This document shows positions 1 through 64,000 of a DNA stretch of 64,000 nucleotides, in pieces. Source of the stretch: Chromatiales bacterium (GTDB taxonomy: Bacteria; Pseudomonadota; Gammaproteobacteria; Steroidobacterales; GCA-2729495). The notes below the pieces were generated by a model, which searched no databases, was not told where the DNA came from, and was given only the letters and a program-made list of their open reading frames with translations. A program made the position numbers and the translations under genes. The stretch spans positions 1-64,000 of the forward strand of contig NZCC01000081.1 of assembly GCA_002688175.1 (NCBI GenBank), read 5' to 3'. Position 1 is the first letter of the stretch; the number at the start of each line of letters is the position of its first letter.

Positions 1-336
1 CCGTGCGCGATCAACCGTTTTGCAGGCGACGTAGGTGGTCAGCTTCTTGCCGTCGAGCTGGGTAAAGTGGCTGGTCATTGCAATCGAGACCTGCCGTTGT
101 TCGGCATCAATATCCATCTGAATGACATGAAAACCATTGCCGTATCCGATTTGTTCGATGACCGGGAAAGCTTCTGAACTGGCGTTGACTAAAAAATGTT
201 GTGCGTAGCGACACAAATGCGCATCGTAATCCGCGACTGCATTGTTATCGGCCGAGACCGACGTTATCGGTAACCAGAGACCGGCAATGACCGGCAGCAG
301 GGTGGCAAAAAACTTTATAAAAGACTGCCTGGTCAT
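1..336 (-). CDS. Secreted protein of unknown function (3' end outside window)
   Basis: The ATG is at 336 and the frame stays open to the left edge, so at least 112 residues are present and the C-terminus is missing. Residues 1-29 form a classic Sec signal peptide: a basic start (MTR..K), a hydrophobic core, then SVSA before the mature start at ADNN. The mature part contains two cysteines (LCRY and VACK), which suggests an exported disulfide protein. I do not recognise the family. It resembles loosely, by length and the Cys placement, the secreted protein at 23309-24010, but this is an impression and not an alignment. Its start overlaps the stop of the upstream relic ORF by 4 bp (ATGA), so the two are translationally coupled in one leftward unit. 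Confidence 0.6.
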   Translation of the reverse strand, partial: MTRQSFIKFFATLLPVIAGLWLPITSVSADNNAVADYDAHLCRYAQHFLVNASSEAFPVIEQIGYGNGFHVIQMDIDAEQRQVSIAMTSHFTQLDGKKLTTYVACKTVDRAR

Positions 337-521
337 TCCGGCACCAGGCCTTGTTGCGCGAGCCGCCATTTCAGGTCCTCCAGTCGGTCCTGACCAAAAA
401 ACGGTTCGCTGCGAAAAACCAGCGTGGGCACTTCCCAGTGGCCGGCTTCGGTGAGCGCGGACTCGTTGGCGGTGATTTCCCGATCGTAGTCATCCGGTTG
501 TTCGGTGATCCTGCGGTCCAT
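333..521 (-). pseudogene. C-terminal relic of a DsbA-fold 2-hydroxychromene-2-carboxylate isomerase-like protein
   Basis: A 62-residue ORF starts at ATG 521. Its last 35 residues match the conserved C-terminus of the HCCA isomerase/GST-kappa branch of DsbA-fold proteins: the cis-proline segment VPTLVF, then FFGQDRLEDLKWRL. Family members are about 200 residues, with the N-terminal thioredoxin half and helical insertion before this point. Here an in-frame TGA lies just upstream of the ATG and the ASCH gene ends 5 bp away, so the N-terminal 140 residues are absent. The ORF is still embedded in a coupled operon (4-bp overlap with the next gene). It is most likely a deletion relic. A functional mini-protein cannot be excluded. 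Confidence 0.6.
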
Positions 522-525
522 GGCG

Positions 526-1014
526 TCAGTTCAACAGTTCGAACTTCTCCACCCAGACCGGCATGTCATCGCTGACGGCAAGACCATGTTCGGCCAGCAT
601 CGCGTTCCAGTAATTCGTGTGCAGCGGTTTCCAGACGGCGAGGTCGCGCATGGGCGTGCCGTCGACTGCAGTGTGGGTTGCGGTGACTGCACCGAAGGCA
701 ACTTGTTCGATCTCCGTCAGGCGCACGATGAGTCGCGGGTGTCCGCCAAAGTCGATGAGAATGATCACATCACCGGCAGCGGGCATCGGATGTGTCGTGT
801 GTTCGACGATCCACGGCAGCGTGTAGGTACCGGTCTTGTCACCGGCACGGATCAGGTCGAGGACCCGCTCGGTGGATTCGTCGTCGAGGCCGATCCATCG
901 AACTGAGTAGTGCGGGGGCAGATTCGCTTTCGGCAGAGCCTGCCTGGCATGGGTCCAGAAGTTGTCCAGCTCGGCAGGATCGGGGGGTGTGCAGCCGGGT
1001 GGGAGGTAGGTCAT
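526..1014 (-). CDS. ASCH domain protein
   Basis: This 162-residue protein belongs to the ASCH (PUA-like beta-barrel) superfamily, YhfF-like branch. The family is thought to bind RNA or modified nucleosides; no reaction can be named here. Visible landmarks are an N-terminal helix (ELDNFWTHARQALP), the segment DLIRAGDKTGTYTLPW where the family has its G-x-K-x-[AS]T loop, AGDVIILIDFGGHPRLIV and a C-terminal WVEKFELL. I chose ATG 1014 because the further upstream alternative (TTG 1035) would start inside the hairpin of the preceding terminator. There is no clear ribosome binding site: the ATG directly follows the T-run of that terminator. The downstream relic ORF begins 5 bp after the stop. Confidence 0.75.
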   Translation of the reverse strand: MTYLPPGCTPPDPAELDNFWTHARQALPKANLPPHYSVRWIGLDDESTERVLDLIRAGDKTGTYTLPWIVEHTTHPMPAAGDVIILIDFGGHPRLIVRLTEIEQVAFGAVTATHTAVDGTPMRDLAVWKPLHTNYWNAMLAEHGLAVSDDMPVWVEKFELLN

Positions 1015-1067
1015 AAAAAAAGGGTCAAACCGCAATAAACCGTGGAACGGAGGTGCGGTTCGACCCT
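1015..1067 (-). terminator. Rho-independent terminator of the TonB receptor
   Basis: Read on the minus strand, a 14-bp stem with one mismatch (arms 1054-1067 and 1021-1034, 19-nt loop) is followed at once by seven T. It lies 26 bp after the TonB receptor stop. Its T-run touches the ATG of the ASCH gene. Confidence 0.85.
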
Positions 1068-1093
1068 GTTATGGTCTTGTCGGCTTTATTAAC

Positions 1094-3370
1094 CTAGAGC
1101 TGGTAAGTAGCCGTGAACATGTACTCCACAGGCGCCATGGTGATGAAACCACCCAGCCCGCGACTGCCCGTCGTGATGTTATCGTCATCAGCCAGGTTCT
1201 TACCGGTCAGCTTCAGTTTCCAGTTGTCCCCAATGCTGGCGGCGATGAAACCACTAAAGATCTCCCAACCGGAATTGTGAAAGTCGTTGGTTGCGGAGGT
1301 GATGTAGTCATCCATGTCGTAATAATCCATGCCAAACGACAGGTCGCCGAACGGCATATCCATGGTGTAGTCAAAGCCGATGTTGTAAGTGAAATCCGGT
1401 GTCTGCGGCGTTTCTGCCGGGACGCCATACAGGTAGGTAGCCCTTTCCGCAGCACTACACCCTTCCGGTTGAGTTGCAAGTGGACCGCAACTTGCCCGGA
1501 GGTTCTGATATTCGCCGTCCGTGAAGGCAGTACCGCTTACGAACAGATTCAAACCGTCGACGGGTACAGCGGTAATTTCAAACTCGAGACCCTGAATCTC
1601 AACATCACCCGAGTTCTGCACCGGGAAGGCAAGATTACCGCCGCCGAGGTCGACGGTGGAATTTTGCTGAATGTCTTCGATATCAGAAAAGTAGTAAGCG
1701 AGGTTGGTCCTGAGTCGGTTGTCGAACCATTCAGCCTTGAGCCCGGCTTCCATGGTTTTAATGGTTTCCTCGGTGTACCTTTCGTGCACGAAAGTCGTTA
1801 TGGAGATTGTGCTCCAGCCGGCGCCCTTGAATCCTTCCGCATAGCTACCATAGAGCAGCATGCTGTCCAGCGCTCCGGAGGTTTCAAAGGCGTAATCAAT
1901 GGCGAATTTCGGTGTCCATGCATCCGGTTTCTGGCTGTCACTGAACGTGCCCAGGGGGACTGGCGCCAGCAGCAGCTGGTAGGTCATGTCCATATCCTTG
2001 TCATCTTCCGTGTAACGCAATCCCGCAGTCAGTTTGAGGGCATCCGTTACGTTGAAACTGCCCTCGCCATATACAGAGATTGAATCAGTTTCCACTTCGA
2101 TGGTGCTGGTGGACAGAGAAAGACCTGGCGGCGGTCCTGCGCTCCAGCCCCACAACTGATCGGCCTCCTCATTCAGATAGTAAACGCCCGCAACGTAATT
2201 AAACCTGTCGCCAAAGGCACTGCCGATGAGCCTGAATTCCTGAGTGATCTGGTCCGATTCCGTTTCAGAGCCGCCTACTGCGCCGTTATTGCCGGCGAAG
2301 TCCGTCATGAAATTACCGTCAAGACCTACATAGCCGGTGATGGACTTCAGGGTCAGGTTGTCGGTGAGGTCCCACGTGAGGGTCAGCCCCATGATGGTCT
2401 GCTCGGTAGATGCCTGCGGATTGTTTTTCAGCGGCGGCAACATCCTGTCTCCCCAGGCCGTGTTGACGGTCCGCGGGCCATGAGTGAAAGTCAGGTCATT
2501 TGACGTGAACTGAGTGATCACGCCTGCCGGGCAGGTTCCTGTTAACGGGTCCATGACCGACGGATCCTGACAATTATCCGGCACATTGGGCGTTGTCGCA
2601 TTAACCAGCTGGTTTGAATCATTGTCCGACTCGGAGAAAGCTATCGACAAGACGGCATCAAAATTTTCCGAGCCCGTGAAGCGCAATTTTCCGCGTGCGG
2701 TCAGGTTCTCTTCAAGACCCGTTTCCGTATTCGCGGAGGGGTGGATATTGAAGTACTGGCCGTCCTTCTCTATCCACTGGGCTGATAGCGAGCCTGCCCA
2801 GGAATCGTTCAGGGGACCGCCGACACTGCTCTTTAACAACAGTTGATCATCATTGCCCATGCCGACGGAGGCATTTAGCCATTTGTCTTCGCCCGGTGTA
2901 CGCGAGATGAAGCGGATGGCACCGTAGCCGGTGTTGCGGCCGTACAGTGTGCCCTGGGGTCCGCGCAGAACCTCTACACGTTCCAGGTCGGACATGGTGA
3001 TATTGTTGCCGTTCAATCTGCCCACATAAATGTCGTCTACATAGATGCCAACGGGTGATTCGGCAACCACCAGTGAGGCATCCTGCTGCAGTCCGCCACG
3101 CAGTGACAGTGACAGGTTGCTGGGGTGGGTGATGTTATTGTACATATTGAGGCTGGGTACATAGCGTTGCAGATCCCTGGCCTCGCCAATCTGCAGTTTT
3201 TCCATCTGCGTCCCGTCCATGGCGCTCACGGCGATAGGAACATCCTGCAGGTTTTCCTCGCGATGTTCGGATGTCACGATCATTTCATCGATCGCAGCGT
3301 AAGATGGTATGGCAGTGAGTATTCCGGCCAGTCCCATCAATACGATTGTGATTCTAGTGGCCATCTTCAT
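1094..3370 (-). CDS. TonB-dependent outer membrane receptor
   Basis: This 758-residue TonB-dependent receptor imports a ligand across the outer membrane using TonB/ExbBD energy. A signal peptide (residues 1-25, ending PSYA) precedes a TonB box-like EMIVTSEHRE. The plug domain follows, with QDVPIAVSAM, YVDDIYVGR and VEVLRGPQGTLYGRN, then a long beta-barrel ending in an aromatic (YQL). This plug pattern is typical of the iron-complex/secondary-metabolite receptors expanded in Sphingomonas-like and marine gammaproteobacterial catabolic loci. The ligand is unknown. The start could be ATG 3370 or ATG 3364: the purine-rich GGGGA sits directly before 3370 and is better spaced for 3364. Its own terminator follows. 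The gene is divergent from the SDR at 3582. Confidence 0.93.
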   Translation of the reverse strand: MKMATRITIVLMGLAGILTAIPSYAAIDEMIVTSEHREENLQDVPIAVSAMDGTQMEKLQIGEARDLQRYVPSLNMYNNITHPSNLSLSLRGGLQQDASLVVAESPVGIYVDDIYVGRLNGNNITMSDLERVEVLRGPQGTLYGRNTGYGAIRFISRTPGEDKWLNASVGMGNDDQLLLKSSVGGPLNDSWAGSLSAQWIEKDGQYFNIHPSANTETGLEENLTARGKLRFTGSENFDAVLSIAFSESDNDSNQLVNATTPNVPDNCQDPSVMDPLTGTCPAGVITQFTSNDLTFTHGPRTVNTAWGDRMLPPLKNNPQASTEQTIMGLTLTWDLTDNLTLKSITGYVGLDGNFMTDFAGNNGAVGGSETESDQITQEFRLIGSAFGDRFNYVAGVYYLNEEADQLWGWSAGPPPGLSLSTSTIEVETDSISVYGEGSFNVTDALKLTAGLRYTEDDKDMDMTYQLLLAPVPLGTFSDSQKPDAWTPKFAIDYAFETSGALDSMLLYGSYAEGFKGAGWSTISITTFVHERYTEETIKTMEAGLKAEWFDNRLRTNLAYYFSDIEDIQQNSTVDLGGGNLAFPVQNSGDVEIQGLEFEITAVPVDGLNLFVSGTAFTDGEYQNLRASCGPLATQPEGCSAAERATYLYGVPAETPQTPDFTYNIGFDYTMDMPFGDLSFGMDYYDMDDYITSATNDFHNSGWEIFSGFIAASIGDNWKLKLTGKNLADDDNITTGSRGLGGFITMAPVEYMFTATYQL

Positions 3371-3581
3371 TCCCCGTTCCCCCGGTGTTATGTCAAGATC
3401 AGCGCGATTCTAGCAGGGTAAAAGCCGGACTGGGTGGCCGTGTCGAACCGACCTATGAACAGTGCAGCGAAAAGTACCTGGGTCGCCGAAATAATGACCG
3501 CCCATATTCGACATAAATCTGTTATTGCACCAAACTAACCGTCGTGATTTTATAGCCGCCATAACCGCAGACAGATTATCT

Positions 3582-4406
3582 ATGCCACAAGCACTACAGG
3601 GTAAAACCATATGGATCACCGGGGCCTCGTCGGGGGTCGGCGAGGGTATGGCGACCGTTTTTCATCGTGCCGGCGCGGATATCATTATTTCCGGGCGCCG
3701 GGAAGCAGAATTGCAGCGGGTCAAAGCTACATGTACCGGCGGGCCCGGTTCGGTTACGGTGTCAGCCTTTGATATTGTGGACCCTGTGCAACGCGAAGCT
3801 GCGGCGCAGTCGGTTCTGGAGCGGTTCGAACGGCTTGATGTTCTGGTTAACAATGCCGGTATTGGTCAGCGCAGCCTCGTACAGGATACGAGTCTGGATG
3901 TTGACCGGCGCATCATGGAAGTCGATTTTTTTGCCCCCATCGCGCTGACCAAACTGGTGTTGCCGCGCATGATCGAGCAGCAGGGCGGTCACCTGGTCGT
4001 CACTTCATCAGTTGCCGGTAAACACGCGGTTCCGTTTCATGCCACCTATTGTGCGGCCAAGCATGCGCTGCACGGCTGGTATGACACGTTGCGTATCGAG
4101 CACCTTAAGGATGAGATCGCGGTTACGTTGCTGGTTATTGCCGGTATCCGCAGCAACGTCTTTGAGCATGCTTTAACCGGCGATGGTTCCGAGTATGGCA
4201 GCAGTGATTTTGGCAGTGGTTCAGGGATGACGGCCGAGTCCTGTGCCCAGCGTGTCGTCACGGCTATCGTGAATCGTGAGCCGGAGGTTGTGATCAGTAT
4301 TGAAGAGGCGAAGCAGGCCATGCTGCTTAAAGACAAAGACCCGGTTGCCTTCACCGATCGCATGGCCAGTCTGATGACATGGATGTCAGGTCAGGAGAAT
4401 AATTGA
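3582..4406 (+). CDS. Short-chain dehydrogenase/reductase (DHRS7-like)
   Basis: This 274-residue classical SDR is predicted to oxidise or reduce an alcohol/ketone with NAD(P)(H). The Rossmann glycine motif GASSGVG is at 14-20 and NNAG at 90-93. The catalytic Ser lies in TSSVAG near 142, with Tyr156 and Lys160 (YCAAK). An RR at 39-40 after the second beta strand suggests NADP preference. The substrate cannot be told; overall form resembles the DHRS7B group. ATG 3582 was chosen over the upstream TTG 3525 because the family begins with this short lead before the Rossmann strand. The C-terminus meets the convergent aminotransferase stop with one base between them. Confidence 0.85.
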   Translation: MPQALQGKTIWITGASSGVGEGMATVFHRAGADIIISGRREAELQRVKATCTGGPGSVTVSAFDIVDPVQREAAAQSVLERFERLDVLVNNAGIGQRSLVQDTSLDVDRRIMEVDFFAPIALTKLVLPRMIEQQGGHLVVTSSVAGKHAVPFHATYCAAKHALHGWYDTLRIEHLKDEIAVTLLVIAGIRSNVFEHALTGDGSEYGSSDFGSGSGMTAESCAQRVVTAIVNREPEVVISIEEAKQAMLLKDKDPVAFTDRMASLMTWMSGQENN

Positions 4407-4407
4407 G

Positions 4408-6195
4408 TTAATCGGTGTCTGACACCCGTTCGCTGGACGCCATCTCTGCTGACAATTGCGGGTCTGATTGCTTGATGGCAAAAAACTGAAGCTCGCCCAG
4501 TTCTCCCTCCAGCTGTATGTCTTCAGCCGGCTTGGTGTCGCTGAGTTGGTCGGCCCACTCCTGTGCTTCGCGTAGATAGCGCGCGTATAGCGCCTGGCGT
4601 TCTTCACTTGGACGTGTGGTTGGTTTGCAGCCGCAGGCATCGACCGCAGCGGATATAGAGAGTGTTTCGTCCAGCGGACAGCATTGTTCGTGGGCCCAGG
4701 ATCCGGACTGCAGGTCAAAATGGTATTGCGGCAGGAACCAGTGGCCATAGGACGCGATGAACTCAATGGCGTCAATGATGTAGTCGGCTTCGGCATCGTC
4801 CATCGTGTAGTGAAAGCCCACCCGGCACCAGCCGGGTTTCAGGCCGACATATCCTTTGGCTATCTCATGACGATAACGTTCCGAGAGCTCCGGGCCTATA
4901 TCGAGCAGACGATGACCATACGGTCCTGCACATGAACATCCGGCCCGCGACTGGATGCCGAATAAGTCGTTGAGCAGGGCCGTCAGAAATTTTGGATGCA
5001 GGTAGCGTCCCTGGGGTTCCCTGATATTAAAGGAAACAATTCCGATGCGTCGGGCCGGATCCGGGTTGCCCATGATTTCGATTTGCGGTTTGTGTTTCCA
5101 GCGTTCGAATGCCCGTGACAGAAGCTGGTGCTCTCTGTCTTCGATGCATTCGGAGCCGATTTCATTCTTTATCGAAAATACCATTGCCGCCTTGAGGGTC
5201 TGTAGTACCCCGGAGGTTCCGGCCTTCTCGCGTTCCTCGATGTCGTGGATGAAATCATGGTCTGCCGGGCTGACATAGTCCACGGTGCCGCCGGCGGCTA
5301 CGGTGGGCGGGAGGAGTTCGTTATAGATGCGCTTGTTAAAAATCAGGATGCCGCTGGAGCCGGGTCCGCCGATAAATTTGTGTGGTGAGATGAAAATCGC
5401 ATCGATCGAGGCATCGCCCTCGTCAGTCTGCGGTGGATTCATGTCTATCTCGACATAGGGGGCACTGGCGGCGTAATCGAAACAGGCGATGGCATTGTGG
5501 CGATGTAACAGGCGTGCAATCTCGTGGATGGCCGTGCGCATCCCGGTCACATTTGAGGCCGCTGAAAATGAGCCGATACGTAAACGGTCCTGGTATTCAG
5601 GCTGTTTCAGCAATTGTTCGAGGTGAGCCAGGTCGATACTGCCGTCAGCTGCCAGATCCACCGTAACAACGGTTGCCAGTCCTTGTCGCCAGGAGATTTC
5701 ATTGGAATGATGCTCATACGGGCCGGTAAAAATTACCGCCTGCTGTTGATCCAGGAAGGTTGCGAATTCCTCGCGTCGTTGCGCGCCAATAAATTCATCG
5801 AGCGAGCGGTTGAGGAACTCGTGGGTTGCCGGTGGGCACGTGACGCCGAGAATCTGTTGCAGCTTATCGATGGCACCGCTGGCTCCTGTTCCGACGGAGA
5901 TGATGCGCCCATTATCCCCGGCGTTGACGGAAGACTTGATGGTGGCTTCAGCCTGATGCAACAGCGCCGTCATGCTGCGCCCGGTAATGTCATCTTCGGT
6001 ATGCGTGTTCGCGTAAATACGTTGCAGGCTTTCCAGGTAGTTTTCGACAAACAGCAGACAACGACCCGAGGCCGTGTAATCGCAATACACCATCAGGCGT
6101 TCCCCGAACGGGGTGGTGAACATACTGTCACCGCCGACAAGCTGCTGGCGCAGAAAGTCGAAACATATGGCGGGTGATTCTTTAGAGGCTGACAT
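4408..6195 (-). CDS. Class-V PLP aminotransferase, NifS/cysteine-desulfurase-like
   Basis: This 595-residue fold-type I PLP enzyme resembles cysteine desulfurases and related lyases. The PLP-binding Lys is K273 in SPHKFIGG, the ring-nitrogen Asp is D240 (CFDYAASAP) and the stacking His is H162/H163 (EHHSNE). A C-terminal SRAGCSCAG (C420, C422) sits where desulfurases carry the mobile catalytic Cys loop. About 100 extra residues follow, with a CGC motif. Desulfurase activity is an inference; selenocysteine lyase or another beta-lyase is possible. It is the second gene of a two-gene unit: its ATG shares a base with the stop of the repressor gene (TAATG). That regulator is of persulfide-sensing type, which fits a role in sulfane sulfur handling. 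Confidence 0.85.
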   Translation of the reverse strand: MSASKESPAICFDFLRQQLVGGDSMFTTPFGERLMVYCDYTASGRCLLFVENYLESLQRIYANTHTEDDITGRSMTALLHQAEATIKSSVNAGDNGRIISVGTGASGAIDKLQQILGVTCPPATHEFLNRSLDEFIGAQRREEFATFLDQQQAVIFTGPYEHHSNEISWRQGLATVVTVDLAADGSIDLAHLEQLLKQPEYQDRLRIGSFSAASNVTGMRTAIHEIARLLHRHNAIACFDYAASAPYVEIDMNPPQTDEGDASIDAIFISPHKFIGGPGSSGILIFNKRIYNELLPPTVAAGGTVDYVSPADHDFIHDIEEREKAGTSGVLQTLKAAMVFSIKNEIGSECIEDREHQLLSRAFERWKHKPQIEIMGNPDPARRIGIVSFNIREPQGRYLHPKFLTALLNDLFGIQSRAGCSCAGPYGHRLLDIGPELSERYRHEIAKGYVGLKPGWCRVGFHYTMDDAEADYIIDAIEFIASYGHWFLPQYHFDLQSGSWAHEQCCPLDETLSISAAVDACGCKPTTRPSEERQALYARYLREAQEWADQLSDTKPAEDIQLEGELGELQFFAIKQSDPQLSAEMASSERVSDTD

Positions 6196-6554
6196 TATGA
6201 CTGGTTGCTGTGAGCGACCGGAGCCCCGCAGTAAATATCGTGTAAAAGTTCTATGAACTGCATGACCGGACCTTGAGCCAGGGAATAGAAAATGGTTTGT
6301 GATGCTCTGCGGGTTTTGACCAGTCCATCCCGGCGCAGCAGGGCGAGATGCTGGGACAGTGCGGACTGGCTTAGATCGATCCGTTCGTTGAGCTGGCTTA
6401 CTGAGGCTTCATTTTCTGCCAGTACGCACAAAATCATCAGGCGATTGTCATTGGCTAGCGCCTTGAGCAGCTGGGCCGCATCACCGGCATGGGCGCGCAT
6501 GTCTTCGAGGCGCATCCCGTCAGGGAGATTATGAGTGGTCGTTGGTGCGTTCAT
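6195..6554 (-). CDS. ArsR-family repressor of BigR/SqrR persulfide-sensor type
   Basis: This is a 119-residue winged helix-turn-helix protein. The recognition region is LSQSALSQHLALLRRDGL (61-78), followed by the wing KTRRASQTIFYSL. Two cysteines, C43 (LMILCVL) and C109 (DIYCGA), are 66 residues apart. These positions and their spacing match the redox pair of BigR (Xylella/Agrobacterium) and SqrR (Rhodobacter), which form a di- or polysulfide link in response to reactive sulfur species and then release DNA. The metal-binding ELCVC motif of ArsR/SmtB is absent. It probably represses its own operon and may also act on the divergent RND operon: a palindrome at 6630-6646 lies between them. Confidence 0.88.
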   Translation of the reverse strand: MNAPTTTHNLPDGMRLEDMRAHAGDAAQLLKALANDNRLMILCVLAENEASVSQLNERIDLSQSALSQHLALLRRDGLVKTRRASQTIFYSLAQGPVMQFIELLHDIYCGAPVAHSNQS

Positions 6555-6629
6555 TCATCCATCCGTCAAGCAAGCAGAATCAGGCGGTGAGCAGTATAAT
6601 ACATTACACAAGGTAATTCTAATTTATAT

Positions 6630-6646
6630 TATGCTAAAATAGCATA
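6630..6646. promoter_or_regulatory. Candidate ArsR/BigR operator palindrome
   Basis: A perfect inverted repeat with 7-bp arms and a 3-bp centre (TATGCTA-AAA-TAGCATA) sits in a very AT-rich 100-bp stretch between the divergent repressor (start 6554) and RND (start 6767) genes. Location and AT-rich palindromic form fit BigR/SqrR operators in general. The match to the published boxes is not exact. Confidence 0.5.
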
Positions 6647-6766
6647 TACTTATTAAGCAAATGATAATATACTCCCTGTCGGCTATTTTGACCGGCTCCT
6701 TCGCCCTGCTGTATCAGCGTTCGGCGCCTGTTTGAACCTGGATTTTGACCTGCTGAAAGATACCGG

Positions 6767-9328
6767 ATGAAGCATCAGACTATTCAATTGGCTACCCAGC
6801 GACCCCGTATTGTCTATGTATTGATGCTTTTGCTCACCGTTCTGCTGGGCGGGCAAATAGTGCGGATAAGCATCGACACGGATCCGGAAAATATGCTTTC
6901 CCCGGATCAGCCGGACCGGGTCTTTCACAACCTCGTGGAGGAGCGTTTCGGGTTGCACGATGCAATCGTCGTTGGCCTGGTCAATGAAACCGATCCGGCC
7001 GGCATCTACAACGTTGCTTCACTCAGTGCGTTACATCAACTGAGTGGAAAAATTCTCACGCTGGAAGGTGTTGTCGAGTCGGATGTCATGTCGCTGGCAG
7101 TAGCGGATAACATCACCCAGGCGCAAAACGGTGCCTTGCGTTTTGAATGGATGATGAAGGCGGCCCCGGTTACCGAGGGGCAGGCACAGCGAGTCGCGCA
7201 AATGGTTGCCCGACTGCCGTTGTTGATGAACACGCTGGTGTCGGTCGATGGCAAGGCCGCAGCGATTTACGTGCCGATCACCAGCAAGGATCTGAGTTAT
7301 CCGATTTCCATCGAGATCAGCGCCCTGGCGGAGAGCCTCGGTGCAGAGGGGGATGTCTGGTATATCACCGGTCTGCCGGTAGCCGAAGACACCTTCGGGG
7401 TCGAGATGTTCATCCAGATGGGGATCTCGGCGCCGTTGGCCGGGCTGATGATTTTCTTGTTGCTCTGGTATTTCTTTCGCAGTCCGCGACTCATCATTGC
7501 GCCGATGGTGGTTGCGATGGTGACCATCTTTGCGACGATGGGTGTGATGATCGGTCTCGGTTTCACCGTTCATATCATGAGTTCCATGATTCCGATTTTC
7601 CTGATGCCGATCGCGGTCGTGGATTCGGTGCACATCATGTCGGAATTTATGGATGACTATGCACCGGGCAAAGATCCCAAAGAGGTGATCAGTGGTGTTG
7701 TTGAGCACCTGTTTACACCCATGTTGTTTACTTCCCTGACATCCGCTGTGGGGTTTGCGTCACTGCTGTTAACGCCCATTCCGCCGGTACAGGTATTCGG
7801 TGCGGTGGTGGCCTTCGGTATTTTGCTGGCGTTTGTATTAACGATCCTGTTTATTCCTGCCTACGTGGTGCGCATGCCGGTTGCCAGCCTTGAAAAGCTC
7901 CGCAAGCAATCAGTTACGGATGAAATCGACACGCCACTGGCAAAATTTCTGCGTCGTGGCGGCCGTTTCGCCTTTGCTAACGGAAAACTCATCGTAGTCC
8001 TGACGCTGATCGTATTTGCGGCCGGGGTTGCCGGGGTCATGCGGATTCAGATCAATGACAACCCGGTTCGCTGGTTCAAGCAGGATCATCGGATTCGGGT
8101 GGCCGACCGGGTGTTGAATGAACATTTTGCCGGTACCTACGATGCATTCTTCGTGCTCGAGTATGAGAACCGCGCGGCGATCGGCGAGTTTCGCGACCAG
8201 GCCGCAGTACTGCTGGCTCGAGCGGGGCTGTCCGCGGCAAGTTCTGCCGAGCTCAAGGCTTTAACTCAGGCTTCAGCTGATGATTCGGGCGGTTATTACG
8301 GCCGGATTATTGCTGCGACAGATGATGCGTTATTCGATGCCCGGGGCGATACGGCATTGGCTTTGGAAGAATTACTGGAGATAACGGAAAGTTACCAGCT
8401 GGCGGCAAAGTATTTTCAGCGGCCGGACAGCCTGGCCATGATCGAAGGGCTGCAGCGAGCGCTGATGGATAGTGGCAGGGTGGGTAAGACCAATGCCTTG
8501 CCGGATGTCGTCAAGGTGGTGAATCGCGAGTTGCACAGGGGTGGCGAAGAAAATTACCGGGTGCCGCAAACGGTTCCGGCCGTCGCGCAGACCCTGTTGC
8601 AGTTCCAGTCGTCTCACCGGCCACAGGATCTGTGGCACATGGTAACGCCTGATTTGCAGTCGACCGCCATCTGGGTGCAACTGACCAGCGGTGATAACCA
8701 GGACATGAGTCGGGTCATGGATAGCCTGGATCAATATCTGATCGAGAATCCGTTGCCCGCGGGGGTAACGGCGCGCTGGGCCGGTAAGACTTTTATTAAC
8801 GTGGTCTGGCAGCGCACGATGGTGGCGGGTATGTTGAAAAGCCTCGTGGGTGCCTTCATCGTGGTATTCCTGATGATGGCGTTGTTATTTCGCTCCGTAC
8901 GGTTCGGTTTGCTGGCCATGCTCCCGCTGACCGCGACTATTCTGACTGTTTATGGATTGATCGGCTGGACCGGCAAGTATTACGACATGCCGGTGGCCGT
9001 GCTTTCATCATTAACGCTGGGTCTGTCGGTCGACTTTGCCATTCATTTCATCCAGCGCATGCGCAGCTTGTATGACCAGACTGGTTCGTTCGCCGAGACG
9101 GCACGCCTGATTTTTGAAGCACCGAGTCGCGCCATCACGCGCAATGCGATCGTGATTGCGCTGGGATTTACGCCATTACTCTTCGCGCCCTTGCTGCCGT
9201 ACGTCACCGTGGGTGTTTTTATGGCATCGATCATGGTGATATCGGGTATTGCGACACTGGTCTTGCTTCCGGCGATACTGTTCCTGTCGCGCGCGGCGCT
9301 GTTTCGCAGTTCCGAAGAGGTGCAGTAG
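6767..9328 (+). CDS. RND/MMPL-superfamily membrane exporter
   Basis: This 853-residue inner-membrane transporter has the duplicated RND plan. TM1 lies near residues 16-33, followed by a large periplasmic loop, a first five-to-six-helix bundle around 215-370 (with PIAVVDSVHIM) and a linker. A second TM sits near 410, then a second periplasmic loop and a second bundle from about 690 to 845 (TLGLSVDFAIHF). Such MMPL/HpnN-like proteins use the proton gradient to move lipids or hydrophobic compounds toward the outer membrane. The following two genes code for a LolA-like periplasmic carrier and an outer-membrane protein and start within a few bases, so the three form an envelope-spanning export unit. 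It is divergent from the persulfide sensor. Confidence 0.88.
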   Translation: MKHQTIQLATQRPRIVYVLMLLLTVLLGGQIVRISIDTDPENMLSPDQPDRVFHNLVEERFGLHDAIVVGLVNETDPAGIYNVASLSALHQLSGKILTLEGVVESDVMSLAVADNITQAQNGALRFEWMMKAAPVTEGQAQRVAQMVARLPLLMNTLVSVDGKAAAIYVPITSKDLSYPISIEISALAESLGAEGDVWYITGLPVAEDTFGVEMFIQMGISAPLAGLMIFLLLWYFFRSPRLIIAPMVVAMVTIFATMGVMIGLGFTVHIMSSMIPIFLMPIAVVDSVHIMSEFMDDYAPGKDPKEVISGVVEHLFTPMLFTSLTSAVGFASLLLTPIPPVQVFGAVVAFGILLAFVLTILFIPAYVVRMPVASLEKLRKQSVTDEIDTPLAKFLRRGGRFAFANGKLIVVLTLIVFAAGVAGVMRIQINDNPVRWFKQDHRIRVADRVLNEHFAGTYDAFFVLEYENRAAIGEFRDQAAVLLARAGLSAASSAELKALTQASADDSGGYYGRIIAATDDALFDARGDTALALEELLEITESYQLAAKYFQRPDSLAMIEGLQRALMDSGRVGKTNALPDVVKVVNRELHRGGEENYRVPQTVPAVAQTLLQFQSSHRPQDLWHMVTPDLQSTAIWVQLTSGDNQDMSRVMDSLDQYLIENPLPAGVTARWAGKTFINVVWQRTMVAGMLKSLVGAFIVVFLMMALLFRSVRFGLLAMLPLTATILTVYGLIGWTGKYYDMPVAVLSSLTLGLSVDFAIHFIQRMRSLYDQTGSFAETARLIFEAPSRAITRNAIVIALGFTPLLFAPLLPYVTVGVFMASIMVISGIATLVLLPAILFLSRAALFRSSEEVQ

Positions 9329-9331
9329 CCG

Positions 9332-10129
9332 GTGAAACCGTTATTAATAGCGCTGGGTTTGGCCGTGTCTGGCCTTGCTCATGGTCAGGCGCTTACCGAT
9401 GCCGATGAGATAGTCGTGCAGGCTAATCTCGCTGCTTACTATGCCGGCGAGGACGGCAGGTCCGAGGCACGAATGATGATCATCGATGCACAGGGTCGTG
9501 AGCAGCGTCGCCAGTTCACGGTTTTGCGGCGCAGTCTTGAGGCCGGTGGCGATCAGCAATTCCTCGTGTCGTTCAGTCGACCTTCGGATGTGCGTGGAAC
9601 GGTATACTTGGTCAATAAAAAAGTTGGTCGTGATGATGACCGTTGGTTGTATCTGCCGGGTCTCGATCTCGTCAAACGTATTTCAGCCGGCGACGAACGT
9701 ACCAGCTTTGTCGGGGCGCATTATTTTTATGAAGATGTATCCGGGCGAGGTCCTGATGAAGATGCTCACGAACTCGTAGAAACCACAGATCAGTACTATG
9801 TGCTGAAGCATGTGCCAAAGAATCCTGCAGCGGTTGAATTTGTCAGCTACGTAACCTGGATCGATCGTAAAACTTTTCTGCCGATCCGGATTGAATATAC
9901 CAATGCCGGCGGCAAGGTATATCGCCGGGTAGAAGTGCTGGAAACGAAGGAAATCGACGGGCATCCGACCGTCGTCAGCAGCCGTACATCAGACCTGTCC
10001 AGTGGTGGTCATACAGACATGCAGTTTCGTTACATCGCCTATGACCTCGGCATGCCGACAGAGGTATTCACGGAGCGTTCGCTGCGTAATCCTCCCCGTC
10101 AGTGGCTCAAGCGGCCCGCCGCAGACTAA
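9332..10129 (+). CDS. LolA-like outer membrane lipoprotein-sorting protein
   Basis: This 265-residue periplasmic protein has a Sec signal peptide (residues 1-18, ending HGQA) and a LolA/LppX-like half-barrel fold judged from strand patterns such as RRQFTVLRRS, DRWLYLPGLDLVKRIS and FVGAHYFYEDVSGR. This family is almost always encoded next to an MMPL transporter and is thought to carry a lipid or hydrophobic cargo between membranes. The start is GTG at 9332, 3 bp after the RND stop, with a GAGG-like site inside the end of the RND gene. Its own stop lies 14 bp before the next ATG. Cargo unknown. Confidence 0.85.
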   Translation: MKPLLIALGLAVSGLAHGQALTDADEIVVQANLAAYYAGEDGRSEARMMIIDAQGREQRRQFTVLRRSLEAGGDQQFLVSFSRPSDVRGTVYLVNKKVGRDDDRWLYLPGLDLVKRISAGDERTSFVGAHYFYEDVSGRGPDEDAHELVETTDQYYVLKHVPKNPAAVEFVSYVTWIDRKTFLPIRIEYTNAGGKVYRRVEVLETKEIDGHPTVVSSRTSDLSSGGHTDMQFRYIAYDLGMPTEVFTERSLRNPPRQWLKRPAAD

Positions 10130-10143
10130 TTAGTTCGGTAGCG

Positions 10144-11418
10144 ATGACAGTCAGGCTACTTATCCTGTTGTTGTTCGTCAGTCCGTTTGCCGTTGCACAG
10201 GATGATGACTGGAATGACGACTGGGCCGACGACGAAAACACCGACCTGCAATGGACCGGATTTATCGAAGGGGCACTCGGCAGTCGCTGGGATACGGATC
10301 CTCAGACCGGCAGCAAAGGAACATTACGAGAAGGTCGCGCACGACTCGAAACCGATTGGGAGAATGACTCACTGGCCATCGGCTTCAAAGGCGATGCGCT
10401 CTACGATGACATCATCGAAGCGTTCGATCTGGAGATACGCGACCTGACGCTGGCCTTCTCGCCGGGAAAAAATCTGGATGTAAAGCTCGGCCGCCAGGTG
10501 CTGACCTGGGGAACAGGCGATTTGCTGTTCCTCAATGATTTGTTCGCGAAAGACTGGATCGGATTTTTTGCCGGCCGTGATACCGAGTATCTCAAAGCCC
10601 CGTCCAATTCTGCCCGTTTCAATTTATATACCAACCTGGTCAATATTGATTTTGTCTGGACACCCGTTTTTGAGCCGGATGAGTATCTTACCGGTGAACG
10701 TTTCTCATTTTTCTCGCCCCTGGCGGGCGCAAAAGTGGCACCGGACCCGCCGCTGTCTGCCGATGAGCCAAGTAGTAATGTCTCCAACGGTGAATTTGCC
10801 TTGCGCTTGTTCAGGACTTTCAACGGAACAGAATATGCTTTATATGGTTACCGGGGATTTTTTAAGCAGCCGCTTGGATTCAACGCTCAGCTGATACCGT
10901 ATTTCCCGGCCATGACAGCGCTCGGTGCCAGCCTGCGCAGGAGCCAGTGGTCCGGGCTGGTTAATGCGGAAGTGTCGTATTACTTTTCCAGGGATGACAG
11001 CAGCGGAACCGATCCGCTGATACCGAATGATCAGTTTCGCCTGCTGCTGGGTTTCGAGCGCGAAGCGGTTACTAATTTTAATATCGGTGTGCAGTATTAC
11101 CTTGAGTGGACCCAACGGCATGATGAGTTGCTTGAGCATTCACTCGCTCCGGAGTTTGAACCGGAAGAGTACCGTCATCTGTTTACGGCACGCCTGACGT
11201 ATCGGGCGATGATGGATAAGTTGATCGGCTCCCTGTTTGTTTTTTATTCGCCGAGTGACAAGGACTATTACCTGCGTCCGAAGTTAACTTATCGGTACAG
11301 TGATCAATGGACTGCAGAGGCTGGGGTCAGTTTGTTTGCGGGTGACGATGAGCATACTTTCTTTGGGCAACTGGACGATAACAGTAACACTTATGTAAGA
11401 GTTCGGTATCATTTTTGA
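10144..11418 (+). CDS. DUF1302-like outer membrane beta-barrel protein
   Basis: This 424-residue exported protein has a signal peptide of about 19 residues ending in VAQ, then a strongly acidic stretch (DDDWNDDWADDEN), then alternating beta-strand segments up to a final aromatic (RYHF). The motif GRQVLTWGTGDLLFLNDLF is typical of the DUF1302/alginate-export-like porins encoded with RND and LolA-like genes. It is likely the outer-membrane component or partner of the export unit. ATG 10144 is preferred to the GTG at 10102 because the signal peptide begins there. Two large hairpins follow the stop within 60-320 bp. Confidence 0.8.
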   Translation: MTVRLLILLLFVSPFAVAQDDDWNDDWADDENTDLQWTGFIEGALGSRWDTDPQTGSKGTLREGRARLETDWENDSLAIGFKGDALYDDIIEAFDLEIRDLTLAFSPGKNLDVKLGRQVLTWGTGDLLFLNDLFAKDWIGFFAGRDTEYLKAPSNSARFNLYTNLVNIDFVWTPVFEPDEYLTGERFSFFSPLAGAKVAPDPPLSADEPSSNVSNGEFALRLFRTFNGTEYALYGYRGFFKQPLGFNAQLIPYFPAMTALGASLRRSQWSGLVNAEVSYYFSRDDSSGTDPLIPNDQFRLLLGFEREAVTNFNIGVQYYLEWTQRHDELLEHSLAPEFEPEEYRHLFTARLTYRAMMDKLIGSLFVFYSPSDKDYYLRPKLTYRYSDQWTAEAGVSLFAGDDEHTFFGQLDDNSNTYVRVRYHF

Positions 11419-11473
11419 CTCTCATTAATATTGCTTTGTTCACTTTGGTTGAGATTTAACTCGTTCCCTGGCC

Positions 11474-11558
11474 GGCTTTTTGTGTCCGGTATACCCTTCC
11501 AAAACGCCGCGGGGCGCGGCTTTAAGGTTTTGGAAGGGTATACCGGACACAAAAAGCC
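11474..11558. repeat. Long perfect hairpin 1 with GC-rich loop
   Basis: Arms 11474-11505 and 11527-11558 are 32-bp perfect reverse complements. The 21-nt loop 11506-11526 can itself fold a 5-bp GCCGC/GCGGC stem and leaves TTTAAG unpaired. No T-run follows, so it is not an ordinary terminator. The loop is identical, in reverse complement, to that of hairpin 2. Confidence 0.92.
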
Positions 11559-11658
11559 TTGGACGTATCGGGGTCCGTTGTCAGGGAATTATGATTGAGG
11601 CGGCCCGGTTGGGTGGTATGAACACCTGGTATCCGTCTTCATTCCACAACGGTGTCGT

Positions 11659-11741
11659 GGCATTTTTCCGCCAGGTATTCTTCCGAAACCTTAAAGCCGC
11701 GCCCCGCGGCGTTTCGGAAGGATACCTGGCGGAAAAATGCC
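11659..11741. repeat. Long hairpin 2, inverted relative to hairpin 1
   Basis: Arms 11659-11689 and 11711-11741 are 31 bp with only one T/G non-Watson-Crick position. The loop 11690-11710 is the exact reverse complement of the loop of hairpin 1. The stem differs from hairpin 1 at many places yet stays self-complementary, while keeping shared blocks (TTTTT, GGTAT, CTTCC, AAAC). Confidence 0.92.
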
Positions 11742-11867
11742 TTCCAGGGAAAGATCAGCTTGCGGCGGAAGAACTTTAAGGATGCACCACAGCTAACTTT
11801 GTGCAGGAAACAAACATAACAGCCCTAAGCGCACCAATTGCATGGCAGGGCAGCAATAAAGAGCCCC

Positions 11868-12848
11868 CTATTTCCTGGCCGGCGGCCCAAACCCCTCCAC
11901 CGGCAGCGCCGTAATCTCATCAATCTCAGCCAGCTCAGCATCATCAGGCCGCCACAAACCAGCCTGCACATTCTGTTCGAGCTGTTGTTCCGACGTAACA
12001 CCGGCAATCACACTCGACACGGTCGGCTGACTCGCCAGCCACCCCATCGCCATATCCAGCAAAGAATGATCATAACGGTTGCAGACTTCTTTCAATGCTT
12101 CGACTTTATCGACTTTGTCAGCGGTCGCGAACGAACTGGCTGCAAAATTCTTCCACTTGTCCAGGCGCGTCCCTTCCGGTGCGGGTTCCCCTTTCTGGTA
12201 CTTGCCGGTTAACAAGCCGCTTTCCAACGGGAAATACGGCAAAATGCCCAGCCCGAATTTTTCACAGGCCGGTACCACTTCCTTTTCGATCTCGCGGGTC
12301 AACAGGCTGTAGCGGTTTTGAACCGAAACATACCCGTCAAGATTTGCCGACCGTGCGGTCCATTCGGCATCCGTGATTTGCCAGGCCGCATAATTTGAGC
12401 AGCCGATGTAACGAACTTTGCCCTGGTGGATCAAATCGTCCAGGGCTCGTAAGGTTTCTTCGATCGGTGTGTCGGTGTCGAAGCGGTGCATCTGATACAG
12501 ATCGATATAATCGGTTCCAAGTCGCGTCAGGCTCGCCTCTGCGGCCTGCATGATGTAGCGCCTTGATCCGCCCTGCATGTCGAAGCGTTCGGATGACATC
12601 GGTCCGGCAAATTTAGTCGCGATGATCACTTTCTGACGCCGATCGCCGAGCGCTTTACCTAGAAATTGTTCCGATTTGCCACGCTCGCCGTAGACATCAG
12701 CCGTATCGAACAGATTAACCCCAAGGTCTATGGCTTTATGGACAATACCGGCAGATTCTTTCTCGTCATTCATCATGCCGAAATTCATGCAGCCAAGACC
12801 GATAACGGACACCTTTAGCCCTGAACGGCCGAGATTCTTATATTCCAT
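11868..12848 (-). CDS. Aldo/keto reductase
   Basis: This 326-residue cytosolic NADPH-dependent (beta/alpha)8 oxidoreductase belongs to the AKR superfamily and reduces aldehydes or ketones. Catalytic tetrad residues are seen in order: Asp and Tyr in NLFDTADVYGERG, Lys in IATKFAG and His in LYQMHRFD. Cofactor-binding segments are GCSNYAAWQ and the late SSVIAGVTS. The start at ATG 12848 has a good GAGGG site 8 bp upstream; a longer frame to 12959 adds a tail with no homology and overlaps the def start. Downstream lie the paired hairpins. The substrate is unknown. Confidence 0.9.
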   Translation of the reverse strand: MEYKNLGRSGLKVSVIGLGCMNFGMMNDEKESAGIVHKAIDLGVNLFDTADVYGERGKSEQFLGKALGDRRQKVIIATKFAGPMSSERFDMQGGSRRYIMQAAEASLTRLGTDYIDLYQMHRFDTDTPIEETLRALDDLIHQGKVRYIGCSNYAAWQITDAEWTARSANLDGYVSVQNRYSLLTREIEKEVVPACEKFGLGILPYFPLESGLLTGKYQKGEPAPEGTRLDKWKNFAASSFATADKVDKVEALKEVCNRYDHSLLDMAMGWLASQPTVSSVIAGVTSEQQLEQNVQAGLWRPDDAELAEIDEITALPVEGFGPPARK

Positions 12849-12957
12849 TGTTTTTTCCCTCGGAGTGACAGAAGAATGGTGTTGATGTTCGCCTATTTTA
12901 GTCATTGGGTCATAAATTAATGACTCCGGCACCAAAACCCGGATATCCTTGCCAGTC

Positions 12958-13527
12958 ATGGCAATCAGACGTGTTATTCGAATGGGTCACCCGCTGCTGC
13001 GGCAGCCCGCGCAGGCTATTGAGCCTGGTGAGATTGGCAGTGAGAAACTTGGCCGGCTTATCGACGACATGGTCGATACGCTGCAGGATTACAGTGGTAT
13101 CGGTCTGGCCGCACCGCAAATTGCTGAACCGGTCAGGCTCGCCATCATCGAGATACCGGATGAATCGGCGCGCTACGATAATCTGGAGTCGGTGCCTTTG
13201 ATGGTGTTCATCAACCCGGTTATCGAGATTATTGATCCTGCTACTCACGGCTACTGGGAAGGTTGCCTGTCGGTACCCGGATTGCGGGGTTTTGTCGAGC
13301 GGCCGCAACATGTGAAGATCAGTTATACCTCCGTGCAGGGCGAAGCTCTGGAACTGGAGGTGCAGGGTTTTGCGGCGACAGTCTTTCAGCACGAGCTGGA
13401 CCATCTGGATGGAAAACTGTTTATTGACCGGATCACGGATACCCGGTTACTGGCGTTTGAGGCAGAGTACGAACGTTATTTATTACCGATGGAAGCAATT
13501 CATGACAGCGAAGGTGTTCGCCATTAA
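12958..13527 (+). CDS. def: Peptide deformylase
   Basis: This 189-residue metalloenzyme removes the N-formyl group from nascent proteins. All three signature motifs are intact: GIGLAAPQ (47-54), EGCLSVPG (101-108, metal ligand C103) and QHELDHLDG (144-152, ligands H145 and H149, catalytic E146). It is not next to fmt, unlike the housekeeping copy in most Proteobacteria, so it may be a second copy. ATG 12958 gives the usual MAIR start. The end overlaps the next gene's ATG by 26 bp, implying coupled translation with the lipoprotein. Confidence 0.94.
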   Translation: MAIRRVIRMGHPLLRQPAQAIEPGEIGSEKLGRLIDDMVDTLQDYSGIGLAAPQIAEPVRLAIIEIPDESARYDNLESVPLMVFINPVIEIIDPATHGYWEGCLSVPGLRGFVERPQHVKISYTSVQGEALELEVQGFAATVFQHELDHLDGKLFIDRITDTRLLAFEAEYERYLLPMEAIHDSEGVRH

Positions 13528-15157
13528 GTTTCTCTGGAAGCTCAACCTGTTTCCTTTGGTTCTGCTTCTGCTTGCCGGTTGTGCGGCAACGACGCCGGCA
13601 CATCACGTTGCAGCGGATTATGAACTTGAGGTTCTGGTGCCCGGTTCTGCGATGCACGGGGTGCATGGGCTCGCATTTGATCAGCATGATGTGCTGTATG
13701 GCGCCAGCCTGGTCGGTTATTCGGTTTATCGAATTGATACCCAAACCGGTGAGGTTAGTACCGTCGTCGGGCCGCCGCTCGGGAATGCCGATGATGTTGC
13801 GATCGGCCCGGATGGTACGATCGCATGGACTGCCGGTGCATTTTCGGCCGTACATGCACTGACTCCGGATGGCGAGTTCAAGGTGCTGGCGTCCAATCTG
13901 CCCGCGGTCAATTCGATCGACTACGCACCGGATGGCCGGCTGTTCGTGACCCAGATTTTTGGCGGTGATGCACTGTGGGAAATCGATCCGCTGGGTGTGA
14001 CCGAGCCGCGACGGGTGGCCAAGCGACTCGGGGGCCTGAACGGTTTTGAGGTTACCGCCGATAATCAACTCTATGGCCCATTGTTTCTGAAGGGTAAAGT
14101 AGTACGGGTAGATCTGGCATCCGGCGAGGTCACCGAGATTGCTGACGGTTTCACAGTGCCGGCTGCCGTTAACCTGGATGCACAGGGGCGACTGCTGGTT
14201 GTCGATTTCGATGACGGCAGTGTAACCCGGCTTGATCCCGAGTTAGGAGATCGGGAGATCATCGCGCAACTCGAGCCGCCGCTCGATAATCTCGCGATTA
14301 ACAGCCGGGATGACATTTATGTTTCGAATCCTGCTACCAATACGATTACCGAGATCAATCCGGATACCGGGGCGACCCGTGAAGTCACGAGTGGTCAGTT
14401 CAGTGCGCCGGGCGGTATCAGTATTGCGCAGATTGATGGCAGGACCGTGGTGATGGTGGCGGATTTCTGGGGCAATCGCTACTTCGATGCGCTCACCGGC
14501 GAGCGTACGATGTTGTCTTCACCCACAGGGGTCATGGCGTCCGCAAGTCTTACCGCCACCGATGAGGTGCTGGCGCTGGCCTCTATCTGGCCATTCGGGC
14601 TGGTTTATTTTATCGATCGTCAGGCGCAAAAGGTGATCAAGACCGCGAAGTTCAAGGCGCCGTATAACCCGGTATTCCTCGCGGATGGCAGCGTTGTCGT
14701 TGCCGATTACAAGGCCGGTACGCTGACCCGGCTTGCCGCGGGTAAAAGCCGTGATAAATCTGAACTTGCGGGTGGTCTCGATGGGCCACTGGGTCTCGTG
14801 GTGGCTAATGATCGGCAGCTTTATGTCGGTGAGTACAATGGCGGGCGGATCTGGAGGATTGATGTAGAGGGTGGCGCGCGTCACCTGGTGATGGATGGGC
14901 TGGACCGGCCCGAGGGCCTTGCATTGACCGGCGATGGACTGTTGCTGGTGGCTGAAACCGGTACGCAACGGTTGCTGCGCATTGAGCCGGGTTCCGGTGT
15001 TATCGATGTCGTGGCGGATGGCCTGGCGATCGGTTTGCAGGGTGGTGAGGATTTGCCGCGACCCTTCATTCCCACCGGTGTCGCAGTTGATGGTGAAGAC
15101 AATATTTATATTGCGGCTGATATCACCAATGAGTTGTACAAACTGACCCGGAAATAA
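13502..15157 (+). CDS. NHL/SMP-30-like beta-propeller lipoprotein
   Basis: This 551-residue lipoprotein starts at ATG 13502, inside the end of def. The signal peptide ends in a lipobox LLAGC with the lipidated Cys near residue 25. The mature part is a series of about 40-residue repeats of the form L-x-FD-x-x-[DG]-x-LY-x-A and D-x-x-G-x-L-x-VAD, as in NHL/gluconolactonase beta-propellers; I count at least ten blades' worth. It could bind or hydrolyse a lactone-like ligand or act as a scaffold; no catalytic set is obvious. A segment of about 204 bp (14649-14852) recurs with about 89% identity at 17671-17874, in a gene relic. Confidence 0.8.
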   Translation: MTAKVFAIKFLWKLNLFPLVLLLLAGCAATTPAHHVAADYELEVLVPGSAMHGVHGLAFDQHDVLYGASLVGYSVYRIDTQTGEVSTVVGPPLGNADDVAIGPDGTIAWTAGAFSAVHALTPDGEFKVLASNLPAVNSIDYAPDGRLFVTQIFGGDALWEIDPLGVTEPRRVAKRLGGLNGFEVTADNQLYGPLFLKGKVVRVDLASGEVTEIADGFTVPAAVNLDAQGRLLVVDFDDGSVTRLDPELGDREIIAQLEPPLDNLAINSRDDIYVSNPATNTITEINPDTGATREVTSGQFSAPGGISIAQIDGRTVVMVADFWGNRYFDALTGERTMLSSPTGVMASASLTATDEVLALASIWPFGLVYFIDRQAQKVIKTAKFKAPYNPVFLADGSVVVADYKAGTLTRLAAGKSRDKSELAGGLDGPLGLVVANDRQLYVGEYNGGRIWRIDVEGGARHLVMDGLDRPEGLALTGDGLLLVAETGTQRLLRIEPGSGVIDVVADGLAIGLQGGEDLPRPFIPTGVAVDGEDNIYIAADITNELYKLTRK

Positions 15158-15183
15158 AGTCCAGCCATCTGGATGATGTTTAC

Positions 15184-15744
15184 ATGCATCGTATCGCCCG
15201 GCTCATACAAAACAATCTGAATCTCAGGGTTTTCCTGCCGCTGCTGGTGCTGGCGCTGGTCTCGACCTGGTATGGATTATTTGCATCGGTGGATCGATTC
15301 GCGGTGCTGACCGGTGGTTTATCTTTTATCGATATGCAGCCGTGGCTGACGGCTGAGACACTGTTCGCACAGATAAGCACCTATTCGCCGGAAACCGTCC
15401 GTTATTACATGGGTTGGTCATTGTTCGACTACTTGTGGCCCCTGATTACTTTTACCACCATGCTGTTTATCAGCGGCTGGTTGTTTGGCTTTCTGGCCGA
15501 GAAATGGCAGCCCCGTTTTCGGCTATTTATTGCCAGCGCCGGTCTGACCGTATTACTGGACTGGGCGGAGAATATCGGCTTTGTTGTCCTGGTTTCCTTA
15601 TCGCCTGGTGACCCTCAGTGGCTGGCAGTGTTCACACTCGGACTGCATGCGGGTAAGCTGATGTTCATGATGGTGTTTAATGTGCTGCTCTGTATTCTGC
15701 TGGCTGCGGCAATTTTTCTAGTGGTCAGGCAGGAAACAAAATAG
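15184..15744 (+). CDS. Four-helix membrane protein of unknown function
   Basis: This 186-residue integral membrane protein has four predicted hydrophobic helices: about 17-37, 82-104, 114-136 and 146-180. A periplasmic loop of about 45 residues lies between helices 1 and 2. Charged residues DWAEN fall at the end of helix 3. I do not recognise the family. It begins 26 bp after the lipoprotein gene and ends 9 bp before the deiodinase-like gene, so it is probably co-transcribed with both. Confidence 0.7.
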   Translation: MHRIARLIQNNLNLRVFLPLLVLALVSTWYGLFASVDRFAVLTGGLSFIDMQPWLTAETLFAQISTYSPETVRYYMGWSLFDYLWPLITFTTMLFISGWLFGFLAEKWQPRFRLFIASAGLTVLLDWAENIGFVVLVSLSPGDPQWLAVFTLGLHAGKLMFMMVFNVLLCILLAAAIFLVVRQETK

Positions 15745-15753
15745 GATAGAAAC

Positions 15754-16395
15754 ATGACCGACACTCCCTGGACACTCGACCCGGTGATCAATGCTTCCAT
15801 GGAGACGCTAAAGTTACCGCCTGAAGCAGACCTGGAAAAGCTCATGGCCGAACGTGCGCCCATGGAAGCAAGGGCACCGAAGGTTGGCGAACGGGCGCCG
15901 GCTTTTACTGCCGAGCGGCTGTCGGCCGAGGGTACGGTGACGGGTGAACAAGTCAGTCTGGTCGATTTTCGCGGCCGCGATTTTGCACTGATGTTCGGCA
16001 GTATCACCTGTCCGATTTTTCGTGGTCAGATTCAGCGCTTTAACGATATCTATGCTGAGTTAAATGAGCAGTATGCATTTTTACTGATCTATATTAGTGA
16101 GGCACATCCAGAAGATGGCTGGCAGCTGGAGATCAATCACACCCAGAACGTGGTTTATAACCAGCCGGTCAATACGGCTGAGCGTGTTGCGATTGCGCAG
16201 GATGGCGTCTGTCAGCATGCAATAAAACTACCGATCGCGGTCGATGATATGGACAATACGATCAACCAGCTGTATTCGGGTTCGCCGGAACGGCTCTACC
16301 TTATCGATGCCGAGGGTGTGGTACGTCATCGTTCAGTGCCCGGACCGTTCAAGCTCGATGTCATAGAGAACTGGTATAGCGCCCTGAAAGGCTGA
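15754..16395 (+). CDS. Iodothyronine deiodinase-like thioredoxin-fold protein
   Basis: This 213-residue cytosolic protein has no signal peptide. The core matches the deiodinase branch of the thioredoxin fold. The active-site strand/loop is FGSITCPIF, with C86 where vertebrate deiodinases carry selenocysteine. Next comes the diagnostic IYISEAHPEDGW (H118), and a C-terminal LYLIDAEGVVRHRS gives the last strand. Bacterial members are mostly of unknown role; reductive dehalogenation, a peroxiredoxin-like reaction and a redox-chaperone role are all open. A second Cys (DGVCQH) could act as resolving Cys. It is the last gene of the def-lipoprotein-membrane protein run. Confidence 0.8.
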   Translation: MTDTPWTLDPVINASMETLKLPPEADLEKLMAERAPMEARAPKVGERAPAFTAERLSAEGTVTGEQVSLVDFRGRDFALMFGSITCPIFRGQIQRFNDIYAELNEQYAFLLIYISEAHPEDGWQLEINHTQNVVYNQPVNTAERVAIAQDGVCQHAIKLPIAVDDMDNTINQLYSGSPERLYLIDAEGVVRHRSVPGPFKLDVIENWYSALKG

Positions 16396-16599
16396 TCCAG
16401 CGGATCGACTCCGTTTAGCGGACAAGCCGACCGGTTTCCGGAACCCTGTTACCCGCACGCGGTCGAATCGCTTATTGTGTTTCGACCGGCGGGTACTGCA
16501 GGTTAGTTTGATGGCTCAACAGTATCAGTATCACGTAATTGCTGGTCCAGACTGCATGCAAATTGATGAGCATCCGGGTTGTCCGGTTAGGAGTGTTTC

Positions 16600-17598
16600 A
16601 TGAGAAAAAAAATTAGCAGGCGCACGGTCATTCAGTCGGGTTCGGCTTTGAGCCTGGCAACCTTGTGGCCATTTGGAGTACGGGCCGATATCAGTGGATT
16701 GCCGCGCAGTGATTACGGTTTCGCGACGACAGCGGAAGAGGTTGTTGCCGATATTGATCTGTCCGGTAAAACTGTGTTGGTTACCGGTTGTAATTCAGGA
16801 CTCGGTTATGAATCGATGCGGGTTATGGCGGCTCGTGGTGCGCACGTCATCGGTACCGCGCGTACCATTGAGAAGGCCGAGAAAGCCTGTGCCAGTGTTA
16901 CGGGCAAGACGACCCCACTGGTTTGTGAGCTGACCGATTTAGACAACATCGTGGCCTGTAGCCAGCAGGTGCAGGCATTAGATTTGCCGATCGACATATT
17001 CCTGTGTAATGCCGGCATCATGGCGTTGCCGAAACTTGAGCAGGTCAATGGGATCGAAAAACAGTTTTTCGTTAATCACCTAGGCCATTACCTGTTGACA
17101 CGGCGACTGTTGCCGCAGGTCGAGGCGGCTCCTGCCGGGCGTATCGTCGTGTTGTCCAGCATCGGCTATCGCAATGCACCTAAGGCGGGTATCGAGTTCG
17201 ATAACCTGAGTGGTGAAAATGACTACAGCCCGTTCCGCAGCTATGGTCAGAGCAAGCTCGCCAACGCCCTGTTCTCACGGGAACTGGCGCGGCGTTATGC
17301 TGATACCGGCGTTACCTCCAACTCGGTGCATCCCGGCTATGTGGCCACAAATCTCGGGCGCTATGTCACCGGAAAACCGCGCGATCCCAATGAACCGCTG
17401 CGCAAGGGCTTCAAGACCGTCGATCAGGGTGCCGCGACCCAGGTGTACGTTGCGACCGACTCGCGTCTGGCGGATGTCAGCGGACATTATTTCGAGGATT
17501 GCAACCCGGTAGAACCGGGTGGCCCGCACATGCATGACGATGCGCTGGCCCTGAAGTTGTGGCAGGTTTCGGAGGAATTGACTGCCGCCTACCTGTAA
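16600..17598 (+). CDS. Exported-type short-chain dehydrogenase with TAT-like signal
   Basis: This 332-residue SDR has an N-terminal SRRTVIQSG...LWPFGVRA segment that resembles a twin-arginine signal, which is unusual because SDRs are normally cytosolic. The Rossmann motif TGCNSGLG is at 62-69, with NAGIM, a Ser in VLSSIG and YGQSK as the Tyr/Lys pair. The sequence is of the WWOX/retinol-dehydrogenase-like type. It has a close paralogue at 36266-37297 that shares the block QVNGIEKQFFVNHLGH and the exported N-terminus. RBS GGAG lies at about 8 bp. The redox partner in the periplasm, if export is real, is unclear. Confidence 0.85.
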   Translation: MRKKISRRTVIQSGSALSLATLWPFGVRADISGLPRSDYGFATTAEEVVADIDLSGKTVLVTGCNSGLGYESMRVMAARGAHVIGTARTIEKAEKACASVTGKTTPLVCELTDLDNIVACSQQVQALDLPIDIFLCNAGIMALPKLEQVNGIEKQFFVNHLGHYLLTRRLLPQVEAAPAGRIVVLSSIGYRNAPKAGIEFDNLSGENDYSPFRSYGQSKLANALFSRELARRYADTGVTSNSVHPGYVATNLGRYVTGKPRDPNEPLRKGFKTVDQGAATQVYVATDSRLADVSGHYFEDCNPVEPGGPHMHDDALALKLWQVSEELTAAYL

Positions 17599-18046
17599 CC
17601 GTCGGGTCGAACAATGTTTCGTTCATGATGCCTGATCGCTTAGGTCGAAAAGTACAAAGGGAAACCGATCAGTTCAAGGCGCCGTATAACCAGGAATTTC
17701 TCGCCGATAGCAGCGTTGTCGTTGCCGATTACAAGGCCGGTACGCTGACCCGGCTCGCCGCCGGTAAAAGTCGCGACAAATCTGAACTTGCGAGTGGTCC
17801 TGATGGACCGTTGGGCCTTGTGGTGGCCGACGATCGGCAGCTTTATGTCGGTGAGTACAATGGCGGGCGGATCCGGCTCCGCGTGACGTTCGGTCTGCTC
17901 CCGGATTGGTTACACTGGCTGCGCCGATTGACATCGGCCGGATGGTGTGTGATCGTCACGCCGCGTTCAATATACAGGGCGGTAGATGCACCGGTCTGTA
18001 CGCTGCCGATTCTTGCAGTCGACTGAGCATTTTGTGAGGTCAGGAC
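17599..18046 (+). pseudogene. Patchwork relic built from SDR and NHL-lipoprotein fragments
   Basis: This 448-bp stretch is not an intact gene. Positions 17643-17670 (28 bp) are identical to 18888-18915 inside the downstream SDR, but read in another frame. The next 204 bp (17671-17874) match 14649-14852 of the NHL lipoprotein at about 182 of 204 positions. The differences are mostly at third codon positions, and no gap is needed. After 17874 the similarity stops. A reading frame runs from ATG 17625 to 18026, but only its middle has a recognisable origin. This is best explained as the scar of a deletion between a former lipoprotein paralogue and an SDR gene. Confidence 0.75.
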
Positions 18047-18517
18047 ATGTATGAAGAAGAATGGAAAGGCTTTAGGGCGTTCTATGAATTGCTGTTCGGC
18101 ACGCCAATCGCATACCTTTTTTTGTTGTTAGTCTGGAAGAAACTGTTCAGGGCAGCTCATGCCGGCTGGAAATATGCATTGATCACCCTGGTCGGCGGCA
18201 GTTTCTTTATCTTGAACCACTATTTCTTTCATGCACCGTTCTATAGCTTATTGGCGAGAAGCTATGCAGTCATTTTTCTGCTGCTTTACTACATTCTTCT
18301 CATTCGTCCGCAGGCCTTTACTCTGCTTAAGCAATGTATCGCTGTGCTGTCGGCCGTAATCTTTACCGGTGTCTATATCGGCGCGGAAGAAGTCGCCCGG
18401 GCGCTGGCCGACGGCAGAATGTTGAACGGTACGAAAGTACCGGAGTTTTTATTTGTGCTGACCGCATTCCTGGCTTTTGTCATCATTATCCTGCTGCAGA
18501 GAAAACCTGCATCGTGA
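18047..18517 (+). CDS. Small membrane protein of unknown function
   Basis: This 156-residue protein has four hydrophobic helices: about 17-31, 42-60, 68-86 and 95-150 in two parts. A basic patch (KKLFRAAHAGWK) lies between helices 1 and 2. The ATG at 18047 is preceded by GAGG and AGG purine runs at good spacing. I do not recognise the family. It precedes an SDR with a cleavable-looking N-terminus by 53 bp and probably shares its transcript. Confidence 0.65.
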   Translation: MYEEEWKGFRAFYELLFGTPIAYLFLLLVWKKLFRAAHAGWKYALITLVGGSFFILNHYFFHAPFYSLLARSYAVIFLLLYYILLIRPQAFTLLKQCIAVLSAVIFTGVYIGAEEVARALADGRMLNGTKVPEFLFVLTAFLAFVIIILLQRKPAS

Positions 18518-18570
18518 ATGTAGCGAAGTACGGCATAATAGAGATCAGAAATTTTCTATTGGGGGGCAAC

Positions 18571-19434
18571 ATGAAAAGGCTATTTTCTAACTCGGAATAT
18601 CCACCCGCAGGGATTCGCTGGGCAGCAACAGCAGTGTTCATTTTTTTCGTCACGGCGATACCGTTTACGGTATCGGCTGAAGATGAAGTGCCGACGATCC
18701 TGATAACCGGCTCAAACGCCAGCCACGGTCTTGCGTTTGCCGAGGAATATGCTGCGCTGGGCTGGCATGTGATTGCGACTTGCCGCACGCCGGCCAAGGC
18801 CGACCGGTTGAATGCACTTGCCGAAAAATTTCCCAACGTCATCGTCGAGGAGCTGGATATTGTCGATGTCGATGAAATAAACGCACTGGTCGAAAAGTAC
18901 AAAGGGAAACCGATCGACGTGCTGATGAACAATGCGGCGATCAATTCATTTCGCTTCGGCCCTAATTTTTTCGGCAAGATCGATTACGAATGGTTCGAGC
19001 AGATCCTCAAAGTCAATATCATCGGTCAGCTGCAGGTGTCTGAAGCTTTCCTGAAAAACGTTGCGGCCAGCAAGCAGAAGAAAATTATCTCGATGACTTC
19101 GACCGGCGGCTCGATCGGCGAACTCGAAATTCCGATTGCCCCTGCTTATCGGGCCAGCAAGGCTGGTCTGAACATGGCGATGCGCGCATATGCGCTTCAT
19201 TTAAAGCGCAAGGGTATTATTGTCGGCATTATTGCGCCGGGCACGGTCGATACCGCGGACTACATGAATGCTGAAGATCCGTCGACCGTACCGCGTAACT
19301 ACAGGAATATGATGAAGATGGGTCGCTTGGCGCCCCGGACGGCCATCGATGACATGATTGCGCTGATCGACCGGCTGACCATTGAGGATTCCGGTGTGTA
19401 TTACGAATGGACCGGCAGGGGGATTGCCTGGTAA
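18571..19434 (+). CDS. Short-chain dehydrogenase with exported N-terminus
   Basis: This 287-residue SDR starts at ATG 18571 behind a GGGGGG site. Residues 1-36 look like a signal peptide ending VSA. The Rossmann motif ITGSNASHG (45-53) is a variant with Ala and His where Gly/Ser are common. NNAA replaces NNAG, the catalytic Ser is in MTSTGG and Tyr/Lys are in YRASK. It is more like the C-factor/sniffer type than the two WWOX-like SDRs in this window. A 28-bp piece of it is found in the relic at 17643-17670. The substrate is unknown. Confidence 0.85.
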   Translation: MKRLFSNSEYPPAGIRWAATAVFIFFVTAIPFTVSAEDEVPTILITGSNASHGLAFAEEYAALGWHVIATCRTPAKADRLNALAEKFPNVIVEELDIVDVDEINALVEKYKGKPIDVLMNNAAINSFRFGPNFFGKIDYEWFEQILKVNIIGQLQVSEAFLKNVAASKQKKIISMTSTGGSIGELEIPIAPAYRASKAGLNMAMRAYALHLKRKGIIVGIIAPGTVDTADYMNAEDPSTVPRNYRNMMKMGRLAPRTAIDDMIALIDRLTIEDSGVYYEWTGRGIAW

Positions 19435-19480
19435 GGATAAAATAAATGAGTGTCTGACACTATTTTCGGAGAGCACGGAG

Positions 19481-20461
19481 ATGTTCAAAGCAATAAGAAG
19501 TCATGGTTCACTGAATTCCACTTATTTTCATTTTGTAGCCGATATCAGGTCGGTGTTTCTGATTGCCTTGATGGGCCTGCTGCTGATTCCGCAGTTGGTT
19601 TCCGCTCAGGGCCGCCGCATGGAGGGGGATCTTGAGGTTACGCCCGTTCGGGGCAGCGTACACATGATGGTGATGGAGCCGGCCGGCAACATCGGCGTGT
19701 CCGCCGGGCCGGACGGTGCGTTTATCATTGATGATCAGTTTGCCCCCATGCTCGGGCGTATCGTTCTGGCCATCAGCAAGCTCACCGACCAGCCGATTAA
19801 ATATGTGCTGAATACGCACTGGCACGGCGATCACACCGGGAGCAATGAGCACTTTGGCAACATGGGCCATATCATCATTGCTCACGACAATGTGCGGGCC
19901 CGTATGAACAGCGATCAGTATCACCTGGTTTTCAAGGCCGGAACACCGCCGCATCCCGAGGCAGCGTTGCCGACCATCACTTTTAGTGACCGCATGACCT
20001 TCCATTTCAATGATGATGTTATTCGTGTCCTGCATGTTCCCAATGCGCACACGGATGGCGATGCAATCTACTATTTTGAAAAAGCCGATGTAATGCATAC
20101 CGGCGATGCATTTATAAATCGGGGGTTCCCTTTGATTGATATTGCCAGTGGCGGCAGCATCAAGGGTCAGATCGAGGCTACCAACAAAATGCTGGAACTG
20201 GTGGGTCCCGATACGATTATTATTCCCGGTCACGGCCCGTTGGCTGATCGGGCCCGCATGATCGAGATTCGCGATATGCTCGTAGCGGCACGCGGTGCAA
20301 TAGTTAAGTTACTGGATCAGGGTAAGAGCCTCGAGCAAATACTTGCCGCAAAGCCGTTGGCCGACCTCGAAGAAAAATGGGGCCAGGGCTTTGTTAAAAG
20401 CAAGTTGTTCGTACGCATTGTCTACCAGAGTGAAACCGGGGACTGGCAGTTACCGCAATAA
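19481..20461 (+). CDS. Secreted metallo-beta-lactamase-fold hydrolase
   Basis: This 326-residue protein starts at ATG 19481, with a CGGAG site just upstream. A long N-terminal hydrophobic signal (about residues 20-43, ending VSA) precedes the MBL fold. The metal-binding motif HWHGDH is at 113-118, a further His is in VPNAHTDGD, the bridging Asp is in HTGDAF and the final His is in IPGHGPL. The set is complete for a dinuclear zinc hydrolase. This branch (quinoprotein relay/SoxH-like or cyclase-like) is common in marine bacteria and is usually not a true beta-lactamase. It follows the SDR by 46 bp and converges on DUF1838. Confidence 0.85.
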   Translation: MFKAIRSHGSLNSTYFHFVADIRSVFLIALMGLLLIPQLVSAQGRRMEGDLEVTPVRGSVHMMVMEPAGNIGVSAGPDGAFIIDDQFAPMLGRIVLAISKLTDQPIKYVLNTHWHGDHTGSNEHFGNMGHIIIAHDNVRARMNSDQYHLVFKAGTPPHPEAALPTITFSDRMTFHFNDDVIRVLHVPNAHTDGDAIYYFEKADVMHTGDAFINRGFPLIDIASGGSIKGQIEATNKMLELVGPDTIIIPGHGPLADRARMIEIRDMLVAARGAIVKLLDQGKSLEQILAAKPLADLEEKWGQGFVKSKLFVRIVYQSETGDWQLPQ

Positions 20462-20477
20462 CACCGGATCAGGGTTT

Positions 20478-21473
20478 CTACGGTGTTTGTTTCGCCCGCT
20501 GTGCATCGATGTGTTTCTTGAATTCACCGAACGAGGACGTCATGACCGGGCCGAGCCATTCTTTCGGCGCCTCCAGGTACTTCGGAAAGTTTTTCTCCGT
20601 GTAATCGAGTATATAGCGGGGCAGGTCGTCGATGCCGTTCATCAGCTTCATGCTGTGACTGTGAAAAACCATCTTGCCGGGACTCGCGCCCATTTCCATG
20701 AACGGCAGCCAATCGGCGACCCGGCTCCATGACATGACGCAGGATGCGGAGGTGATATTCGGGTCGAGAATTTCGCTCTTGCGCCCCTTGAGGCCCCAGA
20801 GTTCGGCATGCTGGTCAATATCACCGCTCGAATACAGTGGATATTCAGCGCGGGTCAGTACGGCCGGTTTGAAAATATAAAAATTCCACTGGAACACAAT
20901 GTCATCACCATAGGAGACATACGGAAAAGGCGGCGACAGAAATGGATGGCCCTTGTGCTTAAAAACACCATTGACCGGGTCGTTGGCAATGTGCATGACT
21001 TCGACCTTGCGCCCGCCCAGAAACGGGTTGCTCCATTCCTCGAGAATTTCCCCGCTATCCGGATCGATGTAATACAGTACTTCACGGCTGTAGATACGCC
21101 AGCCTTCTTCGACTTCCTCGATGCGTGTTGCACCGATGCCGAAGGTCTTAAAGCATCGATAGTTCTGTTCCTGCGGCACCATCGCCCAGGCTTCGCCTGG
21201 AAATGCAAACAGGCAATCCTTGCCGGAGAGATCCGCACGGAGTTTCATCAGGGCCCTTAAATTAGTAGCCGGATCGTCGAGATCCAGGCGTGGATCCTTG
21301 GGGATTTGCATTGCACGGGTCGGTGTCATGCGAAAGCGATCATCACCGGCCGACGGATTGTGTTCATCTGCTGCTGCATGGCCGGTGGCTGCCATTGCAG
21401 CAAGTCCGCCACCCGCAGCCAGTAGTTCGCGCCGCGATACCGTATCGGTCGGGTGATCTTTTTTCCGGGACAT
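20478..21473 (-). CDS. DUF1838 family protein with TAT signal
   Basis: This 331-residue protein starts at ATG 21473. A twin-arginine signal is clear: SRRELLAAGGG, a hydrophobic stretch, then HAAA. The body matches DUF1838, with landmarks LRADLSGKDCLFAFPGEAW, EVLYYIDPDSGEILEEW, ASCVMSWSRVADWLPFMEMG and a C-terminal PKEWLGPVMTSSFGEFKKHI. The function of the family is not established. Members are often near SDRs, TonB receptors and hydrolases in aromatic or terpenoid catabolic clusters of Proteobacteria, as here. TAT export suggests folding with a cofactor before export. Confidence 0.85.
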   Translation of the reverse strand: MSRKKDHPTDTVSRRELLAAGGGLAAMAATGHAAADEHNPSAGDDRFRMTPTRAMQIPKDPRLDLDDPATNLRALMKLRADLSGKDCLFAFPGEAWAMVPQEQNYRCFKTFGIGATRIEEVEEGWRIYSREVLYYIDPDSGEILEEWSNPFLGGRKVEVMHIANDPVNGVFKHKGHPFLSPPFPYVSYGDDIVFQWNFYIFKPAVLTRAEYPLYSSGDIDQHAELWGLKGRKSEILDPNITSASCVMSWSRVADWLPFMEMGASPGKMVFHSHSMKLMNGIDDLPRYILDYTEKNFPKYLEAPKEWLGPVMTSSFGEFKKHIDAQRAKQTP

Positions 21474-21657
21474 GATGAGTACTCCTGAAACTGTCGGGGT
21501 TGTGAGTGCCCTGATCGTAAGCCAAAGGCAGATGGCGGACACCGCTAACCGCGGATCACACCGCCAAGTGGCGTTTAAGCGCCGGGCAACTGGATTAATA
21601 CGTGTATGCTGGCTGTTCAGGAGCCGACGTGTTGGCTCTCATCGACAGAGGATAGCA

Positions 21658-22605
21658 ATGCAGCAAAGAAAAATGGGCTATTGGTATCTGGCAGGGACTG
21701 GCCTGCTGTGGTGGTTGTCGCTGGTGGGCTCACCGGTATGGGCCAATCAACCGGTCATCGATATGCACTTTCATGCCTGGCCTTACGGTGCAGATGGCCC
21801 GCCCGATCATCCTGAAAATATCGCGGTGATGAATGAGATGATTGACGGATTGAAGAATCACAACGTGGTATTGGCGACCGCCAGCGGCCCGCAGGCTTTT
21901 TTAGAACGCTGGAGTCGTGAAGCGCCGGAGCGGTTATTGCTCGGGCCGGTTTTGCCCTGCGAGGGCGGGATGAATCCGAACTGGTATCAATACCGGTGTT
22001 ATGAAAATGGTGCCGAGTTCCCGGATCTGGCCTGGCTCAGAGCGCAGTATGAAAATGGCACCTACCAGGTCATGGGAGAAATCTATACACAATATGCGGG
22101 TATGTCCTATGCGGACCCGCGCATGGATCCTTATTATGAGCTGGCTCAGGAACTGGGCATCCCGGTTGCGTTTCACACTCATTCTGCACCGCCGCTGACT
22201 GCCAGTCGTTGTTGTCCGAATTTCAGAATTTCCTTCGGCGATCCAATGCAACTGGAAGAGGTGATGGTGAAATATCCACGTCTGAAAGTCCAGATCATGC
22301 ATGCCAATCCTTTGGTATATCCGATGTTGCTTGATTTGATGGCGCAGTATCCCAAGGTCTACGTGGAACTCAGCCCCTTTCAGAGACTCCTGCGTCGTGA
22401 GAAATTTCACCGGTTGTTACGGGCCTTCAAAGAAGCCGGGGTTCTGAGCCGGGTCATGTTTGGTACGGATGGTGATGACCATGGTGATGCCATAGAGGCT
22501 TACCGCTCAGCTGATTTCTTATCGGCCAGGGAGCTTGAAGGTCTTCTGTGTAAGAACGCGGCCCGGTTTCTACGCCGTCGGGATGCCTGCGAGGCAAGTC
22601 ACTAG
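21658..22605 (+). CDS. Secreted amidohydrolase (TIM-barrel metal hydrolase)
   Basis: This 315-residue protein has a signal peptide ending VWA at about residue 29 and then the amidohydrolase_2 pattern. The metal-binding HxH is at 37-39 (DMHFHAW), a strand His is in VAFHTHS, another is in QIMHANP and the late catalytic Asp is in MFGTDGDDHG. The fold hydrolyses or decarboxylates small organic substrates; the substrate is unknown. The start at ATG 21658 has an AGAGGAT site. The gene is divergent from DUF1838 with 184 bp between starts, and its end faces the hemerythrin-like gene. Confidence 0.83.
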   Translation: MQQRKMGYWYLAGTGLLWWLSLVGSPVWANQPVIDMHFHAWPYGADGPPDHPENIAVMNEMIDGLKNHNVVLATASGPQAFLERWSREAPERLLLGPVLPCEGGMNPNWYQYRCYENGAEFPDLAWLRAQYENGTYQVMGEIYTQYAGMSYADPRMDPYYELAQELGIPVAFHTHSAPPLTASRCCPNFRISFGDPMQLEEVMVKYPRLKVQIMHANPLVYPMLLDLMAQYPKVYVELSPFQRLLRREKFHRLLRAFKEAGVLSRVMFGTDGDDHGDAIEAYRSADFLSARELEGLLCKNAARFLRRRDACEASH

Positions 22606-22612
22606 GCCGAGA

Positions 22613-23116
22613 TCAATCTGCTACGGTGGCCTGCCATTCAGCAATGAACGGCTCGATGATGGCCTTGCGCCAGGCCGCATCAGTCTGTTCGTCCAGCGCC
22701 GGTAGCATGCCCGCTTCCTCACGTTCCTGGTGATGTTCGCACAGGCCCTTGATGGATTTTTCCCGGTCGAGTAACTCAATAAGCTCGATGCGCAATGCAG
22801 TGCCGGACAGTTCCCGTGCGTTGAGTCGGAGCAGATCTTTTTCCAGTTGGGTCAGCAGGCTGGTGATTTTATTGTGTTCATGGCCGTACAGTGAGGCCGG
22901 CCAGCCGCCGGGATCGTCTAACTCTTCGAGTCTTGTCAGTAGTTGAGTATCTTCGAAGTCTTTATGCAGGTTGAGGGCCGAGGTGAACTGATGCAATGCA
23001 TCTATGGCCCGCGGTAATTCACCGAGCAGCACAGCTTCCTGGTGTACAAAGAAGAGTTGATTCAATGCCTGATGGCATCGGGCAATGACGGTTTTCAGGC
23101 TGGCAGGGTCACTCAT
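22613..23116 (-). CDS. Hemerythrin-like domain protein
   Basis: This 167-residue all-helical protein has the His/acidic spacing of hemerythrin HHE domains: H24 in FFVHQE, HKDFED near 50-55, YGHEHNKI near 75-82 and CEHHQEREE near 125-133. Such domains bind a di-iron centre and sense or carry O2, NO or iron. No partner domain is present, so it is a stand-alone cytosolic unit. ATG 23116 is chosen over the upstream alternative because the helix begins soon after it. It converges on the amidohydrolase with 7 bp between stops. Confidence 0.75.
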   Translation of the reverse strand: MSDPASLKTVIARCHQALNQLFFVHQEAVLLGELPRAIDALHQFTSALNLHKDFEDTQLLTRLEELDDPGGWPASLYGHEHNKITSLLTQLEKDLLRLNARELSGTALRIELIELLDREKSIKGLCEHHQEREEAGMLPALDEQTDAAWRKAIIEPFIAEWQATVAD

Positions 23117-23308
23117 GGTCGCTAATAGTGCCGCAAATATTCTCCAAATGGCAGTTGGCGAGTGGGCGGCCAAGCCGGGGAGTGAATTTGGACCTTGTTC
23201 AGAAGGTATCCACCCAGAGGGCGGTGAGAATAATTCAATTTTACTTCTATCACGATGGACGGATCTGCGGTTAAACTCCTGCTATTCGGTCGTTTTATGG
23301 GGAATCTG

Positions 23309-24010
23309 ATGAGATCTGTATTGTGTATTGCGCTATTCCTGGTGTTGATGTCGCTGGCTGTGCCTGCTTATACCGCTAATGACGCGTTACCGGATCCGAC
23401 CTCAACAGATTTTTGTCAGGCCGTGCAGAAAATCATGGCCAGCACCGATCGGGCTGGTGAGATTACCTTATTCACAGATATGCCCGAATACCGCCATTCC
23501 AAGCCCTCGGCTGATCCCCATAATATCTACCAGGTTGTCACCTACGCGGGTCAGCGACCGATCATGGTGTCGTGTAAGATCAAGGGCGCTGCTCACCTGC
23601 GCTCGGCCTATGGTGAGGATGCTGCCGGTGAGCAGCTGTATTGCCCGGAAATTGCCCGCCGCGTGAAAGCGCAGGCAATTGCTGACCTTCATCAGGAAAA
23701 TAATCCGGAGGCGGCGAAGACCCTTGCCGCATTCGTTATTGATGAGAATGAGCCCTTTATTACCGGCCGGGAGTACCTGGCGGATTTTCCGTTGAGTTAT
23801 ACGGGTGATGACGGGGCGGTCCATCTTAATACACCGGGGTTATTCCAGGACTACGATAGCTGGGTGACGTGGTTCCTGCCGGCCAATTATCAGGGTCAGG
23901 CCTATTGTCATATCGCAACCGCGGCCTATATGAAGGCAGTGGCAACAGGCGAGATTGAACCCGGTACCGTTATTACTACGGCTGATGATGCGCCGGTAAC
24001 ACCGCATTAG
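23309..24010 (+). CDS. Secreted protein of unknown function
   Basis: This 233-residue protein starts at ATG 23309 with a GGGGA site 5 bp upstream, inside a longer open frame. Signal peptide residues 1-23 end AYTA. The mature protein has four cysteines (DFCQAV, VSCKIK, LYCPEI, AYCHIA), which suggests two disulfide bonds. Local features are the acidic loop YGEDAAGEQ and a terminal TTADDAPVTPH. I do not recognise a family. It stands alone between convergently arranged genes. Confidence 0.65.
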   Translation: MRSVLCIALFLVLMSLAVPAYTANDALPDPTSTDFCQAVQKIMASTDRAGEITLFTDMPEYRHSKPSADPHNIYQVVTYAGQRPIMVSCKIKGAAHLRSAYGEDAAGEQLYCPEIARRVKAQAIADLHQENNPEAAKTLAAFVIDENEPFITGREYLADFPLSYTGDDGAVHLNTPGLFQDYDSWVTWFLPANYQGQAYCHIATAAYMKAVATGEIEPGTVITTADDAPVTPH

Positions 24011-24043
24011 TGTATTGGCCCGGGTGTTACCGGGCAGATGCAC

Positions 24044-24913
24044 TCAATTTGTTTCGATCAGTTCGATCCATTCACCGGCCGGGCCGACGGTGACGGCCGT
24101 ACGACGGCCGCCGTACGGTAGTCCGTCCAGAGTCTTTGGTGCCGCTCGCCAGTTGACGTCTAACGCATCAAGGTCCTCGACTTCGAACGTAACCATTGAC
24201 GTGCCGGGTGGCAGGTAACCGTTGGTTACCGGTCGAGCACTGGTGCTCGGCGGGTATTCATCCAGTTCAATCAGGAAGCGTTCTGAGATGGTGGCGACAG
24301 CCAGCGGGTAGGTCGTGTCTGCCGGCATCTTTTGCATGTTGGCTACGACGGTGATTTTGAATGGTGTCGCCTCGCTGACCCTCAGCCCCAGCTTGTTTGA
24401 ATAGTAATCGGCAAGTTCCGTCATTGACGGTCCGGACAGAACTGAAATAAAGACCCGGTCGACAATTGCGCTGAATTCAAAGTTCTGATTGTTGGTCAGG
24501 TAGAGCACCTCGTTGGCGGGTCCCAGCACCTGCATTGCACGCGGAGCATTGGGTGCCGGCCATAAGTCTTTTGGCGGCCCAATGAGGGTAAACGGCGAAC
24601 CGGCCAGTTGTTCGGCGAGTGTGTCCGGGTCTTTGACGAGAAGCTCGGTTGAGTTCCAGCCGTGTGTCGTCATCGCAGTGTGACCTTCGGTCGTCGGGTT
24701 CTCAACAAACCGCAGGTAAACTTTTTCATTGCTCGAAGGTTGCATGACAAGATATTTACTTCCGGTCATGTTTCCCGTATTCCAGATCTCGGTAGTAGCT
24801 GCACTCAATTCACCCTGATCAACGGCGGTATAACCCAGGTGATCATGATAGGCATCCTCAATTGAATTAAGGTTAAGCACGGAGATGGTTACGATGATGA
24901 TCGATTTAAGCAT
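24044..24913 (-). CDS. VOC-superfamily (glyoxalase-like) protein, two modules
   Basis: This 289-residue protein has two paired beta-alpha-beta-beta-beta modules. Module 1 starts with NLNSIEDAYHDHLGY and module 2 with MTELADYYSNKLGLRV, each followed by YL/FLIELDEYP-type strands, ending VTVGPAGEWIELIE. This is the vicinal oxygen chelate plan used by extradiol dioxygenases, glyoxalases and resistance proteins. The expected His/Glu metal ligands are only partly evident, so the activity is open. The N-terminus is somewhat hydrophobic (MLKSIIIVTISVLNLN) but it is the first beta strand rather than a signal. Confidence 0.7.
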   Translation of the reverse strand: MLKSIIIVTISVLNLNSIEDAYHDHLGYTAVDQGELSAATTEIWNTGNMTGSKYLVMQPSSNEKVYLRFVENPTTEGHTAMTTHGWNSTELLVKDPDTLAEQLAGSPFTLIGPPKDLWPAPNAPRAMQVLGPANEVLYLTNNQNFEFSAIVDRVFISVLSGPSMTELADYYSNKLGLRVSEATPFKITVVANMQKMPADTTYPLAVATISERFLIELDEYPPSTSARPVTNGYLPPGTSMVTFEVEDLDALDVNWRAAPKTLDGLPYGGRRTAVTVGPAGEWIELIETN

Positions 24914-25005
24914 ACGCTGTTCCCCTGAAAATATTGGTTGAGTAGTAAAATAATGGGCCCAACCGGTGATCTGATTTTAGTCAGTATACATTTGCCAGGG
25001 CATAG

Positions 25006-25830
25006 TTATTCTGTGGTCGGAGTATTTTTCCGTGCAACAGCATCTATCCATGCTGAAGCGTGCAGTGAGGCCGGATCCCGGGCGAAGCGCTCCCACTCTA
25101 GCGCATGGGTGTCCAGGTCTTCCCGGGTAGCCCAGCCCAGTTCAATGTAGCGAGTCGCCAGAATTTCATCTACGAGGCGATTATTACGATCGATATAATC
25201 GTATAAACCGGTGTTGGTCGTGCGCTGGTCAAAAGAAGCGTGCGTGTGTTCGATGGAGCAGTTATTTTTTGTCAGCCATTCCCTGAGTCGCCGTCCGGCA
25301 CGTTGCTCATGGCCGTGTTCGGTTCTTATCCGTTGATAGAGTTCGATGCTGTGGGTCAGTTTTGGGGTTTGCGGATAGACGATATCGCCGCCATGATCGA
25401 ATTCCTTCATCGCGATAACACCATCCTGCTTCAGGACCCGGACCATTTCGCGGACTACTTGCTCCGGTTTGCTGACGCTGCCGAGTACGGCCGAGCAAAA
25501 TACGACATCGAAACAGGCATCGTCGAATGGTAAATCGTAAACATCGCCGGTTTCGAAGTGAAGATTATTGAGGTTGTGTTGGTTTGCATAGGCTTTCGCT
25601 GCGGCCAACTGTTCGGTCTCACGGTCGATGCCGACGACCTGACCAGGATTGAGGATCTGCGCAAAACCGACAGTCAGGCTGCCGGGTCCGCAGCCACAGT
25701 CGAGCAGGCTCTGGCCAGGTTTGAGGTAGGGTAAAAGAAAGGCTCCGTGCTCCTCGACGGTGCGACTCTTCATCCAATCCATCGCGCCGCCACCGTAACC
25801 TAGCACGTAGTTTTCGTCGTTAGCGTTCAT
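25006..25830 (-). CDS. Class I SAM-dependent methyltransferase
   Basis: This 274-residue cytosolic methyltransferase is of the UbiE/COQ5-like type. SAM motif I is LLDCGCGPGSLTVGFA, the acidic end of strand 2 is VVGIDRETEQ, motif II is GDVYDLPFDDACFDVVFCS and motif III is MVRVLKQDGVIAMKEFD. The acceptor cannot be told. The C-terminal part, with several His and acidic residues, would form the substrate lid. It lies 56 bp downstream of the FGE-like/cytochrome gene on the same strand, with a probable shared or nearby promoter. Confidence 0.87.
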   Translation of the reverse strand: MNANDENYVLGYGGGAMDWMKSRTVEEHGAFLLPYLKPGQSLLDCGCGPGSLTVGFAQILNPGQVVGIDRETEQLAAAKAYANQHNLNNLHFETGDVYDLPFDDACFDVVFCSAVLGSVSKPEQVVREMVRVLKQDGVIAMKEFDHGGDIVYPQTPKLTHSIELYQRIRTEHGHEQRAGRRLREWLTKNNCSIEHTHASFDQRTTNTGLYDYIDRNNRLVDEILATRYIELGWATREDLDTHALEWERFARDPASLHASAWIDAVARKNTPTTE

Positions 25831-25886
25831 TGTGGCCGATGTTGGTAATCACAGATCAGGGCTCTTAATGAAGGCATGCACACTTA

Positions 25887-27119
25887 TCAGTCCCAGTCAT
25901 TCTGCTCGCGTACATATCGTGCTACCTGGGTGATTTCGTCAGCGCTCAGTACCTCGGTAAATGCCGGCATGCTCATGACGTTGTTACCGCCGCCACGAAT
26001 GGCCCGTTCGACCGAGGCCTGGTCCGTGCCATAGATACCGCGGTAGGTGCCGCGGTCAACATGACATGCCGCACAGTTGGCCCGAAACAGTTGTGCACCC
26101 GGCGTGTCAGTGAATGCGTTGTCAGCAGCCGTACGGGATTTTATGGCGATGGATATGTCCGTGCCCCTGGCGACCCGGAACCCCATGTTAGTCCCGCGAC
26201 CTGATTGCGGGCGCCCGTTGCGGACCGTCGTGCTCGAGCGTTCGACGAGATTGAGATAAGAACCGCCACGAATCACGCCGAACTGGCAGCCGCACAGCGT
26301 ATCGACGGCATCGAGCCAGGCACTGCCGTCTGTCGGTGCGCCGTGATAGTCCTTGTGATTGCAGTCGGCGACCCATTCCCAGGCATTGCCCTGCATGTCG
26401 TACAGGCCCAGATCATTGGGCTGGAAGCTGCCGACCGACGATGACAGGGGCTTGCCGTCATCGCAAGGAAAGCCTTGCTGGTCGGCTTTGGCCTGTCGCT
26501 TGCTGATCGTGTGTGCGCCGGGACTGCGTACGTTCGCGTAGGTGCAGGCCAGCGTGTTATCTGTGCCCCAGTGATAGGGGCCTGTCGAACCGGCGCGGGC
26601 GGCAAATTCCCATTCGGCTTCAGATGGCAGGCGGTAGTTTTGCCCGGTTGTGTCGCTTAACCAGTCGGCATAGGCCCGGGCGTCGAAGTACGACACGCAA
26701 CCCACCGGCGCATCGTCCGGTTGTTCAAATCCCAGGTTTTTCCAGTCGACGGTATCACCGATCGAGAATGATTCGGGCGGGCTGAACTCCACACAGCCGC
26801 TCTCGGGCTGGTAACCGGTACGGGTGACGAATTCGGCGAACTCGGCCACCGTGACTTCATATTTACCAATCGCGAATGGTATGTCGATGTGCACTTCATG
26901 TTGCGGGCTATCGTTAATGGCCGGCTTGCCGGTGCGTGGGTCGAGAAGCCGGTCCTCGACAGCAGTGCCCATCAGGAAGTGACCGGCCGGCACATTGATC
27001 ATGGCCGGGCAGAAGTCACAATCACGAAATTCCTGCGCGTTCGCATCGATTGGCGTCAACCTGTCGGTATGGCAGGCCGCCAGGCAGCCAAGGGTGCAAA
27101 GCAAAACTATGAAGCGCAT
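25887..27119 (-). CDS. Lipoprotein fusing an FGE/SUMF1-like domain to cytochrome c
   Basis: This 410-residue protein has a lipobox LAAC with lipidated Cys16. Residues about 38-325 are a formylglycine-generating-enzyme-like (SUMF1/PvdO) domain: INVPAGHFLMGT, YEVTVAEFAEFV, YRLPSEAEWEFAARAG, GNAWEWVADC, VIRGGSY and MGFRVAR. The Cys pair that binds copper in true FGEs (after RGGSY) is missing; the segment there reads LNLVERSS. It is therefore probably not a sulfatase activator and is closer to NirV-like members. Residues about 335-410 are a class I cytochrome c with CAACH heme-binding motif near 350 and Met ligand in MSMPAF. The fusion suggests an envelope redox role, perhaps maturation of or electron delivery to a metalloenzyme. 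Confidence 0.85.
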   Translation of the reverse strand: MRFIVLLCTLGCLAACHTDRLTPIDANAQEFRDCDFCPAMINVPAGHFLMGTAVEDRLLDPRTGKPAINDSPQHEVHIDIPFAIGKYEVTVAEFAEFVTRTGYQPESGCVEFSPPESFSIGDTVDWKNLGFEQPDDAPVGCVSYFDARAYADWLSDTTGQNYRLPSEAEWEFAARAGSTGPYHWGTDNTLACTYANVRSPGAHTISKRQAKADQQGFPCDDGKPLSSSVGSFQPNDLGLYDMQGNAWEWVADCNHKDYHGAPTDGSAWLDAVDTLCGCQFGVIRGGSYLNLVERSSTTVRNGRPQSGRGTNMGFRVARGTDISIAIKSRTAADNAFTDTPGAQLFRANCAACHVDRGTYRGIYGTDQASVERAIRGGGNNVMSMPAFTEVLSADEITQVARYVREQNDWD

Positions 27120-27196
27120 CGAATCGGTGGAGTACTCCCACCTCCTTAATATCGTATGGCTAGATAGTAAGGGCTTTGACCAGTCTGCGTACAGGC

Positions 27197-29281
<2,085 letters not shown>

Positions 29282-29757
29282 GTCCGTTCTTCATATAAGG
29301 TTTAATCAACAAATCATCTGCTGTCGCTAACGCGCCAGCTTATCGCATTCGGGGTATGCACTCATATTAAATGGGCCATAAGAGTGCCATTTGACCGCAC
29401 TGCCCGAGCACTAACTCCGGGCGGTAACTCATTGCCGGTGCAGGGAAATCAGGATCGTCGCAAATCTGCGGTTACAACGATTGACCGGCATTCCGGGCGC
29501 GGATGATAGCAAGAGAAGATTGTCCGGGCTAGGGCATTGATATAGTTCGGGGAGGCATTGCTGCGCCTGCCTTTCAGGAGCTCTGCGAATCTCGGGCCGG
29601 GCCTTTTATGGCGGTTCGCAGCGATATTGCGGGTTTGGTCCGGTTTTGGGGCGGCAAGAATGTCGGCGGGCGCTGGCTGGAGTAGCCGTATTTTGCCTCG
29701 CTATATACCAATACCGGTATCCATTAGGTTAAATTATTTACCGGAATTTCCGCTGAA
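29282..29757. other. Intergenic region upstream of EF-G2
   Basis: These 476 bp between greB's end and the EF-G2 start contain no ORF I can support; one 69-residue frame at 29558-29767 shows no protein-like features. There is a 7-bp inverted repeat (CTGCGAA/TTCGCAG, near 29582-29622). An AT-rich stretch near 29700-29750 could hold a leftward promoter. The length suggests a long 5' leader for the EF-G2 gene. Confidence 0.4.
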
Positions 29758-30249
29758 TTACTCGTAACGAATATGATTGATGACGAGTTCCTCGCAACGT
29801 TCATTGATGTCCAGTGTAAATTCATCGCCCGGTATTTTTTTCAACATCGCACGGGCCAGTGGTGAGTCGATGCTGATCAGACCGTTGGTGGCGTCTGCCT
29901 CATCCGCGCCGACGATGCGGTACTCTACTAGTGAGCCGTCATCGCGTTCAATCGTGACCCAGGCGCCGAAATGAACCCGGTCGCTGTGCGGAGTTTCACG
30001 CACGATGTTAAGACCTGGAAGCCGTTTTTGCAGGTAACGGATTCGCGAATCAATGCCGCCAAGTTCCTTCTTCCGATAGATGTACTCCGCATTCTCGGAA
30101 CGATCGCCTTCTGCGGCGGCAGCCGAGAGTGCTTTGACGACATCAGCGCGGCGCGCCCACAGGGACTTTAAATCAGCCTGCAACACCTCGTAACCATCCG
30201 GTGTGATATAAGGCGATGACTTCGGCGGTGGTGGTTTCCAGCGACCCAT
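29758..30249 (-). CDS. greB: Transcript cleavage factor GreB
   Basis: This 163-residue protein enters the secondary channel of RNA polymerase and stimulates cleavage of backtracked RNA. The N-terminal coiled coil holds YITPDGYEVLQADLKSLW, and the tip acidic pair is in EGDRSENAEY (D and E of the DxxE tip). The C-terminal FKBP-like domain has FGAWVTIERDDG and ISIDSPLARAMLKK. The GreB-type motif KKELGGIDSRIRYLQKRL is intact. It starts at ATG 30249, 33 bp downstream of the binding-protein gene on the same strand. Confidence 0.94.
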   Translation of the reverse strand: MGRWKPPPPKSSPYITPDGYEVLQADLKSLWARRADVVKALSAAAAEGDRSENAEYIYRKKELGGIDSRIRYLQKRLPGLNIVRETPHSDRVHFGAWVTIERDDGSLVEYRIVGADEADATNGLISIDSPLARAMLKKIPGDEFTLDINERCEELVINHIRYE

Positions 30250-30282
30250 TATTAATCGGGCAGAGTCCGGCTCCGTTGGTGG

Positions 30283-31320
30283 TCAGGGTGCATCGGTTTC
30301 AAAACATTCGTCCTCGGTCTTTGGATTGCCATCCGACGGGCACTCGATGCCCTCGGCGGCGACCCATAATGGTGTGCCGGCCACGAGCAGGGTGTGCACG
30401 GATTTGTAGCCGTCGATTCCAGCTACCTTCAGGTCATGTAGAGGATTAATGATGACATCGAGTTTGCCTTTCTTGATGGCCTTGTCGCAGCCGGTCAGGT
30501 CATTGACATACTTCGTTCTGACCGTGTGTTCGGGCATATACGCCTTGGCGGTTTGTGTCGTCAACGGTCCGGCACAGATGCTGATGTCGGGTCGTGCCAT
30601 CAAATCGTCAAGACTGTTGATCTCCTCGACGAGCTTTGAGTCTACAGGGATGTGAATGAACTGGCTCGAGGCTGACATTGTGCAGCTGAAGCGCCGCGAT
30701 ACGCGTCGCCGCAAGCCCTGGCTGTTGCCACCGGTTGCATTCAGTTGGGTTACAAAATCGATTTTGCCATCATTCAGTATCGACGTGATGGGCAGTCGCC
30801 CCGGTGCCACGACGACACTTTCAACTTTAAGATTGACCCCGTAGTGCTGTTCAATTTCAGCGATGACACCGGCCTGGTATTGTCGCCCGATATTTGAAAA
30901 ATACCATGACGTGTTGGCCGGGGTTTCCGGGACGCCCTGCACCAGTTGGCGAATGATGCCGGTATCAAGAATGTCCTTGAACATGCCGACGGGTTGTTCG
31001 GGCCAATGGGCAATTTCGGGCTGTGGCAGGCAATCGGCCATGCGCACGACATAGTTTTTTGCGGCGCCGGGCTGATTCGGTGGTTCTTTGGCCAGGATAG
31101 CCTGATCTTTACGCGCGGCGATGAAGCGAATCCAGCCGGCATCAAATGCCCGGATCAGTTGCTCGCGACCCCGGGCTACTTCTGCGGCAGACCAGTCACC
31201 GGTACGGCTGGGAAGTTTGTCTATATCCGAGACTTTCGGTGCAGCTGATACGCTGCTTGTGAACATCTGCATCACGATGGCGAAGGTGAGGGTAGCAATA
31301 CCACGATTCCAAAGACTCAT
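30283..31320 (-). CDS. Periplasmic substrate-binding-like protein
   Basis: This 345-residue exported protein has a signal peptide of about 27 residues ending VSA. The body has the plan of a type-2 periplasmic binding protein: a first lobe with GIIRQLVQGVPETPANTSW, IEQHYGVNLKVESV and LNDGKIDFVTQLNATGG, and a second lobe with SLDDLMARPDISICAGP and KGKLDVIINPLHDL. Four or more Cys in the mature part suggest disulfides. No permease is adjacent, so it may serve a sensor or a distant transporter. Its ATG overlaps the stop of a 50-codon ORF upstream (TAATG). Confidence 0.75.
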   Translation of the reverse strand: MSLWNRGIATLTFAIVMQMFTSSVSAAPKVSDIDKLPSRTGDWSAAEVARGREQLIRAFDAGWIRFIAARKDQAILAKEPPNQPGAAKNYVVRMADCLPQPEIAHWPEQPVGMFKDILDTGIIRQLVQGVPETPANTSWYFSNIGRQYQAGVIAEIEQHYGVNLKVESVVVAPGRLPITSILNDGKIDFVTQLNATGGNSQGLRRRVSRRFSCTMSASSQFIHIPVDSKLVEEINSLDDLMARPDISICAGPLTTQTAKAYMPEHTVRTKYVNDLTGCDKAIKKGKLDVIINPLHDLKVAGIDGYKSVHTLLVAGTPLWVAAEGIECPSDGNPKTEDECFETDAP

Positions 31321-31472
31321 TAGCTTTCTCCGTACAGTGGGGTCTGGCCCTTATTTGCCTCCCCTATCCAGCGATAGTACGCGGGGTAAAGCTGCGCATA
31401 AAGCTCGCCGCCTAGTGGTTGATAGTTGGGCCGGATACTGAGGCCGGCTGGTGGGTTAGCGAAATCTTTCAT
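31320..31472 (-). CDS. Predicted 50-residue protein coupled to the binding-protein gene
   Basis: A short ORF runs from ATG 31472 to TAA 31320. Its stop shares bases with the ATG of the substrate-binding-like gene, so the two would be translated in a coupled way. The peptide begins MKDFANPPAG and is rich in Pro, Gly and Tyr (for example QPLGGELYAQLYPAYYRW), with no signal peptide or membrane helix. No clear Shine-Dalgarno site is seen. Composition looks protein-like, but I recognise no family; it could also be the end of a degraded gene. Confidence 0.4.
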   Translation of the reverse strand: MKDFANPPAGLSIRPNYQPLGGELYAQLYPAYYRWIGEANKGQTPLYGES

Positions 31473-31579
31473 TTTTGTGATGAGAAACAACTAAGCATTG
31501 GTCAATAAATGCGATATTCAATCGGTTCTTCTGTTGTTAAATTCGCTGTGCGCAAGCGTTACAGTAAGGAGATGTTGAC

Positions 31580-32560
31580 CTGTCTAAATTACCAAATACC
31601 AGCGGAGAGACGCTGAAGCTGCAGTCCCGGCATGCTCTGAAGATTCTGGGTACCGAGCCGGAAGAACGATTCGACCGCTTTACTCGTCTGGCGTGCAAGA
31701 TATTTGATGTGCCGATTGCACTCGTGAGCCTGATCGATCGGGAGCGGCAGTGGTTCAAATCTCGCTATGGTATCAATGTAGAGGCTACGCCACGCGAGGT
31801 ATCATTCTGCGGTCATGTAATGAATAGCGATGAGGTGCTCGTCGTACACGATGTGTGTGCTGATGATCGATTCAATAAGAATGCCATGATCGAGGCAGCG
31901 CCGAATATACGCTTCTATGCCGGCTATCCTTTGCGCAGTCCCGACGGTGATCACCTTGGTACTTTCTGTCTGATCGATAAACGACCTCGTGAGTTTGCAT
32001 CGAAGCATATCAGTATGCTTCTTGAGCTTGCACAAATGGTTGAGGCCGAATTGCTTTCGGCGACGCTTGCGACGACTGATGAACTGACCGGCATCAGCAA
32101 TCGCCGCGGGTTTAATGCGATTGCCGGTCATGCGCTGACGATGTGCAGGGACATGAGCAAACCGGCAACACTCGTCATGTTCGATCTCGATGACTTCAAG
32201 GCCATTAACGATAATCTGGGCCATGAAGCCGGCGACCGGGTTCTCGCCGAATTTGCCCGAGCCCTGCTGAAGACATTTCGCGAGTCCGATGTTGTTGCGC
32301 GCATCGGCGGTGATGAGTTCGCAGTACTCGTGACGGGTTCCGCGGGTTCGGATGTGCACCTGGTCCTCGCCCGACTCAATGAACGGCTCGCCCGACGCAA
32401 CCGGGGGTTTCGGGATCAATATGCACTGCAATTCTCAGCCGGTGTCGTCACATTTGAACCCGAGCGGCATCAGGATCTTGACGTATTGCTGCATGATGCC
32501 GATAAAAACATGTATGCTCGCAAGCGTGACCGTAGCGACGAGGCCATCGTTCCCGGATAA
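31580..32560 (+). CDS. GAF-GGDEF diguanylate cyclase with non-standard start
   Basis: The protein has an N-terminal GAF domain and a C-terminal GGDEF domain. The GAF part reads ALKILGTEPEERFDRFTRLA, FDVPIALVSLIDRERQWFKS, then FCGHVM. The GGDEF part reads TTDELTGISNRRGF, VMFDLDDFKAINDNLGH and IGGDEFAVLV, so the active site is intact and cyclic di-GMP synthesis is expected. The RxxD inhibitory site is not evident. The reading frame opens after a TAA at 31565 and has no ATG, GTG or TTG until GTG 31709, which would delete the start of the GAF domain. A CTG at 31580 sits 8 bp after an ideal AAGGAG, and I use it as start (326 residues). A frameshift from ATG 31572 is the alternative. Confidence 0.8.
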   Translation: MSKLPNTSGETLKLQSRHALKILGTEPEERFDRFTRLACKIFDVPIALVSLIDRERQWFKSRYGINVEATPREVSFCGHVMNSDEVLVVHDVCADDRFNKNAMIEAAPNIRFYAGYPLRSPDGDHLGTFCLIDKRPREFASKHISMLLELAQMVEAELLSATLATTDELTGISNRRGFNAIAGHALTMCRDMSKPATLVMFDLDDFKAINDNLGHEAGDRVLAEFARALLKTFRESDVVARIGGDEFAVLVTGSAGSDVHLVLARLNERLARRNRGFRDQYALQFSAGVVTFEPERHQDLDVLLHDADKNMYARKRDRSDEAIVPG

Positions 32561-32563
32561 AAT

Positions 32564-32586
32564 ACCGGCAGCTGTCTGCTGCCGGT
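32564..32586 (+). terminator. Hairpin after the GGDEF gene
   Basis: A perfect 9-bp stem (ACCGGCAGC/GCTGCCGGT) with a 5-nt loop starts 4 bp after the GGDEF stop. The T content after it is low, so termination may be weak. Confidence 0.5.
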
Positions 32587-32781
32587 GTCGATTTACCAGC
32601 CCGGCACGCCCGGGTAGATCAGAACCTTTTGATAAGGTGGTTTTGTGCTATCTGGTATTTCTTTCGAAAGATCAGAATAAATAAATTATAGTATCGCTTT
32701 AGAGCCGAGAGCCATGTTCGAGAATCGGATCGCCAATGAAATATTTTCCTGCCTGCCGGATAACCGGTTTCCATCTGCTTT

Positions 32782-34122
32782 GTGAGTCTTGCCTTGACTG
32801 GTAATCAGCAGCAACAGCCAAGCTCTGCCCAAGGCTGGTATGCGATCAGCATTCTCGTTATCGCATATATTTTCTCATTTATCGACCGAACCATCATCGC
32901 GCTGCTTGTTGAACCAATCAAGCAGGATTTGGTTATTACGGATTTTGGTATTGGCTTGCTTCAGGGGCTGGCGTTCGCAATATTCTACGCTTTGGTCGGA
33001 ATTCCGATTGGGCGTCTGGCCGACCGTTACAATCGCAAGCGCATTATTAGCGCTGGTATTACTTTGTGGAGCCTGATGACAGCTGCATGTGGTCTTGCCA
33101 ACAGTTTTCTTAGCCTCTTTCTCGTACGTGTGGGCGTAGGAGTCGGTGAAGCTGCATTATCACCGTCGGCCTACTCCATGATTTCAGATCTTTTCCCACG
33201 GAAAAAACTGGGTCGAGCCCTTGGGGTCTATCAGGCGGGCGCATTCCTGGGTGCCGGTATTGCCTTTCTGACGGGCGGCTTAGTGATTCAGATCCTTTCC
33301 AGCGCAGGCAACATTACCCTGCCGTTGATCGGTACTATAAAACCATGGCAAATGACATTTATTGTAGTTGGGTTGCCGGGTTTACTGGTGGCGCTTCTGA
33401 TGTTGACCGTTAAGGAACCCAAACGTCGCGGTAAGCTCAAAGGACATGAGGGTGGAATTCCATTGTTGCAGGTGCTGGGTTACGTAAAGACTAATAGCAG
33501 GTTATTTGCGTCATTATTTTGTGGTTTCGCGCTACTGGCAGTGCCATTAACCACCTTTATGACCTGGGTACCGGCGTATTTGAGCCGGGTCCACGATTAC
33601 TCTCGGGCGGATACAGGTATTACGCTGGGCCTGATTTTGCTGATTTTTTCGCCTGCAGGTGTCTACTTTGGCGGTTGGTTGATCGACCAGTTTCAAAAAC
33701 GTGGCTACACTGATTCGACATTCCGGGTTGGTCTGATTTCGGCGGTATTGCTGATTCCGCTGAGCTACTTTTCGACCAGAATGATGGACAGTACGGTCAC
33801 CATTGCACTGCTTTGTCCATTTGTATTTTGTGCAAGCATGCCCATCGCCGCAGCTCCGGCAACCTTGCAAATACTGGTGCCTAACCAGATGCGTGCACAG
33901 CTTTCGGCCGTCTGGATGCTGGCCCTGAATATTATTTCAACGGCCGCCGGACCCACGATGGTGGGATTTATCACAGAATATATTTTACAGGACAATATGG
34001 CGGTCGGTTCATCCGTAACACTGGTGAATTGCATTAGTGTTCCGGTTGCGGGCTTGATCTTATGGGGCGCTATCCGTCCTTTCAGGCGTGCACTTGAAAT
34101 GGAACAAAAAAATGAAAACTGA
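32782..34122 (+). CDS. MFS transporter (Spinster-like)
   Basis: This 446-residue transporter has twelve predicted transmembrane helices. Family signatures are FIDRTIIALLVEPIKQD after TM1, the cytoplasmic loop-2 motif GRLADRYNRKRII and RVGVGVGEAALSPSAYSMISD in TM4-5. This is the Spinster/YjjL type often found with catabolic genes and TonB receptors. The substrate is unknown. The start is GTG 32782, which overlaps by 3 bp the stop of a 23-codon upstream ORF (ATG 32714), so translation may be coupled. The convergent NmrA-like gene ends 10 bp beyond. Confidence 0.87.
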   Translation: MSLALTGNQQQQPSSAQGWYAISILVIAYIFSFIDRTIIALLVEPIKQDLVITDFGIGLLQGLAFAIFYALVGIPIGRLADRYNRKRIISAGITLWSLMTAACGLANSFLSLFLVRVGVGVGEAALSPSAYSMISDLFPRKKLGRALGVYQAGAFLGAGIAFLTGGLVIQILSSAGNITLPLIGTIKPWQMTFIVVGLPGLLVALLMLTVKEPKRRGKLKGHEGGIPLLQVLGYVKTNSRLFASLFCGFALLAVPLTTFMTWVPAYLSRVHDYSRADTGITLGLILLIFSPAGVYFGGWLIDQFQKRGYTDSTFRVGLISAVLLIPLSYFSTRMMDSTVTIALLCPFVFCASMPIAAAPATLQILVPNQMRAQLSAVWMLALNIISTAAGPTMVGFITEYILQDNMAVGSSVTLVNCISVPVAGLILWGAIRPFRRALEMEQKNEN

Positions 34123-34132
34123 CATCCGGAGA

Positions 34133-35011
34133 TTAACCAGCCATAATTTTCCGCTGCTCCCGTATCATCTCCAGGGTTGATTTAACCACCCGTCCAGCGG
34201 CCCGCTCAAAATCTGATTCAACATCAAAGGCGCCGGCGCGAACCGCCTGAAAACAGCCAGTCAGCATTCTGGCAACTTTCTCGCCACGCACAGCAATTTT
34301 TGGGTCCTTCATCAGTTCAGCGATGTTTTCCTCATCGGTGATCACCTCATAACGAACATCCATGTCGAAGACCTGGTTAGCCAGTTCCACCAGTCGAACC
34401 TGAGTCAGGGTTTCACCGACCAGGTTGAATATCTGTCCGTTCGAATCGTTATCGATCGCAAGTTTTGCAGTGGCATAGGCCAACTCATCAACAGAAATGT
34501 AGCCACATTTTCCGTCACCGACGATGTTGTTATAAACTCCGGCATTTTTTGCATGTACGATATGGGCCAGATCTTTTTCGATATACAGTCCATTTCTTGC
34601 CACAATCCATTCCAACCCGGATTCATGCAGATCAATTTCCGCCTGTCGATTGATCTGCTGGGTTTTCCAGAACCACGTGTCTTCTTCCAGGCCGTTACCG
34701 ACTACGCTGGTGTAAAGTACCTTGCGTACACCGGCCTGTTTGGCCGCTTCTATTACATTTCGGTGCATGGAGATTCGGTCCCAATCACCCACGGGTGCGG
34801 AAATCATGACGACCGTATCTATAGCTGAGAATGCTTCGGTTAGCTCAGAAACAGACTGGTAGTCACCACGCCGTACCTCGATGTTCGGTGTGTTGACCCG
34901 GTCCGGGGATCGAGCGACGGCAATCGTGTTGGCTGCTCCTGTCTCTGCGCTCAGGTATTTGAGTATGGCTTGCCCAAGACCTCCGGAGGCTGCTGTTACC
35001 GCGATTTTCAT
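34133..35011 (-). CDS. NmrA-like NAD(P)-binding protein
   Basis: This 292-residue atypical SDR has an N-terminal Rossmann motif TAASGGLGQAI, where the first Gly is replaced by Ala. RSPDR ends strand 2, and VVMISAPVGDWD and RKVLYTSVVGNGL form the following strands. WIVARNGLYIEKDL is typical of the NmrA/QOR2/YwnB group. The group includes quinone reductases and redox-sensing regulators without catalytic Tyr. The C-terminal 80 residues form the small domain. Reaction unknown; a quinone-type or nucleotide-sensing role is likely. Confidence 0.82.
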   Translation of the reverse strand: MKIAVTAASGGLGQAILKYLSAETGAANTIAVARSPDRVNTPNIEVRRGDYQSVSELTEAFSAIDTVVMISAPVGDWDRISMHRNVIEAAKQAGVRKVLYTSVVGNGLEEDTWFWKTQQINRQAEIDLHESGLEWIVARNGLYIEKDLAHIVHAKNAGVYNNIVGDGKCGYISVDELAYATAKLAIDNDSNGQIFNLVGETLTQVRLVELANQVFDMDVRYEVITDEENIAELMKDPKIAVRGEKVARMLTGCFQAVRAGAFDVESDFERAAGRVVKSTLEMIREQRKIMAG

Positions 35012-35134
35012 AGCTGTTCCTTCATCAAATAGAATGGCTTCCTAAACTGCAGCATACTAAGGGCCATACTGCCCTGGGACAAAATTTTCCTGATGTTCAG
35101 TGACTGAGTGCCCGGATTCACCAGGTTTTTGTGA

Positions 35135-36223
35135 TCAGGGCTCATTTAATGCCTTCAAGGATTTACACGCCTGCTGTAAACGTGCGCCGTAGATACCGCG
35201 TTGCTGAACAATCTGATGGGTGCGCATACCACCCTCCACATTGATTTCCAGGATGACGGGACCACGGTCAGTCAGCGCGATATCCCAGTGCTGCAACCGC
35301 AGGTTCGGGAATAACTTAGCGGCTTCGAGGCATAGCGCACGGGCTTCCTGCCAATCCGGCAGGCTCAGGCCGTTGAAGGTACTGCCGGTATCCGGATGTC
35401 GATCGAGCGGAATTATTTTCCAGCCGATACCGCGCACAATTCGTTGCAGATGCCCGTTGGCGAGTTCGATGTCGGCAATAATGTTGCCGCTGCGTCCGCA
35501 GTCGAAGTTATCGGTGATATTGGTGCCGGTCGGCACGCGCCATACAGCACTGAGAATTTCAGGACCCGTCGGTGTCATGGTAATAATAATTCGCATGCTG
35601 GTCAGACGGGGGCCGCAAATTGTCTCGAGATCAGGTGAGGTGTTCAGTAATTCCTGGAACAGGATGCCATTTTTTCTTGACGGGTCGAGCCGGGCAATGA
35701 AATCAGTCATTCCAAGCCGTTCTCCCGAGCCAAGAATCAATTCATCTTTGATCAGATCCTGCAACGCATAGGTCTGCTTGCCATGTGCCCCGCGTACGGG
35801 TTTGACGAATAAAGGGTAGTGATCGGTATTGCACAGGAACATGGCGACCCTGTCGGGATCGTTCAGTATTGCCGGGCCGCGTATTCCCGGGTCTGCCTCA
35901 CAATAGATTCCGGTAATTTTTGCCTGTGGCAGGCCGTGCTTGGCCAGCAGGGTATGGCAGACCAGTTTGTTATTAGCCGGGTCGCGAGCATCCTGTGCGT
36001 TGGCCAACCGATCCAGCTGTATCTCGCGGCGCCAGCCGACAAAGCGACTCTTTTCTTCCGGTGAGTAACGATCGAGAAAAACCTGGAAGAAGAAATATTC
36101 CCATGGGTCGAGTTTGGAAGAGCCATAACGCAGGCTGACAGCTTGCCAGAACTGACGCCAAAGACTTATATCGAACTCTCTGCGGGTGCGCAGCGCCTCG
36201 GCGATGAGCAGCGAAATAGACAT
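35135..36223 (-). CDS. Sugar-transfer-associated ATP-grasp protein
   Basis: This 362-residue protein resembles the ATPgrasp_ST family. The N-terminal helical part (EYFFFQVFLDRYSPEEKSRF) leads into LLAKHGLP, the ATP-grasp Lys segment YPLFVKPVRGAHGKQTYAL, an acidic FQELLNTSPDL and the C-terminal metal-binding HWDIALTDRGPVILEINVEGG. The fold joins a carboxylate to an amine or thiol using ATP; this subfamily is often near polysaccharide genes, though none is here. Substrates unknown. It is on the same strand as the SDR upstream, 42 bp apart. Confidence 0.83.
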   Translation of the reverse strand: MSISLLIAEALRTRREFDISLWRQFWQAVSLRYGSSKLDPWEYFFFQVFLDRYSPEEKSRFVGWRREIQLDRLANAQDARDPANNKLVCHTLLAKHGLPQAKITGIYCEADPGIRGPAILNDPDRVAMFLCNTDHYPLFVKPVRGAHGKQTYALQDLIKDELILGSGERLGMTDFIARLDPSRKNGILFQELLNTSPDLETICGPRLTSMRIIITMTPTGPEILSAVWRVPTGTNITDNFDCGRSGNIIADIELANGHLQRIVRGIGWKIIPLDRHPDTGSTFNGLSLPDWQEARALCLEAAKLFPNLRLQHWDIALTDRGPVILEINVEGGMRTHQIVQQRGIYGARLQQACKSLKALNEP

Positions 36224-36265
36224 GCGACGATATTCTGGTTGCCGATATTTTGAACGAGCAGCGGG

Positions 36266-37297
36266 TCAGACTTCAATAGTCGAGACCCGATGGCCTGCCG
36301 TCAGTTGTTCCGAAATCTTCCAGAGCCTGGCGGCCATTTCCATATCTTCGGTATGTCCGCCCGGGCGATGCGGGTTGCAGTGGTTAAAGAAGTAGCCGCT
36401 GGTTCCGGATAAGGACGGGTTGGTTGCAACGTAACAGGTTGTTGCGGCGCCTTGCGGGATTGTTTTCGTAAAGGGTTTGCCGAGATTTTCGAGTACCCAG
36501 ACTTTCCATTTTGGCATGTGGCGACCAAGATTTGTCGGGATCACGCCGGGGCGCAGTGCATTGGCGGTGGCATTGGTATTACGCAATCGTTGGGCCAGTT
36601 CAAGGGTAAATAATACGTTGGCAAGCTTTGACTGACCGTAGGCTTTACCCGGTTCGTAATTGCGTTCACCTGACAGATTGTCAAACTCGATACCCTGTTC
36701 GGGCGCCTGGCGAATCGCAGCGCCGCTGCTGACGTTGACGATACGGCCCTGGGGTGCGTTGCTGAGGTGGGTAAGCAAGTGGTTAATAAGTACGAAGTGG
36801 CCAAGATGGTTAACGAAAAATTGTTTCTCGATGCCATTAACCTGTTCGAGCGTTTGCAGCTCCATGATGCCGGCATTGCAGATCAGCATGTCTAGCGAGG
36901 GTGTTTGTGCAGCAATAAAACTGGCGGCAGCAACGACTGAGTCGAGATCGGTCAGTTCGATGACGACCGGTGTTGTGTGCCCGGCGATGCTGTTGCAGGC
37001 GTCCGTGGCCTTGGTGAGGGTGCGACCCGAGCCAAACACGTGAGCTCCGCGTAATGCCAGCACCCGCATTGTCTCGTAGCCGATTCCGGAGTTGCAGCCG
37101 GTCACGAGTGCGGTCCTGCCGGTCAGGTCGATGCCCGCGGTGACTTCCTCGGCAGTTGATTCGGAGCCGAACGGGCTGATCGGCACATCCGGCGGTAACG
37201 GCAGTTCATCACTAGATCCGCAACTACTTATATAAGGGGCGACGGCGACAGCCGGGGCAGCCTGTAACAGGCGACGGCGCTGGAGGGAAAAAGTCAT
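36266..37297 (-). CDS. Short-chain dehydrogenase, paralogue of the 16.6-kb SDR
   Basis: This 343-residue SDR starts at ATG 37297. The N-terminus (SLQRRRLLQAAPAVAVAPYISSCGS) looks like a TAT or lipoprotein signal, with Cys near residue 25. It has TGCNSGIG, ICNAGIM, Ser in VNVSSG and YGQSK. It shares long identical blocks with the protein at 16600-17598, including QVNGIEKQFFVNHLGH, and the same exported layout, so the two are paralogues. It is divergent from the tandem ferrochelatase-like genes, with a TetR-type palindrome between them. Substrate unknown. Confidence 0.85.
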   Translation of the reverse strand: MTFSLQRRRLLQAAPAVAVAPYISSCGSSDELPLPPDVPISPFGSESTAEEVTAGIDLTGRTALVTGCNSGIGYETMRVLALRGAHVFGSGRTLTKATDACNSIAGHTTPVVIELTDLDSVVAAASFIAAQTPSLDMLICNAGIMELQTLEQVNGIEKQFFVNHLGHFVLINHLLTHLSNAPQGRIVNVSSGAAIRQAPEQGIEFDNLSGERNYEPGKAYGQSKLANVLFTLELAQRLRNTNATANALRPGVIPTNLGRHMPKWKVWVLENLGKPFTKTIPQGAATTCYVATNPSLSGTSGYFFNHCNPHRPGGHTEDMEMAARLWKISEQLTAGHRVSTIEV

Positions 37298-37411
37298 AGC
37301 GGTACTGTAGCAAAGAACCGGAATGGTGGGGGTCGTGCCGTCAGCCATGTTCCTGCGATCCATGCCACTGCATGACATACTGGCGAGATGGAGCAAAGTG
37401 GCATAGAATAA

Positions 37412-37440
37412 TTGACCGACCGGTCACAAAAATGTAAAAC
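37412..37440 (+). promoter_or_regulatory. Promoter overlapped by a TetR-type operator
   Basis: A perfect inverted repeat TGACCG-AC-CGGTCA (37413-37426) overlaps a -35 box TTGACC (37412-37417). After a 17-bp spacer follows a -10 box TAAAAC (37435-37440, 4 of 6). The tandem ferrochelatase-like genes start 28 bp later with AGGAG upstream of ATG 37468. The layout is typical for TetR-family repression; no TetR gene is in the window. Confidence 0.65.
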
Positions 37441-37467
37441 GAGCCCGGTAATCGCTAGGAGAAATTA

Positions 37468-39042
37468 ATGAAAAAGTTTCTGATCACCATTCTGGTATTG
37501 ATTGTTGCAGTGGTTGCCGGTGGCTACGGCACGTTCAAGTATAAGAATCGTGAGCATGGCCCGGATATCTATGCGATGTACAAGACGCAGGACACTGTTC
37601 CGCAGGGCAAGACCGGCATTTTCATGATCGGCCTGTCGACAACTGAAGATTTCGATCCGACCTGGTGGCACAACATTTTTGATCATATTGCCCACGTGCG
37701 AATTCCGTGGCCATTCAGGATTGCGGCCCTGTCCGACACGGGTGTCGCGTTGATGGATCCCAATCGCGATTATTCGACTGAGGAATTTGTCCCGACCAAG
37801 CTTGTCGATCGCTTCGGCTCTGATCGCGACATGAATGCAACGCCTTATATTGAGCACTATCGCGAGGGGCACGAACAGGGGCTCGTCAAGTGGGTTCCGC
37901 CGCAGGAATCGATACATCTGGATACCGGGTACTTCGTTTACACGGGTCGTCAGGACGGCATTCCGACAACCGCCGGCAAGACGATCAGTTATGCGCGCCT
38001 GTGGTACTGGGGTCGTGGCATCGAAGGGCAAAAGATTCCGGCCGAGCGCCAGCAACATGCCGTCAATGACTATGCGGTAGCGAGGCTGGCAGAAAAATAT
38101 CCGGATGTGGCGTTTGATCATGCAGACACGATGAAGCCCTGGTTGTGGCGCAAGAAGATCTTCGACATGCTTGACAGTGGTATCGAGACATTCGTGCTGG
38201 CATCGCACATGGTCGTGTATTCGGGTTATGAGGATTTCAATAACGGCTTCAGGCACAGCATTGAGTATGTAGAAGAGTGGGAGAAACTGAACGGCCGCGA
38301 TATCAAGGTCGTCATGGCGCCGCCACTCGGGCACTTCAAGCCGATTCGTGACGGTTACCTGCTGATGCTCAAGGACAAGCTCGACACGTTACCAAAGGGT
38401 GTCAGCGTCAAGATGGTCTGGTCCGTGCATGGCATGCCGTGGCGGGAGTTTCCGAACGAACCCTGGCTGGAGATGGCGCCGGCCTATCGTGATGTACTGG
38501 TTGAGGAGTCGAAAGAACTGTTGTCTCAATATGATTTCAGTCGCTTCGAAGTTGTCGTCAGTCAGGATCACTTTGCAGATCACTACTGGGTTCCGGACCA
38601 TCTGTCTCTGGCGACGAATACCGCCTATATGGATGGGGTAAAGGACGACTATGATCATGTTATGAATCTGCCGATCGAGTTCTATAACGAAAATACCGAT
38701 ACGCTGTTCTATCATGCCATGGTGAACTATGAGAATTTCCCCGGCTATTCGGTCTACAACCAGATCAAGTATCCGCCATCACTGTGGGAACAGCCGTACA
38801 CGAAGCATTTCGAGATCGACGGTACACAGATCGATTACCTGGGGGTTCCGGTTGGGCCTCGCTATTCACCATACATCGGACAGGCAATGTTTGATTCGTG
38901 GGATGCGATCCTGTCACAACGTGGCGGGCGTGTAGCAACAAACTGGAAACAGCCCGGCAGGGGTAGCGAGGATCGTGTAATGCGCGATCTTCGCTATTTG
39001 TCGGCATATAAACAACTAAGAAACCAGAGACGACAGGTATGA
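37468..39042 (+). CDS. Membrane-anchored ferrochelatase-like protein, first tandem copy
   Basis: This 524-residue protein has one N-terminal transmembrane helix (about 4-22) followed by a large soluble domain. GKTGIFMIGLSTTEDF begins it, as in chelatase-fold proteins. The segment MVWSVHGMPW (H321) fits the ferrochelatase signature with its catalytic His, and is followed after about 45 residues by SQDHFADH. Other blocks shared with the next gene are YEDFN, LGHF and ENTDTLFYH. Class II chelatases are normally cytosolic and about 320 residues, so this is a divergent, longer and anchored relative. The metal or substrate is unknown. The gene has an AGGAG site and a 4-bp ATGA overlap with its paralogue. 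Confidence 0.65.
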   Translation: MKKFLITILVLIVAVVAGGYGTFKYKNREHGPDIYAMYKTQDTVPQGKTGIFMIGLSTTEDFDPTWWHNIFDHIAHVRIPWPFRIAALSDTGVALMDPNRDYSTEEFVPTKLVDRFGSDRDMNATPYIEHYREGHEQGLVKWVPPQESIHLDTGYFVYTGRQDGIPTTAGKTISYARLWYWGRGIEGQKIPAERQQHAVNDYAVARLAEKYPDVAFDHADTMKPWLWRKKIFDMLDSGIETFVLASHMVVYSGYEDFNNGFRHSIEYVEEWEKLNGRDIKVVMAPPLGHFKPIRDGYLLMLKDKLDTLPKGVSVKMVWSVHGMPWREFPNEPWLEMAPAYRDVLVEESKELLSQYDFSRFEVVVSQDHFADHYWVPDHLSLATNTAYMDGVKDDYDHVMNLPIEFYNENTDTLFYHAMVNYENFPGYSVYNQIKYPPSLWEQPYTKHFEIDGTQIDYLGVPVGPRYSPYIGQAMFDSWDAILSQRGGRVATNWKQPGRGSEDRVMRDLRYLSAYKQLRNQRRQV

Positions 39043-40514
39043 AGCTATTACTGAAGATTGTTCTTGGCGTGGTGGTCGTAATTGCTGCCGTAGTCGGTTA
39101 CGCAATGTCACAAAACCAGCCGCCGCAACTGGCCAAGCCGGACTACTACGAATACTACATAAATCAGGATACAAAACCTGAAGGCAAGATCGGTATTTTC
39201 GTATCCCATCTCGTCATGCCGGAGGATTATCGTGAAGAAGATTTCTACACGATGGCCGGCAAATCATTGCAGTATATTCCGTGGCCCATTCGTGATCTCG
39301 TGCAGGCGGATAAGGGTGTTGTGCTGCTCGACCGGGACAAGTTCTATGAATTCGAGGAGTTCACGCCGACCGACCTCGTCGACTCCAACGGCAGCAGTAC
39401 TGATATTGACGGTGTGCCTTATATAGACAAGTACCATGCAGGTGAAATCAAGTGGGTACCGCCGGGCAATACGCATCTGAGTCATGGCACGTTCCTGTAC
39501 GAGGGCCGCAAGGGCGGTGCGATGCCGTCGGCACAGAAACTGGCGGTCAAGGCGAGGAACTACTACTACGCAGAGGGCAAGGGCTTTCACGATGGTCGCG
39601 TACCGCATGAAGCCGGCAATCGATACCTCGTCCACAATGCGATGCAGAAGCTCGAGCGAAAATACGGTGATATTCCCTGGGCATGGGTTACGGCCGACAA
39701 TCCCACCATGGCGCGTAAAGCGTTTTTTGATCTTCTCGGCCAGGGAATCGATACGCTGGTTCTGGCCGCGCCCCGTCCGATCTATTCTCACCACGAGGAA
39801 TTCAACGGTAGCATCAAGCATGCGATGCACTACCTGCACGAGTGGCAGGAAGAGAACGGGCACAAGGAGATCAAGGTGATCATCTCGCCCGAGCTGTCTC
39901 ATTTCGATGTGATGTATGAAACCCATCCGCCGATCATTCGTGCCAATCTGGATGAGATCCCGGCCGGTTCGTCGGTCAAGCTCGTCATGTCGGTGCACGG
40001 TATGCCGTGGGACAACGTTCCCCACGAGGGCTGGATTAAATTGGCGCCCCGTTACGTCGACCGGTCGATGGCGGAGGCGCGCAAGATTATCGAAGAATAC
40101 GATTTCAGTCGTATCGAGGTCGTGCAGTCGCAGGATCACTTTGCCGATCCGCATAACAACCCGAATGGCACCTACCTGTCGACGAACAAGGCATTCTGGG
40201 ACGGTATCAAGGCAGATTACGATTACATCCTGAATGTGCCGCTTGAGTTCTTCTTCGAGAACACCGACACGATGTTCTATCACGATATGGCGAACTTCGA
40301 GTTTTTCGATGGCTATGACGTTTACCGGACCGTCGAATACACGGACTGGACCAGGCCGTACCGTAGAACCATGGTGCAGGATGGTACAACTGTCATCTAT
40401 GGGGGCGTCCCCGCAGAGCAGTATGCCGGGCCGATTATCGATGCATTTTTTATGTCACTTGATTCGATCGTCTCGCAGGGCATGACAGCCAGGCAAGCAT
40501 CGACGGTTCAGTAA
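39039..40514 (+). CDS. Membrane-anchored ferrochelatase-like protein, second tandem copy
   Basis: This 491-residue paralogue of the preceding gene has the same plan. TM helix residues are about 3-21, then GKIGIFVSHLVMPEDY, SHHEEFN, LSHF and VMSVHGMPW (H320, one position from the His in copy 1), followed by SQDHFADP and ENTDTMFYH. The two differ in most other positions, so the duplication is old and both are maintained, possibly as a heterodimer. Start and previous stop overlap (ATGA), giving strict coupling. The gene converges on DUF3179 with 18 bp between stops. Chelatase activity is an inference from the signature only. Confidence 0.65.
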   Translation: MKLLLKIVLGVVVVIAAVVGYAMSQNQPPQLAKPDYYEYYINQDTKPEGKIGIFVSHLVMPEDYREEDFYTMAGKSLQYIPWPIRDLVQADKGVVLLDRDKFYEFEEFTPTDLVDSNGSSTDIDGVPYIDKYHAGEIKWVPPGNTHLSHGTFLYEGRKGGAMPSAQKLAVKARNYYYAEGKGFHDGRVPHEAGNRYLVHNAMQKLERKYGDIPWAWVTADNPTMARKAFFDLLGQGIDTLVLAAPRPIYSHHEEFNGSIKHAMHYLHEWQEENGHKEIKVIISPELSHFDVMYETHPPIIRANLDEIPAGSSVKLVMSVHGMPWDNVPHEGWIKLAPRYVDRSMAEARKIIEEYDFSRIEVVQSQDHFADPHNNPNGTYLSTNKAFWDGIKADYDYILNVPLEFFFENTDTMFYHDMANFEFFDGYDVYRTVEYTDWTRPYRRTMVQDGTTVIYGGVPAEQYAGPIIDAFFMSLDSIVSQGMTARQASTVQ

Positions 40515-40532
40515 TGTTGCCGGCTGTTTCTG

Positions 40533-41465
40533 TTACGGCTGCCAGATGCTGGTGTCCGGGTGAAATGCAGCCCATGCGAACCAGTATGCAGTGAACGACG
40601 GAATTTCATCGCCCTGGGTATTCAAGATGCGGGCAGCATAGGTGGTCTGGTCATATTCGACTGTGAGTTCATGGCCGGCCACGTGATCGGTTAGTACCTG
40701 CTGACCACTTGGTAGTTCGATAAAGGGCCAGGCATGCGGCTGACCGTCGATCACCGTGCCCAAGATGACTGATTTGGCCGGATAACGTTTATCGCGTCGC
40801 GTGACGGGGAACCAGATGCGCTTGCTGTCCGCGTAACCAAGATACGGGTCGACGGTATAGTTGCGGCTTATCGGTCGCGGCACGGCAAGGATGCTGGTAT
40901 CCGGATGACGTCGCCGCCAGTCGGCCCAGGTGGTGTGGAGGACCGGTACCGGATCGAGGGTCTGACCTTTGGATGGACCGCTTATGGCCTTGCCGAGAAT
41001 TTGTGACCATAACGATTCGGTTTCACGGTCATACATAAGTACATCGCTGTTATAGAGTAAACCGGAGACGCCGAAGCTGCGTACCATGTCATCGACCACA
41101 GCAAGGAATGCGATGCCGGTACCGCATAACGGGCAAAACGTGACAGTAACCGGTGTTGAGGCAAATTCATCGTTTACGATCTCGTGGTAGTTCAGAATTT
41201 TGATCGGGTAGGCCCTGGCGATACCTTTGAAGCGTATGCCCAGCACCCGGTCACTGTCCGTGATAATTTCTGCATCAGTTGCAGCAAGAAACTGTGGCGT
41301 GTCGATCGATGGGATGCCGTCACGCGGCGGGCCGCCGCTCTTGATCAGACGGGTTGGAATGAGTGGGTCTTTAATGGTGAACCCATTTATTTTTTTAGCG
41401 GTTGCTGCCGACGTTAACAGTGATAGCGCCAGCAACAGGCTTAGTGATCTTATGGTTGTGGTCAA
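40533..41465 (-). CDS. DUF3179 family secreted protein
   Basis: This 310-residue protein starts at TTG 41465 with a GGGG-containing site 9 bp upstream; no ATG is available before the signal peptide (residues 1-23, ending ATA). DUF3179 landmarks are RAYPIKILNYHEIVND, VTVTFCPLCGTGIAF (a CPLC pair), SGLLYNSDVLMYDRETESLWSQ and FAWAAFHPDTSIW. The family is exported and widespread in marine bacteria and archaea, and has no established function. The CxxC suggests metal binding or redox activity. It lies convergent to the chelatase-like pair. Confidence 0.87.
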   Translation of the reverse strand: MTTTIRSLSLLLALSLLTSAATAKKINGFTIKDPLIPTRLIKSGGPPRDGIPSIDTPQFLAATDAEIITDSDRVLGIRFKGIARAYPIKILNYHEIVNDEFASTPVTVTFCPLCGTGIAFLAVVDDMVRSFGVSGLLYNSDVLMYDRETESLWSQILGKAISGPSKGQTLDPVPVLHTTWADWRRRHPDTSILAVPRPISRNYTVDPYLGYADSKRIWFPVTRRDKRYPAKSVILGTVIDGQPHAWPFIELPSGQQVLTDHVAGHELTVEYDQTTYAARILNTQGDEIPSFTAYWFAWAAFHPDTSIWQP

Positions 41466-41752
41466 AGGTTTATCCCCTGGTGATTATCTGGTCTGACCGT
41501 ATTACCCTGCTAAAGTTCGTTGGGAAGAAGGGGTGTTGGTGGAAGATGTGGCATCAACCAACATATGCTGCTCTGCAAATCCGCCGCTCAGACCAGTAAC
41601 TTTTGAATTCCGGGTTTATTGATTGCTTTTACGCAAGGAGCAGACCGTTGAAACACACCTTTTAGGTACTGCTAAAGGTCGCTTTTCGGCCACAAGCAAT
41701 TATTTGTGATTCCCACTGTCTTTTTGTCCGGGGAGAAACTAACCCGGTTTAC

Positions 41753-41884
41753 TTATTGATCCTGCTTGGGCGAGTCTTTTTCATTCCCGACTTGTTTTAT
41801 TGACTTAAGCACAAAGACGATGACCACCAGGACAAACAAGCCTGCTAATGAAAGTAGAAAAAAAATAACTTCGCCCCAGTTCAT
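41753..41884 (-). CDS. 43-residue single-pass membrane protein
   Basis: A short ORF from ATG 41884 to TAA 41753 has an excellent GGAGG site 6 bp before the start. Residues 1-5 (MNWGE) are followed by one continuous hydrophobic helix (about 6-26, VIFFLLSLAGLFVLVVIVFV) and a charged tail (KSIKQVGNEKDSPKQDQ). The strong ribosome site and helix support expression. No family is recognised; such proteins often modulate a membrane complex. It lies alone between DUF3179 and DUF2165. Confidence 0.6.
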   Translation of the reverse strand: MNWGEVIFFLLSLAGLFVLVVIVFVLKSIKQVGNEKDSPKQDQ

Positions 41885-42330
41885 TTGTTTCCTCCGACCA
41901 AGTTGGGTTATGGGGGATTTAGCCCTGATCAGGCTGATATTCCTATAGGTGAAACACGCATGGGGGGTTACCGGTTAAACTGAAATGGTTACCGAATAAT
42001 ACCATTCCGGCAGGCAGTACTCATCGCCTGTTTCACGTCAAAGCTACCTGTTCCAGTAAGGTTTGCTTTGGGCCAGCTTCAGGTATACAGCTCCAAGGGT
42101 TCGCACCGTCCGCTATGCTCTCCGAATTGCCCCCCCAGACCAGGAATTTGAATTCTCCGGATTGAACGTCTGCTTTGCGCATGCGATTTCAACCGGTCGA
42201 TGCAACACCTAATCTCTAGCAATAGATAGGAGGATGTTGAAGCGTTCTATTTATAAGTAGATAGATGTCGTCTTCCGGTCCAACTCCGGTCACCGCCAAA
42301 TGGGTTCTTGTCGACGTGAAAGTTAATACG
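41885..42330. other. Intergenic region with degenerate repeats
   Basis: These 446 bp contain no gene I can support. A block at 42091-42174 matches another at 42909-42993 at roughly 70% or better. Parts of the same motif (CAGACCAG, TTTGAATTC, then a C/T-rich CGTCTGCTTT-like end) recur at 41585-41635 and 41670-41715. It looks like the decayed intergenic repeats seen in many gammaproteobacterial genomes. Confidence 0.5.
42091..42174. repeat. Degenerate intergenic repeat, copy A
   Basis: Shares CAAGGGTT, GTCCGCTATGC, CAGACCAGGAATTT and a following AATT/ATT-rich segment with copy B at 42909-42993. Confidence 0.6.
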
Positions 42331-42819
42331 TCAATCCTCCAAACTAATCAGGCCAAACAGCAGTAAGCTATAGACTGTCAGTTGGAACGCTCCGTTAAAT
42401 GAACTCGTGCCAATCTCGGTCTGCCACATTTGAAACATCGCGGCCCCGAACGTGCCAAAAAGAAGAAGCCAGACGACGACGCCCGCCCCAAAACCATTTA
42501 GCGCGTGAATCTTGGCCGCGCGGAATTCGGCGCTTGTTCCAGTCCGATATTTCCACATATTCCAGGCACCAAGGGCAGCAAGAGTCCCACAGATAAATTC
42601 GAGAACGAGTACGAGCAGCAGCGCAGCCCAGATTAGAGCGGGCTGAGTTATCGTAGGCATAACCGATTCAGGATAGGCGGCGTGATCAGCTTGACTGAGT
42701 ACGTAAGCGAGCGATGCAAACATGCCGCCGGTAATATTCGCTACATTCTGTACTGCGTATGAGAACACCAAAAGGCTAAAGATGGCAGTGAAGATAATTT
42801 TCCAAACACGAATGTTCAT
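42331..42819 (-). CDS. DUF2165 family membrane protein
   Basis: This 162-residue protein has four membrane helices: about 6-27, 58-80, 105-125 and 140-158. The DUF2165 pattern is recognisable: NITGGMFASLAYVLSQAD after helix 1, ALGAWNMWKYR after helix 2, and AAMFQMWQTEIGTSSFNGAF before the last helix. The function of the family is unknown. ATG 42819 has a GGGGGG...GAG purine stretch upstream. The first loop and the MWQ segment are the most conserved parts of the family. Confidence 0.8.
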   Translation of the reverse strand: MNIRVWKIIFTAIFSLLVFSYAVQNVANITGGMFASLAYVLSQADHAAYPESVMPTITQPALIWAALLLVLVLEFICGTLAALGAWNMWKYRTGTSAEFRAAKIHALNGFGAGVVVWLLLFGTFGAAMFQMWQTEIGTSSFNGAFQLTVYSLLLFGLISLED

Positions 42820-42908
42820 AGATCTCGGCCCCCCGTTTATTTCCATCACATGGGGTAGAGCCTAACCCAGTTGCTCGTAGTCGTGAATGGGTCGGCCGCT
42901 GCCCCCCA

Positions 42909-42993
42909 GCCACAAGGGTTCCAGCTGTCCGCTATGCGCTCCAAACCCGTCCCTCAGACCAGGAATTTCAATTTCCTAGAATTAATGTCTACT
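42909..42993. repeat. Degenerate intergenic repeat, copy B
   Basis: Matches copy A at 42091-42174. Its right end touches the stop codon region of the truncated secreted-protein ORF at 42982, which suggests insertion or recombination at that place. Confidence 0.6.
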
Positions 42994-43218
42994 AACGAGC
43001 GTGGAGCAGACCTCTGAATTGGCGGCGGATTGAACATGTGTATCGTAATCGGCGATGTTCGATGAGGTGGCATCCATCGTCGTTGATGAAACGAATATCA
43101 CATGGTATTTATCTCCCGCATTCAGGCCGGCGGGGGTTATCAGTGCTGCCTGTGCTGTTGCTGCGAATAACGTAAGTACACAAACGCATACGTTGCTTAG
43201 AAAACATAATTTATTCAT
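42982..43218 (-). pseudogene. Truncated secreted protein (PEP-CTERM-type N-terminus)
   Basis: A 78-residue ORF has a signal peptide ending AQA (residue 24), then LITPAGLNAGDKYHVIFVSS and DATSSNIADYDTHVQSAAN. This pattern is the usual mature start of large sortase/exosortase-type (PEP-CTERM or VPLPA-like) surface proteins of 200 residues or more. Here homology stops after SAAN, nine unrelated residues follow, and the frame ends inside repeat copy B. No C-terminal sorting signal is present. It is a 5' fragment, probably not functional. Confidence 0.6.
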
Positions 43219-43573
43219 TTTAAATTTGCCCCCAATATCAAATCGCTTTATGAAGTTATAGATGCGCCATCGGAGCTTATTCCAAGTATCAACTTAACAG
43301 AGAGTTGCTACTTGCACTTAATATTTAACATAAGTGCGAGCAAGATCGAGTAATCAAGTGATTTCACCCGCGACAGCTTCGGACCAATTCCCGCTCGTTC
43401 CGGCGCATAAATCCAAGTGACTGCTTTACGCAGGTTTTCGGAGCCTCAGTTGTGACCGAATCCGACATTGATGATCTGATCATTTATCGACAAATGCGAC
43501 CAATCTTGATGGTGTGCTGCTTTAGGAAATCAGGAGTGCAGTCAAGGATGGTTAGGTGATACTGAACGGTTGA
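43219..43573. other. Intergenic region downstream of recQ
   Basis: These 355 bp are AT-richer than the surroundings and hold no ORF of note and no clear hairpin with a T-run. They include the leftward promoter region of the truncated secreted-protein ORF. Confidence 0.35.
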
Positions 43574-45406
43574 TTACGCAAATTCACGAATGACTGCGAT
43601 GAATTGCTGGCCATAGCGTTCCAGTTTGGCTTCACCGACACCATTGATGGTCAGTAACGCTTCTGAATTGTCGGGACGGTATTCGATCATTTGCAGCAGG
43701 GTTGCGTCGTGAAAGATTACGTACGGTGGTACGTTGTGTTCCGTCGCCAGTTGCAGTCGGCAGGCGCGTAGCGCTTCCCACAGGTCGCGGTCGGCATCTG
43801 CTACGGCGCGGTTTGCGTTCCGCGGTTTCTTGCGGGTCGCCGGTGTTTTCTTGTCCTCGCGCAGGTGTACGCTGACATCGCCACGTAACAGCGGGCGACT
43901 TTTTTCAGTTAATGTGAGTGCGCCATAACGCTGCTGATTAACTTTCAGATAGCCGCCTACGACAAGCTGACGAATGACAGATCGCCACGGTTGTGCTTCT
44001 AGTTCAGTGCCGATACCAAATACGCTGAGTTTGTTGTGATTGCGCTGGATGACCTTGTCAGTTTCATGGCCGAGCAGGACGTCGATGACGTGCATCGCGC
44101 CGAAGTATTGACCGGTTCTGTAGACGGTTGACAGCAGTTTACGGGCTGCTTCTGTTGCATCCCAGGTTGTGGGTGGGGTCAGGCAATTGTCACAATTGTT
44201 GCAATTGTCTTCGAGCTCGTCACCGAAATATGCGAGCAGTGGTTTGCGCCGGCACCCGGTGATTTCACACCAGCCCAGCAGGGCCTCCAGCTTCTGGCGC
44301 TCGTAGCGGATGAAGGCTTCACCGGCAGTCGAGCTGTCGACCATCTGCCGTAGTTGCACGACATCCTGCAGGCCGTATACCATGAAGGCGTCGGCTGGTT
44401 CGCCATCGCGCCCGGCACGGCCGGTTTCCTGATAATACCCCTCAATACTTTTGGGTAGGTCGAGATGGGCCACGAAGCGTACATCCGGTTTGTCGATACC
44501 CATGCCAAATGCAATCGTTGCGACGATGATGACATTATCTTCAGCCAGGAACCGGCGCTGGTTTTCACTGCGGGTTTTGGCCGGCAGACCGGCGTGATAG
44601 GGCAGTGCATTGCGGCCCTGCTGTTGCAGCCATTCTGCAATACTCTCGACCTTCTTGCGCGCAAGGCAATAGACAATCCCGGCGGATTTTTCGTGTTGAG
44701 CAAGGAATTGCATGAGTTGCCGTCGTGCGTCGGTTTTGGCCTGAACGGTATAGCGAATATTGGCACGGTCAAAAGTGCTGATAATTTGCTCAGGTTCGTT
44801 CAGCGCGAGACGTTCGATGATTTCACTGCGCGTGATGGCGGTCGCTGTGGCCGTCAATGCCATCCGGGGCACGTCCGGGAACCAGTCTACGAGTTCGTGC
44901 AAGGCCAGGTAATCCTGGCGAAAGTCATGGCCCCATTGTGATACACAGTGTGCTTCGTCGATTGCGATGATCGAGACAGGGACGCTACACAAGATTGCTC
45001 GTGTACCGGGTTGAATGAGTCGTTCCGGGGCAATGTACAGAAGATCAATTTCGTTATTTTGTAGTTGTTCAATAACCTGTTGCTGTGCGCCATGGCTCAA
45101 CGTCGAGTTCAGATAGGCAGCATTGATGCCTAGTTCGTGCAGTGCGCTAACTTGGTCCTGCATGAGTGCGATCAAGGGTGAGATGACGATGCCGGTACCT
45201 TCGCGTAACAGGGCTGGAATTTGATAGCAAAGTGATTTGCCACCACCGGTCGGCATCAGGACGAGAGTATCCTGACATGCTAATGCAGCATCAATGGCTA
45301 CTTTTTGCTGGCCACGAAATGCGGTGAAACCAAAGATGTTGTGCAGCAAAGAGTCTGCGGTGACTCTATTCTGATCGGGAATAGATGGGTTTAGCGATGC
45401 TGGCAT
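43574..45406 (-). CDS. recQ: ATP-dependent DNA helicase RecQ
   Basis: This 610-residue 3'-5' helicase acts in recombination and fork repair. Motif 0/I are [13 protein letters not shown] and [15 protein letters not shown], motif II is [14 protein letters not shown], with [12 protein letters not shown] and [20 protein letters not shown] (motif VI). The zinc-binding Cys set is C(x)n..C..C..C in WCEITGC and NCDNC. The winged-helix (RQC) domain and a C-terminal HRDC domain ([13 protein letters not shown]...[12 protein letters not shown]) complete the full-length bacterial plan. ATG 45406 fits the family start. Confidence 0.96.
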
Positions 45407-45556
45407 GATCGTGTGGATACTACAGGGGTTGGGGTCTGTGGCAAGCAGGTAAAAAATAGTGGATTAACGTTAATATTCTCTCCACATGCCGGCAATAGGG
45501 ACTGTATTAAAGTATCAGCCGTGGTCAGAAAGTAGTCTCTTTAACCACAATCCTCC

Positions 45557-45589
45557 AAACACCCCGCTTCCCCTGGCGGGGTGTTTTTT
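45557..45589 (+). terminator. Strong rho-independent terminator with no upstream gene
   Basis: An 11-bp perfect stem (arms 45557-45567 and 45576-45586, 8-nt loop) runs into TTTTTT on the plus strand. No rightward gene ends nearby; recQ starts leftward at 45406. It may end a small RNA started in 45420-45500, or serve weakly on the minus strand for the TonB receptor. Confidence 0.75.
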
Positions 45590-45643
45590 GTCGCATTTGA
45601 TTGGATCTCATCTTATGTGATCATTTTATTGTCAGGGCAGGAA

Positions 45644-48190
45644 TCAATTCCCGAAGCGCCACTGAAACTCAGCCCCGATATCCCGGCCTCGTTGTGGGTT
45701 CAGGGCATACATATTCGGGTATTCTCCATTGTTTTCCGCCAGGTGAGGTTCGGCAGGAGTATGGTCCGGGTAAGGAGGTGTAACAATTGGATCGGCTGCA
45801 AAATTAACAAAGTTGAATACCGACAGGGGAGTATCGTCATCTGTTAAATTGCGCACATAAAATGTCAGGGTCCATTGGTCGGATCTCAGGCCCATACGAA
45901 AATTTACAATTTTGCGTTCGCCCAATTTTCCAAAATTTGAAGATCGGTGAAATCTTTCCGACTCATACAGGAAGTCACTGCGAAAAAAACCATCTATATC
46001 AGGGCTTAACTGTGAGCTTGCGTCAAACCCAAACACCACGGAGTGATTCGGCGAAGCCGGAATATCGTTGCCGGTCAGATCTCCATCTCCACCGGTTAGC
46101 AGGGCATAGTCAGGATCCTTGCCTTCCTTGAACTCACCCTTGTTATAACCATAGTTGGCAAACAGCGATAAATTTTCGTTGAAGACATAGTTTGATTCGA
46201 ATTCCAGGCCGATTATCCGGGACTTGCCGGCATTGACCAGGATTGTGCTTGTGTTGGTTGAGCCGGAACTGTTGGGTAACACTGATCGCGCAAAAAGGCC
46301 CTGGTTTCTCCAGTCGATATAGAAGGCAGACAGATTGATCATAACGCGCCGATCGAGCCAGGTACTCTTAAGACCGGCCTCGTAGGTCCATTGTTCCTCC
46401 TCCTTGAAGGCCAGGTTGCTCTTTTCCTCCTCGCAATTAGCTAGTGGGTTGGTATTGGGCGGAGTGCCGGGGTTGGCCGGGTCACAGTCGACAAGATACT
46501 CTGTAAACTCGGAAAAGATATCCGAGCGGTAATATTCAGTATTGAACCCGCCCGGCTTGGTGCCCTTGGCAACCAGCGCATAGGTCATCAGGCTATCAGT
46601 CGCCTGCCAGTTTAACGTCACTCGCGGCGTTAAGGCCGTATAAGTCAATGAATCCTGCACAGGAGTTGGTTCATTATTCATATTTCGCTGACCACTCGTG
46701 ATTTTCAGGTCATCCTCGGCATAACGGGCCTCTGCATCCAGCGTCCATCCATCCGCAAGGTCGAGACTGACGCCCCCAAATATGGCCTTGTTGTCAGTTT
46801 CCTGCAGCCTGGGATCCTGGAACAGTGCGCCGGGTGATGTCCCCCATACAGTCAGTGGGCCCGCGATGCTGCGCTGATGATCGGTGAGGTCCTTGCTAAA
46901 GTAATAGACGCCCAGTTTTCCTCTAACCGACTTATCTGCGGGTGTTTCAATCGAGTATTCGAACGAATAGTCTTCCGTTTCAAACCTGTTGTTGAAATTA
47001 AACAGGCCCCAGACCGCCCTGACTTCCTGGTGATCAAGGTCATAGGCTGATTCGAAATCGTCAAAGCTATACGATCCTTTTAACGTAGATGTAAAGCCGG
47101 CAATTTCCTGAATCCACTCGGCCAATAATCGGGTTGTCTTTCGACGTTGCCCGGGCTTTACCCCCACCGCAATCTTCTCTAAATCTGTCAAATCTCCTTG
47201 AACAGGTTCTACTACAAATCCGTTTATAATGTCCGGGATGTTTTTGCGGTTCTCTGTGCCATCGATCTTCATTTCGCCACAGAATGTGCCCTGACTGGTC
47301 CGGTACCATGGATCATCGGGGTTGTCCGGTAACTGACAGTTCATCGTGGTAAATGCGTTGTTCGGCCAATGGCTGTCATCTGCATCTGTATAGCTGGCTT
47401 TTAAATTTATTTCTGTAGATTCGAAAGGTAACCATGTCAGCTTGGCCAGGAAATCCATTGTTTCCTGTTCACCGAGGGGGCTCGTGTCACCCTCGGTATT
47501 CTGACCTACATAAGGATCTGGAAACGTCGGCTGAGTAAATGCTGTATTTGGCTGCAGGTTGTTGTTCCATTGACCTCCATAGTGGTCCCAGGAACCGGAC
47601 ACTAGAAACAGTAATTTATCCTCAAGAATTGGTCCGCTGGCCCATGCGCCGAATTGATAGTCTTCACTGGAGCCAAATCGTCCATTGACTTCACCCGTAA
47701 ATTCATTAGTCGGTTTTCGTGTTATGTAATTAACGGCACCTGAAAAAGTTGCCCGACCAAATTGCGCAGATTGTGGGCCACGCAAAACCTCAACACGTTC
47801 CATGGAAGCGATCGTTGCCGTGGCAATAGAACGTGCAACAAAGGTTCCATCAATAAAATAAGATGCATTGGCTTCGCCACGGTTACCGGGATTTGCCATG
47901 CCACGAACCGTCGGTCGATCATTATCCCGTCCGACCAGTTGTACGGTATTAAAGTTTGGCGTAAAACTCGCAACATCGTAGTTGTTACTGATGCCACGTT
48001 CACGCATCTGGTTGCTGGAGAAAGCACTGATCGATAGGGGAACTTCTTGCAGACTCTCCTCTTTTTTTCGTGCGGTAACGACGATTTCTTCAATCTGTGC
48101 TTCGGCTATATGCGGAAACGTCAATAGAATGGTTGTATTAACCAGTGAAAAAACTATACCCATTACGAACAGGCAGATTCGACTCAGCAT
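45644..48190 (-). CDS. TonB-dependent outer membrane receptor
   Basis: This 848-residue receptor starts at ATG 48190, with GGGGAA at good spacing. A long hydrophobic signal segment ends IAEA near residue 33, followed by the TonB box-like IEEIVVTARKKEES. The plug is complete, with QEVPLSISAF, YFIDGTFVARS and VEVLRGPQSAQFGRATFSGAVNYITRKP. The barrel ends GAEFQWRFGN with the terminal aromatic-x pattern. It is of the same broad type as the receptor at 1094-3370 but clearly not a recent copy. The ligand is unknown. A TTG at 48277 would extend the frame, but without a sensible signal peptide. Confidence 0.93.
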   Translation of the reverse strand: MLSRICLFVMGIVFSLVNTTILLTFPHIAEAQIEEIVVTARKKEESLQEVPLSISAFSSNQMRERGISNNYDVASFTPNFNTVQLVGRDNDRPTVRGMANPGNRGEANASYFIDGTFVARSIATATIASMERVEVLRGPQSAQFGRATFSGAVNYITRKPTNEFTGEVNGRFGSSEDYQFGAWASGPILEDKLLFLVSGSWDHYGGQWNNNLQPNTAFTQPTFPDPYVGQNTEGDTSPLGEQETMDFLAKLTWLPFESTEINLKASYTDADDSHWPNNAFTTMNCQLPDNPDDPWYRTSQGTFCGEMKIDGTENRKNIPDIINGFVVEPVQGDLTDLEKIAVGVKPGQRRKTTRLLAEWIQEIAGFTSTLKGSYSFDDFESAYDLDHQEVRAVWGLFNFNNRFETEDYSFEYSIETPADKSVRGKLGVYYFSKDLTDHQRSIAGPLTVWGTSPGALFQDPRLQETDNKAIFGGVSLDLADGWTLDAEARYAEDDLKITSGQRNMNNEPTPVQDSLTYTALTPRVTLNWQATDSLMTYALVAKGTKPGGFNTEYYRSDIFSEFTEYLVDCDPANPGTPPNTNPLANCEEEKSNLAFKEEEQWTYEAGLKSTWLDRRVMINLSAFYIDWRNQGLFARSVLPNSSGSTNTSTILVNAGKSRIIGLEFESNYVFNENLSLFANYGYNKGEFKEGKDPDYALLTGGDGDLTGNDIPASPNHSVVFGFDASSQLSPDIDGFFRSDFLYESERFHRSSNFGKLGERKIVNFRMGLRSDQWTLTFYVRNLTDDDTPLSVFNFVNFAADPIVTPPYPDHTPAEPHLAENNGEYPNMYALNPQRGRDIGAEFQWRFGN

Positions 48191-48380
48191 TGAATGATTC
48201 CCCACAATCAAAATCTTCTTTAGTTCTTTTACCGGGTCATCATGCTCGGTGACTGACGTATCAATATGAGTGACCAATGAGCGGTCATATGCAAGGTTAC
48301 CGTAATTAGCTTATGGGCGCGAGTATTGGCAAGGCGGTTAGCCATGCATACTTGTCTATAATGCTGCGCCCACAGTCATC

Positions 48381-49583
48381 ATGAAAATTACGTCAATGCC
48401 AGCTAGCAACCCCATCATTCATGCACCCGAGGCGATGTGGGGATCGCTATTGCGGGAACGGGCGTTATCGGCGGCGATAGAGTACGACCATTCGGCAATT
48501 CTGGGTTGGTTTCGTGACCATAGTTCATTTTACTCGGACCGTATCGGTTCCAGGCAGGTATGGGAACAGGTTCGGCCACTGGAAAAATCTGACGTTGCCG
48601 AGGTGCCGGTATCGGTGGATGATTCTATCCGTGAGGCCCGGACCTCGGGTACCAGCGGATTTCAGGTTTCAATCCGTAACAATTTGCGGGAGCGACGCTT
48701 TCGACGGGCGCTGCTGTACCGTCCGCAGCTGTTTTATGATTTGCCTGCAGAGGTTCACCAGGTCGTGTTTGTCGACGGTAACTGGTGTGCAGAGGCAGGG
48801 ATGGCACCAAAATTGTTCGAATATGGGGGCGTGCGCTATCGTACGTGGTTTGCCGGAGTAGCTGCGGATGTAGGGCAGATTCACAGCTTGTTGCGATCGT
48901 TGCGTCCGCAACTGATCCGGGGTATTTCCAGCGGTATCGTGAGATTTATTGATCAGGCTGATGATTCGCTACGTAACCTTGGCGTTCGTTACCTTGCACC
49001 GGGCGGAGAATTTCTGCAGCCGGAATGGCGCAAGACCATGCACGATGCATTTGGCGCAACTGTCCTTGATTGTTATGGTTCTACAGAATCCGGTGCGATT
49101 GCTTGGCAATGTCCGCTGTGTCGGCGTTATCATGCCAATGTCGACGAGATCGTGCTGGAGGCCGATGCCGATGGTTTATTGGTGACGCCCCTGTTCGTGT
49201 CTTCGCAACCCTTGTTGCGCTACCGGCTTGGCGATATCGTATCGTTCGATGCCGGGTCTGCGGATTGCGAGATACGGTTACCGACCATCACGATCCAGCA
49301 GGCCCGTCGCGATGATTGGGTCATTGGCCATGACGGCCGGCGTGTGTCGCCGTTAAGCTTTCAGTTTGAGCAGATTCCGCACCTGGATGCCTGGCGTTTG
49401 CATCAAAATCATGATGGTTCGTTATGTTTGTACTTTGAATCGGTACATCCCGATATCGTAGCCAAAGAACTCGGACGACAGCTGGCTGATGCGGTACCGA
49501 ATCAGCCATTTGAAGTGCACGAGGGAATCTGGCGACTCGGCAGGGGCGGGAAATTCAAGCGGGTCAGTTCCGATCTGACTTGA
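48381..49583 (+). CDS. PaaK/CapK-like adenylate-forming enzyme
   Basis: This 400-residue protein is of the phenylacetate-CoA-ligase-like branch of the ANL superfamily. The P-loop-like ARTSGTSGFQV and the adenylate motif DCYGSTESGAIAWQC are present, followed by RYRLGDIVSFD and a late GRGGKFKRVSSDL that carries the catalytic Lys of the C-terminal lid. A CPLCRR pair may hold a structural zinc. At 400 residues it is a little short of PaaK (about 430). It would activate a carboxylate as acyl-AMP; the acid is unknown. A MATE exporter follows 39 bp later, suggesting make-and-export of one compound. Confidence 0.8.
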   Translation: MKITSMPASNPIIHAPEAMWGSLLRERALSAAIEYDHSAILGWFRDHSSFYSDRIGSRQVWEQVRPLEKSDVAEVPVSVDDSIREARTSGTSGFQVSIRNNLRERRFRRALLYRPQLFYDLPAEVHQVVFVDGNWCAEAGMAPKLFEYGGVRYRTWFAGVAADVGQIHSLLRSLRPQLIRGISSGIVRFIDQADDSLRNLGVRYLAPGGEFLQPEWRKTMHDAFGATVLDCYGSTESGAIAWQCPLCRRYHANVDEIVLEADADGLLVTPLFVSSQPLLRYRLGDIVSFDAGSADCEIRLPTITIQQARRDDWVIGHDGRRVSPLSFQFEQIPHLDAWRLHQNHDGSLCLYFESVHPDIVAKELGRQLADAVPNQPFEVHEGIWRLGRGGKFKRVSSDLT

Positions 49584-49622
49584 TATGGACTGCGGCTCCG
49601 CTTTTTTGCATAAGGACTTTAT

Positions 49623-50993
49623 GTGTCTATAGATCTGACTACTGGATCGGTTGCCGGCCGTTTGCGGCGTCAGGCGACGCCAATGGCGATGGGACTGGTC
49701 GCGATTATTTCTTTCGATGCGGTTGACCTGTTATTTGTGTCACGACTGGGTGATGCGCCTCTGGCGGCTATCAGCTTCACATTTCCAATCATCTGGTTTT
49801 TGAGCAGCATCATCATCGGCTTTGAGGCCGGTGCAGCCTCCTGTATATCGCGTGCAATTGGCAGGAATGACGCGTCAACAGCACGCCGCCAGACAACCGA
49901 TACGGCAGTGCTTGCCGGTTTTGTCAGCTTAATGCTGTGCATGCTCGGTTTATTCATGATCAAACCGATTTTCCGTCTGCTCGGTGCAACAGACGATTTG
50001 TTGCCATTAATCGACGATTACATGTCTATCTGGTATTTTGCCGAGCCTGCTGCAGCCGTGTTGTGGACCTGCCTGGCCTCGATGCGCGCCCGCGGTAATT
50101 CGTTGATTGAAGGCAAGATCATCACTTCAGCCGCTGTGATGAATGCAATTCTTGATCCGATTTTTATCTTCGGCTGGTTCGGCTTTCCGCGCATGGAGAT
50201 CGCCGGCGCGGCACTGGCAACGCTGGTTGCGAACCTGATCATACTGGTCGGCACATTGGTGTATCTGCATGTCCGCCTGCGAATATTTGCGACACCCTTT
50301 GCAGCGTTTAGCAAGATTCTGGATTCATGGCGACAGATGCTGCATGTGGGCTTGCCGGCCATGCTTACGAATGCAATTGTGCCGATAGCCAATGGCGTTA
50401 TCGTTGCCATGGTTGCCGGGTTTGGTATCGACGCCATCGCCGGCTTCGGCATCGCGATGCGTGTCGAGCCGATGTTCCTGATCGCGTTTTATGCGTTATC
50501 TGCCGTCACGAGTCCGTTTATCGGGCAGAATTATGCGGCCGGGCAGTTGGATCGGGTGGCGGAGGCGCGCAGGGTGATTGCAAAATTTTGCCTGTTGTTT
50601 GGCCTGAGCCTGGCCGTCGTGCTGGCTGTCATTGCCTATCCGTTGACGGGGTTATTTAGTGATAACGACGTGATTCGTGAAGTGGCCGTTAACTATCTGT
50701 GGATCATGTCTATCAGTTACGGTGGCTATGGCATGGTCATGGCGACCTGTGCGGCATTCAACGGTATGGCTTACCCGCTGCCCGCTGTCGTGATGTCGGC
50801 ATCACGAACGGTCATATTGTTCTTGCCATTGGCGCTGCTCGGTAAGTGGCTGGTTGGTATGAACGGTATCTTTATTGCTTCGGCAACGTCGAACATTTTG
50901 ATCGCTGTGCTTGGCTTTGTCTGGTTTGGTTTACGCATAGAACGAAGTCGGCGGAAAAGATCTGGACGGCTTGATGGTACGAGCCTGGGGTAA
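49623..50993 (+). CDS. MATE-family efflux transporter
   Basis: This 456-residue membrane protein has twelve predicted helices in two MatE halves. The first contains LRRQATPMAMGLVAI, DLLFVSRLGDAPLAA and FEAGAASCISRAIGRND; the second holds MLHVGLPAMLTNAIVPIANG and SPFIGQNYAAGQLDRV. It exports a drug-like or metabolic compound by Na+ or H+ antiport. The start is GTG 49623 with AAGGA upstream; the ATG two bases earlier is out of frame and closes at once. It is in one unit with the PaaK-like gene. Confidence 0.9.
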   Translation: MSIDLTTGSVAGRLRRQATPMAMGLVAIISFDAVDLLFVSRLGDAPLAAISFTFPIIWFLSSIIIGFEAGAASCISRAIGRNDASTARRQTTDTAVLAGFVSLMLCMLGLFMIKPIFRLLGATDDLLPLIDDYMSIWYFAEPAAAVLWTCLASMRARGNSLIEGKIITSAAVMNAILDPIFIFGWFGFPRMEIAGAALATLVANLIILVGTLVYLHVRLRIFATPFAAFSKILDSWRQMLHVGLPAMLTNAIVPIANGVIVAMVAGFGIDAIAGFGIAMRVEPMFLIAFYALSAVTSPFIGQNYAAGQLDRVAEARRVIAKFCLLFGLSLAVVLAVIAYPLTGLFSDNDVIREVAVNYLWIMSISYGGYGMVMATCAAFNGMAYPLPAVVMSASRTVILFLPLALLGKWLVGMNGIFIASATSNILIAVLGFVWFGLRIERSRRKRSGRLDGTSLG

Positions 50994-51035
50994 TCGGAGA
51001 TCATGGTTGAAGTCACGCCAGCCGGTTGATGGGTG

Positions 51036-53168
51036 TTAGTCACTTACCTCGAGTTGATCGAGAATAAACGCATACTCCATCGCCAGTTCCTTGTTACGGC
51101 GAAAGCGTCCTGATTGTCCGCCGTGGCCGGCATCCATGTTGATGTGCAGGATTAACGGGTTGTTATCGGTTTTTGTGGCGCGGAGTTTGGCGACCCACTT
51201 GGCCGGTTCGTAGTATTGCACCTGGCTGTCCCACAGGCCGGTGGTGACCAGCATCGCCGGGTAGTCCTGTGCCCGGACATTGTCGTAGGGCGAATAATGT
51301 AGCAGGTAGTCGTAGTCTTCGCGGTTTTCAGGGTTGCCCCATTCATCGTATTCATTGGTGGTTAGCGGGATGCTCGCATCGAGCATGGTGGTGATGATGT
51401 CAACGAAGGGGACATCGGCGACAGCTGCACGGTATAAATCCGGTCGCATATTGGCGACGGCGCCGATCAGCAGGCCGCCGGCGCTGCCCCCGGAGATTGC
51501 AATCCGGGTGGGGTCGACATGGTTGCTGTCGATCAGGGATGTCGTAACATCGATGAAATCCGTGAAGGTGTTGATTTTGTGCTGTAGTTTGCCGGTGTCA
51601 TACCAGTTCCGTCCGAGTTCCTGACCGCTGCGGACATGGGCGATGGCATAAACGAAGCCACGGTCGACGAGGCTCAGTATCTCGTCTTCGAATGCAGGGT
51701 CCGTGGAGTAGCCGTAGGCTCCATAGGCATACAGGTAAAGCGGTGCCGATTTATCCTGTACGTAGTCCTTGCGGTACAACAGTGATACGGGGATGTGTGC
51801 GCCGTCACGGGCAGTAACCCACAGACGTTCACTACGGTAGTGGTCAGAGTCGAAGCCGCCGAGTACCGGTTGTTGTTTTAGCATTCGACGTTCGTGTGTT
51901 TGCATGTTGACTGCGTAAATTGTCTCCGGCGTCGTCAGTGAAGAGTAGCTATAGCGCAGCCAGTTCGTGTTCGGCTCCATGTTCGTGTCGAAATCCATGA
52001 CATAGGCCGGGTCATCTGCGGCAACCGGGAATAGCGAATGGCCATGCCGGTCGAGTACCTTGAGGGTGCGCAGGCCGTCCCGGCGTTCTGCAATAACGAG
52101 GAAATTATCGAATATGTCGAACTCACCGATATAAACCTGTTCGTCGTGCGCAACCAGTTCCAGCCATTGCTCACGATCCTGTGTGTGGCCGTCGCTAACA
52201 GTCATGAGGCGAAAGTTTTTGGCTTGCCAGTTGGTGCGAATGATCCAGTGATCTCCGCTGTGATCGGCATCGTATTCATGGTCACGTTGCCGTGGGTGTA
52301 ATACGCTGAATTCGTCGGCAGGTCGTGCGGCCGGCAGGAAACAGATTTCATCGGCAACGGTACTGCCGAGGTGTAGCATTATGTAATATTCATCGCCGCT
52401 GCGACTCAGCGACATGTAAAAAGAATCATCCTGCTCTTCGTAGGCGATAGAATCGGCGGCAGCATCTGTGCCGAGTCGGTGACGCTTGACGCGAACACCG
52501 AGTAGTGTCGTTGGATCTCTCTCTATATATAAGAGTGTTTCATTGTCATCTGCCCAGACCAGTGATGACTGGTTACCGGTTATGATATCCGGCAATGTCT
52601 CGCCGGTTACGAGGTTTTTAAACCGGATCGTGTATTGCCGGCGTCCGGTGGTGTCCTCGGCCCAGGCCAGCAGTTGGTTGTTTGGGCTGATCTCGTAGTT
52701 TCCGATCGAGTAATAATCGGTATTTTTTGCCAGTTGGTTACCGTCAAGCAGGATTTCCTCAGGACCCTGTGTGGATCCCATTCTACGCGCATGAATCGGA
52801 TACTCGCTCTCCGCCTCAAACCGGGTGTAGTAATAGTAGCCATGGAAACGATACGGGACTGATGAATCGTCTTTCTGGATGCGGCTGATGATCTCTTCAT
52901 AGAGTCGGTTCTGCAGGGGCTGCAGAGGCGCAAACATTTTCGTTGTGTAGCTATTCTCGGCCTCAAGATAGGCCAGCATATTGTCATTCTTGCGTTCGTC
53001 ATCACGTAACCAGTAGTAGTTATCAGTGCGTGACCCGTTCGGGGAGGTGATTGCAAACGGGCGAACTTCAGCGACAGGTGGAGTCGGCATGTTGGCAGGG
53101 TCCGTGTTGTCTGGCGGCAGTGAACAGCCGTAGAGCAGGGTAATAATGAGTGTGAGGGCCGGTCTCAA
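51036..53168 (-). CDS. Prolyl oligopeptidase family serine protease (oligopeptidase B-like), lipoprotein
   Basis: This 710-residue S9A peptidase has an N-terminal seven-bladed propeller and a C-terminal alpha/beta hydrolase. The nucleophile is in SGGSAGGLLIGA, the Asp in VTTGLWDSQVQYYEP and the His in NMDAGHGGQSGRF. A lipobox (LLYGC, Cys about 15) shows it is a lipoprotein, whereas oligopeptidase B is usually cytosolic. It cleaves short peptides after basic residues in its family. The start is TTG 53168, overlapping the previous stop (TTGA); no ATG precedes the lipobox, so this start is well supported. Confidence 0.9.
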   Translation of the reverse strand: MRPALTLIITLLYGCSLPPDNTDPANMPTPPVAEVRPFAITSPNGSRTDNYYWLRDDERKNDNMLAYLEAENSYTTKMFAPLQPLQNRLYEEIISRIQKDDSSVPYRFHGYYYYTRFEAESEYPIHARRMGSTQGPEEILLDGNQLAKNTDYYSIGNYEISPNNQLLAWAEDTTGRRQYTIRFKNLVTGETLPDIITGNQSSLVWADDNETLLYIERDPTTLLGVRVKRHRLGTDAAADSIAYEEQDDSFYMSLSRSGDEYYIMLHLGSTVADEICFLPAARPADEFSVLHPRQRDHEYDADHSGDHWIIRTNWQAKNFRLMTVSDGHTQDREQWLELVAHDEQVYIGEFDIFDNFLVIAERRDGLRTLKVLDRHGHSLFPVAADDPAYVMDFDTNMEPNTNWLRYSYSSLTTPETIYAVNMQTHERRMLKQQPVLGGFDSDHYRSERLWVTARDGAHIPVSLLYRKDYVQDKSAPLYLYAYGAYGYSTDPAFEDEILSLVDRGFVYAIAHVRSGQELGRNWYDTGKLQHKINTFTDFIDVTTSLIDSNHVDPTRIAISGGSAGGLLIGAVANMRPDLYRAAVADVPFVDIITTMLDASIPLTTNEYDEWGNPENREDYDYLLHYSPYDNVRAQDYPAMLVTTGLWDSQVQYYEPAKWVAKLRATKTDNNPLILHINMDAGHGGQSGRFRRNKELAMEYAFILDQLEVSD

Positions 53169-54346
53169 CGCGTGGGAGAGATTTCTGTTAGCCGGTTTTT
53201 TATGATGCGCTTGATCGGCGGCAGGTTATTGGCAATTCGCAGGGCAATATTTCGGAGCACCTTGGCCGGTGGTCGTTCATCAGTGAACAGGCCGACGATA
53301 CCGTTTGTGCCCCAATACATCGGTTTCGTGACGCGCATGTGTTGGCGCTCATATTTTGCCAGCACGCGTCGGGTGCCAATATCTTCGCCACGGGAGACTG
53401 AACGCACGATCTCGCGGGCCAGTGTTGCCTGCCCCCTGAGACCCAGGTTAAAGCCATGTGCAGTGACCGGATGCATGCCGACAGCCGCATCACCGATCAG
53501 GGCAAAGCGGTTAGCAAAAAATTTATTGGCGTGTACGGCGATCAGTGGGTACGAGAACCGCTCGCCGACCAGTCGCATCTCACCGAGTTGGTTACCGAAG
53601 CGCTGCTGGATGTCGAGATTGAACTGTTTCTCGCTCATATTGCTGATTTGTTCAGCAAGTTCATTGTGTACGGTAATAACGATCGATGACAGGTTGCCGG
53701 CCATCGGCAGAATCGCCAACGTCCGGCCATAATGGAAGCACTCGTAGGCGACTTGTTCATGTGGCAGGTCGTGTTCCATTCGGCAAACAATGGCGGTCTT
53801 GGCAAAATCTGTCATGCTCGCACTGATACCCATTTCCCGGCGGGTTACCGAAAAACGGCTGTCCGCAGCAACAATCAGTGTTGCTTCGCGGGTCTCACCG
53901 TTCTCCAGTTTGACGACACCACCCTGACTGTTGGTACCCAGACTCTCGACAACCGTATCCGTTACGATTTGTACATTTGTCAGAGGTTCGACTTCTTCAA
54001 ACAGAGCTTTACGGATCAGGTAGTTTGGTACGAGATAGCCGAGCGCATCACCGGCCACATTCTTGCTGTCAAAATCGAGAAAATAGGGCGAATTACCATT
54101 CAGAACTTTGGCTTCGCCTATCGGTGATATCGATTCGGCCGGAATACGCTGCCAGGCATCAAGTTCCTGCATGAGTTGGACAGACAAGTGTGTTAACGCG
54201 ATCTCCCGGCCATCGGGGGCCGGATTACGCAGGTCATCCATGGATGATTTTTCGATGATGAGAATGTTCAGCCCGGAGTCTTTGAGTGAGCGGGCAAAAC
54301 TGAGACCGGCCGGACCGGCGCCGACAACAAGAATATCGTATTTCAT
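53165..54346 (-). CDS. ubiM: UbiM-type ubiquinone FAD hydroxylase
   Basis: This 393-residue class A flavin monooxygenase has VVGAGPAGLSFA (dinucleotide binding), DGREIALTH (the second flavin motif), AADSRFSVTR and ALIGDAAVGMHPVTAHGFNLGLRG. The DPA/NPAPDGREIALTHLS form is typical of UbiM, a hydroxylase that in some Proteobacteria replaces UbiF (and others) at the C6 step of ubiquinone synthesis. UbiH/UbiF family membership is certain; the UbiM sub-assignment is from memory. The stop overlaps the start of the peptidase gene by 4 bp. Confidence 0.8.
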   Translation of the reverse strand: MKYDILVVGAGPAGLSFARSLKDSGLNILIIEKSSMDDLRNPAPDGREIALTHLSVQLMQELDAWQRIPAESISPIGEAKVLNGNSPYFLDFDSKNVAGDALGYLVPNYLIRKALFEEVEPLTNVQIVTDTVVESLGTNSQGGVVKLENGETREATLIVAADSRFSVTRREMGISASMTDFAKTAIVCRMEHDLPHEQVAYECFHYGRTLAILPMAGNLSSIVITVHNELAEQISNMSEKQFNLDIQQRFGNQLGEMRLVGERFSYPLIAVHANKFFANRFALIGDAAVGMHPVTAHGFNLGLRGQATLAREIVRSVSRGEDIGTRRVLAKYERQHMRVTKPMYWGTNGIVGLFTDERPPAKVLRNIALRIANNLPPIKRIIKNRLTEISPTR

Positions 54347-54498
54347 GAGCGTATCTTCAGATGCAGTAAGAATTCTGGCTGATGGAGTTAGAAAAAGTCA
54401 GTTGAACTCAGTGCCGTGGTTAATTCGTTATTTGATGATACCGAAAAGCGGGCTGGCGCGGGGCGATGAATTGCGACCGGCAGTACCAAAGGGCGGGA

Positions 54499-55281
54499 TC
54501 AGGCCTGCAGCGCGAACCCGGCAATCCAGCCGTTCTGTACGCAATGCGGCAGTATCTCATCGAGGTTGTCCAAACCCTCTGCTGTGCCGATTTCGCCAAG
54601 TGTCTGGCCCGCGTTGATTCTGCTCAGCAGCGACCATGCCACGGCATCCAGTTCGTCGATGTGCATTTCGTGCCCGCGGCGCCAGACAATCAGCCGAACA
54701 CGGCCTTCATCCAGGTTAACGGCCTGGTCGCCGGTCCAGTCATCCTGGTTGACTTGCCAGATACGGTGCACCGGGTAGTCTGAGACGAGCAGATTAGCCG
54801 AGATCGGCAGCTTGAACACAATATTACCCATATCCGCTTCGGCTACTGCGCCGAGCGCAGCAACGTCGATGCTATCCTCATCAGGGGCGTGAAATGCGCG
54901 GTGCCAGAGCCACTCAAGTCGGGCGACATCGGCCAGGTAGATGAGTTCGGCAGCCGGCTCAAAGCCGGCAATAAAATCGCCGAAGTTTTCGCCGTAGTCA
55001 CCAAGGTCGGGTGATTCTGATGGTGTTTGTCGTGCGTAAACGCGGCCCATGGCGTCAAAAAATTCTTCCCCGACAAGTCGTTTGCAGACCGGATGGATCG
55101 CGCCGAGTGCACGAACCAGTGTGCCGAGTATCGCGCGTCGGTAAATCAGCAGGTGTTCTGCAGCTGTGAAGCCATCACTGGGCTCGATATGTTCGCTGAT
55201 GGCTGCAAGTGCCGGGCCGTCCGGTCCGGTTTCAAACACCGCGTCATGGACCATGCGTTGCATGTCTTGTAATGAAGTCAT
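54499..55281 (-). CDS. DUF2063 partner protein of the MNIO enzyme
   Basis: This 260-residue protein matches the DUF2063/MbnC-like partner family: MQRMVHDAVF, FTAAEHLLIYRRAILGTLVRALGAIHPVCKRLVGEEFFDAMGRVYAR, YLADVARLEWLWHRAFHAPDE, and a C-terminal domain with LDAVAWSLLSRINAGQTLGEI. Partners of this family bind the precursor peptide and dock it to the MNIO. The overlap with the MNIO gene (ATGA, 4 bp) supports a fixed pair. No precursor gene follows within the 152 bp to the next start. Confidence 0.85.
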   Translation of the reverse strand: MTSLQDMQRMVHDAVFETGPDGPALAAISEHIEPSDGFTAAEHLLIYRRAILGTLVRALGAIHPVCKRLVGEEFFDAMGRVYARQTPSESPDLGDYGENFGDFIAGFEPAAELIYLADVARLEWLWHRAFHAPDEDSIDVAALGAVAEADMGNIVFKLPISANLLVSDYPVHRIWQVNQDDWTGDQAVNLDEGRVRLIVWRRGHEMHIDELDAVAWSLLSRINAGQTLGEIGTAEGLDNLDEILPHCVQNGWIAGFALQA

Positions 55282-56117
55282 GCCGCTGCCTCCCTGTCGC
55301 TCATTACCTTCTGTGCCTTGTTGGCTTCATCAACGAGCACCTCGAATTCCGGAATATCGTTATCCCATTCGATCAGCGTCGGGACAGGTCCCAGATGTTT
55401 GATTGTTTCCCTGTACAGTTCCCAGACCGGTGGGTGTACCCGGTAACCGTGCGTGTCAAACAGGTAGTTATTCTGCTCCTCGTAGCCGGCCAGGTGAATT
55501 TCCCGCACCCGACCCTCTGGCAACGAATGCAGATACTCATACGGGTCGAAACCGTGGTTCTGGCCACTGACGTAAACATTGTTGACATCGAACAAGAGAT
55601 CGCAATCGGCGCGTTTGACCAGCTCCGCTATGAACTCCCATTCAGTCATGTCGACCTCCTTGTAGCCCATGTAACTTGACGGGTTTTCGATCAGCAGCCG
55701 GCAGCCAAGAAAATCCTGCACCTGGAGGACACAGTCGGCGAAATGTGCCAGCGTTTCTTCGGTGTATGGCAGCGGTAGCAGGTCATGAACGTGGCGCCCG
55801 TCGATGGAGATCCATGCCAGATGATCTGAAATATAGGTAGGTTCGATTTGTTCGGCGAGTTTCTTGAGTCGCGCCAGGTAGTCAAAATTCAGTGGATCAG
55901 CTGAACCGAGTGACATGCCAACGCCATGCAGCGTGACCGGGTAGAGTTCGCGAACCCGTTCGAGGTGATAAATGGGCAGGCCCCCGACACCAAAGTAATT
56001 CTCGGACAGGACCTCGAACCAGGGGATGGAAGGTTTGGTATCGAGGATTTCCTGGTAGTGTCGGGATCTGAGGCCTATGCCGGCACCGGTGATGGGTTTA
56101 TCAGTGAATCGGGTCAT
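55278..56117 (-). CDS. MNIO family (DUF692) multinuclear iron oxidative enzyme
   Basis: This 279-residue TIM-barrel enzyme belongs to the MNIO family (MbnB, BufB, TglH), which uses two or three irons and O2 to modify cysteines or other residues in ribosomally made peptides. Conserved blocks are GIGLRSRHYQEIL, WFEVLSENYF, LHGVGMSLGS, YISDHLAW, IENPSSYMGY, CDLLFDVNNVYVSGQNH, REIHLAGY and LIEWDNDIP. These carry the His, Asp and Glu ligands in the usual order, so it should be active. It is followed by DUF2063 with a 4-bp overlap. The bufferin-type precursor (DUF2282) expected upstream is not seen. Confidence 0.9.
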   Translation of the reverse strand: MTRFTDKPITGAGIGLRSRHYQEILDTKPSIPWFEVLSENYFGVGGLPIYHLERVRELYPVTLHGVGMSLGSADPLNFDYLARLKKLAEQIEPTYISDHLAWISIDGRHVHDLLPLPYTEETLAHFADCVLQVQDFLGCRLLIENPSSYMGYKEVDMTEWEFIAELVKRADCDLLFDVNNVYVSGQNHGFDPYEYLHSLPEGRVREIHLAGYEEQNNYLFDTHGYRVHPPVWELYRETIKHLGPVPTLIEWDNDIPEFEVLVDEANKAQKVMSDREAAA

Positions 56118-56240
56118 GGCCGTTCCATTATTTGCGGTTCTTTTGCTGAGTTTATTGACCTTTGACGGCCCGGTAAAGTTACAGAAGCGGCTTTCAGTCG
56201 CGATTCATTGTCATCGCAACGGGAAGCCATTCCCGCACAT

Positions 56241-56279
56241 AAAAAAGGGCCCTTCATGGCGGGTATGCCATGAAGGGCC
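56241..56279 (-). terminator. Rho-independent terminator of the porin gene
   Basis: A 13-bp perfect stem (56248-56260 with 56267-56279, 6-nt loop) is followed on the minus strand by six T (56246-56241). It lies 53 bp after the porin stop and separates it from the MNIO pair. Confidence 0.9.
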
Positions 56280-56331
56280 TGATTTGTTGTTGGGCGTGAT
56301 GTGTGGTCCGTCGCCCGCTATTCTCAGGTAC

Positions 56332-57495
56332 TCAGAATTTGCGGTTGTAGTCCAGGCGGGCGCGATTGCCGTCCTGCTGGTTGGTTACAGATTCGACAAA
56401 ATAACCGCGCAGTACCAGGTTCGACTTGCCGTCAATCGAGTACTTGACGCGGAACTCATGACCTTTCATGTTGGTTGATTCAGCCTCGGTGGATGAACCC
56501 CAACGTACCCAGTCGTCCTGACCGTATGAACCATTGAATGCCAGTCCGTCGATGTCGGCATAGTAATAGGCTACCTGCCAGTCCTTGGCGACGTTGGCTT
56601 TAATGAACGCTGCATAGCCCGTGGTATCACTTGCCGTAACACCTGTCATGTGAGAACTGAGCGTTGCGAGATCGGCAGCCGTATAGTTTTCGCCGTTATC
56701 GTAGTAGTTGGCGCCGATGGTAATTGGAATGCCGGCATTGAATTTTGCCTGGCCATTCAGCACCAGTGTTTCGTAGTCACGCAGGCCGTTGCCGTTACGT
56801 AGTGTGCCTGCCTCGGGATCGTCCATGTCAGCATCAAAGACAAAGTAACCGGCGGCGAATGTCAGCTTGGTGCTGTCATTAACCTTGACGCTATAAACGC
56901 CCTGACCACCGACCAGGCTGCCTGTTGAATCGCGCATGCCGACCGGCATTGAAAAAGCACCGGTATTGATAGAGATATTGCTGGCGCTACCGACCTTGGT
57001 TGAGTAGCTCACGGCTGCACCGAGTGGTGTGACGTCATCATCCCAGAAAAACTCATCCTGTTTCCAGAACGGGTGGCTGTTGCGACCGGCCCAGGCGGTG
57101 AAACCCGATCCCTTGATCTTCATGTAATACTTGTCGAAATTGAAATCTGCATCACCGGTGTTGTTGTCATCAAAATCAAAAACCGTAATGTGTGGCGACT
57201 GGTGACTGTTTTCAGCACCTGAGCGTAACCGGATGCCGAATTCATAAGTATCATCAGGTTGGTATTTGATGGCGACCCGTGCCCGAATACGAGCGCGGAG
57301 TCGATCGTCACGACTGCTGCCATCCGATTTTTGGGAGTCCCAGTCATTTTCAAGTCGTGCCCGGAAGTCAGCGGACATGCTGAACCCGTCAACCGATATC
57401 ATGTCGGCTCGGGCCATATTCGTGGTTGTGTCGATCATCAGTGACGATATGGAGACGGCGAGCGCACCCATAACCCCAACTTTTAGAAATTGCAT
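56332..57495 (-). CDS. Outer membrane porin
   Basis: This 387-residue exported barrel protein has a signal peptide ending ARA at about residue 30 (or a shorter one), followed by GFSMSADFRARLENDW, RARIRARVAIKYQPDD, FDKYYMKIKG, WAGRNSHPFWKQDEFFWDDDV and a final DYNRKF with the terminal Phe of outer membrane proteins. It is of the putative-porin type that allows diffusion of small solutes. ATG 57495 has an AGGAG site 10 bp upstream and a TATAAAT-like promoter element near 57650. It has its own terminator. Confidence 0.82.
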   Translation of the reverse strand: MQFLKVGVMGALAVSISSLMIDTTTNMARADMISVDGFSMSADFRARLENDWDSQKSDGSSRDDRLRARIRARVAIKYQPDDTYEFGIRLRSGAENSHQSPHITVFDFDDNNTGDADFNFDKYYMKIKGSGFTAWAGRNSHPFWKQDEFFWDDDVTPLGAAVSYSTKVGSASNISINTGAFSMPVGMRDSTGSLVGGQGVYSVKVNDSTKLTFAAGYFVFDADMDDPEAGTLRNGNGLRDYETLVLNGQAKFNAGIPITIGANYYDNGENYTAADLATLSSHMTGVTASDTTGYAAFIKANVAKDWQVAYYYADIDGLAFNGSYGQDDWVRWGSSTEAESTNMKGHEFRVKYSIDGKSNLVLRGYFVESVTNQQDGNRARLDYNRKF

Positions 57496-57689
57496 TACCT
57501 TATGCTCCTGTAGAATCGGAGGCCAACATGATGTCGGCTCCTGCCAAATATGATTGATCCAGAAACAACTGGGTACGCCAAATCACAAACAGACGCCCGT
57601 TGCAACGATTGTCGATCAATCTTGCCGGCCATTAGACTGAAAAAAATAAAATATTTATAGCCTCGGTTATTACGTATATCGGGATTACA

Positions 57690-60023
57690 ATGTCCCATGA
57701 GACAGGCTCAAGCTTGCAGCACCCGATGATGCGTATTAATGGCAAGCTTGAGCCTGTCTCATGGGACGATGCGACCGATATATTTGCGGAGAGGGCAAAC
57801 TATGTCATCGAAAAATATAGTGAGAATGCCTATGCGCAGAAACAGTTCTCTTACCAGTATTTTGAGAACAACTATGCGTTGACCAAGCTGGCCCTCCGGC
57901 ATATCAATACGCCTGCGCATGCATTCCATGACAACCCGGGTCACGCTCCTGATACACCGGGGTTTCGTGATGCCGGCATTGATAATTTTTCGGCTTCCTA
58001 TGATGACTGGTACGAAGCGGACGTCGTTTTCCTGAGTGGTACAGACCCGTTTGAGTCCAAAACCATCATCTGGAACGAATTCATGATGCGGGGCACCGTT
58101 GATCACGGGCAGAAACAGATTTTTGTCAATCCACGCAAGACGTCGGGCAGCAAGTTTGCTGAGGAGAATGGCGGCATTCACCTGCAGTTGATACCGGGTA
58201 CCGATACGGTGCTGCACCTGGCCCTGTCACGGGTCATTCTCGAGAACGGCTGGGAAGATAGCGCCTGGCTCAAGAAATTCCCGCCCGCAAACAAGTGGGA
58301 GTCCAACGCCGGCTTTGGTCGTGGTATTCGTGACACCCCATGGCAGTGGCGCACCACCTAGGGGAAAGTACAGACCAAGGGTTTTGAGGACTACAAGAAG
58401 TGGATCCTCGAGCAGAAAGAGTCCGAACTCGATTATGCCGCTGAACTCTGTGGCTTGGCGAAAGAGCAGATCATTGCCGCGGCTGAGTTAATGGCCAGGC
58501 CCCGCGAAGATGGCAGTCGTCTGAAGACGTCGATTGGTATCGAGAAGGGCAATTACTGGACGAATAATTACGGCAACACGGCCTCGATTGCATCGCTCGG
58601 TTTTCTGGTCGGTTCGGGTAACCGCCCGGGCCAGATGATCAGCCGCCTTGGCGGTCATCAGCGTGGCGGTAACAGTGGCGGGTCCTATCCGCGTTCAAAG
58701 GGGCCGGAGAAATTCTTTGGTCGTCGTCGCATGTCACTGAACCTCGACAAGTGGGTAGAGAACGGACATGTGCGCATGGCCTATGTCGTCGGTACGACAT
58801 GGACCGGCGCGATGAGTGCTTCGCAGGCTTTGGAAGCTACGTTACGACAGCAGACAATTGGAAATCAGCACCAGATCAAGCGCAATGACAAGGCTCACGC
58901 GATCGAACAATTGAAAAAGCGCGTCGACTCAGGTGGTATGTTGATCGTTAACCAGGATATTTATCTGCGCGAACCGATTGGCAGCGAACTGGCGGACTTT
59001 GTATTTCCGGCCGCAACCTGGGGAGAAGAAACCTTCGTACGCTCAAACGGTGAGCGGCGCATGCGTATTTACGAGAAGTTCTACGACGCACCGGGCGAGG
59101 CCAAGCCGGACTGGTGGATTGTCGGGCAGATCGGTCAGAAGATGGGCTTCCCGGGCTTTGACTGGAAAGACTCAAATGACGTCTACGAAGATAGCATGCG
59201 CGGGAATCGCGGTGGTCGCCGCGACTATGCGGTCTTTCTGAAGTACGCGAAGCTGGCGGGCAAGACCGGTCATGATTTCCTGCGGGAGTTGGGGACTGAG
59301 GGTATTCAGACGCCGGCGCGTGAAGTTGATGGCAAAATGGTTGGTACCAAGCGGTTCCACGACAGTACGCTGGAGATGCCGGAGACCGGCCCTGAGGCAC
59401 TGACCTGGCAGCACAAGATCTTCAAGGGCTTTAAATCGCAATCCGGCAAGCAGCACCTGGTGAAGGCACCGTGGTTTCTGTTTGAAGACTTCTATAACGC
59501 GATCAAGCCGAAGGATGATGAGTTGTGGGTGACCAGCGGTCGAATGAACGAGATCTGGCAATCAGGTTTCGATGACCACGAACGACGACCCTACATCACG
59601 CAGCGTTTCCCCGAGAATATCCTCGAGATTCACCCGGAGGATGCAAAGGCGCGGGGTATCGAGAGTGGTGACTACGTCGAGACTTACAGTGATCGTATCG
59701 CGGTGCAGACCGGCGGGTTTATTCATCGCCGGTTGGAAGACACGATGTATACCGGATTGTTGAAGAACGGGCACATCGAGTTCAAGAGCGCATCGGTCAA
59801 GCTGGTGGCGCATGTCACTGCGAATATTCGCAAGGGTACGACCTTCTCGGTTTGTGTCATCGGTGGTAAGAACGCTATTAATGCGTTGTCATCGAGCGTG
59901 ACCGATCCGATGAGTGGGAACTATCGGTTCAAGCTCGGGGTTGGAAAAGTACGTAAGGTCGGTGAGAGTCCGTATAAGAACGACTTCTCACAGATGACCT
60001 TTACGAGCCGCACATTCGGTTAG
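57690..60023 (+). pseudogene. Broken AioA/IdrA-like molybdopterin oxidoreductase
   Basis: The remaining 777 codons match the arsenite-oxidase/iodate-reductase branch of the DMSO reductase family. Visible are HPMMRINGKLEPVSWDDA, a substrate-site-like HDNPGHAPD, FVNPRKT, PGTDTVLHLALS, SRLGGHQRGG (R and H as in AioA), FVFPAATWGEETFVRSNGER, SGRMNEIWQSG and a C-terminal VRKVGES...FTSRTFG. AioA's Glu is replaced by Asp in HDNPGHAPD, so arsenite need not be the substrate. The N-terminal Fe-S domain of about 100-150 residues is missing: the gene begins in a 26-bp inverted duplication. An in-frame TAG at 58359-58361 splits it. The rest of the frame is intact, so the damage is recent. No Rieske subunit is nearby. 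Confidence 0.85.
57692..57767. repeat. 26-bp perfect inverted duplication at the broken gene start
   Basis: Arms 57692-57717 and 57742-57767 are perfect reverse complements around a 24-nt spacer. The right arm is genuine coding sequence (GKLEPVSWD), so the left arm is the copied, inverted part and marks the breakpoint where the 5' end of the gene was lost. Confidence 0.93.
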
Positions 60024-60059
60024 GCCGGGATGTTGGGATGATTCCCAGCGGCAGGGAGC

Positions 60060-60089
60060 AAAAACAGGGGGGCCTTGCCTCCCTGTTTT
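60060..60089 (+). terminator. Terminator after the molybdoenzyme relic
   Basis: AAAACAGGG and CCCTGTTTT form a stem with further G/C pairing inside, followed by GTTTTG. It starts 37 bp after the stop of the relic, showing that the 3' end of that gene is intact. Confidence 0.8.
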
Positions 60090-60111
60090 GTTTTGTAAGA
60101 GAGCATTTCTG

Positions 60112-60861
60112 ATGGATATCATGCGTTTCACTTGTTGGTGTTTTCTCTGCCTGGCGCTGTTTTCAACCAGCGTCCGTGCCGGTGAGCAGGTTGTGGGCGC
60201 GACATCGATTCATGCGGCGCAGATTATCGAAAATGCTGATGCCAGCAGGACTTTCCTGCAGCCGCGATTGCGAACGGGTTCCGGTAACCCGGCTGAGCAG
60301 CTCCGGATCAGTCGGGGTGTGCCGGGTATCTGTGCGTTGTTCGGTATGGACGGGTTCCTGCAGGACCATGTGATCCGCTCGGATGAGATTAAGGACGGGG
60401 TCGAGTTAAGCGCAGAGGGGTTGGTTGTTGGAATCAGGACGGGGTATTACATCGAGTCTGTAACCTGTACGGCAGAGCAGCCCTATTGGCCAAAATTGCT
60501 CGCAGAATCGATACAACAGAACGCAGACGGCTCCATTACAGCCTATCAGCCGATTATTCATTCAGGCCCGGAAAGTTTCAGAATTGTAAGCGGATTTACC
60601 GCCGGGGCGTGCCGGTTGCTTGGATTTAATGCGGTGCTCAAACACAGCCTGGTATGGTCAGAGCAGCGGGCCGCAGGTATATCGATAAGCCTTGACGGGC
60701 GAATCTATGCTAAAGCAACAGATACATACCTTGAAGCGATTTCCTGCAGAAATGTATCACAGGAAAAATACTCTTCAGCCGAACGAGCTTTGTTTGACCA
60801 AAAGGTTCGCGAGCACCGTGAGCAAAACCAGGCTGACGGCCTGGGTAGTGACGAAAACTGA
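60112..60861 (+). CDS. Secreted protein with two internal repeats
   Basis: This 249-residue protein starts at ATG 60112. Signal peptide residues about 1-21 end VRA. The mature part is an internal duplication of about 85 residues. Unit 1 has RISRGVPGICALFGMDGFL, then ELSAEGLVVGIRTGYYIESVTC; unit 2 has RIVSGFTAGACRLLGFNAVL, then SISLDGRIYAKATDTYLEAISC. Each unit has two Cys in matching places, so each probably carries one disulfide. Family not recognised. It stands 81 bp before the FKBP-like gene, likely on the same transcript. Confidence 0.7.
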   Translation: MDIMRFTCWCFLCLALFSTSVRAGEQVVGATSIHAAQIIENADASRTFLQPRLRTGSGNPAEQLRISRGVPGICALFGMDGFLQDHVIRSDEIKDGVELSAEGLVVGIRTGYYIESVTCTAEQPYWPKLLAESIQQNADGSITAYQPIIHSGPESFRIVSGFTAGACRLLGFNAVLKHSLVWSEQRAAGISISLDGRIYAKATDTYLEAISCRNVSQEKYSSAERALFDQKVREHREQNQADGLGSDEN

Positions 60862-60941
60862 CGGCCGCTCATGGTCAGGCATAACATTCGAATACAATCT
60901 ACGGACGCGGCTCCTTTGGATTGTGATGGGCTAACCCGGGA

Positions 60942-61949
60942 ATGCAAGCAACGATGACAAGACTGGCAGTAATAATGTTGGGCCTGGTTGCGGTCGCGCT
61001 TGATGCGGCCGAAGTTACTGTAGATCTCGGTGGTGAGCACTTCAGCCCGGCGCGCATGGTGCTGAGGGTTGGAGATAGCCTGTCTTTCATTCGGGCAACC
61101 GATCAATCTGCCGCGGTGACGCTGGAAATCAGCAGTGACACCGGGGTGCAGGGCGAAGTGCCTGTCCTGCAGGGCGGATTGTGGCGGTATGAATTCACGG
61201 AACCAGGCCGCTACCAGGTTGTTATCCGGGAACAACCGTCTGTTCGGGCCAGCATCCTGGTATTCAGCGCCGCGGCACAAAATGCCGACCTGGGCCAGGA
61301 GATGGTTAGCTACAGCCTAGGTTATGACATGGGGCGCAAACTCGCAGCTGATGTTGATAATCTTGGTCTCGACTTGTTCACTGCAGGCATAGAGCATGCA
61401 TACAGGCATAGTGATCCGAAAATCAATCGTAGCGAGATAGAGTACATCGTTGCGGAATTCGGTCGCGAGGTGAAGCGCAAGGCGAATTTACGACAGGATC
61501 GGGCCGCCGGTCGAAACCTGGAGTTGGGTCAACAGTTTTTTGAACAGAATGGACAGGAAGATGGGGTAGTTGAGTTGCCCACCGGTCTGCAATACAAAAT
61601 TATCAGGCCTGGTGTTGGCTCGAGTCCGACGATCGGGTCAGGTGTCACCGTCAATTATCAAATGTCATTGTTGAACGGTACGGTGCTGGATAGTACAGAA
61701 AACGGCCCTGCAGAATTCATCTTGACTGATGACGTGCTGCCAGGATTCGCGGCAGGGCTCAGGTTGATGTCTACAGGGGCGATCTGGAAGCTGTATGTTC
61801 CGCCACATCTGGCTTATGGGGTTCGGGGACAGACGGGATTTGGGGCTGACGGTGCGCAGATCGAGCCGAATGTTGCGCTGATTTTCGATGTTGAATTGCT
61901 GGCCGTGGACGAAGAACGCAAGAGCCACAAGGCCGACTCGACAAAATAG
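60942..61949 (+). CDS. FKBP-type peptidyl-prolyl isomerase with cupredoxin-like N-domain
   Basis: This 335-residue exported protein has a signal peptide ending LDA at about residue 22. Residues about 23-110 read VTVDLGGEHFSPARMVLRVGDSLSFIRATD and YEFTEPGRYQVVI, as in cupredoxin-like domains; the type 1 copper ligands are not complete. Residues about 115-205 (SYSLGYDMGRKLAAD, AGRNLELGQQFFEQN) are the Mip/FkpA dimerisation region. The C-terminal FKBP domain has TGLQYKIIRPG, VNYQMSLLNGTVLDST, VLPGFAAGLRLMSTGAIWKLYVPPHLAYG and a last strand LIFDVELL. It isomerises prolyl bonds in the periplasm. The added N-domain is unusual. Confidence 0.85.
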   Translation: MQATMTRLAVIMLGLVAVALDAAEVTVDLGGEHFSPARMVLRVGDSLSFIRATDQSAAVTLEISSDTGVQGEVPVLQGGLWRYEFTEPGRYQVVIREQPSVRASILVFSAAAQNADLGQEMVSYSLGYDMGRKLAADVDNLGLDLFTAGIEHAYRHSDPKINRSEIEYIVAEFGREVKRKANLRQDRAAGRNLELGQQFFEQNGQEDGVVELPTGLQYKIIRPGVGSSPTIGSGVTVNYQMSLLNGTVLDSTENGPAEFILTDDVLPGFAAGLRLMSTGAIWKLYVPPHLAYGVRGQTGFGADGAQIEPNVALIFDVELLAVDEERKSHKADSTK

Positions 61950-61986
61950 AGACCGCCAGATGTGGCCTCCAGTCGTTGTGTCAGAA

Positions 61987-62646
61987 TCAGGGTGACTTCG
62001 CTAATTGCTCCTTGAGTTCAGCGACTTCAGTTTCCAGTACGCTGACTCTCTTCACCAGGTCAGACATATTGACGCGTTCCGAAGTCCCGGCCGCCTTTGC
62101 GGTCTTCGCCTGGTTGACATGTTCTTCAACATCAACGGGACCGGAAAACAGGTGCATGTACTCTGCATCCCTGCGTCCGGGCGTGAGCGGCAGTTTAACC
62201 ACTAGCGGGCTACCTTCATGCTCGATCAGAGAGATGAGTGCGGCTACTACAGCGGCGTTATCCGCAAAGCTATGCAGGCGCCCACAGCGAGTTCTTAGCT
62301 CTCCGGGTGTCTGAGGTCCGCGCAGCAACAGCAAGCAGACGATGGCAAACTGTGGTGGCTCAAACTGATAATCACTGAGCTGTGTGTTGCAGATACGTTG
62401 CAGATATTTCTCCATGCCATTCTTGAAGTTAGTCTCCACGCGCACAAAATGTTTGTCTGCCAGCGCACGGGAGGTGTGCTGGACAACATTCTGTTCCAGG
62501 GACATGACGGGATTGCGGCTGGATTTCTGATTGCAGGCATTGGTCAGTGCATTAAGCGTCAGTGGATACTGATCCGGCGTGACAATGGATTTTTCCATCA
62601 GGCAGGCGATGATACGGGCTTCGATGGCGGTCAGGTTTGGCAGCAC
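61987..62646 (-). CDS. yceH: YceH family (UPF0502/DUF480) protein
   Basis: This 219-residue protein starts at GTG 62646. YceH landmarks are LTAIEARIIACLMEKSIVTPDQYPLTLNALTNACNQKSSRNPVM, CLLLLRGPQTPGELRTR and a winged-helix layout in two units. The C-terminal coiled coil (SDLVKRVSVLETEVAELKEQLAK) may mediate oligomers. The family is widespread in Gammaproteobacteria with no clear function; a DNA-binding regulator role is plausible. It is convergent with the FKBP gene, with 37 bp between stops. Confidence 0.92.
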   Translation of the reverse strand: MLPNLTAIEARIIACLMEKSIVTPDQYPLTLNALTNACNQKSSRNPVMSLEQNVVQHTSRALADKHFVRVETNFKNGMEKYLQRICNTQLSDYQFEPPQFAIVCLLLLRGPQTPGELRTRCGRLHSFADNAAVVAALISLIEHEGSPLVVKLPLTPGRRDAEYMHLFSGPVDVEEHVNQAKTAKAAGTSERVNMSDLVKRVSVLETEVAELKEQLAKSP

Positions 62647-62874
62647 CAGTGGCTCCTCGTTACGGTTTAGAGCCGGGAAAAGCCTGGCTCATCATTCGCT
62701 ACCGTTTCTGCAGGGCAGCTTCAGGTAGGACACTTTAAAAGGTATTTTTGAGTTTATCTGCGACCTGGTCATCAGCTTCTTTATGAAGTCTGGACGCTTT
62801 TGCGTTAAATCTGAAGTTCTTTGTTCGTGGCTGAAGCCACTCCCTCAGCAGGAGATAAGAAAGGTGGGAACTGA

Positions 62875-64000
62875 TTACTCATAGCGGAGGGCTTCAATGG
62901 GATCAAGTCGCGCCGCTTTGCGCGCTGGCAGGATGCCAAAGATAAGTCCAATGCCGGCGCTGAACAGAAAGGCAATGCTGATGGCAGCAGGGGAGACAAT
63001 CGTTTGCCAACCGACAAATTGGGTCATTGCGGTGGCAATGCCGGTGCCGAGCAGAATTCCAACTGAACCACCAATCATGCAGAGAATCATGGCCTCCACA
63101 AGGAACTGCATCAGGATGTTGAATCTTGTAGCACCGAGTGCTTTTCGTATGCCAATTTCTCGCGTACGTTCAGTGACTGTGACCAGCATTATATTCATAA
63201 TGCCAATGCCACCGACGATCAGACTAATGCCGGCAATGCTGGCGAGCAGATAGGCGAATACATCAGTGGCAGCCTGGCGAACATTGAAGAATTCACGCGG
63301 GTCACCGATTGAAAAATCATTGTCTTCGCCCGGCATTATTTTATGTTCGCGGCGCAGGACACGCTCAATATCCACTATGGCTTTTTCGATGGTGCTGTCT
63401 GGAGCGACTTTAGCGCTGATAACTTCAATCGCCTTCAGGCCAAACATGCGAAACAACGCTGTATCCAAAGGTATCCAGATTTGTTCGTCAGCATTCTGCC
63501 AGCCCAGTGTGCCCTTTTTTTCAAAAACACCGATAATCTCAAAGGTAATGCCTTTGATATGAATGGTTTTACCAATTAGTTGTGACGGCGATTTGTCGAG
63601 TTTCGTGGTTACATCGTGTCCCAACACCGCAACCCGCCGCTTGGCCGCATCATCGGCCAATGAGAACATTCTGCCGGCGGCAATCTTATAACCATGGACT
63701 GAAGAAAAATTTGTTCGTGTCCCGACGATACGAATATTCTGGTTATTATTGCCAAGCTTCACCTGGAAGCGTCTCGCTGTCTCCGGGGTGATATCAGTAA
63801 CCGTCGACAAGTCTGTTGTGAGCATTTCGGCGTCATTGAGCGTTAAGGTCACGTTGTTACGATTGACACCTCGATGAGAGGAGCGGCCCGAGCGAATCGT
63901 TAAGACGCTGGCGCCCAGGGAGTTTATCTGGTCATCCATGGCATGTTGTGCACCGGTGCCAAGTGCAACCATTGCGATTACTGAACCCACTCCAATGATG
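62875..64000 (-). CDS. MacB-type ABC transporter permease (5' end outside window)
   Basis: At least 375 residues of a permease are present; the frame is open at the right edge, so the first TM helix is partly missing. The periplasmic MacB_PCD domain (about 30-240) includes VLTIRSGRSS, VAVLGHDVTTKL and IWIPLDTALFRMFG. The FtsX-like C-terminal part has three TM helices and the motifs GIMNIMLVTVTERTREIGIRKALGA and ILPARKAARLDPIEALRYE. MacB-type systems export peptides, lipids or macrolides with a periplasmic adaptor. No ATPase domain is visible in this part; it would be a separate gene, or fused N-terminal, to the right. Confidence 0.9.
   Translation of the reverse strand, partial: IIGVGSVIAMVALGTGAQHAMDDQINSLGASVLTIRSGRSSHRGVNRNNVTLTLNDAEMLTTDLSTVTDITPETARRFQVKLGNNNQNIRIVGTRTNFSSVHGYKIAAGRMFSLADDAAKRRVAVLGHDVTTKLDKSPSQLIGKTIHIKGITFEIIGVFEKKGTLGWQNADEQIWIPLDTALFRMFGLKAIEVISAKVAPDSTIEKAIVDIERVLRREHKIMPGEDNDFSIGDPREFFNVRQAATDVFAYLLASIAGISLIVGGIGIMNIMLVTVTERTREIGIRKALGATRFNILMQFLVEAMILCMIGGSVGILLGTGIATAMTQFVGWQTIVSPAAISIAFLFSAGIGLIFGILPARKAARLDPIEALRYE

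Follow-up and report, generated by a model that had tools for sequence, protein, structure and literature searches.

The NEMIS/Correia, ERIC and RUP repeats are elements of 70-300 bp that carry terminal inverted repeats, form strong RNA folds and adjoin genes. Integron attC sites are hairpins whose strand is marked by unpaired bases and whose imperfect stems, with extrahelical bases, occur in cassette arrays. Covariation on both sides of a stem is commonly read as a strong sign of functional RNA. REPINs and BIMEs are GTAG-tagged REP dimers mobilised by RAYTs (PMC3116915, PMC3733652), and CGTC-tagged REPs are reportedly devoid of a dedicated transposase (PMC3733652). The same source names NEMIS/Correia, ERIC and RUP as hairpin MITEs and describes tyrosine transposases flanked by long, partly self-complementary terminal inverted repeats (TIRs) that form repeat families. 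Some of these TIRYT-associated repeats are double palindromes (PMC3733652). Finally, according to two reports (PMC8604942, PMC8794818), template-switch mutagenesis at inverted repeats yields arm homogenisation and spacer inversion.

The window, i.e. the whole stretch of 64,000 nucleotides analysed, contains at 11464-11753 one element of ~290 bp, in which two long hairpins form an inverted dimer bounded by short inverted ends, TTTCCCTGG...CCAGGGAAA (Table 1). A sequence-only reading of this DNA had described two long hairpins with the same tip in opposite orientation and mirrored outer flanks; both descriptions were confirmed, down to the single T/G pair of the right stem and the inverted ends TTCCCTGG/CCAGGGAA. 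On each strand there is one occurrence of the 21-nt tip, GCCGCGGGGCGCGGCTTTAAG, against a chance expectation of 0.03. For a 301-nt stretch the folding energy is -181.6 kcal/mol (z = -15), far beyond shuffles, and the left hairpin alone reaches z = -11.6 against shuffles. Comparison of the hairpins to the Rfam covariance models produced no match at gathering score, the matches being restricted to sub-threshold microRNA hairpins. The two flanking ORFs form a convergent pair.

Table 1. Features of the element and its neighbours, in positions of the window.
Feature	Position	Strand	Description
Left neighbour ORF	10102-11418	+	438 aa, putative outer-membrane protein by look; points at element
Whole element	11464-11753		
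Left inverted end TTCCCTGGCC	11464-11473	+	Family consensus (RGKC)TTTCCCTGGnC
Outer end TTCCCTGG	11464-11471		
A-type hairpin	11474-11558	+	Perfect 32-bp stem
Left arms	11474-11505 / 11527-11558		32 nt each, complementarity 100%, loop 21 nt
A hairpin tip	11506-11526	+	Mini-stem GCCGC..GCGGC, unpaired TTTAAG on inner side
Spacer	11559-11658	+	100 bp, long subfamily (TTGGACrTATCG...GGTGTCG); no coding function recognised
B-type hairpin	11659-11741	-	31-bp stem including one T/G pair; tip of A in opposite orientation
Right arms	11659-11689 / 11711-11741		31 nt each, complementarity 97%, single T/G pair, loop 21 nt
B hairpin tip	11690-11710	-	Reverse complement of A tip; TTTAAG bulge on inner side
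Right inverted end CCAGGGAAAG	11744-11753	-	
Outer end CCAGGGAA	11744-11751		
Right neighbour ORF	11868-12959	-	363 aa, putative aldo/keto reductase by look; points at element

The element is a member of a repeat family. A DNA search of its own genome (G000: 2.6 Mb, 84 contigs, 81% complete) returned 87 matches. A covariance model was built from 30 hairpins; the genomes searched included those of three other species of the same genus, G001, G002 (78% complete) and G003, three of the four genus genomes being incomplete. Counted by hand in the covariance-model tables, the family numbers no fewer than 54 distinct hairpins in G000, spread over 41 places, at least 12 hairpins in G002 and ~18 in G003. 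The many intergenic copies anticipated from the window alone are thus present, and the opposite possibility raised with them, that only two copies exist, fell with the 41 places. An assembly artefact, also envisaged at that stage, is very unlikely, since the family is also present in the assemblies of two other species, and the G002 ortholog of the element is a decayed copy. In G001 the family is absent and the model matches are REP-type pairs, GTAGGAGCGGC or GTGGGAGCGGC; two loci of this sister species (L132 and L133) display REP-type inverted pairs, GTAGGAGCGGCTTTAGCCGCGA plus a GTGGGAGCGGC form. At the thresholds applied, the hairpin was not detected in the 36 other genomes of the bacterial family, where weak unrelated matches only were obtained, nor, under stricter filters, beyond the genus in an order-level sample (296 genomes) and a class-level sample (369 genomes); it is also absent from the plasmid, phage and viral contig collections searched. 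Weak model matches occurred in G017, G033, G019 and G001, and those inspected were unrelated hairpins or canonical REP pairs. Of the 16 matches from a loop-pattern scan of genome contigs, those belonging to G002 and G003 are real members; a hairpin scan revealed no long hairpin of this kind at the remaining ones, seven of which were also checked by eye. About 14 of the 84 contigs of G000 start or stop within a copy (contigs 5, 10, 19, 22, 27, 32, 54, 61, 70, 71, 74, 75, 83 and 84). The repeat therefore breaks the assembly, and the copy number in G000 is probably underestimated. The hairpin repeat is a previously undescribed, non-coding, genus-restricted family of mobile type.

The full unit displays the order end, hairpin A, spacer, hairpin B, end. 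The ends read TTTCCCTGGnC with a weaker outer RGKC, which is nearer RGGC on the A side and GGTC on the B side. Matches to the family end CTTTCCCTGGNCGG number 48 in G000, 17 in G002 and 15 in G003, compared to 5, 2 and 4 for the reversed control. Stem sequences are not the same in A (TTTTGTGTCC...) and B (TTTTTCCGTC...), and the copies of a short-spacer subfamily possess a B stem of their own. Of the 46 hairpins that could be scored for the position of the TTTAAG/CTTAAA bulge, 44 carry it on the inner arm, with 24 more beyond the scoring of the script. In G003 the copies have retained the ends and the mini-stem together with a similar bulge, many of their loops being ~52 nt long. The copies encode no protein and have no ORF of note. 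Three copies (L003, L005 and L016) are deletion derivatives that retain both ends. In one G003 copy (L209, first 430 bases of contig C51) the spacer is interrupted by another palindrome (AATTCGGGGACAGTTCACTTATCTC...). Immediately outside a G000 copy (L035, C26, ~23834-24080) the two flanks are inverted repeats of each other over 27 bp without a mismatch, which looks like an extension of the palindrome into unique sequence; inverted flanks were discarded as a family trait, this one not being general among copies. At another G000 locus (L201, C8:7119-7604) a putative rpsT reading frame lies between two inverted family ends, which are probably two relics. Two copies located 3.7 kb apart on contig 60 of G003 were considered as an autonomous element and rejected, as they enclose pilin-like and GGDEF/EAL-like ORFs.

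Several traits are shared with REPINs and BIMEs (PMC3116915, PMC3733652): the palindromes occur in multiple intergenic copies, as inverted dimers and singlets, are lineage-specific, have no coding capacity and lie near gene 3' ends and convergent pairs. The paired hairpins and numerous intergenic copies support the REP/REPIN-like mobile-type repeat suspected from the window. On the side of the differences, stems measure ~31 bp versus 6-13 bp, elements are ~230-290 bp long with half-units of ~115 nt in place of 20-40 bp units with a short stem, and neither a GTAG nor a CGTC tag is present; moreover, G-T stem pairs, frequent in REPs according to PMC3733652, are almost absent. The initial doubt that the motif is a standard REP or an attC site was right, the GTAG tag being missing and the 31-bp stems near-perfect. 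With attC sites the family shares unpaired bases that distinguish the strand of a hairpin, but its copies are scattered genome-wide between ordinary genes and no gene cassettes were seen.

A true REP/REPIN family mobilised by a resident RAYT would account for the inverted dimers and singlets, their intergenic location and the tag-like RGKC outside the end, and Y1 genes are present. Two such genes in G000 match the model for REP-associated tyrosine transposases, one scoring slightly over the cut-off and the other under it, and three more Y1 genes were found in G003. Nevertheless, no family hairpin was found in ~1.5 kb of flank on each side of these five genes, and the RAYT-type transposase that the sequence-only reading proposed to look for was sought beside the copies without any adjoining gene being found. 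Three of the five genes lie near other palindromes instead, GGTGTCTGACACC at L073 and L077 and GGGTCTGACCCC at L074. Together with the long stems and the missing GTAG tag, this makes a resident RAYT a very doubtful explanation, although an unseen one is possible given the incompleteness of G000 and G002. The two Y1/RAYT-type genes of G000 are located at L073 (C64) and L076 (C67), the former amid TTGGTGTCTGACACCAA palindromes, which seem to make up another repeat family in G000.

In organisation, the nearest relative described in the literature is found in the TIRs of tyrosine transposases. The TIRYT or 'TIRtron' TIR repeats (Di Nocera et al. 2013, PMC3733652) are likewise long, partly self-complementary, moderately abundant and often dimeric. 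They lie on both sides of a tyrosine transposase gene, and GGGGWSAS is common to several of them (PMC3733652), whereas the present family ends in TTTCCCTGG and has no linked tyrosine transposase, none of the five Y1 genes being flanked by it over ~1.5 kb.

Alternatively, the family could be a classical MITE belonging to an IS with a DDE transposase, in which the terminal inverted repeats are short and the hairpins are passengers. The inverted ends of ~9-20 bp, the size of ~230-290 bp, the lack of coding capacity and the deletion derivatives retaining both ends agree with this proposal, and the size, terminal inverted repeats, strong folds and gene-adjacent location are those of hairpin MITEs such as NEMIS/Correia, ERIC and RUP. 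These differ, however, from the two separate long hairpins with asymmetric tips observed here. A target-site duplication was sought in 15 two-ended copies at lengths 3-6 and 8-10 and offsets 0-9, and none was significant against shuffled pairings, although old copies may have lost theirs. The end tags of the A and B sides also differ, and the solo hairpins and inverted dimers look like REP/REPIN organisation. A DDE-type origin is judged unlikely. A point against the mobile-repeat reading itself is that no transposase gene bearing the family ends was found in the genus genomes, three of four being incomplete; the end matches inspected there for a parent IS were hairpin copies, relics or chance sites only.

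The copies are preferentially located between convergent genes. This placement was found for 23 of 37 scorable copies (longest-ORF rule, some orthologs being counted twice) and, in G000 alone, for 14 of 24 copies versus a background of 18% in the intergenic gaps of G002 contigs (p = 1.3e-5). The majority of the copies in G002 have an ortholog in G000, and the orthologous sites in G002 are mostly relics. Two sites (L002/L145 and L003/L154) look empty in the ortholog, their flanks being too diverged for exact junctions. No transposition event was caught among the copies compared, and since most G002 copies have an ortholog in G000, recent activity is not demonstrated; mobility and the type of enzyme are what we infer from the family as a whole.

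The covariation of the stems noticed in the window is real and extends to the family: 24 of 37 stem pairs have changed on both sides. Two-sided changes amount to 187 cells versus 60 in shuffles, a level reached by none of 500 shuffles, and one-sided cells with a standard pair number ~4. Complementarity of the arms within a hairpin is 98%, for a mean identity of 71% between the 5' arms of different copies, and G-T pairs occupy 4 of 910 stem cells. Among close copies (three differing positions at most), the 34 distinct change types divide into 20 that are mirrored on the opposite arm and 14 confined to a single arm; mismatches therefore arise and persist for a time, and homogenisation is not fast. 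Comparison of orthologs was informative as well. In the pair L008/L044, the single orthologous pair in which a tip is inverted with both copies intact, the A tip is inverted and one B-stem position differs on both arms. At L024/L138 and L014/L217 intact G000 dimers correspond to collapsed hybrids in G002, an orthologous collapse is also observed at L038/L139, and the window's own locus in G002 has lost its right half, its left hairpin pairing near the tip only. The hybrid hairpins were considered as partial arm-conversion tracts, but a simpler account is one deletion reaching from the first hairpin of a dimer into the second; they are consequently counted as evidence of decay and do not on their own prove arm copying.

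Pairing kept by selection, in a functional RNA or a bidirectional terminator or mRNA-stabilising element, would fit the strong bias of the copies to the 3' ends of convergent genes, the very stable folds and the pairing retained in 98% of cells. A similar bias is nevertheless expected of neutral insertion survivors, the terminator-type U tract sought after the stems was absent, G-U intermediates are almost missing and orthologous copies lose the hairpin or its pairing. Such a function appears quite improbable. The earlier proposal that compensatory change points to a function of the folded RNA or single-stranded DNA was likewise not upheld, in view of the 187 two-sided against ~4 one-sided cells, the scarcity of G-T pairs, the tip inversion and the decay. 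The near absence of G-U intermediates, the inverted tip and the decay of orthologs fit homogenisation of the arms at the DNA level better than RNA selection at each site, and the two-sided arm change and the tip inversion match the outcomes of template switching described in PMC8604942 and PMC8794818. As the origin of the covariation, homogenisation of the arms in the DNA is preferred to a conserved RNA function, without being proven; selection on pairing is less favoured.

The family is probably a non-autonomous, genus-restricted mobile repeat of MITE/REPIN-like type, served by an enzyme acting in trans and recognising single-stranded DNA, with arms maintained by DNA-level homogenisation; the mobility, the enzyme type and the homogenisation mechanism are the parts of this scheme that we infer. 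The unit would be an inverted dimer of two ~115-nt half-elements, in each of which an outer end RGKC-TTTCCCTGG is combined with a hairpin of ~31 bp whose tip is strand-asymmetric, with a mini-stem and a 6-nt TTTAAG bulge located nearly always on the inner arm. Past spread would have depended on a trans-acting enzyme most likely reading the folded single strand, and the architecture and the absence of target-site duplication suggest an enzyme of Y1/HUH type. Insertions would persist chiefly between convergent genes. Template switching at the palindrome, or repair of a folded intermediate, could then copy one arm onto the other and sometimes invert the tip, while copies would be destroyed by a deletion running from one hairpin to the other or by the disappearance of whole arms, leaving hybrid solo hairpins and end scars. 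In a more specific version, a miniature single-stranded DNA element mobilised by an HUH-type enzyme would move as a folded double hairpin, each round of replication or transposition copying an arm. We regard this version as rather unlikely; if true, the concerted evolution of the arms and the tip inversion would be products of the element's own mobilisation.

The family is a new, long-stem and genus-restricted variant of the REPIN/MITE-like mobile repeats, which it extends by a genus-specific class. It also constitutes a bacterial test case in which covariation is strong, yet orthologs decay and wobble intermediates are nearly missing, and is as such useful for telling mutational homogenisation of arms from selection.
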